NCBI RefSeq assembly: GCF_025699255.1
Contig: NZ_JAILWA010000002.1
Coordinates: 131,985-164,947, forward strand
Length of the DNA: 32,963 nucleotides
Source: Nitrosopumilus sp.
GTDB lineage: Archaea > Thermoproteota > Nitrososphaeria > Nitrososphaerales > Nitrosopumilaceae
Direction of reading: 5' to 3'
Shown in pieces: positions 1 through 32,963 of the stretch. Each line of letters starts with the position of its first letter. Within the stretch, counting starts at the first letter, position 1. A model generated the notes under the pieces. That model was not told where the DNA came from, searched no databases, and saw only the letters and a list, made by a program, of their open reading frames with translations. A program made the position numbers and the translations under genes.

Positions 1-210
1 TCTTTTGACATCTACTGCTTTTGAAAATGATACTTCAAGATACATTCCAAAAAGACCTTTGATTACATTTTGATTTACTTTTTCAATGTTTCCGCCCTTG
101 GAGAATGCAAAATTTGTAAATGTAGCAACAATCCCTTCTCTGTCTTTGCCTACTACTGTAATTCCCACTACTGTCTTTTTCATAACTTTGTTTGCTGAAG
201 ATTTTCTCAT
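1..210 (-). CDS. ACT-domain protein, 3' part cut by window edge
   Basis: Reading from an ATG at 210, the first 70 codons are open to the window edge, so the C-terminal part is missing. After a short basic start, residues 10-70 have the pattern of an ACT domain: a first beta strand (TVVGITVVGKDREG), a helix with ATFTNFAFSKGGNI, and a second strand (GLFGMYLEVSFSK). This is the layout of the small UPF0237/GcvR-like and formyl-THF-deformylase-type ACT regulators, which bind amino acids or other small ligands. A second in-frame ATG at 183 sits directly before the first strand and could be the true start. The gene points away from the window and lies about 30 bp beyond the 3' end of tRNA-Leu. Family is fairly clear; ligand and role are unknown. 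Confidence 0.7.
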   Translation of the reverse strand, partial: MRKSSANKVMKKTVVGITVVGKDREGIVATFTNFAFSKGGNIEKVNQNVIKGLFGMYLEVSFSKAVDVKR

Positions 211-235
211 TATTAATCATTCACAGAAATCAAAA

Positions 236-323
236 TGGTGCGGGAGGTGGGATTTGAACCCACGAAATCCTGAGATATAGGGTCCTAAGCCCTACGCCTT
301 TGACCAGGCTGGGCGACTCCCGC
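236..323 (-). tRNA. tRNA-Leu (anticodon UAG), CCA encoded
   Basis: On the minus strand a full cloverleaf can be drawn. The acceptor stem is GCGGGAG/CTCCCGC and the discriminator is A. The anticodon stem TAGGG/CCCTA holds loop CTTAGGA, giving anticodon UAG. There is a long class II variable arm, and the T arm carries TTCAAATC. The long variable arm plus UAG anticodon and discriminator A fix it as leucine. The 3' CCA is encoded (236-238), unlike the tRNA-Ser at 28127. An AT-rich stretch around 343-352 lies about 25 bp before its 5' end. Confidence 0.95.
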
Positions 324-370
324 AACGGACTTGCCATTAAACACAAATTTATCTATTATTGCACAGTAAT

Positions 371-1720
371 GTGGCGAAATTTTTTGGAACAAATGGAATT
401 CGTGGAGTCTTTGGTGAAGATTTTACATTAGAATTTGTTCATGACATGACACTTGCTATTGGAACATATTTTGGAAAAGGACCTGTACTGATTGGATATG
501 ATGGACGAGAATCAAGTCCTGTAATTTGCAAAGTTGTAAGTTCTGCACTAAATTCTATAGGCATTGATTGCAATGTTGCAGGACTTGTACCTACTCCTTG
601 TCTAGAATACGCTGTCAAGAGTTTAGGATATTCTGGAGGTCTGATGATAACAGCATCTCACAATCCTCCAAAATATAATGGAATCAAACCTTGTGCAAAA
701 GACGGAGTAGAAATCTCACGTGAGGATGAACTAGTCGTAGAAGATATCTATTTACAAAAAAAATGGCTTAAAAAACCTGCTTCGTGGGGAATTACTGGTA
801 CTGAAAACACCGCAATTGAAAATTATCTGGAAGGAATTATTTCACATATTGATTCTAAACTAATAGAATCAAAACATTTCAAAGTTGTTTTAGATTTGGG
901 CAATGGTGCACAAGCAGTAACTGCACCAAATTTTTGTGAATTACTTGGATGTCAAACATTTCTTGTAAATCCAAAAATAGATGGAACATTTCCAGGACGT
1001 GGTTCTGAACCAACACCACAAAATCTTTCTGAACTTTCAAAAACAGTAAGGGAAAACAATGCAGATCTTGGAATTGCATTTGATGGTGATGGTGACAGAA
1101 GTATTTTTTGTGATAACAATGGAGATATTTTAACTGGAGATAAATCTGCACTTGCACTCACACAACACATTCTAAAGAAAAATCCGAACTCACTTGTAGT
1201 TACTTGTCTTAATTCTGGTTCTAACATTGAGGTTTTAGCAAAACAGTATGATTCCCAAGTAATTAGAACTAAAGTAGGAAGCGTTGAGGTTTCTAGAAAA
1301 ATGGTTCCAACTGATGCACTAATTGGATTTGAAGAAAATGGCGGTTACATGTATGGTAAACATAATCAAGTAAGAGATGGTTGTATGACTTTGGCATTGA
1401 TGCTTGATTTATTGGCCTACTCTGGAAAGCCCCTATCTGATTATATTTCTGATTTGCCTCCTTCTTTTACCACCAAAGATAAGGTTCCATGTTCTGCAGA
1501 AATGGTGTCGACATTGATCTCTTCTCTAAAAGAGGAATTTCCAAACTCTGATACTTCTGACGGAATAAAGATAACAATCGATCCTAAAAATTGGGTAATG
1601 ATAAGACCAAGTGGAACAGAACCTATTGTAAGAGTATATGCAGAAGCTGAAAGTAAGGAGAAATTAGATACTTTGATGTCAGAATATCTAAAAAAAGTCA
1701 GTTCCATTATTTCCCGATAA
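371..1720 (+). CDS. glmM: Phosphohexomutase (phosphoglucosamine/phosphomannomutase family)
   Basis: Alpha-D-phosphohexomutase superfamily enzyme that moves phosphate between C6 and C1 of a hexose (amine) phosphate, feeding nucleotide-sugar synthesis. All four signatures are present: the catalytic serine loop TASHNPP (Ser about residue 96), the Mg2+ loop DGDGDR (about 238-243), the sugar-specificity loop EENGG (about 321-325) and the phosphate-binding RPSGTEP near the C-terminus. I chose GTG at 371, giving 449 residues starting MAKFFGTNGIRG, because this family normally starts directly at that motif. A TTG at 359 would add four residues. It is divergent from tRNA-Leu. Archaeal members with this loop act on glucosamine- or mannose/glucose-phosphates, so the exact substrate cannot be read from sequence and the symbol is tentative. 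Confidence 0.85.
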   Translation: MAKFFGTNGIRGVFGEDFTLEFVHDMTLAIGTYFGKGPVLIGYDGRESSPVICKVVSSALNSIGIDCNVAGLVPTPCLEYAVKSLGYSGGLMITASHNPPKYNGIKPCAKDGVEISREDELVVEDIYLQKKWLKKPASWGITGTENTAIENYLEGIISHIDSKLIESKHFKVVLDLGNGAQAVTAPNFCELLGCQTFLVNPKIDGTFPGRGSEPTPQNLSELSKTVRENNADLGIAFDGDGDRSIFCDNNGDILTGDKSALALTQHILKKNPNSLVVTCLNSGSNIEVLAKQYDSQVIRTKVGSVEVSRKMVPTDALIGFEENGGYMYGKHNQVRDGCMTLALMLDLLAYSGKPLSDYISDLPPSFTTKDKVPCSAEMVSTLISSLKEEFPNSDTSDGIKITIDPKNWVMIRPSGTEPIVRVYAEAESKEKLDTLMSEYLKKVSSIISR

Positions 1721-1723
1721 CAC

Positions 1724-1782
1724 TTTTAAAACCAAACGCATCGATGGATAGAATGGAGAATGAACCCCTAGGGTGACGAAGT
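1724..1782 (+). promoter_or_regulatory. Promoter and kink-turn-like leader of the L7Ae operon
   Basis: A TATA-like TTTTAAAA at 1724-1731 predicts transcription starting near 1751-1755 and a leader of about 30 nt. In that leader a 4-bp stem ACCC/GGGT (1764-1767 with 1771-1774, loop CTA) is flanked on both sides by GA (1762-1763 and 1775-1776), with UGA on the 5' side. This is the tandem G-A core of a kink-turn or kink-loop, the RNA motif that L7Ae binds. The likely Shine-Dalgarno GGGTGA (1771-1776) lies inside the motif, six bases before the ATG, so L7Ae binding would cover it. Confidence 0.5.
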
Positions 1783-2169
1783 ATGGGAAAAGCATATTAT
1801 GTTAAATTTGAGACGCCAGAGGACCTCGTAAATCCAATCTTAGAGGCCGTTAGAGTATCATCTACAAGCGGTAAAGTCAAGAAAGGAACCAACGAAGCAA
1901 CCAAGGCAATTGAACGTGGTACTAGTAAACTAATTGTAATTGCTGAAGATGTTGAACCACCAGAGGTAGTAGCCCATCTTCCAATTTTATGTGAGGAACA
2001 AGGTGCAGCATATGCATTTGTTCCAAGCAAAGAGGAATTAGGCAAATCATTAGGTATTGATATTACTTCTGCCGCTGCAGCAATTTTGGATGCAGGTGAT
2101 GCACAACATATTGTAGATCAAGTTGTATCATCCATCGCTAAAATTAAAGGCGGTAAGACCGAAGAATGA
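1783..2169 (+). CDS. rpl7ae: Ribosomal protein L7Ae
   Basis: A 128-residue protein of the usual archaeal length, matching the L7Ae/L30e/Gadd45 fold. The RNA-binding stretch [12 protein letters not shown] (about residues 37-48) is present, as are the conserved core [19 protein letters not shown] and the LGKSLGI segment. L7Ae is part of the 50S subunit and in archaea also binds kink-turns in box C/D and H/ACA guide RNPs and in RNase P. It is the first gene of a tight cluster and its stop overlaps the start of S28e by four bases (ATGA). A leader element with a kink-turn-like core precedes it. An SD-like GGGTGA sits six bases before the ATG. Confidence 0.97.
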
Positions 2170-2378
2170 GTCAAAACGCTGAAGAAGTAGTTCAATCTGA
2201 AATTATTCAAATTGTTGGTAGAACCGGTATTGCTGGTGAAGTAATTCAAGTTAGAGTTAAAGTTCTTACTGGTAAGGATAAAGGTAGAATTCTTACAAGA
2301 AACGTCAAAGGTTCTGTTAGAATGGGAGAAATTCTCATGCTAAGAGAAACTGAAAGAGAAGCAAAGAAAATCAAATAG
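2166..2378 (+). CDS. rps28e: Ribosomal protein S28e
   Basis: A 70-residue protein with the S28e signature: [16 protein letters not shown] followed by the nearly invariant C-terminal LRETEREA. S28e is a small-subunit protein with an OB-type fold, found only in archaea and eukaryotes. The start codon overlaps the L7Ae stop, so it is translationally coupled. L24e follows after an 8-bp gap. The gene order L7Ae-S28e-L24e-NDK-aIF5B is a known archaeal cluster. Confidence 0.97.
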
Positions 2379-2386
2379 GTGTTTAG

Positions 2387-2587
2387 ATGAGTCTTTTAGT
2401 TAAACCATGTAATTTCTGTGACAGACCTGTTGCAAAAGGTTCTGGTACAATGCTTGCAAAAAATGATGGAACCGTATTATGGTTCTGTTCTGCAAAATGT
2501 AAAAAGAATGCACTAGTCTTAAAACGTGATCCAAGAAAACTGAAATGGACAAAAAAATACGTTAAAGGCGGAATTAGAAAGAGTTAG
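2387..2587 (+). CDS. rpl24e: Ribosomal protein L24e
   Basis: A 66-residue zinc-binding 50S protein. The zinc site is visible as CNFC (residues 8-11) and CSAKC about 25 residues later. The following basic tail (LKRDPRKLKWTKKY) is typical of L24e. It lies eight bases after S28e and two bases before the TTG start of the NDK gene, inside the same operon. Confidence 0.96.
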   Translation: MSLLVKPCNFCDRPVAKGSGTMLAKNDGTVLWFCSAKCKKNALVLKRDPRKLKWTKKYVKGGIRKS

Positions 2588-2589
2588 AG

Positions 2590-2991
2590 TTGACTGAACA
2601 ATCATTATTCATTGTAAAGCCAGACGCAGTAGCTAGAAATCTAGTTGGCGAAGTCATTTCAAGATTTGAAAGAAAGGGTTTCAAAATTTTGAAACTAAAG
2701 ATGTTTACATTCACTCAAGCACAAGCAGAAAATTTTTACGGTGTTCACAAAGACAAACCATTCTTTGGCGAACTAACATCCTTCATCACATCAGGACCTG
2801 TTGTAGCTGCAATCATTGAAGGAAACAATGCAATTGCAACAACTAGGATAATGATTGGTGCAACAAAATCATTTGAAGCCGAACCTGGTTCTATCAGAGG
2901 AGACTTTGGATTAGGATTTAGTGAAAATATTATTCATGCATCAGATTCACAAGAAAGTTTTGATCACGAATCGAGGGTAGCATTTGAGTGA
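2590..2991 (+). CDS. ndk: Nucleoside diphosphate kinase
   Basis: Transfers the gamma phosphate of ATP to NDPs through a phosphohistidine. The N-terminal SLFIVKPDAVARNLVGE, the substrate-loop segment RIMIGAT and the active-site NIIHASDS with the catalytic His are all present. The residue after that His is Ala where most family members have Gly. The length of 133 residues is slightly short for the family but complete. Translation starts with TTG two bases after the L24e stop. The aIF5B gene begins six bases downstream, also with TTG. Confidence 0.96.
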   Translation: MTEQSLFIVKPDAVARNLVGEVISRFERKGFKILKLKMFTFTQAQAENFYGVHKDKPFFGELTSFITSGPVVAAIIEGNNAIATTRIMIGATKSFEAEPGSIRGDFGLGFSENIIHASDSQESFDHESRVAFE

Positions 2992-2997
2992 TCTGAT

Positions 2998-4779
2998 TTG
3001 CAAATTCGTCAGCCCATAGTGGCAGTTCTTGGTCACGTAGACTCTGGAAAAACATCTCTTTTAGATAGAATTCGTGGAACGGGTGTTCAAGGCAGAGAAG
3101 CAGGTGGCATTACTCAACACATTGGTGCAAGCTTTCTTCCAACTGATACCATCAAGGAAATGTGTGGTCCACTATACAAAAAACTAGAACAATCAGAAAA
3201 CAAAGTTCCGGGTATCTTGGTAATTGACACACCAGGACACGAAGTTTTTACAAATCTTCGTTCTAGAGGTGGTTCAGCAGCTGATATTGCAATATTGGTA
3301 GTAGATGTTAATCGAGGATTTCAACCCCAGACAAATGAAAGTTTGAAAATTTTACAGAGCAGAAAAGTTCCGTTTGTTGTTGCACTAAACAAATGTGATC
3401 AGATATCTGGATGGAGAAAATCTGATACAAAATTTATCTCACAAGCAATCAAGGAACAAGATGCATCAGTTCAGACAGATTTGGATCAAAAAGTTTACGA
3501 TGTGGTTGGAACTTTGTCTATTTTGGGATACAAGTCTGAAGCATTTTATCGTGTAGAAGATTTCAAATCTGAAATTGCTATTGTTCCAATATCTGCACGT
3601 TCTGGTGTCGGAATTCCTGAACTACTCAGTGTTTTGGTAGGATTGACACAACAATATTTGCAAAAGAGACTGAACCAAGAAGAGAAAGAGCCTCGTGGTA
3701 TTGTACTTGAAGTAAAAGATGAAGTCGGACTAGGACAGACCGCAAACATTATTCTCATTGATGGTACAATCAAAAAAGAAAACAGCATTGTTGTTGCAAA
3801 ACGTGATGCAGTAATCGTAACAAAACCAAAAGCTTTGCTGTTACCTAAAGCACTTGATGAGATGCGTGATCCGCGTGACAAATTCAAGCCAGTTCCACAA
3901 GTAGAAGCAGCAGCAGGACTCAAAATTGCATCCCCTGAATTAGAAGGTGTTCTTCCAGGAAGTACGTTATATGTTGCAACAAACAACGATGAGATTGCCA
4001 AATACACCAAACTCATTGAGTCTGAAATGAAATCAATGTTTATTGATACTGAAACTAATGGAGTAATTCTAAAATGTGATACTATAGGCTCACTTGAGGC
4101 TATAGTTGAGATGTTAAAACGTTCACAAGTACCAGTTGCAAAAGCAGACATTGGTCCTGTAACTCGACGTGATGTAATAGAGGCAAAAGCAATCAAAGAA
4201 AAAGATAGACACCTAGGAATTGTCTTGGCATTTAATGTCAAGGTCTTGCCTGATGCAAAAGAAGAATCAGAAACAAGTCATATCAAAATATTTGAAGACA
4301 AAGTAATCTACAGCTTGATTGACAACTATAATGCTTGGGTTGAAGAAGACTCTGCAAATGAAGAGGATGCAATGTTTGCAGAACTCACACCAATCTCCAA
4401 ATTCTCATTTATGAAAGGAATGGTGTTTCGTAACAATAATCCTGCAGTATTTGGGGTTCGTGTAGATGTTGGAAATCTAAAACACAAAATTCCGTTTATG
4501 AACATGAAAGGACACAAGGTTGGATACATTCACCAGCTTCAACTAGACAAAAAGACAGTGTCTTCTGCAAAAGCTGGAGATGAGGTTGCATGTTCAGTCA
4601 AAGATGTAACCATTGGTAGACAAATCTTTGAAGAAGAGGTGTTCTACACATTTCCACCATCTCATGAAGCAAAACAAATTCTCAAAAAATTCATGCACAA
4701 GCTAAGCCCTGAGGAACTAGAAGTTTTCAACGATATAGTAAGAATTCAAAGAGAAATAGAACCAGTTTACGGTTACTAG
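2998..4779 (+). CDS. infB: Translation initiation factor aIF5B
   Basis: A 593-residue GTPase that promotes subunit joining and initiator tRNA placement. The GTPase motifs are in order: G1 GHVDSGKT (12-19), G3 DTPGHE (77-82), G4 NKCD (131-134) and G5 SARSG (about 200). An EF-Tu-like domain II (about 230-330), the alpha/beta domain III and a C-terminal domain IV (about 450-593) follow, as in archaeal and eukaryotic IF5B. The size is that of the compact archaeal form, with no N-terminal extension and no intein. It starts with TTG and closes the translation operon; the next gene is convergent. Confidence 0.97.
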   Translation: MQIRQPIVAVLGHVDSGKTSLLDRIRGTGVQGREAGGITQHIGASFLPTDTIKEMCGPLYKKLEQSENKVPGILVIDTPGHEVFTNLRSRGGSAADIAILVVDVNRGFQPQTNESLKILQSRKVPFVVALNKCDQISGWRKSDTKFISQAIKEQDASVQTDLDQKVYDVVGTLSILGYKSEAFYRVEDFKSEIAIVPISARSGVGIPELLSVLVGLTQQYLQKRLNQEEKEPRGIVLEVKDEVGLGQTANIILIDGTIKKENSIVVAKRDAVIVTKPKALLLPKALDEMRDPRDKFKPVPQVEAAAGLKIASPELEGVLPGSTLYVATNNDEIAKYTKLIESEMKSMFIDTETNGVILKCDTIGSLEAIVEMLKRSQVPVAKADIGPVTRRDVIEAKAIKEKDRHLGIVLAFNVKVLPDAKEESETSHIKIFEDKVIYSLIDNYNAWVEEDSANEEDAMFAELTPISKFSFMKGMVFRNNNPAVFGVRVDVGNLKHKIPFMNMKGHKVGYIHQLQLDKKTVSSAKAGDEVACSVKDVTIGRQIFEEEVFYTFPPSHEAKQILKKFMHKLSPEELEVFNDIVRIQREIEPVYGY

Positions 4780-4812
4780 ATTAAAAAAATAAAAAGATCT
4801 TGATGTTATCCT

Positions 4813-5142
4813 TTATGCTTCTTCAGGAACTGGAACCTCTGGTTCTGTTGGTTCTTCTGGAACATCACAAGTTAATGCACCACTTTCGTCTGTAAATGGT
4901 TCATAGTCATCAAGATGTTTTTTTGCATGTGCGGAATTTGCTGATACAGAGATTAAACTGACAGAAGATTCATCCTCTGGAGTATCTGGATCATCCAACT
5001 CTACATGACAAATACTAATCTTTCCTGCTTTTGCTTTTTCATTTGCATTATCATTGGGTGCTGCCATTGCTGGTGCAAGAGCTCCCATTCCCAAAATAAC
5101 TGCAAACATTGCAATTGCAGCGATTGTAAATGTTGTTTTCAT
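4813..5142 (-). CDS. Small secreted protein with a CH...H...C domain
   Basis: I place the start at the ATG at 5142 (109 residues) because MKTTFTIAAIAMFAVILG is a clean signal peptide ending in PAMA|AP. An upstream ATG at 5169 would only add nine polar residues. The mature part contains ISICHVE, then VSLISVSANSAHAKKHL and a final LTC. This follows the pattern of a small extracellular domain, widespread in bacteria and archaea, that I remember in the form CHxPPGNPxN...ITVxxxAVxAHLxHGD...C. Here the PPGNP part is replaced by an acidic loop. The tail is rich in Pro and Glu. The conserved Cys and His residues suggest metal or haem binding or a disulfide; no function is established. Convergent with aIF5B. 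Confidence 0.65.
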   Translation of the reverse strand: MKTTFTIAAIAMFAVILGMGALAPAMAAPNDNANEKAKAGKISICHVELDDPDTPEDESSVSLISVSANSAHAKKHLDDYEPFTDESGALTCDVPEEPTEPEVPVPEEA

Positions 5143-5256
5143 TAAATAATCATACTGATTACTAATCATATTCTTGATGGTGTGTTATCTGAACAAATTT
5201 TACAAAATAGAGTGAGAAAAAACGAACCAAAAAGATTCTAAATGAAAAAAATGATT

Positions 5257-5505
5257 CTAATTGAATTCATATTCGAGTTTTGATTTGGTCAATGATTCTT
5301 TCATTTCTGAAGAACCATTTGATGCTCTTTTGTTAATTCTAGAAAGTACTCTGTTTGCAATTTCTTCTCCATGTTCTGAACGTAAATGTTTCATCATGCT
5401 GGTACGAACTCGTCCAAATCTCTGTTTATCTGATATTATAGCATCTTCACATGCGAGTTCGCTTAGTGCTTGTTTCTCCAAGCTATTTTTCCCCGACTTT
5501 TTCAT
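5257..5505 (-). CDS. Small conserved-looking hypothetical protein
   Basis: An 82-residue, mostly helical and charged protein with no signal peptide or membrane segment. Residues 25-62 (DKQRFGRVRTSMMKHL and EEIANRVLSRINKR) look like a compact helical domain. I prefer this strand over the opposite one because its codon use and charge pattern resemble the neighbouring genes, whereas the overlapping plus-strand frame reads as a hydrophobic Ser/Phe-rich shadow. It lies between a secreted-protein gene and the thioredoxin gene, all on the minus strand. Function unknown. Confidence 0.6.
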   Translation of the reverse strand: MKKSGKNSLEKQALSELACEDAIISDKQRFGRVRTSMMKHLRSEHGEEIANRVLSRINKRASNGSSEMKESLTKSKLEYEFN

Positions 5506-5572
5506 CTAATATCTTACTGATGAATTCAGAAAAATACCAATAGCTGTTCAAATTGAACTACAAAAAATTGTC

Positions 5573-5974
5573 TTAATTGGAGTGTTTCTTGCAAATCATG
5601 TGTATTCCTGGTGCGCCTACTGCTCCCATCATTTTATCTACAATCTGACCTGACTTGAACATGATAAATGTAGGAATTGACTGTACTCCAAACCTCATAG
5701 AGATATTTTGATTGTTATCGACATTGACTCTTGCAAATTTCACCTTTGGATATTTCTTTGAGAGGCTTTCAAATACTGGATGCATTGATTTGCATGGCCC
5801 ACACCATTCTGCCCAAAAGTCTACCAGTGTTGGATTTTCAGCAGATACTATTTGATCAAAATTTGATTCATTCAAATCTATAATTCCAGGCTCGATTTTG
5901 GGCTCTGGTTTTGGTTTGAGCATATCTTCCATCTTTTTTTGCATAATTTTTGCAATCTCTGGATCTTCAGACAA
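5573..5974 (-). CDS. trxA: Thioredoxin with N-terminal extension
   Basis: Thiol-disulfide reductase of the cytoplasm. The active site WCGPC is at residues 57-61 after VDFWAE, and the cis-proline of SIPT is at about 101. The C-terminal strand VDKMMGAVG completes a normal fold. A charged extension of about 30 residues, with a Pro/Glu run (KPKPEPKIEP), precedes the domain, making it 133 residues against about 105 for a bare thioredoxin. The start is a TTG at 5974. It probably receives electrons from a thioredoxin reductase encoded elsewhere. A 48-residue zinc-ribbon gene ends 40 bp upstream on the same strand. Confidence 0.93.
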   Translation of the reverse strand: MSEDPEIAKIMQKKMEDMLKPKPEPKIEPGIIDLNESNFDQIVSAENPTLVDFWAEWCGPCKSMHPVFESLSKKYPKVKFARVNVDNNQNISMRFGVQSIPTFIMFKSGQIVDKMMGAVGAPGIHMICKKHSN

Positions 5975-6014
5975 TATGTATCAAAAATCAGTTCTACTAA
6001 AAAATCTATGTTGA

Positions 6015-6161
6015 TTATTCACTTTCTGTTTTTATTGGAATTGCTTCAAATCTTCTTGATTTGCAAATTGGACATTGATCAATGTATTTTGTGAAACTTA
6101 CTGAGGTATATGCAATTCCACAATCACCGCAAATTCTTAGATTCCTAGCTAGTTTGCCCAT
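6015..6161 (-). CDS. 48-residue zinc-ribbon protein
   Basis: An ATG-started frame of 48 codons, too short for usual gene-length cut-offs. The protein begins MGKLARNLRI and carries CGDC (about residues 11-14) and CPIC (about 30-33) 15 residues apart, the four ligands of a rubredoxin-like zinc ribbon. It ends in a short basic and then acidic tail. It fills the space between the thioredoxin and the surface-protein gene, on their strand. Stand-alone zinc ribbons of this size are common in archaea. The partner is unknown. Confidence 0.7.
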   Translation of the reverse strand: MGKLARNLRICGDCGIAYTSVSFTKYIDQCPICKSRRFEAIPIKTESE

Positions 6162-6207
6162 TATTTAGTATCAAAAAGTATTGTGATTAAAACTTAGCTT
6201 TTATTTT

Positions 6208-8964
6208 CTACCAGAATTGCCACCATGGTTTTACAACTGGTTTTTGCACAATAGTACACACACCTTCAATTAGTTTTGTTCCAGGACCGCAAATTCCAAA
6301 CTTTTTCTCTACTGGTTTTGGCTCTTCTAGTCCTACTGCTTGGTAAATTGATTCATACTCTGAAAAGTTATCATCAAACCATTTCTTGTATGTAGCTTCA
6401 TTGTTGTATCTGTCAACATAGCTTTGCGGATCTTTTGTCTCATCAACAAATGATGCTGGTATTTGTAATGGCTCTTCTAGTCCTACTGCTTGGTAAATTG
6501 ATTCATACTCTGAAAAGTTATCATCAAACCATTTCTTGTATGTAGCTTCATTGTTGTATCTGTCAACATAGCTTTGCGGATCTTTTGTCTCATCAACAAA
6601 TGATGCAATTCCTAATTCTTCAGGTTCTGTAGTTGGTTCAGGTTCTTCAGGTTCTGTAGTTGGTTTACTGTCAAATACATCATTTACAGTAATACTTAGT
6701 GCTTCACTATCTGAAAGACCATCTTTTTTAGCAACAACATCAAAGGTGTATGTTTTTCCTCCATCAGAACTAGATGGCGTCCATGAAAAGACACCTGTGT
6801 TTGATATGATTTTGGCACCACCAGGAGGACTGTTTGCTAAGCTAAATACCGCGTCTTTGACTGAATTATCTGTTAGTTTGACTGTAAATAACAATAATTT
6901 GCCTTCGTCTATGGTTAATTTTCCTAGTGGGCTGATTTGAATATTGGTTGATTTTGGAGTTGCAGTGAATTCATTTGATGGATCACTTGTTCCTACATCA
7001 TTAATTGCTGAAACTCTGTAAGTGTACATTGAATTTATTGAAAGATTCTTGTGAGAATATGTTCTAGTTGTGCTCTCTGAATCTGCTACAAGCGTTGTAT
7101 ATGAACCGCCATCTTTCTTTACTTCAATTTTGTAGCCTATAATTGGAGAATTTCCATCCTCAACTGGTGCACTCCATGCGAGATTAACCTGAGATGACGA
7201 AACAATAGTTGCTGTTAGTTTGATTGGTGGTGATGGGACTGATACATCAACTGCAGTTGATGTGATTGGATCTTCTGTAGTATCAGTTGAATCATCTCGT
7301 GGTGTTGCCGAAGCTGTTGGTGATTCACTAGTCTGACCAAATCCAATCTCTGCACTTACTGCAAATGTGTATTCTTTGTCCGTTGCTAAACCTGTTACAA
7401 TAAATGATGTTGTTCCAGCATTTGTATTTCCTACAGAGTCATACACTCCTGGAATTACTTCACGTTTAATTTCATATCCACTTATTGGTTGACCAAACGT
7501 TTCAGATGGTGGCAGCCAAGAAAGTTTGATTTGACTTGGAGAAATTGCAGATGCTGTCAATGCTGTGGGTGTTGTTGTGTGTTGGGGTTTTGCTGAAACA
7601 AGAGATGTTGAATCACTAGTACCTACTGAGTTTATTGAATAAACACGATAATAGTAAGTGTCATCAGAATCTAACCCATTGTGGATAAAAGATGTTGATG
7701 TACTTTCAGAGTTTTCTATTGCTGTAATGTAATCTCCTGAACCGATTCTATATTCTATTTTGTAACCTGTAATATCTGGAATGTCACTATCCATCACCGG
7801 TTCTTTCCATGTAATTATAATCGAAGTTGGTGAGACTGGTTTTGCTTTAGGACTTTCAGGCCTGTCTGGAAGTGAAACACCAGATCCTGAATCTAGACTA
7901 AATACTTGAATTCTGTCATTATCTGAATCTGCAACAAACAACAAGTCATTGATTGTATCTAGTGCTATTCCCAATGGGGTATCAAAACTACCATTTGTCG
8001 TTCCTGCAGAGCCAAACTCCTCAACAAAACAAACACCATCTACCACTTCTTCTGTACTTGATGGACAGGTAGTGCCATCAACTATCTCGAAAATTTGAAT
8101 TCTGTTGTTATCCGAATCTGCAACATAAAGCAAATCATTAGAAGAATCATATGCAAGTCCTGCAGGATCATTGAATTCTCCCTCATCTGTTCCAGAGGTT
8201 CCAAATTCTTTTACAAAACAAACACCATCAACTACTTCATCTGTTCCATTAGGACATGTAGTACCTGTAACTAATTCAAAGACTACAATTCTGTCATTGC
8301 CTGAATCTGACACATACAGCATCTGTTCTGAATTATCAATTATCATATATGTTGGATTTTGAAAATCATCATTTCCATCAAATGAATCAAACTCAAACAT
8401 AAAATCACCATCATCATCAAAAACAGATATTGAATCTGTGTCAATGCTAGATACTAGAATTTCATTTGTTGACTCTTGTATTACTATACCTTTGGCAGAA
8501 CCTAGGTATTCATCCACTCCGCTATCTGAAGAACCAAACTTTAATTGAAATTCACCATCATCATCAAAGACTTGAACTCTTTCATTGTTTGAATCTACAA
8601 CAAAAAATTGTCCCAAAGCATCACGAGCTATTGCAAGTGGATTGTTAAACTGTCCATCCCCATCATCGTTTGCTCCATCTGCATTATCATTACAATCATT
8701 AATTGATGCAATATCACAAAATGTTCCATATTCAAAATCAAAATCACCATCGTCATCAAAAACACTAATTCTGTCATTATTGCTATCGACTACATAGATT
8801 TTGTTTGCATTAACATCTAAAATTACATCTGTTGGATCATTGAATTCATCATCATCTGTACCAGTTGTTCCAAACTTGAAGGAAAATTCTGGTTCTGCAT
8901 GTGCCATTTGCAGTGACACAAAGCAAAGTGTGAGTAAGAAACCAAGTAAAATTTTATTTTTCAA
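6208..8964 (-). CDS. Secreted NHL-repeat / fibronectin III surface protein
   Basis: 918 residues, TTG start. A signal peptide (1-23, ending in AHA) precedes about six NHL-type beta-propeller repeats (about 26-375) with the recurring pattern YVxDSxNDRIxVF and acidic DDDGDF loops. Three fibronectin type III domains follow (about 380-680), then an Ig/cadherin-like domain with VFSWTPSSSDGG (about 690-775). Next come two 50-residue repeats containing YVDRYNNEATYKKWFDDN (about 786-881), and a tail CGPGT..EGVC ending in PWWQFW. It is probably an exported adhesion or S-layer-associated protein. It is downstream of a paralogous surface gene, same strand, 96 bp apart. The repeat DNA is identical to that of the paralog. 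It has no CFI box or transmembrane anchor, so how it is held at the surface is unclear. Confidence 0.8.
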   Translation of the reverse strand: MKNKILLGFLLTLCFVSLQMAHAEPEFSFKFGTTGTDDDEFNDPTDVILDVNANKIYVVDSNNDRISVFDDDGDFDFEYGTFCDIASINDCNDNADGANDDGDGQFNNPLAIARDALGQFFVVDSNNERVQVFDDDGEFQLKFGSSDSGVDEYLGSAKGIVIQESTNEILVSSIDTDSISVFDDDGDFMFEFDSFDGNDDFQNPTYMIIDNSEQMLYVSDSGNDRIVVFELVTGTTCPNGTDEVVDGVCFVKEFGTSGTDEGEFNDPAGLAYDSSNDLLYVADSDNNRIQIFEIVDGTTCPSSTEEVVDGVCFVEEFGSAGTTNGSFDTPLGIALDTINDLLFVADSDNDRIQVFSLDSGSGVSLPDRPESPKAKPVSPTSIIITWKEPVMDSDIPDITGYKIEYRIGSGDYITAIENSESTSTSFIHNGLDSDDTYYYRVYSINSVGTSDSTSLVSAKPQHTTTPTALTASAISPSQIKLSWLPPSETFGQPISGYEIKREVIPGVYDSVGNTNAGTTSFIVTGLATDKEYTFAVSAEIGFGQTSESPTASATPRDDSTDTTEDPITSTAVDVSVPSPPIKLTATIVSSSQVNLAWSAPVEDGNSPIIGYKIEVKKDGGSYTTLVADSESTTRTYSHKNLSINSMYTYRVSAINDVGTSDPSNEFTATPKSTNIQISPLGKLTIDEGKLLLFTVKLTDNSVKDAVFSLANSPPGGAKIISNTGVFSWTPSSSDGGKTYTFDVVAKKDGLSDSEALSITVNDVFDSKPTTEPEEPEPTTEPEELGIASFVDETKDPQSYVDRYNNEATYKKWFDDNFSEYESIYQAVGLEEPLQIPASFVDETKDPQSYVDRYNNEATYKKWFDDNFSEYESIYQAVGLEEPKPVEKKFGICGPGTKLIEGVCTIVQKPVVKPWWQFW
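6316..6647 (-). repeat. 332-bp duplicated segment, copy 1 (two 150-bp tandem units)
   Basis: This stretch is identical base for base to 9658-9989 by direct comparison of the two lines of sequence. Inside it two 150-bp units stand head to tail (6321-6470 and 6471-6620); 136 of the 150 positions are a continuous identical run between units. It codes for two 50-residue YVDRYNNEATY repeats in the secreted protein at 6208-8964. Confidence 0.95.
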
Positions 8965-9060
8965 TTCTAATTATCTCCCTAGGTTCAAATTTAATAAATC
9001 AGATAATAAATTTCACTACCCATTTGATCAATTGAGATTTACTATTTCTGAAAGATTTTT

Positions 9061-10692
9061 TTAGATTTTGATGTATTTTCTTGTTTTGAAAATAATTATT
9101 GCTGGTGCAGCTACATACATTCCCAAATTCATCAAAATCACACCAATTCCGTATCCTACCACTTCTGATTCTGATTCAGCATATGACATTACAGATAAAG
9201 TTGATAGCATTGGCGTTATTCCAATCTTTACCATCTCTTTGAAGACTGGGCTTTGTCTTTCCAAATCTGCAATATGTGGAGAGAATGAATAGTATAGTGA
9301 GTTAAATCCGCTCATAAATGAGGCCCCTGATTGGGTGTTCATCAACTGGTTGTCTCTGATTTCACGTAACAGCTGTACTTGTGGTGCCATCTCTGAGCCG
9401 TATGCTGCAGTAGCTATCAGACAACCTCCGCCTTGAGGTTCATCTATAATTACACAGATTCCATCAACGAGATCAGTGCCAGGTCCACATTCACCAAACT
9501 CTTCTTCTACAATTTCTTCCTCGTCTAGTCCTACTGCTTCATAAATTGTAATGTCTGGATATGTTTTATCAAACCACTCTTTGTATGTGGTTTCTTTATT
9601 GTATCTATCAACATAGTATTGAGGATCTAGATTTGGATCAACAAATGGTGCTAATTCTTTTGGCTCTTCTAGTCCTACTGCTTGGTAAATTGATTCATAC
9701 TCTGAAAAGTTATCATCAAACCATTTCTTGTATGTAGCTTCATTGTTGTATCTGTCAACATAGCTTTGCGGATCTTTTGTCTCATCAACAAATGATGCTG
9801 GTATTTGTAATGGCTCTTCTAGTCCTACTGCTTGGTAAATTGATTCATACTCTGAAAAGTTATCATCAAACCATTTCTTGTATGTAGCTTCATTGTTGTA
9901 TCTGTCAACATAGCTTTGCGGATCTTTTGTCTCATCAACAAATGATGCAATTCCTAATTCTTCAGGTTCTGTAGTTGGTTCAGGTTCTTTAGGAGTTTCT
10001 TCAGGTTTTGTTGGTTCTTTTACTGGTTCTTCATATGCTTTTTTCACGGTGATTGAAATTGATTCTTTATCTTCTTGACTTCCATGTGTTACTATAATAT
10101 CAAAATTGTAAATTACATCTTGAATGTTCCCTTGTGATTTTGATGGAGTCCAAACAAATTTTCCGGTACTTGAATCAATTGTAGCTCCTGTCGGTGCATT
10201 CTTTAAACTGAAAACTGGATTTTCAATTGAACTATCTGTAATAGTTGCTGTAAATGTAATTGTTTTTTCTACATCAACAGTTTTGTTCGGAATTGTATTT
10301 AATTGCAAAATTGCATCTGGAACTAGAAATACTCTGTCTCCGTCATATTCTAACTTGATTGTAAAGCCATCTGATTCTTGTTGTGAGTCTACAAACCCTG
10401 TTGCATTGTAAATTCCTGCACTCTTGAAAAAGTTAGATACTGGTCTTGGTATTACTGAAAATTCCCCTTCTGCTGGGGTTGGATCAGATAACATCCCTTC
10501 AAAGTTTCCATTACCATCGCGAATTATGACAAAAATAACCTCTGTGCCGTTTTGTGTTCCGATAAATTTCATGTTTTCCTCATCTGTGTAAAAGCTCTTT
10601 TCAAGAGTCATTGAAGTCACAATAGCATAAGCTGGAGTTAACATTAGGAAAAATAATGAAAATACTGCCAAGATTCCTATTTGCGTTCTCAC
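9061..10692 (-). CDS. Secreted surface protein with CFI-box C-terminus
   Basis: 543 residues from a GTG at 10692; a TTTTAAAA box about 27 bp upstream fits a leaderless start. A signal peptide (1-23, PAYA) is followed by a beta-rich domain (24-130), an Ig/cadherin-like domain with FVWTPSKSQGN (about 135-220), a Pro/Glu linker, and three 50-residue repeats with YVDRYN..TYK.WFD (two identical, one diverged). Then come the CGPGT..DGIC motif and, near residue 423, CLIATAAYGSEMAPQV. This last is the CFI-box type C-terminal domain of archaeal and bacterial surface proteins. A membrane segment (about 512-533) and a basic end (FKTRKYIKI) place the C-terminus in the cell. It is likely a membrane-anchored surface protein; binding partner unknown. 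Confidence 0.8.
   Translation of the reverse strand: MRTQIGILAVFSLFFLMLTPAYAIVTSMTLEKSFYTDEENMKFIGTQNGTEVIFVIIRDGNGNFEGMLSDPTPAEGEFSVIPRPVSNFFKSAGIYNATGFVDSQQESDGFTIKLEYDGDRVFLVPDAILQLNTIPNKTVDVEKTITFTATITDSSIENPVFSLKNAPTGATIDSSTGKFVWTPSKSQGNIQDVIYNFDIIVTHGSQEDKESISITVKKAYEEPVKEPTKPEETPKEPEPTTEPEELGIASFVDETKDPQSYVDRYNNEATYKKWFDDNFSEYESIYQAVGLEEPLQIPASFVDETKDPQSYVDRYNNEATYKKWFDDNFSEYESIYQAVGLEEPKELAPFVDPNLDPQYYVDRYNKETTYKEWFDKTYPDITIYEAVGLDEEEIVEEEFGECGPGTDLVDGICVIIDEPQGGGCLIATAAYGSEMAPQVQLLREIRDNQLMNTQSGASFMSGFNSLYYSFSPHIADLERQSPVFKEMVKIGITPMLSTLSVMSYAESESEVVGYGIGVILMNLGMYVAAPAIIIFKTRKYIKI
9658..9989 (-). repeat. 332-bp duplicated segment, copy 2 (two 150-bp tandem units)
   Basis: Identical to 6316-6647 at a constant offset of 3342 bp; the first mismatch on the right side is at 9990. 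A third unit (about 9521-9657) directly adjoins it but is strongly diverged at the DNA level, while still coding for the same FVDP..DPQYYVDRYNKE pattern. Confidence 0.95.
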
Positions 10693-10771
10693 AATTGTGA
10701 TTTTGCTACTTTGGCTTTTAAAAAATACGACTAATTTGTTCTATAGATTTGAGAATAATATTTCACCCTTC

Positions 10772-11188
10772 TTACAAATCAAGTAAAAATTTCATGTAAA
10801 CTCCTCCATTTTGCTTTATTTCCATATCGTAAAATGTGGGTGCCTTGATTTCGACTTTGAAATTATGCCTTTTGACATCTAGTGACTCCCCAAATGCTAT
10901 TGCATTAATTTTGTATTCACCGTTTTGTATAATGTCAAATTCTACTCTCTTGATTGCAAAACCTTCTGTGATTAACAGAAACGGAATCTCTTCAAGCCAA
11001 CTAAACAAGAGATAACGAAGATCTTTTCCACTAGCTGTAAACTCTTTGCGTTCTTTTTCTTCTACTTTGTCTTGATCTAATGTTAGATTGATTTCTGCAT
11101 CTGCAGCTACTGCAAACGCTTCTTTGAGATCCTTTGCGGTCACTTCAATAATCGCATCAGTTGCATGATCTAAAAACTTGTAACTCAA
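10772..11188 (-). CDS. Archease
   Basis: 138 residues of the archease family, the cofactor that activates the RNA ligase RtcB in tRNA splicing and repair. Family marks are the N-terminal FLDHATDAIIEV (usual form DHTADI), the LLFSWLEEIPFL helix and the C-terminal KAPTFYDMEIKQNGG...FLLDL. Asp and His residues that bind metal in the family are kept in the first motif. Translation begins with TTG at 11188. It lies 41 bp downstream of a VOC gene on the same strand. No rtcB is present in the window. Confidence 0.93.
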   Translation of the reverse strand: MSYKFLDHATDAIIEVTAKDLKEAFAVAADAEINLTLDQDKVEEKERKEFTASGKDLRYLLFSWLEEIPFLLITEGFAIKRVEFDIIQNGEYKINAIAFGESLDVKRHNFKVEIKAPTFYDMEIKQNGGVYMKFLLDL

Positions 11189-11229
11189 TTGAAAATTTGT
11201 AATCTTTCTGATTATTAATTTAGGTGGTA

Positions 11230-11595
11230 TTACTCTGCTTTCTCATCTAGTTCTATTATTCCAAACATGTTACCTTCAGTATCTGTACACTGGGCAAACC
11301 ATCCAACTTTAAGAATTGGCATTTTGGGGATTATCAAATGTCCTCCATTTTCTGTGATTTTCTTTACGTATTTGTCTAGTGATGGAACATTAATCGTATT
11401 TGTCATGCCCATTTGTCCTGGCATTCTTTTTGACATTCCGCCATCAATTCCTGGTTGCTCTTTTCCTGTCTTTGCCATCCAATAATCTATTGGACCATCC
11501 CATTTCTCAAACTTCCAATCAAAGACATTACTGTAGAATTTTTGTGCTCTTTTTGGGTTGTCTACTGGAATATCAAAATGAGATATTCTTGGCAT
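11230..11595 (-). CDS. VOC (glyoxalase/bleomycin-resistance) family protein
   Basis: 121 residues, one vicinal-oxygen-chelate module pair. It starts MPRISHFDIPVDNPKRAQKFYSN, with the usual first-strand His and the FY of the helix. The middle NTINVPSLDKYVKK and the C-terminal FAQCTDTEGNMFGIIELD follow, with the final Glu being the common metal ligand. This subgroup (VDNPxRAxxFYxxVFxW) is annotated as glyoxalase-like in many genomes without a known substrate. It is divergent from the dehydrogenase at 11671, with about 75 bp between start codons. Confidence 0.85.
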   Translation of the reverse strand: MPRISHFDIPVDNPKRAQKFYSNVFDWKFEKWDGPIDYWMAKTGKEQPGIDGGMSKRMPGQMGMTNTINVPSLDKYVKKITENGGHLIIPKMPILKVGWFAQCTDTEGNMFGIIELDEKAE

Positions 11596-11670
11596 ATTGT
11601 TTTGATTAAATTCAATTATTTAAAAATGAGTATTCAGAATTTTAAAATTAGAATACGTAAAACCATTTTC

Positions 11671-12621
11671 ATGAAAGCCACATTTTTTGATGGTAAAAAA
11701 ATGAATTATGATGAAAACTATCCTGATCCAAAACCTGGTGAAGCATTAGTCAGAGTTAACTTGGCAGGAATTTGTGGTACTGATTTGGAAATTCTATCTG
11801 GATACATGGCGTATAATGGAGTGTTAGGTCATGAATTTGTAGGAACTGTGGAGAAATCTGCAAATTCTGAATTGATTGGAAAGAGAGTTGTTGGTGAGAT
11901 TAATGCTGGATGTAACAAGTGTGATTATTGTAAAAAAGGAATGGATAGACATTGTCCTAACAGAACAGTTCTTGGAATCTTAAAACGAGATGGTGCATTT
12001 GCAGAATTTCTTTCATTGCCTGAAAAGAATCTACATGTAATTCCTGATTCTATAACTGATGAACAAGCAGTATTTGTTGAACCGCTAGCTGCTGCATTTG
12101 AAATCAAAGAACAAGTCTCATTACAACCGCAATGGAGTGTCGCTGTAGTTGGTGATGGAAGACTAGCTCAGTTAATTATTAGAGTTCTAAAATTTACATG
12201 TCCAAATATTACATGCTTTGGTAGACACAAGAGCAAGCTTGAGAGTTTGATAAATCTTGGAGTCAAAATAAAAATTGACATAGAACCATCTGATGAGCAA
12301 TCATTTGATTTGGTAGTAGAAGCCACTGGAAGCAATTCTGGATTTGCAGATACAATGAAACTGATAAAGCCTCGAGGAACCGTTGTGTTAAAGTCTACTA
12401 TTGCATCAAGAGAGAATCTTGATTTGACACCTACTGTAGTTAATGAGATAACTTTGGTTGGATCTCGTTGTGGACTGTTCAAACCCGCAATCGATGCACT
12501 TGCTACAGGGATGATATCAGTTGACTCTATGATTGACTCTACTTTTTCTTTGGAAAAGTTTTCAGAAGCAATAGAGCATGCAAAGAAGCCCGATACACTC
12601 AAGGTATTTCTCAGACCATAA
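11671..12621 (+). CDS. Zinc-dependent MDR alcohol dehydrogenase family
   Basis: 316 residues of the medium-chain dehydrogenase/reductase family. The N-terminal GroES-like domain has GICGTD (catalytic Cys), GHEFVG (His-Glu) and the structural-zinc set CNKCDYCKKGMDRHC. The nucleotide-binding domain follows with VVGDGRLAQL, a variant of the GxGxxG loop in which the second Gly is kept. I chose the ATG at 11671 (MKATFFDG) because a TTTAAAAT box is centred 26-27 bp upstream, indicating a leaderless mRNA, and because it matches the family N-terminus. Longer frames reaching 11626 or 11455 are extensions without homology, the latter running into the divergent VOC gene. It oxidises an unknown alcohol or polyol. 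At 316 residues it is shorter than the usual 340-370. Confidence 0.88.
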   Translation: MKATFFDGKKMNYDENYPDPKPGEALVRVNLAGICGTDLEILSGYMAYNGVLGHEFVGTVEKSANSELIGKRVVGEINAGCNKCDYCKKGMDRHCPNRTVLGILKRDGAFAEFLSLPEKNLHVIPDSITDEQAVFVEPLAAAFEIKEQVSLQPQWSVAVVGDGRLAQLIIRVLKFTCPNITCFGRHKSKLESLINLGVKIKIDIEPSDEQSFDLVVEATGSNSGFADTMKLIKPRGTVVLKSTIASRENLDLTPTVVNEITLVGSRCGLFKPAIDALATGMISVDSMIDSTFSLEKFSEAIEHAKKPDTLKVFLRP

Positions 12622-12691
12622 TGATTATACACAAAATATGCCTGTAAATTACACGTAAGGTAATTTAGTAGGATTCTGATCCCAGAAGCAA

Positions 12692-13240
12692 ATGGAACCT
12701 TTTGACTCTTTTCTAGTTTGGATTGCCGAGTTTTTAGGAGATCATCTCTATGAGGGAATTTTCTTGGCAGCTTTGCTTGAAACTATAATTCCGCCAATTC
12801 CTACATTAGCAGTATTTCCAACTGCTGGTTTTTTGGCATCGCAGCAAGGAATTACAATCCTTGGATTAATTCCCATGATAATTCTTGGTGCAACTGGTGC
12901 AACCATTGGAACCTCTGCAATCTACCTGATTGCACTAAAGCTTGGACGTGTTGTCTTGTTACGATATCTGAGATTTGTTAAAGTCAATGAAAAAAAACTG
13001 GAGCGAGTTGAAATTTGGTTTGAAAAATATGGAGACAAGGCAGTATTTTTGGGACGAATGGTTCCGGTAATGAGAGAAATGATTTCTATTCCAGCCGGAT
13101 TGCTCAAAATGAGAATTCCAAAATTTGTATTATACACATTTGCAGGATCTTGTATTTGGTCTACTGCAACAATTTTGTCTGGATATTATTTTGGCGAGGC
13201 AATAGGATTTACCACTAACGAAATTACACAGTTGCCTTAA
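12692..13240 (+). CDS. DedA-family membrane protein
   Basis: 182 residues, four to five hydrophobic segments. The DedA/SNARE-associated (VTT) signature is visible: ETIIPPIPTLAVFPTAGFLA near residues 30-49, then the re-entrant-loop motif FLGRMVPVMREMISIPAGLLKM (shown here in two parts: FLGRMVPVMRE, ISIPAGLLKM) near 120-141. Family members are inner-membrane proteins linked to lipid (polyprenyl-phosphate or phospholipid) flipping and membrane-potential homeostasis. It is convergent with the DUF72 gene. A hairpin at 13299-13332 separates the two. Confidence 0.9.
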   Translation: MEPFDSFLVWIAEFLGDHLYEGIFLAALLETIIPPIPTLAVFPTAGFLASQQGITILGLIPMIILGATGATIGTSAIYLIALKLGRVVLLRYLRFVKVNEKKLERVEIWFEKYGDKAVFLGRMVPVMREMISIPAGLLKMRIPKFVLYTFAGSCIWSTATILSGYYFGEAIGFTTNEITQLP

Positions 13241-13298
13241 ATATGAAAAATGCACAATTAACCATAACATCCTATTTTGTTTGGTGGATGATGACAGG

Positions 13299-13332
13299 AA
13301 TTCTTCAATACTCCCCTAGTAGATGAAGAATT
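13299..13332. terminator. Hairpin between convergent genes
   Basis: A perfect 9-bp inverted repeat AATTCTTCA (13299-13307) / TGAAGAATT (13324-13332) is followed on the plus strand by TCTGTTTTTTCT. It lies between the 3' ends of the DedA and DUF72 genes and could end transcription from either side. In archaea U-rich tracts alone often suffice, so the role of the stem is inferred. Confidence 0.45.
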
Positions 13333-13342
13333 TCTGTTTTTT

Positions 13343-14134
13343 CTAAAAACTGCCTAATGTTTTTTGCTTTTTTTCTTCCCAAATCAATTCTTTCATCCCA
13401 AACTGCATTCTCAAAGAATTTGCAGTTGCAGGACCAAATCCTTCAAAATGATTGTTTGCCATTATCATTGCTAATGGCACATTCTGAATTTCTTTCAATC
13501 TTTTTGCCCAACTAGAAATCAATTCTGATCTGTCATTTAAAATTCTACCAAAATCTGAATCTGGAATGGAACGGTTTCCAATCAATCTAATGTATAGATA
13601 GTCTGATGTGATTGGCATTGGATTCTTTACACCTACAACCTCATTCCATACAAGGCAATGTTTGTTTTGTTTCAGATATGAAACTGCATCTTCAGAAAAC
13701 CATGATTCATGTCTTCCTTCAATAGGATAAACAAAGTCATTAGGTAACATATCAAACAATTCCCCTAATCTTGGTTTTGCTTCTTCAAATGAAAGAGATG
13801 GTGGCAATTGTAAAACAAGTGCTGATACTTTATCATGAATTGGAGTAAGTGATGTTAAAAATGAAAATACTTCTGAATTTACATTCTCCAACCTCTTTTC
13901 ATGTGTTATGATTAATGGAAATTTTGCTGTAAATCTAAAATGCCTTGGAGTATCTGCATTCCAACGTCTAACAATTTCTTGAGCTGGAATTTTATAAAAT
14001 GTAGAATTGATTTCTGTGATCTCAAATAACTGGGAATAATATTTTAGCCATTGGGAACTTTTCAAATTCTTGGGATAAAATGTTCCAGACCATCCTTGAT
14101 AACTCCATCCAGTACATCCAATTTTGATATTCAC
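13343..14134 (-). CDS. DUF72 family protein
   Basis: 263 residues of the DUF72 (YecE-like) TIM-barrel family. The family N-terminus IGCTGWSYQGWSGTFYP is clear, followed by INSTFYKIP, FRFTAKFP, the strand VLQLPPSLSF, the EGRHESWF motif and the C-terminal MANNHFEGFGPATA. The GTG start at 14134 has a TTTAAAAC box centred about 25 bp upstream, so this gene appears to have its own leaderless promoter rather than depending on the RNA element just upstream. Function of the family is unknown; a nuclease or phosphate-related role has been suggested from structure only. Confidence 0.9.
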   Translation of the reverse strand: MNIKIGCTGWSYQGWSGTFYPKNLKSSQWLKYYSQLFEITEINSTFYKIPAQEIVRRWNADTPRHFRFTAKFPLIITHEKRLENVNSEVFSFLTSLTPIHDKVSALVLQLPPSLSFEEAKPRLGELFDMLPNDFVYPIEGRHESWFSEDAVSYLKQNKHCLVWNEVVGVKNPMPITSDYLYIRLIGNRSIPDSDFGRILNDRSELISSWAKRLKEIQNVPLAMIMANNHFEGFGPATANSLRMQFGMKELIWEEKKQKTLGSF

Positions 14135-14166
14135 TGTTTGGTTTGAGTTGACTCTGTTTTAAATTT

Positions 14167-14268
14167 GAAAGCTGACTAATGCGGAATAACCTTTACACAG
14201 CCCTGCCGTATGCTCAGACCGGTAAACAATCACCATGATTCAGACAATAGGAAATTGTGTCAGCTTTC
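14167..14268 (-). ncRNA. Candidate structured RNA A (homologous to RNA C)
   Basis: 102 nt read on the minus strand from G14268. Its ends pair perfectly (GAAAGCTGAC with GTCAGCTTTC; 12 bp if the flanking TT/AA, 14269-14270 and 14165-14166, is counted). Inside are a hairpin ACAAT/ATTGT (14258-14254 with 14248-14244) and a stem TTTAC/GTAAA (14226-14222 with 14196-14192) enclosing the block GCATACGG, then AAGG and CCGCA before the closing strand. A TATA-like TTTTTATT (14298-14291) is centred 26.5 nt before the proposed 5' end. No plausible coding frame. Shares several blocks and this layout with RNA C. Identity unknown. Confidence 0.55.
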
Positions 14269-14290
14269 AATATTCAATATGCATTTATGA

Positions 14291-14306
14291 AATAAAAACA
14301 CGATCC
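14291..14306 (-). promoter_or_regulatory. Promoter of candidate RNA A
   Basis: On the minus strand GGATC (14306-14302) stands four bases before TTTTTATT (14298-14291). The TATA box centre lies 26.5 nt upstream of the base that begins the closing stem of RNA A. The same GGATC-TATA arrangement precedes RNA C. Confidence 0.5.
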
Positions 14307-14372
14307 TTTATTCCACATCGTGCTAAATCATCAAAAACAAAAATAATTGGAAAATTAAAAAACAAAATAGGA

Positions 14373-14505
14373 ACGAGGTGTTTTTGGAAAACTAGGCTTT
14401 TACCACTCTAGGATCCTTTGACCCTTTTTCCAGTCTTCCTTTTTACTATCTGCCTGCTTCCTCAAAGTTTCTCCTCTGAATTTCAGCGGGTATGATAGAC
14501 CTCGT
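14373..14505 (-). ncRNA. Candidate structured RNA B
   Basis: 133 nt on the minus strand from A14505. The two ends pair as ACGAGGT/ACCTCGT (14505-14499 with 14379-14373). Directly inside the 5' arm, CTATC pairs with GATAG about 50 nt later and encloses a small CTGA/TCAG hairpin. A TATA box TTTAAATT (14535-14528) is centred 26.5 nt before the 5' end. The 3' stem is followed by a T-rich tract (TATTTTGTTTTTTAATTTT), a good archaeal terminator. There is no coding frame of note. Part of the sequence (TCAGAGG...GGAAGCAGGCAGAT) vaguely recalls SRP RNA helix 8, but the apical stem is not there. Confidence 0.55.
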
Positions 14506-14527
14506 CATTTACAGTAATGCAAAATGA

Positions 14528-14535
14528 AATTTAAA
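14528..14535 (-). promoter_or_regulatory. TATA box of candidate RNA B
   Basis: TTTAAATT on the minus strand, centred 26.5 nt upstream of the first base of the closing stem of RNA B; AGATCC lies immediately before it. Confidence 0.5.
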
Positions 14536-14605
14536 GGATCTGTAAATATTTCTTTAAATTCATTAAGATTTAAAACTAAAACTATACAAATTTACACAAT
14601 ATTGA

Positions 14606-14621
14606 GGATCTACTTTATTAT
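14606..14621 (+). promoter_or_regulatory. Promoter of candidate RNA C
   Basis: GGATC (14606-14610), three bases, then TTTATTAT (14614-14621). The box centre is 25.5 nt before G14643, the first base of the closing stem of RNA C. Confidence 0.5.
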
Positions 14622-14642
14622 TTAATTTCACAGATTCATAAT

Positions 14643-14743
14643 GAAGACAGAAAGTATCCGTACGCAATAACGTATTGTCGTGTTACATGTCAATGCATAC
14701 CGTGCTTGGTTTGTAAAGGATCCCGCAGAAAATTTCTGTCTTC
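14643..14743 (+). ncRNA. Candidate structured RNA C (homologous to RNA A)
   Basis: 101 nt on the plus strand. A perfect 11-bp stem joins the ends: GAAGACAGAAA (14643-14653) with TTTCTGTCTTC (14733-14743). Inside are a hairpin CAATA/TATTG (14665-14669 with 14673-14677, extendable by ACG/CGT across one bulge) and a stem TTACA/TGTAA (14683-14687 with 14712-14716) enclosing GCATACCG (14695-14702), then AAGG and CCCGCA. A T-rich tract follows from 14744. It shares TATTGTC, GCATAC, TGTAAAGG and CCGCA, in the same order, with RNA A. No tRNA, 5S or C/D-box features were found. Confidence 0.6.
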
Positions 14744-14750
14744 TAATTTG

Positions 14751-15407
14751 TTATTTTGTTAATTTCTTTGCTTTTGCAAACACAGCAGACCACTGATCCC
14801 AGGTTAATCTTCCTGTTTGAGTATTTTGTTTTGATGGATGGTATGATGTTAATATTTGAAATCCGTCATAAGTAAACAATTTGTTATGTCCAAACTTTTC
14901 TGATTTCACATTGTACAACTTACATGTTGCATCATATGCAATTTTTCCAAGACACAAAATCACTGTAATGTTTTTTAGGATTTCTTTTTCTTGTTCTAGA
15001 TATCCAAAACAAGCATTCATCTCTTCTTTAGTCGGTTTGTTTTGAGGAGGTGCACATCTTACTGCTGCAGTGATGTATGCATTGTATAATATCAAACCAT
15101 CATCTGCAGTTTGACTGGTTGGAATTGATGCAAAACCATGTTTGTACATTGCTTTTGCTAACCAATCTCCTGATGAATCCCCTGTAAACATTCTTCCTGT
15201 TCTGTTTCCTCCATGAGCTGCTGGTGCTAGTCCAACAATTAGTAATTTGGCTTTAATATCTCCAAAACCTGATAATGGTTTACCATAGTATTTTTCTTCC
15301 TTGAATCGTCTTACTTTGTTTTTTGCAACATCTCTAATGTACACTGATAGTCTTGGACATTTTTTGCATCTTGCAATCTTTTTGTTTAGTGTTGTAATTG
15401 ATTTCAT
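14751..15407 (-). CDS. Uracil-DNA glycosylase, family 5 (UDGb-like)
   Basis: 218 residues from the ATG at 15407, two bases after the stop of the upstream gene. A longer frame to 15467 would overlap that gene. It removes uracil (and often other deaminated bases) from DNA. Four cysteines fit the [4Fe-4S] cluster of family 4/5 enzymes: C14 and C17 (CKKC), then C118 and C133, 15 apart. The uracil-binding motif GLAPAAHGGNRTGRMFTGD (about 59-77) has the Ala-rich form without the catalytic Asp/Glu of other families, which points to family 5. The C-terminal motif SYHPSKQNTQTGR supplies the His. It is probably translated together with the two genes upstream. Confidence 0.88.
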   Translation of the reverse strand: MKSITTLNKKIARCKKCPRLSVYIRDVAKNKVRRFKEEKYYGKPLSGFGDIKAKLLIVGLAPAAHGGNRTGRMFTGDSSGDWLAKAMYKHGFASIPTSQTADDGLILYNAYITAAVRCAPPQNKPTKEEMNACFGYLEQEKEILKNITVILCLGKIAYDATCKLYNVKSEKFGHNKLFTYDGFQILTSYHPSKQNTQTGRLTWDQWSAVFAKAKKLTK

Positions 15408-15409
15408 AT

Positions 15410-15730
15410 TCAAATTAGTTTTTTCAAAACATTCAATGCAACACTGTGTTTTTCTGGAGTAATCCACAGTCTCCTGTAAATTTTGTAATCTGTTTCTAAA
15501 ACTATAGCTTTTGATTTTGCAGGCCTTGTTGCATCAAAATGGAACCAGTCTCTAAAGTTATTTGATCCTGATATTCTTAATTTGCCTGAGAATAGTCCCA
15601 TCTTCTTTTCAGAAACTTTTTTGATATGATATAACATTACCTCTTTTTTACCCCATGGAAGCATCCATGATTTGAAAACCAATCTATCTGGATAAATTGA
15701 AAGATGTTTGTCTGTGTATAGAGTTACCAT
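15410..15730 (-). CDS. Conserved-looking protein, possible PH-like fold
   Basis: 106 residues from the ATG at 15730. A GTGAG five to six bases before it resembles a Shine-Dalgarno, which favours this start over the GTG at 15739. The protein is beta-rich: alternating strands (LYTDKHLSIYPDRLVFKSW, EVMLYHIKKV, LFSGKLRISG, AIVLETDYKIYRRLWI) and a final helix (HSVALNVLKKL) give the outline of a bacterial PH-domain-like protein. The LPWGKKEVMLYHIKKV segment is typical of those. It lies 12 bp after the nitroreductase stop region and two bases before the glycosylase, so it is probably an operon member. Function unknown. Confidence 0.6.
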   Translation of the reverse strand: MVTLYTDKHLSIYPDRLVFKSWMLPWGKKEVMLYHIKKVSEKKMGLFSGKLRISGSNNFRDWFHFDATRPAKSKAIVLETDYKIYRRLWITPEKHSVALNVLKKLI

Positions 15731-15751
15731 ATTTCTCACGATTTCAAATAA

Positions 15752-16357
15752 TTATGAAAACCTGTCGGTAAAGACCACCTTGTCCAATGAAAGCTGTCCT
15801 CCTCGGGGCATTGGAGGTTGAATTTGCTTGCCTATTACCATCATCATCGAAATGATGTGATTATCTGGCAGATTGATGATTTTAGCCACTTTTTCAGGCT
15901 CAAAACCTATCATTGGATTAGAATCATATCCCATTGCTTTTCCTGTGAGCATGATTGTTTGAGCTGCAATTCCACAAGACCTCATTGCCTCATCTCTTTG
16001 CAACTGATCATTTCCCTCGTAAAATGGACCCATTGCAGATACCAAAAAGTCTTGAGCCTCTTTGGGCACATTCTTCCAATATTGTATGGGATTTTCTTTC
16101 CATGCTTTCAAGTCAGCACAAATTACTATGAGCAATGATGCATCAGTTACCTGAACTTGATCCCATGAAGCTGCACGAATTTGTTTTCTAATTTCTGGAT
16201 CTTTTACTAAAACAAATCTCCAGTTTTGCATATTAAATGATGTTGGTGATAAAACAGCCAGTGACATTATTTTTTCTATTTCATCATTTGTAAGTTTATG
16301 ATTAGGATCGTAGTGTTTTACAGAACGTCTTTTCTTGATGGCATCAAACGTCTCCAT
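15752..16357 (-). CDS. Nitroreductase-family flavoprotein
   Basis: 201 residues, FMN-dependent nitroreductase fold. The N-terminal METFDAIKKRRSVKHYDP holds the RRSVR-type FMN phosphate site, followed by LSPTSFNMQNWRFVLV (SxxNxQxWRF contact region) and the C-terminal GGQLSLDKVV. Family members reduce quinones, nitro compounds or flavins with NAD(P)H; the natural substrate here is unknown. An AATAAATA box centred 26-27 bp before the ATG indicates a leaderless transcript, and a 14-bp palindrome lies farther upstream at 16407. It heads a likely three-gene unit with the PH-like protein and the uracil-DNA glycosylase. Confidence 0.9.
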   Translation of the reverse strand: METFDAIKKRRSVKHYDPNHKLTNDEIEKIMSLAVLSPTSFNMQNWRFVLVKDPEIRKQIRAASWDQVQVTDASLLIVICADLKAWKENPIQYWKNVPKEAQDFLVSAMGPFYEGNDQLQRDEAMRSCGIAAQTIMLTGKAMGYDSNPMIGFEPEKVAKIINLPDNHIISMMMVIGKQIQPPMPRGGQLSLDKVVFTDRFS

Positions 16358-16406
16358 TTCTTTTTTAATTTAATCTTTGTATTTATTGTTTGTACTTAAA
16401 TCATTT

Positions 16407-16420
16407 CTGAATTAATTCAG
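16407..16420. promoter_or_regulatory. 14-bp palindrome upstream of the nitroreductase
   Basis: CTGAATTAATTCAG is a perfect palindrome 50-63 bp upstream of the nitroreductase start, just beyond its TATA box. Dimeric winged-helix regulators bind such sites. AT-rich palindromes of this length also arise by chance. Confidence 0.35.
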
Positions 16421-16519
16421 TGATTCATTTTCAATAAAACATGATTCTATATTGCCACAGCTATTCTCATAATGCATTACAATTCCATGCTCTAGTTTTG
16501 TTGATCCGATATATTTCAT
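16412..16519 (-). CDS. Possible 35-residue microprotein
   Basis: ATG-started frame of 35 codons in the 430-bp space between the nitroreductase and the exported protein. It begins MKYIGSTKLEHGIVMHY and has two Cys (SCGNIESC). Residue composition looks natural but there is no recognisable domain, and the stop overlaps the palindrome at 16407-16420. Only the open frame supports it. Confidence 0.25.
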   Translation of the reverse strand: MKYIGSTKLEHGIVMHYENSCGNIESCFIENESLN

Positions 16520-16565
16520 AATTTACCTCATAATTTTTCTACTTAACAAAATGTGTGTTCAAAAA

Positions 16566-16661
16566 CTACATCTGTTCTGGATCCCTGTCAAGATTGATTC
16601 CGATGGATTCGGCCCACTCTGATAGTTGTTCTACAAATTCATTGTCTTCTTGTGTAAACAT
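16566..16661 (-). CDS. Possible 31-residue acidic microprotein
   Basis: ATG-started frame of 31 codons in the same space. The sequence starts MFTQEDNEFVEQLSEWAESI and continues with INLDRDPEQM, an amphipathic acidic helix. In this genome short acidic proteins are plausible, and codon use resembles the neighbours, but there is no domain or conserved motif to confirm it. The rest of 16358-16790 holds only AT-rich sequence and the hairpin at 16722. Confidence 0.35.
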   Translation of the reverse strand: MFTQEDNEFVEQLSEWAESIGINLDRDPEQM

Positions 16662-16721
16662 GATACTATGACAAGAAATTCTATAAAAGAAATTACTATA
16701 CACTTATCTTTTGTTCAGAAA

Positions 16722-16780
16722 AAAATTTGGGAACAGAGAACTAGAAGAATTAAATGTATTGTACTCTGAATTTAGTTCCC
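16722..16780 (-). terminator. Terminator hairpin of the small exported protein gene
   Basis: On the minus strand GGGAAC (16780-16775) pairs with GTTCCC (16734-16729). A second inner pairing AGAG/CTCT adjoins it, and AAATTTTTTT follows. It starts just after the stop of the gene ending at 16791, so it is best read as its transcription end. The long loop (about 40 nt) is unusual for a simple terminator. Confidence 0.45.
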
Positions 16781-16790
16781 ATGGGGAAGA

Positions 16791-17084
16791 CTAGAGATTT
16801 TGGAGAATTTGCTTGCGAATTACTTCATCAAAGGCTTGCAGATATGCAAAATCTGAATTGATTTTTTCAGTTTGCATTGTGTCTGCGGTGTTAAAGATTG
16901 GTGTTGTATCATTTGGAATTGATAAAATCTCAGATTCTACTCCTTCTAACATATCTCCAAACTCGTGAACTAGTGAACCTGCTTGGTCTTCTGGTACCAA
17001 ATCAGACAATCCTAATGTCATTGCCAAAAACAATGCCATTACAATTGTCAAACCTACAGGCTTCTTGTTGACTATTCTAGTCAC
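16791..17084 (-). CDS. Small membrane-anchored or exported protein
   Basis: 97 residues from the GTG at 17084. A TTAAATAG box centred 25-26 bp upstream favours this start over the TTG at 17090. It starts MTRIVNKKPVG, then one hydrophobic helix (LTIVMALFLAMTLGLSDLV), then an acidic polar region (DMLEGVESEILSIP) of about 65 residues. The helix may be an uncleaved anchor or a signal peptide without a clear cleavage site. No known domain. It is divergent from the large secreted acidic protein and shares with it an intergenic region containing a 20-bp palindrome. Confidence 0.6.
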   Translation of the reverse strand: MTRIVNKKPVGLTIVMALFLAMTLGLSDLVPEDQAGSLVHEFGDMLEGVESEILSIPNDTTPIFNTADTMQTEKINSDFAYLQAFDEVIRKQILQNL

Positions 17085-17130
17085 AAGCAAAATTTTCTGA
17101 TTGTTCTATTTAAGAGGAAAGCAGAAAAGA

Positions 17131-17150
17131 TTCATGCCTGTAGGCATGAA
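17131..17150. promoter_or_regulatory. Operator-like 20-bp palindrome
   Basis: Arms TTCATGCCT and AGGCATGAA (9 bp, perfect) are separated by two bases. It sits between two divergent genes for exported proteins, 47-66 bp upstream of the predicted start at 17084 and about 60 bp before the TATA box of the gene at 17237. The size and spacing fit a dimeric repressor or activator site. Confidence 0.5.
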
Positions 17151-17206
17151 ATACGTCAAAAATTGTCTCATTTGTAATAAAAGATCCTCTACTATACTAC
17201 GATATC

Positions 17207-17213
17207 CTTTATA
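17207..17213 (+). promoter_or_regulatory. TATA box of the acidic secreted protein gene
   Basis: TTTATAT centred 27 bp before the ATG at 17237, so the transcript is probably leaderless. Confidence 0.55.
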
Positions 17214-17236
17214 TCCAAAATCCAAAAAGTAGTGCA

Positions 17237-18895
17237 ATGAAAAGCACACAACTTCTAAGCGTTGTTTTTTCACTGATTATGTTTACTGGCGTTACTGCTG
17301 GGAACGCAGCATTTGCTGATTCAGATGAACTCGATGATCTTCTAGAAGACTTTTGTGAAATGACCCTTGATGAGCGTAGCGACATCATATCAAAATACGA
17401 ACTAGATGAGTATGCAGAAAAACTTGCAATCATCTGTGATATTGAAGATGAAGATGAACGTGAGAATTCACTTGATGATGTCATTGATGCAATAGAACTA
17501 GAAACACGAGATGAAACAAACGATGATCATGATGATGTTATCGAAGATTTTGAAGACTGTGTTGAAGCTGGATACCCTATAATGGAATCATATCCTGAAC
17601 AATGCATGATCGATGACGGTACAGTCTTTACAAATACAGACGATGACGATGACAGACATGAAGATGATTTTGATCTTGATGACTTGCTTGATAGATACTG
17701 TGATCTAAGTACTGACAAGAAACGTCAATTACTTGAAGATCATCCAAGACTTGCACCATTTACTGACAGACTTGCAAACTACTGTGATTTGTCTGAAGAG
17801 GAGCAAGATGCAATCGATGAACTAATCGAGGAACATGGAGACAAGATCAGAGCAGAACTAAGAGATTATGCTAAAGACTATGGTATGGACTACAAAAAAG
17901 ACATGAGAATGATGCTTGACAAATATTGTGACATGACAGATGCTGAGAAAAAAGCACATGTTGCAGAACATGACAAAGCTGAAGACCATGTTGATAAAAT
18001 GAATCGTTATTGTGCTCTAACTGATGAGGATTCAAGAATGAAATTCATTGAAGAACACAAAGACGAATACAAGGCCCATATGGAAGACAAAATGCATGAT
18101 AAAAAAATGGTTCACATGGAATATGAGAGATACTGTCATCTAACAGATGAAGAACTTGCAGCAAGCACCTTTGATGCAGAGTTTGTCAAAAAGGCATCTG
18201 AATGGTGTGAAATGACACCTGAAGAAAAAGAAGCCTTCAAGATGGAACATCATGAAAAGATGGGAGTGCCTCATGAGTTTGATAGAATGTCTGATGTTGC
18301 AAAAGACAGAATGTCTGATGTTGCAAAAGACAGAATGTCTGATGTTGCAAAAGACAGAATGTCTGATGTAGCCAAAGATAAACTAAAAATGAAATTATCT
18401 GATAAATCTGACCGAATCAAGGCAATGATCATGGACAAACGTGACATTTCTGATGAGAGAAGTGACGAAATCAAGAAAAAATTCATTGAGAAACACGGTG
18501 ACTTGACTGACAAGAAAAAGTCTGAACTCAAAATGAAGTTCAAAGAACATATCAAACACATGAAGTACAAGATCTCTGATGAGCGCAAATCTGCAATTCA
18601 TGACAGATTAGCTGAGATGAAGGCCTACAAGGCAGAACTCCGCGAAAAGTCATCTGATTTGTCTGACGAGGAAAAACAAGAACTTAGAGAAGAATTCATT
18701 GAAAAGGCAAAGGACTTGCAACTTGCATGGATTACTCCACGTACACAAATTGCTGCAGGCGTTGATGCTGCAGAAGTCGAGTGCCGTGAAGGATATAGCC
18801 TTGTAATGAAAGCATCAAACGGTGTTCCAATGTGCCTTAAAGCAGATACAGCACTTAAGATGATAGATAGAGGAATTGTAGTTCCTGCTAACTAA
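17237..18895 (+). CDS. Large acidic secreted protein with Cys modules and tandem repeats
   Basis: 552 residues with a signal peptide (1-27, ending in AFA). The mature protein is highly charged and helical, with Asp/Glu/Lys runs. Cysteines recur in the form YC-D/H-L/M-S/T-D/E-EE (for example C40, C155 and about six more), dividing residues 33-330 into modules of about 30-50 residues. Residues 105-131 carry a separate small motif, CVEAGYPIMESYPEQC...DGTVF, which I know from many bacterial and archaeal secreted proteins. Four copies of MSDVAKDR follow at about 350-381. The last 50 residues (VECREGYSLVMKASNGVPMC) match a C-terminal domain I recall from several thaumarchaeal exported proteins. Promoter is leaderless and strong. 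Role unknown; cation binding at the cell surface is a guess. Confidence 0.75.
   Translation: MKSTQLLSVVFSLIMFTGVTAGNAAFADSDELDDLLEDFCEMTLDERSDIISKYELDEYAEKLAIICDIEDEDERENSLDDVIDAIELETRDETNDDHDDVIEDFEDCVEAGYPIMESYPEQCMIDDGTVFTNTDDDDDRHEDDFDLDDLLDRYCDLSTDKKRQLLEDHPRLAPFTDRLANYCDLSEEEQDAIDELIEEHGDKIRAELRDYAKDYGMDYKKDMRMMLDKYCDMTDAEKKAHVAEHDKAEDHVDKMNRYCALTDEDSRMKFIEEHKDEYKAHMEDKMHDKKMVHMEYERYCHLTDEELAASTFDAEFVKKASEWCEMTPEEKEAFKMEHHEKMGVPHEFDRMSDVAKDRMSDVAKDRMSDVAKDRMSDVAKDKLKMKLSDKSDRIKAMIMDKRDISDERSDEIKKKFIEKHGDLTDKKKSELKMKFKEHIKHMKYKISDERKSAIHDRLAEMKAYKAELREKSSDLSDEEKQELREEFIEKAKDLQLAWITPRTQIAAGVDAAEVECREGYSLVMKASNGVPMCLKADTALKMIDRGIVVPAN
18284..18379 (+). repeat. 24-bp tandem repeat, four units
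   Basis: Units at 18284-18307, 18308-18331 and 18332-18355 are identical; the fourth (18356-18379) has four substitutions. Each adds RMSDVAKD in frame to the acidic secreted protein. The reverse frame also stays open but is a shadow. Confidence 0.95.
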
Positions 18896-18980
18896 TCTTT
18901 TTCTTTTTTATTATTTTTAAAATATTTTCATGGATAAATCCTACTTGATGTTTATATTCAAAACATGAATAACGAAAAAT

Positions 18981-19055
18981 ATGTTTAACCTAAAAAAGAA
19001 AAAAGAAACCATAACCATATGGATTCCTCCTAAACCTGTTTACAAGGAAAATTAA
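18981..19055 (+). CDS. Possible leaderless 24-residue microprotein
   Basis: ATG-started frame coding for MFNLKKKKETITIWIPPKPV plus a short end. A GTTTATATTC box is centred about 27 bp upstream, the spacing seen for leaderless genes throughout this window. The basic N-terminus and Pro-rich end could be a small peptide. No homology is known to me. Otherwise the 232 bp between the acidic secreted protein and the AIM24-like gene hold only a poly-T terminator (about 18894-18917). Confidence 0.3.
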   Translation: MFNLKKKKETITIWIPPKPVYKEN

Positions 19056-19127
19056 ACAAATGTTTTTCAAAAACTAGTTTTGATATATGAAGAAATACCT
19101 AAATCATAATGCTTTCTTACTAATACA

Positions 19128-19799
19128 TTGCAATATGAAATTCTAAAAAATCCTATGGGACTAATCGAGTTCACACTAAACAAAGATGAAAAAGTAATAG
19201 CAGAAGCTGCTGCAATGGTATACATCAGAGGTAACATAACAACTGAGACCAAAATGAGAAAAGGTGGTTTTCTAAAGTCACTCAAGGCAGCAGCCTTGGG
19301 TGGTGAATCATTTTTTGTAAATGAATTCATTGCACAAGAAGACAACTGCAAACTAGGATTGACAGGAAATATGCTTGGAGATATCCAAGTTATCAACATT
19401 CAAGAGGAGTTTATTGTTCAGTCAGGTGCATTTGTTGGCTCTACTGGTGATCTAACACTAGATACCAAATGGCAGGGATTCACAAAAGGAATATTTGGAA
19501 CAAATATGTTTATGCTAAAAACAATAGGAACGGGAGATATTTTTGTCAATGCATGGGGTGGTATTTTAGAGACAAAGCTAGCACCTGGAGAAAAAATGAT
19601 AATTGACAACTATCAGCTCGTAGCTATGAGCTCTACTGCAAGCTACAGAGTGACAAAGCATGGAAGCTTTAAGACAACTCTGTTTGGAGGAGAAGCACTA
19701 GTTATGGAGCTTGAAGGACCAGGAACTGTGTACATTCAAACAAAAAATGTTATGGAGTTTGTACGCTCTATAATTCCGTTCTTGCCCAAAAGAAACTAG
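19128..19799 (+). CDS. AIM24 / TIGR00266 family protein
   Basis: 223 residues, start TTG. The family features are seen throughout: early EAAAMVYIRGNI (usually SGAMVYM.G.V), the Gly-rich GGFLKSLKAAALGGESFFVNEF (here FLKSLKAAALGGESFF is the core), LGDIQVI, FIVQSGAFVGST, the strand pair TIGTGDIFVNAWGGI and the end GPGTVYIQT. These proteins form a double beta-sandwich trimer resembling TRAP-like tandem domains; yeast AIM24 is mitochondrial, but prokaryotic function is unknown. The gene is convergent with the coiled-coil protein at 19802, stops 2 bp apart. Confidence 0.88.
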   Translation: MQYEILKNPMGLIEFTLNKDEKVIAEAAAMVYIRGNITTETKMRKGGFLKSLKAAALGGESFFVNEFIAQEDNCKLGLTGNMLGDIQVINIQEEFIVQSGAFVGSTGDLTLDTKWQGFTKGIFGTNMFMLKTIGTGDIFVNAWGGILETKLAPGEKMIIDNYQLVAMSSTASYRVTKHGSFKTTLFGGEALVMELEGPGTVYIQTKNVMEFVRSIIPFLPKRN

Positions 19800-19801
19800 A
19801 C

Positions 19802-20041
19802 TTAGGAATCTAGTTTTTTTAAAATCTCTTCATATTCTTTGAAATTATCTGCCTTTTCTATCTTCATAATTTGCAAGAGATTTTTAGCCTCATCAACTAA
19901 TTTACCTAGTCGTCTAAGTGATTGTTCGTATTCTTTGTCTTGCTTGTTTTCCCATTTTTCTAATCTGTCTTTGAAAAAATCAATACGACCAAGCTTGTAA
20001 TCAATTTCAGATACCAAAATCTTGATTGATTCAGGTTTCAT
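19802..20041 (-). CDS. Small coiled-coil protein
   Basis: 79 residues, strongly charged and helical. Heptad-like spacing of Leu/Ile/Phe is seen from residue 8 to 75, for example LVSEIDYKLGRIDFFKDRLE and LRRLGKLVDEAKNLLQIM. No Cys, no signal peptide, no domain known to me. It lies between a convergent AIM24-like gene and a 210-bp space holding a structured element. It probably forms a helical hairpin or dimer. Confidence 0.6.
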   Translation of the reverse strand: MKPESIKILVSEIDYKLGRIDFFKDRLEKWENKQDKEYEQSLRRLGKLVDEAKNLLQIMKIEKADNFKEYEEILKKLDS

Positions 20042-20063
20042 TACTCTATTTTGAAAATTGTAA

Positions 20064-20231
20064 ACTTAAGCCTATTGCAAAATTTCAATATGGGAAAAAA
20101 TATGCAAGCTCAAGCCATGCCCCGAGTCGGGTATGAACATTATGTTCAGGGGTAAGGGTGAACTTGTCTATGTATGTTAGGTAACTATTTGACTTAAGGA
20201 ACTTGGAAATTCTCACAAAGATCGATTTCCA
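20064..20231. other. Structured intergenic segment, possible ncRNA (strand unclear)
   Basis: The 209 bp between two minus-strand genes hold many inverted repeats: CTTAAG at 20065 and 20193, CCTATTG/CAATA-TGG (about 20071-20093), CATGCCC/GGGTATG (about 20116-20134, one G-U), TGAACAT/ATGTTCA, CCCC/AGGGG enclosing that hairpin, and TGGAAAT (20204-20210)/ATTTCCA (20225-20231). It is noticeably more GC-rich in its middle than the surroundings and has no coding frame of note. A good TATA box at the right distance was not found on either strand, so this is weaker than the RNAs at 14165-14743. Confidence 0.35.
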
Positions 20232-20250
20232 TTTTGGAATTTAGTAAAAC

Positions 20251-21033
20251 TCAAGACTCACAACCAATTCCGTCCTTGTCTGAATCAAATCTATGAGGAT
20301 CTGGCTGTAACACTGTGAATCTCTTTTGTGTAATATCTCCACAGTCTAAATCTGGGGGACTAGACGGAATACAAAAATCTGGATATGATGAATCACAATC
20401 ACTTATTTGTTTGATAATAGATTGTGATGATTCTACAGGAACTGTTGATTCTGCAAGTTTCTCACGACATCCAAAATTTTGCGCCCAAGGATAATCTGAA
20501 AATTCACTTATATCACAATATCTTGTAGATATTTCTGCATGACCTTTATACAGCAACGCAGAGTTTAGCGACTTTCCTCCACAAAAAACATTTGCAAGCA
20601 TTCTGCCATATTGATCCTCTAACTGGATATCATCCTGATCAATTGTTGCAAAAGTTCCCTCAGGACACATTCTAGCTGTAAATACAGCAGCATCTGCAAA
20701 TCCCGATTCTCCTTTCTCTGGGGTATCAACTAGTGACAATCTGATTTTGTAATTTGTTGTGTGTATGGTATCTCCATCAACTATTTCTTTGATATATTCT
20801 GAAACACACTTTGCTTCTCCCTTACATCTATGTGAATCAAAAGTTTCTTTGTTTACAACTGGTTTGTTTTCTACTAACCTCTCAAATTCCTTTTCTCCCC
20901 ACTCTTTGGCAGCTAATCCTGTTTTTTCTCCAGTTACTATATCTGAACCCGTCTGTGACTGATACACCAGTCCTGCAGCAATAAACAAGACAAATGGCAC
21001 TACAACTAAAGCTGCAATTGATAGGGGTTTCAC
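20251..21033 (-). CDS. Exported thermonuclease-like protein with Excalibur domain
   Basis: 260 residues. An N-terminal hydrophobic segment (6-24) acts as signal or anchor. Residues 79-170 form a staphylococcal-nuclease domain with VDGDTI (Ca2+ Asp at about 86), RLSLVDTPE (catalytic Arg98 and Glu106) and QYGRMLANV (Arg144), so all three catalytic residues are kept. The end (about 212-260) is an Excalibur-type domain: paired Cys and DSDKDGIGCES, a Ca2+-binding DxDxDG loop. It likely cuts extracellular DNA or RNA. Eight or more Cys in the exported part suggest disulfides. Its 3' side faces the structured segment at 20064-20231. Confidence 0.88.
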   Translation of the reverse strand: MKPLSIAALVVVPFVLFIAAGLVYQSQTGSDIVTGEKTGLAAKEWGEKEFERLVENKPVVNKETFDSHRCKGEAKCVSEYIKEIVDGDTIHTTNYKIRLSLVDTPEKGESGFADAAVFTARMCPEGTFATIDQDDIQLEDQYGRMLANVFCGGKSLNSALLYKGHAEISTRYCDISEFSDYPWAQNFGCREKLAESTVPVESSQSIIKQISDCDSSYPDFCIPSSPPDLDCGDITQKRFTVLQPDPHRFDSDKDGIGCES

Positions 21034-21140
21034 AGTGAATTGAGGAACAATTTACACTTAAGATTAATGTTGTTCATTTGTAAAAACCCCTCTTGAAAAT
21101 TAAATAATGGTTTTTATTCATACATTGGGTATTATCAAAC

Positions 21141-21494
21141 ATGTCTGCTGAAGAATTAGATCAAAAATGTGATTTGATTTTGAAAGAACCAGAAATTCGT
21201 TTTGCCGGATTTTTAGATATGATGGGAAATCTAGTTGCCGGTTCTTTCTCAGATGGAGTTAAACCTCTAAAAGATGACAATGAACGCAAAAAAATGTTCA
21301 TTGAAGCTGTATTGAGAATAAGAACTAGACAAGACTTTGATGAAAATCTTGGACCTGTAGAATATGCTGCTGCAAGAAGAAAAAATGTAGTGACCTTTAC
21401 CTTTCTGTATGGCGATAGGGTTCTCTTTATTTCAGCAGAACCTAATGTGGATATTGATAAAACTGCAAGAAAAGTAATGAGTTTGCTATCCTAA
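21141..21494 (+). CDS. Roadblock-like conserved thaumarchaeal protein (DUF6659-type)
   Basis: 117 residues. The order helix, strand FAGFLDMMGNLVAGSF, helix with RIRTRQDF, then strands VVTFTFLYGDRVLFISAE and a final helix resembles the roadblock/LC7 or profilin-like sensor fold. I recall thaumarchaeal proteins of this kind under the label DUF6659, but could not check. A TTTTTATT box is centred 26-27 bp before the ATG (leaderless). Its stop overlaps the stop of a 28-residue gene on the other strand. Function unknown; regulators of small GTPases or of taxis use this fold. Confidence 0.65.
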   Translation: MSAEELDQKCDLILKEPEIRFAGFLDMMGNLVAGSFSDGVKPLKDDNERKKMFIEAVLRIRTRQDFDENLGPVEYAAARRKNVVTFTFLYGDRVLFISAEPNVDIDKTARKVMSLLS

Positions 21495-21577
21495 ATTCTC
21501 CACAAAATACTCATTGCACCATAAAATGCTATAACTGAAATTATTATTGCAATGACTCCTTTTGTTGAATCTTTCAT
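21491..21577 (-). CDS. 28-residue single-membrane-span protein
   Basis: ATG-started frame coding for MKDSTKGVIAIIISVIAFY followed by GAMSILWRI. A polar start, about 17 hydrophobic residues and a basic end (WRI) make a textbook single-span membrane peptide. It converges on, and overlaps by four bases, the stop of the roadblock-like gene. Short spans like this can arise by chance in AT-rich DNA, but the clean start and charge bias support it. Confidence 0.45.
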   Translation of the reverse strand: MKDSTKGVIAIIISVIAFYGAMSILWRI

Positions 21578-21620
21578 AACTAAAATTCAAAAATCATAAA
21601 TTAAAGCTTGTTGTAAATTA

Positions 21621-21818
21621 TCAACTATGCTTTCCTACAAAGCAATGTTTGCATATTTTGCTTCCTACTCTAGTTCTTAGAAAATCAATTTTTTCACCAT
21701 CTAGTCTTCCGTGCTGAATTAAATTTAGCAATTCCTCTCCATCAATTATTTCAAAATTTGTCTTACAATCACATTTAGAACACTGACAATCAATTTTTGA
21801 ACCCAATGATTTTCTCAA
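21621..21818 (-). CDS. Small Cys-rich putative zinc protein
   Basis: 65 residues from a TTG at 21818. Cysteines occur as CQCSKCDC (about residues 11-18) and CKHC (about 56-59), separated by a helix (DGEELLNLIQHGRLDGEK). This is consistent with one treble-clef-like zinc site. The middle segment resembles other thaumarchaeal small proteins, but no family name is known to me. It belongs to a run of four small minus-strand genes, three of them with CxxC pairs. Confidence 0.55.
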   Translation of the reverse strand: MRKSLGSKIDCQCSKCDCKTNFEIIDGEELLNLIQHGRLDGEKIDFLRTRVGSKICKHCFVGKHS

Positions 21819-21830
21819 TCAAATTCAATC

Positions 21831-21995
21831 TTAAAAATTCTTTTTCAAATCAGGGTCTTCATATTTTTCCCAAATCTCCATTTTCAACCAACAATCATTA
21901 CATGTGGTTGGCATATCATCTATCTCCTCATGTGAGATTGGAGTATTCTGATGACAAATTTTACATGTAAAATATTCTATAATTAACTCTGACAT
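21831..21995 (-). CDS. 54-residue zinc-ribbon protein
   Basis: ATG-started frame of 54 codons, below usual length cut-offs. It begins MSELIIEYFTCKICH and has CKIC (11-14) and CNDC (32-35) around a short acidic loop (SHEEIDDMPT), then an amphipathic helix (WLKMEIWEKYEDPDLKK). A four-Cys zinc ribbon is clear. It lies 12 bp upstream of the Cys-rich gene at 21621-21818 on the same strand, so the two are probably cotranscribed. Confidence 0.65.
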   Translation of the reverse strand: MSELIIEYFTCKICHQNTPISHEEIDDMPTTCNDCWLKMEIWEKYEDPDLKKNF

Positions 21996-22043
21996 GCGTA
22001 AATTTTGCAATTATCGCTTTAAAGCATCACTATGCAATATGTA

Positions 22044-22229
22044 CTATACTCCAAATGACTGAGATTTTTTCTCACACATTGGACAATTCAGTCCCTTTGT
22101 CTCCATTCCGCACTTTTTACAGTAAACATCAATTCCTGCAACTTCTCGTGGACTAGTTTTAGCAATTTTTACAATCAGAATGACTACTATCAAAACTCCT
22201 ATTGCAATTCCAATGTATGCTAGTACCAT
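22044..22229 (-). CDS. Membrane-anchored zinc-ribbon protein
   Basis: 61 residues: a transmembrane helix (residues 1-22, YIGIAIGVLIVVILIV), a short linker with KIAKTSPREV, and a zinc ribbon CKKC...CPMC (about 37-53) on what is probably the cytoplasmic side given the positive linker. No further domain. The small size and layout suggest a membrane tether for a complex. Function unknown. Confidence 0.65.
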   Translation of the reverse strand: MVLAYIGIAIGVLIVVILIVKIAKTSPREVAGIDVYCKKCGMETKGLNCPMCEKKSQSFGV

Positions 22230-22264
22230 ACTAACTATACAACTTCATAGAATAAAAATCCCAT

Positions 22265-22483
22265 TTACACCGTTAAAACATACTGGTTTGCCAAAATTTT
22301 CTTGACATCTTCAATGTATTGTCGTTTTGTACTACCTACGAATCTCCATCTAGTTTGCATCTCATCTTCTAATATCTCATATACAAGATCAATTTCTTCA
22401 CCTGCATCAATTTCTCTTTTTGCAATCTCCACTAGTTCTTGCAACCGGAGTTTCTTTCTCCAAGTATGAGCACAATCGGCCAT
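22265..22483 (-). CDS. Small helical conserved-looking protein
   Basis: 72 residues, helical and charged, with one Cys-His pair at the start (MADCAHTW). The core LRLQELVEIAKREIDAGEE and ILEDEMQTRWRFVGSTKRQY is followed by VKKILANQYV. No domain recognised. It sits between the anchored zinc ribbon and the HxH protein, all on the minus strand. Confidence 0.55.
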   Translation of the reverse strand: MADCAHTWRKKLRLQELVEIAKREIDAGEEIDLVYEILEDEMQTRWRFVGSTKRQYIEDVKKILANQYVLTV

Positions 22484-22531
22484 TTACTTTTTCATAGAAT
22501 TATTACCTAAAAGTATCACTATACATTGGAA

Positions 22532-23251
22532 CTAGACAGAGATATCTTTTCCTGGAATTATCTTACTAGCTTTTGGAATGTCATGAATTTCTAAACTGTT
22601 CAAATATTTCATCTTCTCAGATACCAAACTAGGATCACCCAACAGTATCAAGATTCTGTCATTGTGTCTTATTTCATACAGATTGATGTTTGAGATGGAC
22701 TTTCCATTTACCAAAACTGTAATTGATTTTTCTGAATCAATACAGTTTTGAGAAGGATCAGTTTGTCCTCTTAACACAATACATTCAGATGTTATCTCCA
22801 ATCCAATTGATGAGAATAACATGTCTAATGGAACATCAGTTGCATGTTTGTGAATCAGGTATTCATTATCATTTTCAAAATGAATATACTTACTTTGCAG
22901 TTGAAATCGTGGATGTGAAAAATCTATTTGATCTCCATTTATAAAAACAACAATTGCTGCATGTACATGATCACTACCAAAATGTCCTACTCCATAATGT
23001 TCGACCATTCTCTCTTCTAATGTCTTGAATGCATTGTTATCTAAAATTTCAGAATCTATCTCACTTTGATTCATAAAATAATATGCAAATATTCCAGCAG
23101 CTACTATTACAAATACAATTCCAAAAATTGCAAGTGCCTTACTTTTTGATTTTGTCTCTATTTCAGGCTCAAAATATGCAGAATTACTCTCATCCATTCT
23201 TCCTGGAAGGCTAAAATCAGAGTCCTCCTTTGGCAGAACTTTGTCAGTCAA
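22532..23251 (-). CDS. Membrane-anchored HxH-domain protein
   Basis: 239 residues: a cytoplasmic start of about 38 residues, one membrane helix (about 39-62, ALAIFGIVFVIVAAGIFAYYF), then an outer domain. This has HYGVGHFGSDHVHAAIVVF, a strand-loop INGDQIDFSHPRF, IHFENDNEYLIHKHATDVPL and DMLFSSIGLEI. The clustered His residues (HVH, IHF, IHKHA) look like a metal site. I remember thaumarchaeal proteins with this HxHA..V.INGxxxDF...IHxHA pattern, sometimes labelled protein-disulfide isomerase, yet no CxxC is present here. It ends in a beta-grasp-like part with VLVNGKSISNINLY. Function unknown; metal handling at the outer face is the best guess. Confidence 0.6.
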   Translation of the reverse strand: MTDKVLPKEDSDFSLPGRMDESNSAYFEPEIETKSKSKALAIFGIVFVIVAAGIFAYYFMNQSEIDSEILDNNAFKTLEERMVEHYGVGHFGSDHVHAAIVVFINGDQIDFSHPRFQLQSKYIHFENDNEYLIHKHATDVPLDMLFSSIGLEITSECIVLRGQTDPSQNCIDSEKSITVLVNGKSISNINLYEIRHNDRILILLGDPSLVSEKMKYLNSLEIHDIPKASKIIPGKDISV

Positions 23252-23297
23252 GTTATAACCATTGTAGTTTTATCGTATAAATTCTCATGTCTGAATT

Positions 23298-24281
23298 TTA
23301 TCTGTATTCCCCCCCACAATCTCCAATGACATCAAACAAGTCATTTGATTTTGAAGTTACATCATCAATCATTGTTGTATCTTGCTCATCTAGTTTCACA
23401 TCAAAGACTTTAGAGTTATCTTCTCTGTGTTCTACAATTCCTAGTCGTGCACCAATTATTGCTCCTGCAACTTGTGGTTTATCCAGAACAAATCTTGTTG
23501 CAACATTTGCTATGCTACAGTTGTGTTTTTGTGAAATCTCGTTTAAAACATATAACAATTCTTGGAATAATTGCCATCCTCCCCATACATCTATCATGTT
23601 CTTGTATTTTTGAAGACTAGATGTGCTCAAACCTCCCCTGTGAGGCTCGTCTGCTCCCAGATATTTCTCTGAAAAGAATCCTCCAAGTAAAGTTCCATAG
23701 GATAGAATTTTGATTTCGTGTTTTGCAAAAAATGGTGCCATTAACTTGTCTGGTCTTTGATCTAGTATGGAATACTGAACTTGATTTGATACTATGTTGT
23801 ATCCATGCTCTTTCATTATTTTGACTCGCTCTGTATCAAAGTTTGTTAATCCAAGATGTTTGATTTTGTTTTCTTTTTGTAGTTTTGATAATACTTCTAG
23901 TGCATCAAGATAACTAGAATCATTGTAATCCCACCAATGAAACTGGAGCAAGTCAATACAATCTATATTCATCTTTTGTAGTGATTGATCAATATGGTAA
24001 GTTACAATACTGTTGCTCATTGGACCTGGATTTGGAACAAACTTTGTTAGCGCCTGAAATTTTTTCTCTGGATTAATTTTTTTCCTAAATTCTCCGATTA
24101 ATGATTCTGCAGGCCCGTAAATATCTGCCAAATCCCATGTGGTAAATCCTGCATCTTGATACTTTTCCATATCTAAAATTGCCGCATCCGTTTCTATCTG
24201 ACCATGGCCTCCTGCTACCTGCCACATTCCATTTAGGATTCTACAAATCTCCAAGTCGTCTGCAAGAAGAACCTTATCCAT
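23298..24281 (-). CDS. Aldo/keto reductase
   Basis: 327-residue TIM-barrel NAD(P)H oxidoreductase. The catalytic tetrad can be placed: Asp in FTTWDLADIYG, Tyr in the same motif, Lys in ALTKFVP and His in LLQFHWWDY. The helical motif GLTNFDTERV and the C-terminal IIGAR (nucleotide site) complete the family pattern. FHWWDYND is typical of an archaeal/plant subgroup. The substrate is unknown. It is divergent from the phasin-like gene at 24355. Confidence 0.9.
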   Translation of the reverse strand: MDKVLLADDLEICRILNGMWQVAGGHGQIETDAAILDMEKYQDAGFTTWDLADIYGPAESLIGEFRKKINPEKKFQALTKFVPNPGPMSNSIVTYHIDQSLQKMNIDCIDLLQFHWWDYNDSSYLDALEVLSKLQKENKIKHLGLTNFDTERVKIMKEHGYNIVSNQVQYSILDQRPDKLMAPFFAKHEIKILSYGTLLGGFFSEKYLGADEPHRGGLSTSSLQKYKNMIDVWGGWQLFQELLYVLNEISQKHNCSIANVATRFVLDKPQVAGAIIGARLGIVEHREDNSKVFDVKLDEQDTTMIDDVTSKSNDLFDVIGDCGGEYR

Positions 24282-24354
24282 GCTCTAGTATTGTCATGAC
24301 TCCTAAAACATGTTTTTACAATAATCTTAAATTCTCAATTCTTATAGAAAAATT

Positions 24355-24753
24355 ATGGCTCAAAACAATGATAATGACATATTTGAAGAAATAAACAAAA
24401 AATATTTCACAGAACTGGAACATTCTGTTCCACATATTCAACAAACACTGTTTGATTTACAAAATGAATGTTACAAGTCTTGGAGACATGCAGTTGATGC
24501 AAACACATCACTGTACAAGGAATTTTTAGCAGATTCGGGTTATGAAATTCCAAAGGCTGCACAAGATATTCTAACTACGATGGGAGATGAGGCTACAAAA
24601 TATCGAAATATCTGCAACAAGATTGCAATATCTAACATTGAAACTACAAAGAATGCTGCCAAAACATGGAATGATAATGCAGATGCATTTGTAGATTTGA
24701 ATAGAAAAATTATGCATTACTGGCTCTCCGCGTTTTCTCAAAAAAGAAAATAA
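24355..24753 (+). CDS. Helical phasin-like protein
   Basis: 132 residues, all helical, no Cys motif or signal. Two long amphipathic helices (about 20-60 and 70-130) with FDLQNECYKSWRHAVDAN and TTKNAAKTWNDNADAFVDLN recall phasins, the coat proteins of polyhydroxyalkanoate granules. Some thaumarchaea carry PHA synthase genes, but none is in this window, so the link is inference. A TTAAATT box is centred 25-26 bp before the ATG (leaderless). HisRS follows in the same direction after 75 bp. Confidence 0.5.
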   Translation: MAQNNDNDIFEEINKKYFTELEHSVPHIQQTLFDLQNECYKSWRHAVDANTSLYKEFLADSGYEIPKAAQDILTTMGDEATKYRNICNKIAISNIETTKNAAKTWNDNADAFVDLNRKIMHYWLSAFSQKRK

Positions 24754-24827
24754 TCCTCACCATTCCACCAATTATTTCCATTCATTACAGAAATATCTAA
24801 ATCAGAATCAATTGAGAACTAATTATC

Positions 24828-26111
24828 TTGGAATTGCCACGTGGAATGAAAGACTTTGAGGACGAAGAAAACGCAAACATTGAACACATTAGATCTCATT
24901 TTAAGAAAATTTCAAATTTGTATGGATTTTCATTCATGGACCCATCCCCCATTGAATTATTATCAACGCTAGAGACAAAATCAGGCCCAGGAATTCGTGA
25001 TGAGATTTACTATTTCAGAGACAAAGGAGATAGAGAGGTAGCATTACGATTTGATTTTACAATGGGTCTGACAAGATATGCAGCATCCCAAAAATCAATG
25101 AAGCTTCCAGCAAAAATTTCAGCATTTGGTGGAGTATTCAGATATGATGAACCACAAAAGGGAAGATATAGATATTTTCACCAGTGGGATATCGAGATTT
25201 ATGGCAAAGCCAGCCTTGAATCAGAAGCTGAAGTAATTGAAATTACATCAAGATTGTTTGATTCCCTATTACTCAAAGATATCACAATTGATGTCAATCA
25301 CAGAAATCTAGTAGAGTCTTACATTAACAAAACATTTGATTCAAAAGAACCGGAACTTGTTGCAGATATTTTGCGTGCAGTTGACAAAATTGCAAAAAAA
25401 TCCAAAGAACAGATTCTGACTGAATTCCAAGAGAAAGGATATGAAACTGCAAAACTAGAAAAGATTCTAGAGTTTTCACAAATCAAAGGAACTATTTCAG
25501 AAGTGGAAAAAGCTTTTGATACAACACAACTAGAATCATGGAGTGAACTAAAAGGATTAATTGATTCACTAGAAAACAGAGGAGTTTCTAATGTCAGAAT
25601 TAATTTTGGTATAGTTAGAGGATTAGATTACTATTCCGGAATTGTCTTTGAAGTCTTTGACAAGAATTCAAAATTAGGTGCATTAGCTGGTGGAGGAAGA
25701 TATGATACACTAACCAAAGCTTTCAACAGAGAAGATATTGGTGCAACAGGAGTTGCAGGAGGTGTTGAAAGAATTATTTTAACCATGCAAGAACAAAAAA
25801 TAATTCCAGAATCTTCCCAAAGTAGAGTTGCAGTTTTATACATCAATGATGAGATGCAAAAAGTTGCTCATTCTATTGCATCATTACTCAGATTAAACAA
25901 CATTCCAACTGATATTGATTTGGCAGGACGTAATATGAAAAAACAAATGGACATTGCAAATAATGCAAAGATTGCAATCATTGTAGGACCACAAGAGTTA
26001 GAAAACGGAAATGTAGTTCTCAAAGATATGGTAAATGGAACTGAAGGAACTATTTCTCTAGAAAAATTAACTGAGGATCCAAAATCTATTCTTAATTTAG
26101 AAATGCTCTAG
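24828..26111 (+). CDS. hisS: Histidyl-tRNA synthetase
   Basis: 427 residues, class IIa. Motif 1 is in the first 60 residues; motif 2 is FRYDEPQKGRYRYFHQWDIE (about 105-124). The histidine-specific loops GIVRGLDYYSGIVFEV and GALAGGGRYDTL (about 265-300) hold the catalytic Arg. The C-terminal anticodon-binding domain (about 340-420) is present. The start is TTG at 24828. Its 3' end overlaps by 20 bp the 3' end of the convergent aIF6 gene. Confidence 0.97.
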   Translation: MELPRGMKDFEDEENANIEHIRSHFKKISNLYGFSFMDPSPIELLSTLETKSGPGIRDEIYYFRDKGDREVALRFDFTMGLTRYAASQKSMKLPAKISAFGGVFRYDEPQKGRYRYFHQWDIEIYGKASLESEAEVIEITSRLFDSLLLKDITIDVNHRNLVESYINKTFDSKEPELVADILRAVDKIAKKSKEQILTEFQEKGYETAKLEKILEFSQIKGTISEVEKAFDTTQLESWSELKGLIDSLENRGVSNVRINFGIVRGLDYYSGIVFEVFDKNSKLGALAGGGRYDTLTKAFNREDIGATGVAGGVERIILTMQEQKIIPESSQSRVAVLYINDEMQKVAHSIASLLRLNNIPTDIDLAGRNMKKQMDIANNAKIAIIVGPQELENGNVVLKDMVNGTEGTISLEKLTEDPKSILNLEML

Positions 26112-26757
26112 TGAGCATCATAATTTCAGGACCGCTGGTCAATGAACCTACAACCACACAGTGATTGTTGACCAATATGCCTGATGAGACATAGGGAATA
26201 CCATTGTTAATTGAACTCTGTTCAATTTTTGTGCCTAACATATTGGCTATGGTCTTCATGTCTTCTTCATCAGCTTCTGGATGAATGGCCGAACCAGAAT
26301 TGTTTGCCACCAAGACAACTCCTGTCTGATTGAATCCTGCAATTTTTTTCTGTAATACCTCAACTCCCAAAACATCTGAAATATTTTGACAGTCCTGTTT
26401 TGATAACCATGGTGATACTACTGCCCCTTTGTCATTTGCACAGATTAAGTTTCCAAGTGCATTAAATTTAGTATCTAAAACTCCAACTTCTAAATTAGTT
26501 TCAGCTTTGAGAAAATCATATTCATTTTGATATGCAGTATTTGGAAGTAAGATTCCTTTATTGTTCATGACAGACAAAGCTCCAATCAGTCTAGTATTTG
26601 CAACTGCAGTATTGTAAATTTCAATATCTAGATATTTTGCAAGTTTATCCGATTTGGTTTTAGCAAATCCCATTGGGACTAAACCAATACTGTCGTTTAC
26701 TGAAATGTATACTCCAAGGTTCGGTCCACGATACACATCATACTTGATAATATCCAT
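26092..26757 (-). CDS. eif6: Ribosome anti-association factor aIF6
   Basis: 221 residues forming the five-fold pseudo-symmetric aIF6/eIF6 fold. Repeats are seen as LGVYISVNDSIGLVP, NTRLIGALSVMNNKGILLP, ALGNLICANDKGAVVSP, QTGVVLVANNSGSAIHP and SSGILVNNHCVVVGSLTSGP, each ending in the conserved Pro-rich turn. aIF6 binds the 50S subunit and blocks 30S joining. Convergent with hisS, overlapping by 20 bp, and divergent from the first ferredoxin. Confidence 0.97.
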   Translation of the reverse strand: MDIIKYDVYRGPNLGVYISVNDSIGLVPMGFAKTKSDKLAKYLDIEIYNTAVANTRLIGALSVMNNKGILLPNTAYQNEYDFLKAETNLEVGVLDTKFNALGNLICANDKGAVVSPWLSKQDCQNISDVLGVEVLQKKIAGFNQTGVVLVANNSGSAIHPEADEEDMKTIANMLGTKIEQSSINNGIPYVSSGILVNNHCVVVGSLTSGPEIMMLTRAFLN

Positions 26758-26829
26758 ATCCAGAGAATTAACACTTGATCGTTATGAACGTAAGGAAATT
26801 TTTTGTTCCTAATTTGATCGGCTATTCAC

Positions 26830-26841
26830 TTGTATGTACAA
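26830..26841. promoter_or_regulatory. Palindrome upstream of the first ferredoxin gene
   Basis: TTGTA/TACAA arms with a two-base spacer, 47-58 bp before the ATG and just upstream of the TATA box (26858-26865). A second inverted pair AGGAA/TTCCT lies at 26793-26810. Both could be regulator sites for the ferredoxin or the divergent aIF6 gene. Confidence 0.3.
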
Positions 26842-26869
26842 GATACAGCTATCTAGCTTTAAATAATAA

Positions 26870-27397
<528 letters not shown>

Positions 27398-27502
27398 GTT
27401 TTACAGATCTTATCTAAAAATTTTCAATTTTTCTATTTCTTTTTAAGTTTAGTCCCAACTAATTTTGTCTAGATTTAAATAATATTTCTGAATATTATCA
27501 CT

Positions 27503-28051
27503 ATGGCAGAATTACAAATACCAGAAGACTTTTGTCACAACGATGTAAAACCAACAGGAAAAACAAGCCATGCAGATGGTGAAAATTTCCACTGGATTTG
27601 GGGTGAAGGAAGAACTGATGGTGCAGCATTCTCAAACGAAGATGTAAAAGCAGCCTATGAAGCAAGAGGAGAAAAACAAGTTCCTCTTGGAATTCACGGT
27701 ACTACTGTTGCAGTCGATTGGGATTCCTGTGTAGCCGCTGGTTCATGCATGAGTGTATGTCCAGTCCAAACATTCCAATGGTACAGAACCGAAAAAGATA
27801 TTCCAGCAGAAAAATGCTTAGGAGAAACTTTTGAAGGAACTGGCTTGACAGAACAAGACGAGAGATTAGATTATACAGACAAATCACAACCAATCAGAGA
27901 ACACGATTGTACAGTTTGTATGGCTTGTCAAGAAATTTGTCCTGAAGGAGCTATTCGAATCGAATCAGCTAACCAAGAATGGCACGAGAAAGCAGCCGGA
28001 ACCTATGTCCTTATGTCATCTGGTTCTGAAAACCCACACGCACACGATTAA
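27503..28051 (+). CDS. Zinc-ferredoxin family ferredoxin, paralog 2
   Basis: 182 residues, clearly a paralog of the preceding gene over its whole length, including the acidic insert and the KDIPA segment. Clusters: C76, C82, C86, C136, C139, C142, C146. The residue at the Asp position of the first cluster is Ala79, so the [3Fe-4S] site should not easily take a fourth iron. Zinc-ligand positions: His30 (as His19) and His65 (as His34) are kept, the Asp76 position is Gln129, and His23 is nearby. The promoter TTTAAATA is centred 25-26 bp before the ATG, as in paralog 1. A C-terminal tail of about 20 residues (ending ENPHAHD) is extra. Confidence 0.93.
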   Translation: MAELQIPEDFCHNDVKPTGKTSHADGENFHWIWGEGRTDGAAFSNEDVKAAYEARGEKQVPLGIHGTTVAVDWDSCVAAGSCMSVCPVQTFQWYRTEKDIPAEKCLGETFEGTGLTEQDERLDYTDKSQPIREHDCTVCMACQEICPEGAIRIESANQEWHEKAAGTYVLMSSGSENPHAHD

Positions 28052-28060
28052 AAAGAATTT

Positions 28061-28079
28061 TTTTCTTTTTTCTTATTTT
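28061..28079 (+). terminator. Poly-T terminator after paralog 2 ferredoxin
   Basis: A run of T broken only by single C/A bases begins about 10 bp after the ferredoxin stop, with no strong hairpin. This is the usual archaeal intrinsic terminator form. Confidence 0.5.
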
Positions 28080-28126
28080 TCTAAATTACCTCAACAGATT
28101 TTAACCGCTTTTATCCAAGATTTTTT

Positions 28127-28210
28127 GCAGAGGTCGCCTAGCTCGGTAGGGCGCGGGCCTTGAGAGCCTGTGTGCGCAAGCATACGGGGGTTCAAATCCC
28201 TCTCTCTGCG
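28127..28210 (+). tRNA. tRNA-Ser (anticodon UGA)
   Basis: 84 nt cloverleaf. The acceptor is GCAGAGG with TCTCTGC (one G-U) and the discriminator is G. The anticodon stem CGGGC/GCCTG holds loop CTTGAGA, giving UGA. The long class II variable arm is GTGTGCGCAAGCATAC. The T arm carries TTCAAAT. Discriminator G with a long variable arm fits serine. No CCA is encoded; TTTTT follows directly as terminator. The gene is immediately downstream of the convergent rfcS end. Confidence 0.95.
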
Positions 28211-28213
28211 TTT

Positions 28214-29164
28214 TTAATTTTCTATCTTGGCTAGTTCTGCTAGCATTGCAGATAACTGAATTTCAGAATTTGCTCCAACTAGAACTCTATAATCATACTT
28301 TGCAATAATCTCTAAAATATCAGCAAGCTTGTCATGTTTTGATTTGAATACTGCAGAATTTAGATATTTTAGAAAATCAGATTCAGACATTCCATAGACT
28401 TTGATTAACTCTATCATTTTTTCTCTGGCATCTGCAACTTTTCCAGATAGTGCAATTTTTAGAACTTCATCGACGTCGCTTGTTTTGGTCAGTCCTGCCG
28501 ATGATTTTACATTCTCCTCTGTTATTGCACCAAGACTTGCCGTTGCTTGAAGTAGATTGATTGCATGTCTCAAATCTCCCTCTGAATAATCATAAATGGC
28601 CTTGAGGCCTTTTTTGTCCGTCTTTACTTTCTCTTTTTTGGCAATCTCTTCAAGTCTTTCAATTACGTCTTCTGCAGGAATTGATGTAAATTTGAAGGTG
28701 GCACATCTACTCTGAATTGGATCGATAATTTTTGAAATATTGTTAGCAATGAAAATAAATCTGCATATTTTAGCAGTATCTTCTATAATTCGCCTTAATG
28801 CTGTCTGGGCGTCTGCAGTCATCTCATCAGCTTCATCTAAAATGATAATTTTGAAAGGGACATCTGCCATTCCTGCAAATCTGGAGAATTTTTTCACTTT
28901 TTCTCTGACCATTCCAATTCCTCTCTCATCTGATGCGTTTAGCTCAAGTGTGTAGTCTTTGGCATAGTCTCCCAAAATTTGTCTTGCAATACACAGTGCA
29001 GCTGTAGTCTTTCCTACTCCTGCAGAACCTGAAAACATCAAGTGTGGCATGTCTGTAGGGTCTTTGATTAGAGCTTCCAAACTTCCGATAATCTCGGTTT
29101 GGTTTACAACTTCAGAAAGTTTCATGGGTCTGTACTTTTCAACCCACATTCCTGTTGCAGTCAT
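28214..29164 (-). CDS. rfcS: Replication factor C small subunit
   Basis: 316 residues from the ATG at 29164. A TTTATTAA box centred 26-27 bp upstream supports this start over the TTG at 29173. It loads the PCNA clamp together with RfcL. The family start MWVEKYRP, Walker A SGSAGVGKTT (about 45-54), Walker B ILDEADEM (about 108-115), the SRC arginine-finger motif (about 152-154) and the AAA+ lid and collar (about 170-310) are present. It is divergent from the GINS-MCM operon, across a 191-bp region rich in GATC palindromes. Confidence 0.96.
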   Translation of the reverse strand: MTATGMWVEKYRPMKLSEVVNQTEIIGSLEALIKDPTDMPHLMFSGSAGVGKTTAALCIARQILGDYAKDYTLELNASDERGIGMVREKVKKFSRFAGMADVPFKIIILDEADEMTADAQTALRRIIEDTAKICRFIFIANNISKIIDPIQSRCATFKFTSIPAEDVIERLEEIAKKEKVKTDKKGLKAIYDYSEGDLRHAINLLQATASLGAITEENVKSSAGLTKTSDVDEVLKIALSGKVADAREKMIELIKVYGMSESDFLKYLNSAVFKSKHDKLADILEIIAKYDYRVLVGANSEIQLSAMLAELAKIEN

Positions 29165-29273
29165 GAATTTCAAAGACTAAATCCCATTAATAAATCCGAA
29201 TTGGTTATTGTAATATCCTGTACATTAAAATCAAAATCTTACATAATCAAGCGCGATCAGCCTGCAATTAATT

Positions 29274-29318
29274 AGGATCAATTGATCTCACTAAATTGTT
29301 AACAGAATTGATCGATCC
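29274..29318. promoter_or_regulatory. GATC-rich palindromic region between rfcS and gins
   Basis: GATCAATTGATC (29276-29287) is a perfect palindrome; GTTAAC (29298-29303) and ATTGATCGATC follow. AATTGATC recurs at 29280 and 29306, 26 bp apart. Six GATC sites occur in about 100 bp. This region drives replication genes on both sides, so a cell-cycle regulator site or an origin-related element is possible. The gins Shine-Dalgarno (GTGATC, 29346-29351) adds one of the GATCs. Confidence 0.4.
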
Positions 29319-29355
29319 CTTACTTGAGGGTCAAAATCAGAAAAAGTGATCTCAA

Positions 29356-29886
29356 ATGGAAATTGATAAAGTAGAAAAAGTACATTCGATTGGATATCGC
29401 CTAAAGGATGCTAAGGTTACAATAAATCAAGATTTCAAGTATAATGTAGCAGGCATGAAGATTGAGGGAAATCAAGGTGATACAAACAACATGCCGCAGT
29501 GGGTTGGAAAGATTCTATCTGAAAATAAAATTGGAACTCTGGATTCTCCAGATATGATTACACAACTAAAACAAGCCTTGTCAAAAGAAAAGATGGTTGG
29601 TGAATATCAAATCTCTACACTCGATCCACATTTCTACATTAGACTAAAAGAATCAATGACTGAACTAAACAGAGATGATTTTGATAAAGTTGAAAGCATG
29701 ATGCTAGAACTATTCCGAATGCGAAGAGGCAAACTAGTAAAGATTGCAGATTCCATCAAACTAAATTCTGAATTATACAACAAACTAACTGTTGAAGAAA
29801 GTATTTTCTACAAAACAATTCATGATAACAGTGTAGAGTTTGAAAAACAGATAAGAGGAGAGAGAAATGAGCACAGCACAAGCTAG
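29356..29886 (+). CDS. GINS complex subunit (Gins51-like)
   Basis: 176 residues. The central stretch LDPHFYIRLKESMTELN and FRMRRGKLVKIADSI match the helical A-domain of archaeal Gins51/Gins23 proteins (FY..L......R..KL..IA). A beta-rich B-domain precedes it, an unusual order that is found in some family members. GINS tethers MCM to GAN/RecJ and activates unwinding. It overlaps the MCM start by 20 bp. The start ATG follows GTGATC, a perfect match to the anti-SD of archaeal 16S rRNA. The position next to MCM is common in archaea. Confidence 0.82.
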   Translation: MEIDKVEKVHSIGYRLKDAKVTINQDFKYNVAGMKIEGNQGDTNNMPQWVGKILSENKIGTLDSPDMITQLKQALSKEKMVGEYQISTLDPHFYIRLKESMTELNRDDFDKVESMMLELFRMRRGKLVKIADSIKLNSELYNKLTVEESIFYKTIHDNSVEFEKQIRGERNEHSTS

Positions 29887-31954
29887 TACATTTACAGACT
29901 CTGCATTATCAGACAAAGTAAAAGAATTCCTAACTAGATTCAAAGACAGAAATGGCAACTACAAGTATGTAGATGCAATTGATGAGATGATGCCAAAGAA
30001 TGCAAAATACATTATCGTAGATTACAATGATTTGGTAATAGAGCCACAAATAGAGAAAATTTTTTCTGTAAATCCTGATAGAATATTTGATGCCTTTGCA
30101 AGAGCAATTAAAGAAGCTCTACAAACAAGATTTCCTGAATATGCAGAAAAAATCAAAGATGAAGTTCGTGTAAGACTCATCAATTTTCCATTAGAGCGAA
30201 GTCTAAGACAGATCAATGCAGAAACCATTGGAAAAATTACAAGTGTTTCTGGAATGGTGGTCCGCGCATCTGAAGTAAAACCTCTTGCAAAAGAACTAGT
30301 CTTTGTGTGTCCTGATGACCATCCAACTAAAGTGATTCAGCTTAAAGGAATGGATGTAAAAATCCCAATAGTTTGTGATAATCCATCATGCAAACATAGA
30401 GATTTTGAGTTAAAGCCAGAGGCTAGCAAGTTTATTGATTTTCAAATACTCAGACTACAGGAACTTCCTGAGGATTTACCTCCTGGACAACTACCTCACT
30501 ATATCGATGTGACTACCAGACAGGATTTGGTAGATAATTCAAGGCCTGGAGATAGAATTATCCTTACAGGAGTAGTTAGAGTAGAACAAGAATCAGTTAC
30601 AGGAATTCAGAGAGGACACAGTGGATTATACCGATTAAGAATTGAAGGAAACAATATTGAATTTTTGACTGGACGTGGTTCAAAAACTGACAGGAAGATT
30701 GGTAGAGAAGAAATTTCACCTGAAGAAGAGAAATTGATCAAATCCCTTGGTCAAAGCTCTGATGTTTATCAAAGGTTGATTGATTCATTTGCCCCACATA
30801 TACAAGGACAAGAATTAATCAAAGAAGCAATTCTGTTATTGATTGTCGGTTCAAACCAAAGATTACTTGGAGATGGAAGTAAAATTAGGGGAGACATTAA
30901 TGTATTTCTTGTAGGAGATCCCGGTACTGCAAAATCTGAAATGCTAAAGTTCTGTGCAAGAATTGCACCAAGAGGTCTGTATACTTCTGGTAGAGGCTCA
31001 ACAGCTGCTGGTCTTACTGCCGCAGTAGTTAGAGACAAAACAGGAATTATGATGTTAGAAGCTGGTGCTGTTGTTTTAGGTGATCAAGGTCTTGTAAGTA
31101 TAGATGAATTTGACAAGATGAAACCTGAGGATAGAAGTGCATTGCACGAAGTTATGGAACAACAGTCTGCAAGTATTGCAAAGGGTGGTATTGTAGCTAC
31201 ATTGAATGCAAGAACATCAATTTTAGCTGCTGCAAACCCCATGTATGGTAAGTATGATCCTTTCAAAAACATTACAGAAAATGTAAACTTGCCAATACCA
31301 TTGCTTACCAGATTCGACTTGATATTTGTTGTAAGAGATATTCCAACTAAAGAAAGAGATATGCAAATTGCAAAGCATATCATTAGAAGAAATACCTCAC
31401 AGGGTACAGACAAAAAATCTGTTATTGAAGTTGATCTGCTAACAAAATATCTTGCATATGCAAAACGTGGCACCCCTGAACTAACAAAGGAAGCTGAAGA
31501 AAAAATCCTAGACTATTATTTACAGATGAGAAATGTAGAATCTGAAGAAATGATCACAGTAACTCCTAGACAACTAGAAGGAATTGTCAGATTATCTACT
31601 GCTAGAGCAAGACTTCTCATGAAAGACAAGGTAGAAGAAGAGGATGCTGAACGTGCAATCTTCCTTATTCAAAGTATGTTGCAAGATGCAGGTGTAGATG
31701 TCAATACTGGTAAGGTAGATCTTGGTGTATTACAAGGAAAACCAAGAAGTGAAGTTTCAAAGATGCAATTGTTTATGGATATTCTCAAAGGTCTTGAAGG
31801 TGACAATAAAGTTCCAGTTGATGAGAAAACATTTGTAAAAGAATTAGAAAAGAGTGAAAAATTCACAGAAGAAGAGGCAAGAAACTATATCAGAAGAATG
31901 CTCAGGGAAGCATCTATTTATGAATCAAAACCCGGTCACTATAACCGAGTATGA
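29867..31954 (+). CDS. mcm: Replicative helicase MCM
   Basis: 695 residues, full length. The N-terminal domain carries a probable zinc site C148, H152, C170, C175 (CPDDH and CDNPSC), and an OB fold. The AAA+ motor has Walker A GDPGTAKS (350-357), Walker B SIDEFDKM (411-418), sensor 1 AAANPMYG (454-461) and arginine finger LLTRFD (479-484). A winged-helix end follows (about 620-695). It forms the hexameric replication fork helicase. The start overlaps the GINS gene by 20 bp and its stop overlaps the Hel308 ATG by 4 bp, so the three genes are translationally linked. No intein. Confidence 0.97.
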   Translation: MSTAQASTFTDSALSDKVKEFLTRFKDRNGNYKYVDAIDEMMPKNAKYIIVDYNDLVIEPQIEKIFSVNPDRIFDAFARAIKEALQTRFPEYAEKIKDEVRVRLINFPLERSLRQINAETIGKITSVSGMVVRASEVKPLAKELVFVCPDDHPTKVIQLKGMDVKIPIVCDNPSCKHRDFELKPEASKFIDFQILRLQELPEDLPPGQLPHYIDVTTRQDLVDNSRPGDRIILTGVVRVEQESVTGIQRGHSGLYRLRIEGNNIEFLTGRGSKTDRKIGREEISPEEEKLIKSLGQSSDVYQRLIDSFAPHIQGQELIKEAILLLIVGSNQRLLGDGSKIRGDINVFLVGDPGTAKSEMLKFCARIAPRGLYTSGRGSTAAGLTAAVVRDKTGIMMLEAGAVVLGDQGLVSIDEFDKMKPEDRSALHEVMEQQSASIAKGGIVATLNARTSILAAANPMYGKYDPFKNITENVNLPIPLLTRFDLIFVVRDIPTKERDMQIAKHIIRRNTSQGTDKKSVIEVDLLTKYLAYAKRGTPELTKEAEEKILDYYLQMRNVESEEMITVTPRQLEGIVRLSTARARLLMKDKVEEEDAERAIFLIQSMLQDAGVDVNTGKVDLGVLQGKPRSEVSKMQLFMDILKGLEGDNKVPVDEKTFVKELEKSEKFTEEEARNYIRRMLREASIYESKPGHYNRV

Positions 31955-32963
31955 ATATAGATAAACTAAAACTTCCAGAAACTGCAATTGAATTTTTAAA
32001 ATCTCAAGGTTTTACAAAATTATATCCTCCTCAAGCAGACAGTGTAAAATCTGGCTTGTTAGACGGCAAAAGCATTTTGGTTTCTGCTCCCACTGCAAGT
32101 GGAAAAACTTTGATTGCAATGCTTGCAATGTTGAGTTATATCTCAAAAAACAAGGGCAAGATAATTTATCTCAGCCCATTACGTGCACTGGCAGCTGAAA
32201 AATTTACAGAGTTTAAAAAATTAGAAAAAGTTACTTTGGGAAACAAAGTAAAGGTTACAATATCTACTGGTGATTTTGAAAATATTGAAAAAAATTTAGA
32301 GAAAAGTAATGTGTTAATTCTAACAAATGAAAAGATGGATTCTATTATTCGACATGGTGCAGAATGGGTTGATGACATAGGCCTTGTAATCTCTGATGAA
32401 GTACATTTGATTGGAGATGAGAGCAGGGGCCCAACACTTGAAATGATTCTTACACAACTAAAACTATTGGAGACAAAACCTCAGATTGTAGGTCTTAGTG
32501 CAACTATCACAAATTCTGATGAACTTGCAGATTGGCTTGAATGCACATTAGTAGAAAATAACTGGAGACCAGTTCCACTTTCTGAAGGAGTATGTGATGA
32601 AGGTCTAGTAACCATGAGTGATGGAGATACTTTTGAAGTCAAACGTAGTTTGATGGGAACTCCGATAGATTTAGGCGTACAATCAGTAAAAGATGGAGGC
32701 CAATCTCTAGTATTTGCCGAGACTAGAACCCGCTCAAAGTCTCTTGCAACAAAAGCAGCAGAGACAATTTCTCAAATTCTAGAAAAAAAAGAAATTTCTG
32801 ATCTAGAAAAGACTTCGAAAAAATTACTATCTGAAAATGAACATACTGAATTGGTCAAAACTTTAGCAACTCTTGTAAAGAAAGGAGTTGCATTTCACCA
32901 TGCAGGACTAAATCAAAAATGTAGAGAAACAATAGAGACAGAATTTCGTAAAGGCACAATCAA
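31951..32963 (+). CDS. hel308: Hel308-type superfamily 2 DNA helicase, 5' part
   Basis: Open to the window edge; the first 337 codons are seen. Motifs: Q motif LYPPQADS, Walker A APTASGKT (about 46-53), motif Ia LSPLRALAAEKF, Walker B SDEVHLI (about 148-154), motif III GLSATI (about 178-183) and FAETRTRSKS of domain 2. HHAGL near residue 320 matches motif V of the Ski2/Hel308 group. This family unwinds lagging-strand forks and acts in fork repair. The ATG overlaps the MCM stop (ATGA). The C-terminal ratchet and WH domains are outside the window, so the exact subgroup (Hel308 or other Ski2-like) is not settled. Confidence 0.88.
   Translation, partial: MNIDKLKLPETAIEFLKSQGFTKLYPPQADSVKSGLLDGKSILVSAPTASGKTLIAMLAMLSYISKNKGKIIYLSPLRALAAEKFTEFKKLEKVTLGNKVKVTISTGDFENIEKNLEKSNVLILTNEKMDSIIRHGAEWVDDIGLVISDEVHLIGDESRGPTLEMILTQLKLLETKPQIVGLSATITNSDELADWLECTLVENNWRPVPLSEGVCDEGLVTMSDGDTFEVKRSLMGTPIDLGVQSVKDGGQSLVFAETRTRSKSLATKAAETISQILEKKEISDLEKTSKKLLSENEHTELVKTLATLVKKGVAFHHAGLNQKCRETIETEFRKGTI

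Follow-up and report, generated by a model that had tools for sequence, protein, structure and literature searches.

In this work, we describe what is very probably a previously undescribed family of trans-acting structured RNAs of the Nitrosopumilaceae. Two of its members, A and C, lie in the stretch of DNA that we analysed (the window, 32,963 nucleotides), which belongs to a Nitrosopumilus-like genome of 1.65 Mb in 20 contigs. A 616-nt gap separates a DUF72 gene from a uracil-DNA glycosylase (UDG) gene, and A and C, paralogues within a single structured RNA family, both lie in it. The family, its fold, its gene borders and its position in trans, independent of the neighbouring genes, are strongly supported, with sequence data as the sole basis. 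The fuller explanation, in which this new trans-acting family is a stable regulatory RNA of the RNP type, is one that we consider likely. The scores below are from covariance models built from A only (R1), from C only (R2) or from a combined set of 50 sequences with 31 pairs (R3).

13343-14134, minus strand: DUF72 gene (name read from the translation)
14167-14268, minus strand: RNA A (type 1), 102 nt, with closing stem P1, hairpin P2 and long hairpin P3; 115.5 bits with R1, 92.8 bits with R3
14643-14743, plus strand: RNA C (type 3), 101 nt, with P1, P2 and P3 like those of A; 89.6 bits with R2, 59.9 bits with R3
14751-15467, minus strand: uracil-DNA glycosylase (UDG) gene (name read from the translation)

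The signal of A and C at these coordinates is far above chance. Both elements fold better than their dinucleotide shuffles (z of -3.6 for A with its flanks and -3.0 for C), and the borders that a sequence-only reading of the window had proposed, 102 and 101 nt apart, are the exact ends of the covariance-model matches. The same reading had listed blocks that A and C have in common in a fixed order; the consensus sequences and the recovery of each type by the other's model establish that these are homologous. A 16-nt block, ACAATATCCTATTGTC, is common to the A-family and the C-family consensus and is followed in both by TAC, GCATAC, GTAAAGG and CCGC in that order. The A-only model finds C members with E-values down to 2.5e-5, and the C-only model finds A members, including the A of the window genome itself (E = 0.009). 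A plain pairwise MAFFT alignment of A versus C placed the 3' halves out of register, a fault that was fixed by the family alignments.

The earlier suggestion of two homologous elements is right about homology, but the family consists of three types rather than two copies. The third (type 2) was exposed by the A-only model; it is not found in the window genome and has at most five copies per genome elsewhere. Type 3 (C) is a single clade with 100/100 support and type 1 (A) is present in all the other genera sampled. Type 1 is probably ancestral, although this is an inference. By BLAST, A was found in 22 of 60 genomes of the genus and C in 12, counts that include the window genome and a few weak matches; A homologues occur in 21 other genomes of the genus, two of them with weak matches only. 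Several complete genomes of this same genus have no match even under permissive filters, and such a patchy presence indicates that this is not a universal housekeeping RNA. More widely, the combined model is positive in 97/250 Nitrosopumilaceae genomes and 6/22 genera, with up to seven copies per genome. In an order-wide sample of 300 genomes all 63 positives are Nitrosopumilaceae, with none outside. The named carriers include Nitrosopumilus MAGs, Nitrosarchaeum MAGs and Nitrosarchaeum sp. BD3.

Some side observations concern individual assemblies and another part of the window. The flanks of the type 2 RNA are the same at loci L110 and L111, on contigs C5 and C35 of genome G040, and one of the copies has partly unresolved bases; these are probably duplicated assembly ends. 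In one MAG, type 1 RNAs lie at the extreme ends of two contigs (L163 on SYJQ01000057.1 and L174 on SYJQ01000063.1), a position which implies that the assembly broke at the type 1 element, and this could reflect a near-identical second copy. Locus L176 (JAICOU010000007.1) has a Nitrosarchaeum-like type 1 RNA together with the RNA B that is described below; its MAG is titled Nitrososphaeraceae, probably a misassignment. Elsewhere in the window (6208-10692), two adjacent minus-strand proteins of 918 and 543 aa have near-identical tandem blocks (SFVDETKDPQSYVDRYNNEATYKKWFDDNFSEYESIYQAVGLEEP) in common.

The family fold has a P1 of 9-11 bp, a P2 of 5-6 bp with CC in the loop, and a P3 with seven freely covarying upper pairs. 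Its parts in the window are the following.

14259-14268, minus strand: A, 5' strand of P1 (GAAAGCUGAC), partner of 14167-14176
14244-14258, minus strand: A, P2 hairpin (ACAAUUUCCUAUUGU), conserved CC in the loop
14183-14234, minus strand: A, long hairpin P3, with a UUUAC/GUAAA helix, an apical GC-AUACG-GC and a lower UGAUU/GGUUA helix
14167-14176, minus strand: A, 3' strand of P1 (GUCAGCUUUC)
14643-14653, plus strand: C, 5' strand of P1, partner of 14733-14743
14665-14678, plus strand: C, P2 hairpin (CAAUAACGUAUUGU)
14679-14719, plus strand: C, P3 hairpin, with a UUAC/GUAA helix and a GC-AUAC-GC apical loop
14733-14743, plus strand: C, 3' strand of P1

Much of this had been noticed in the sequence-only reading. 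The sequence bears out the perfect end-to-end closing stems, of 10 bp in A and 11 bp in C, as well as the CAAU/AUUG hairpin. The second stem exists as the UUAC/GUAA helix but had been drawn too short: it continues into seven upper pairs and a GC-HUAC-GC hairpin at the tip, and there is also a lower helix, which is UGAUU/GGUUA in A and CAUC/GAUG in most others. The claim that pairing is kept while bases change is true family-wide, but A orthologues show hardly any variation in the closing stem. The covariation of this stem is visible only on comparing types 1, 2 and 3; family-wide, P1 has changes on both sides at 8 of 9 counted pairs.

Compensatory change was one of our criteria for a free-standing structured non-coding RNA, and it is met. 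In an alignment of 71 distinct members (A9), both sides have changed in 27 of the 31 base pairs and 94.4% of cells pair, against 34-45% after sliding the partners; none of 500 shuffles scores as high. This alignment was fitted to the model and was enlarged by 20 loci of other genera. A MAFFT alignment (A8), which is not structure-fitted but does contain sequences used to derive the pairing, has both-side changes in 23/31 pairs and 94.1% of cells pairing, compared with 33-45% after sliding and 81% for the shuffles. The slide control corrects for relatedness, whereas the shuffle control does not. The covariance-model test that had been put forward for A and C has been run and was passed, with homologues in six genera and strong compensatory change. 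Outside the helices, the best-kept unpaired letters form short loop patches (the apical U and the internal-loop A at 100%, and also the internal-loop G), and the J2/3 linker varies beside a constant frame in the family alignment. A loop-loop contact between P2 and the AAAGGAU strand was considered; the variation is too small to judge it.

Does the family belong to a known class? In an Rfam 15 cmscan of the window, only two tRNAs reach the gathering score, and over 14100-14800 the best E-value is 1.7, far below gathering. This agrees with the previous statement that neither element fits tRNA, 5S, RNase P or SRP patterns. Other candidates were tried and rejected. Box C/D and H/ACA guide RNAs are small stable archaeal RNAs, as A and C are inferred to be. 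A C box (RUGAUGA) near the 5' end and a D box (CUGA) near the 3' end are each seen in 0/71 members, and ACA directly 3' of the stem in 1/71 (the pseudouridylation pocket was not modelled). A and C share with Y RNAs and YrlA, the Ro-bound RNAs, a length of about 100 nt, a single stem that joins the two ends, and internal hairpins. However, the Ro/TROVE protein PF05731 was found in 0/60 genomes of the genus, with a positive control genome, and there is no Rfam match to this class.

The archaeal intergenic sRNAs of haloarchaea, methanogens and others are similar in being free-standing, intergenic, structured and about 100 nt long, with their own TATA promoter and a U-tract end. They differ in that no described family matches in Rfam, and the A/C family is widely conserved, multi-copy and, in the genomes searched, confined to the Nitrosopumilaceae. 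Tan1 of the marine group II Euryarchaeota, an abundant structured plankton RNA of unknown function (PMC5069720), is likewise a structured archaeal RNA, but it is 229 nt long and from another phylum (no sequence comparison was made). Our literature search found no description of the A/C family. The N. limnia genome paper mentions a 'conserved noncoding RNA', 93% identical to N. maritimus and unspecified in the main text (PMC3043068). The proposal that A and C represent a new thaumarchaeal small RNA family with a conserved fold is supported, without Rfam match, coding potential or repeat signature.

Putative promoter elements precede both RNAs.

14292-14298, minus strand: A, TATA-like box TTTTTAT, -30 to -24 from P1 (from the whole-family positional profile)
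14302-14305, minus strand: A, GATC motif, upstream of the TATA-like box
14607-14610, plus strand: C, GATC motif
14614-14620, plus strand: C, TATA-like box TTTATTA, -29 to -23 from P1

An archaeal TATA box is expected about 26-30 nt before the transcription start. Among the 70 members with full flanks, T makes up at least 87% at -29 to -27, TTTTAT starts at -31 to -28 in 45, GATC starts at -38 to -36 in 48 (and at -35/-34 in two more), and the 3' side of P1 is T-rich at +4 to +9. U-tracts act as archaeal terminators (PMC8716108), and the T-rich box and tail lie at the distances at which an archaeal TATA box and U-tract termination would be expected. A further criterion, a promoter and a terminator of the gene's own at a fixed distance, is therefore met, as far as can be judged without transcripts. 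The GATC-TTTTTAT pattern shows no genome-wide excess over its reversed control (13 vs 35), and is thus not a general promoter signature of the window genome.

The surroundings of the RNAs are not constant. Only 2/71 members overlap an ORF of at least 80 codons by more than 20 nt, the neighbouring genes are diverse, and the downstream gene is on the same strand in 37 members and on the opposite strand in 33, so that the constant orientation 5' of a gene by which a cis-regulatory leader would be recognized is not met. Variable neighbours and a downstream gene on either strand point to a free-standing, trans-acting RNA and not to a leader or a repeat.

How might such an RNA work? Each gene would have a TATA-type promoter of its own, with transcription beginning at P1 or a few bases from it (there are no transcript data). 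The RNA would fold as a three-way junction of the closing stem P1, the short hairpin P2 and the long hairpin P3, and end at the U-rich stretch directly 3' of P1, giving a stable RNA of ~100-110 nt with both ends paired; we infer that these paired ends confer the stability. The conserved unpaired bases of P3 (the apical UAC and the internal-loop AAG) and those of the P2 loop may together form a surface for a common protein, and the upper stem of P3 and the linkers, which vary, may diversify among paralogues; both roles are inferred. Whether protein binding, itself an inference, is the main mode could go either way. We favour it over antisense action because the conserved unpaired bases are short patches inside the fold and the linkers vary, an argument that is suggestive, not decisive. 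Conserved loop patches would equally suit a ligand-binding or antisense RNA, and no partner protein was found; the neighbours vary.

An antisense regulatory sRNA would use its loops or the J2/3 linker as seeds on mRNAs in trans, with different targets for different paralogues. The presence of up to seven paralogues per genome and the variability of that linker are compatible with this, and pairing of the P2 loop UAUCCU to AGGA-like start regions is conceivable. However, conservation is lowest in the longest unpaired stretch and no target has been identified (no genome-wide target test was made), and we regard this explanation as unlikely without dismissing it.

Two further explanations dispense with a free-standing RNA gene, and neither holds up well. 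If the elements were cis-acting leaders (riboswitches or similar) of the next gene, e.g. of DUF72 after A, this would suit the location of A, which in the window lies 33 nt ahead of the DUF72 start, and the compact three-way junction, a shape typical of aptamers. That said, the next gene is on the opposite strand in 33/70, what follows C is the 3' end of UDG, and A is retained in a locus where DUF72 is missing (L021), which makes a leader highly improbable. We give very little credence to a MITE-like mobile element with the closing stem as terminal inverted repeats. Such an element could account for a length of ~100 bp, inverted ends, several copies and scattered positions, but not readily for compensatory changes in P3 as well as P1, a promoter at fixed spacing outside the repeats, a low copy number, or the fact that A in another genus (L142) has kept the UDG and archease neighbourhood that it has in the window; nor do the type 1 and type 3 patterns have an exact match in IMG/VR. 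A viral link was also rejected: a type 2 16-mer matched three viral contigs, in all of which the RNA is absent by model.

The trans-acting A/C family has a second RNA in its neighbourhood, B, which lies between A and C and has a predicted promoter of its own.

14368-14510, minus strand: RNA B, an unrelated second conserved RNA with closing stem ACGAGG/CCUCGU, divergent partner of C (BLAST, HMM and fold)
14511-14642, no strand: 132-nt divergent control region from the B start to the C start, with conserved blocks at both promoters and midway

BLAST and HMM searches place B homologues next to C in the window and next to 14 further type 3 members; the interval between the B and C starts is 127-136 nt in 15/15 loci examined. 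In L118 the pair occurs with the same spacing at a different genomic place, among different genes; type 3 members L122 and L123 have no B match. Nitrosarchaeum-type genomes have a shorter B (core CGAAAAAGGGUGGAAGCACUCAAAAUUCG), divergent from a type 1 RNA and about 0.5-0.7 kb upstream of it, and B homologues are found in several Nitrosopumilaceae genera. B has no Rfam match. A B pattern occurs in 50/250 genomes, 44 of which are RNA-positive (Fisher p about 1e-15), and within the genus 28 of 29 B-pattern genomes are RNA-positive (p about 1e-5). Shared ancestry is not taken into account in these p-values, and divergent copies, including the window's own B, escape the pattern. It is possible, though we suggest it only tentatively and with more doubt than conviction, that the A/C RNA and B form a two-RNA module of divergent genes with a near-constant control region, which move and are lost together and act jointly without a dedicated adjacent protein gene.

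In summary, the RNA family to which A and C belong is new, its general kind is known, its function is unknown and its two-RNA neighbourhood is notable. Few ammonia oxidizers in the sea are as abundant as Nitrosopumilus and its relatives, and our literature search found almost nothing on their regulatory RNAs. The clear covariation, defined gene borders, named carriers and linked second RNA provide a directly testable entry point.
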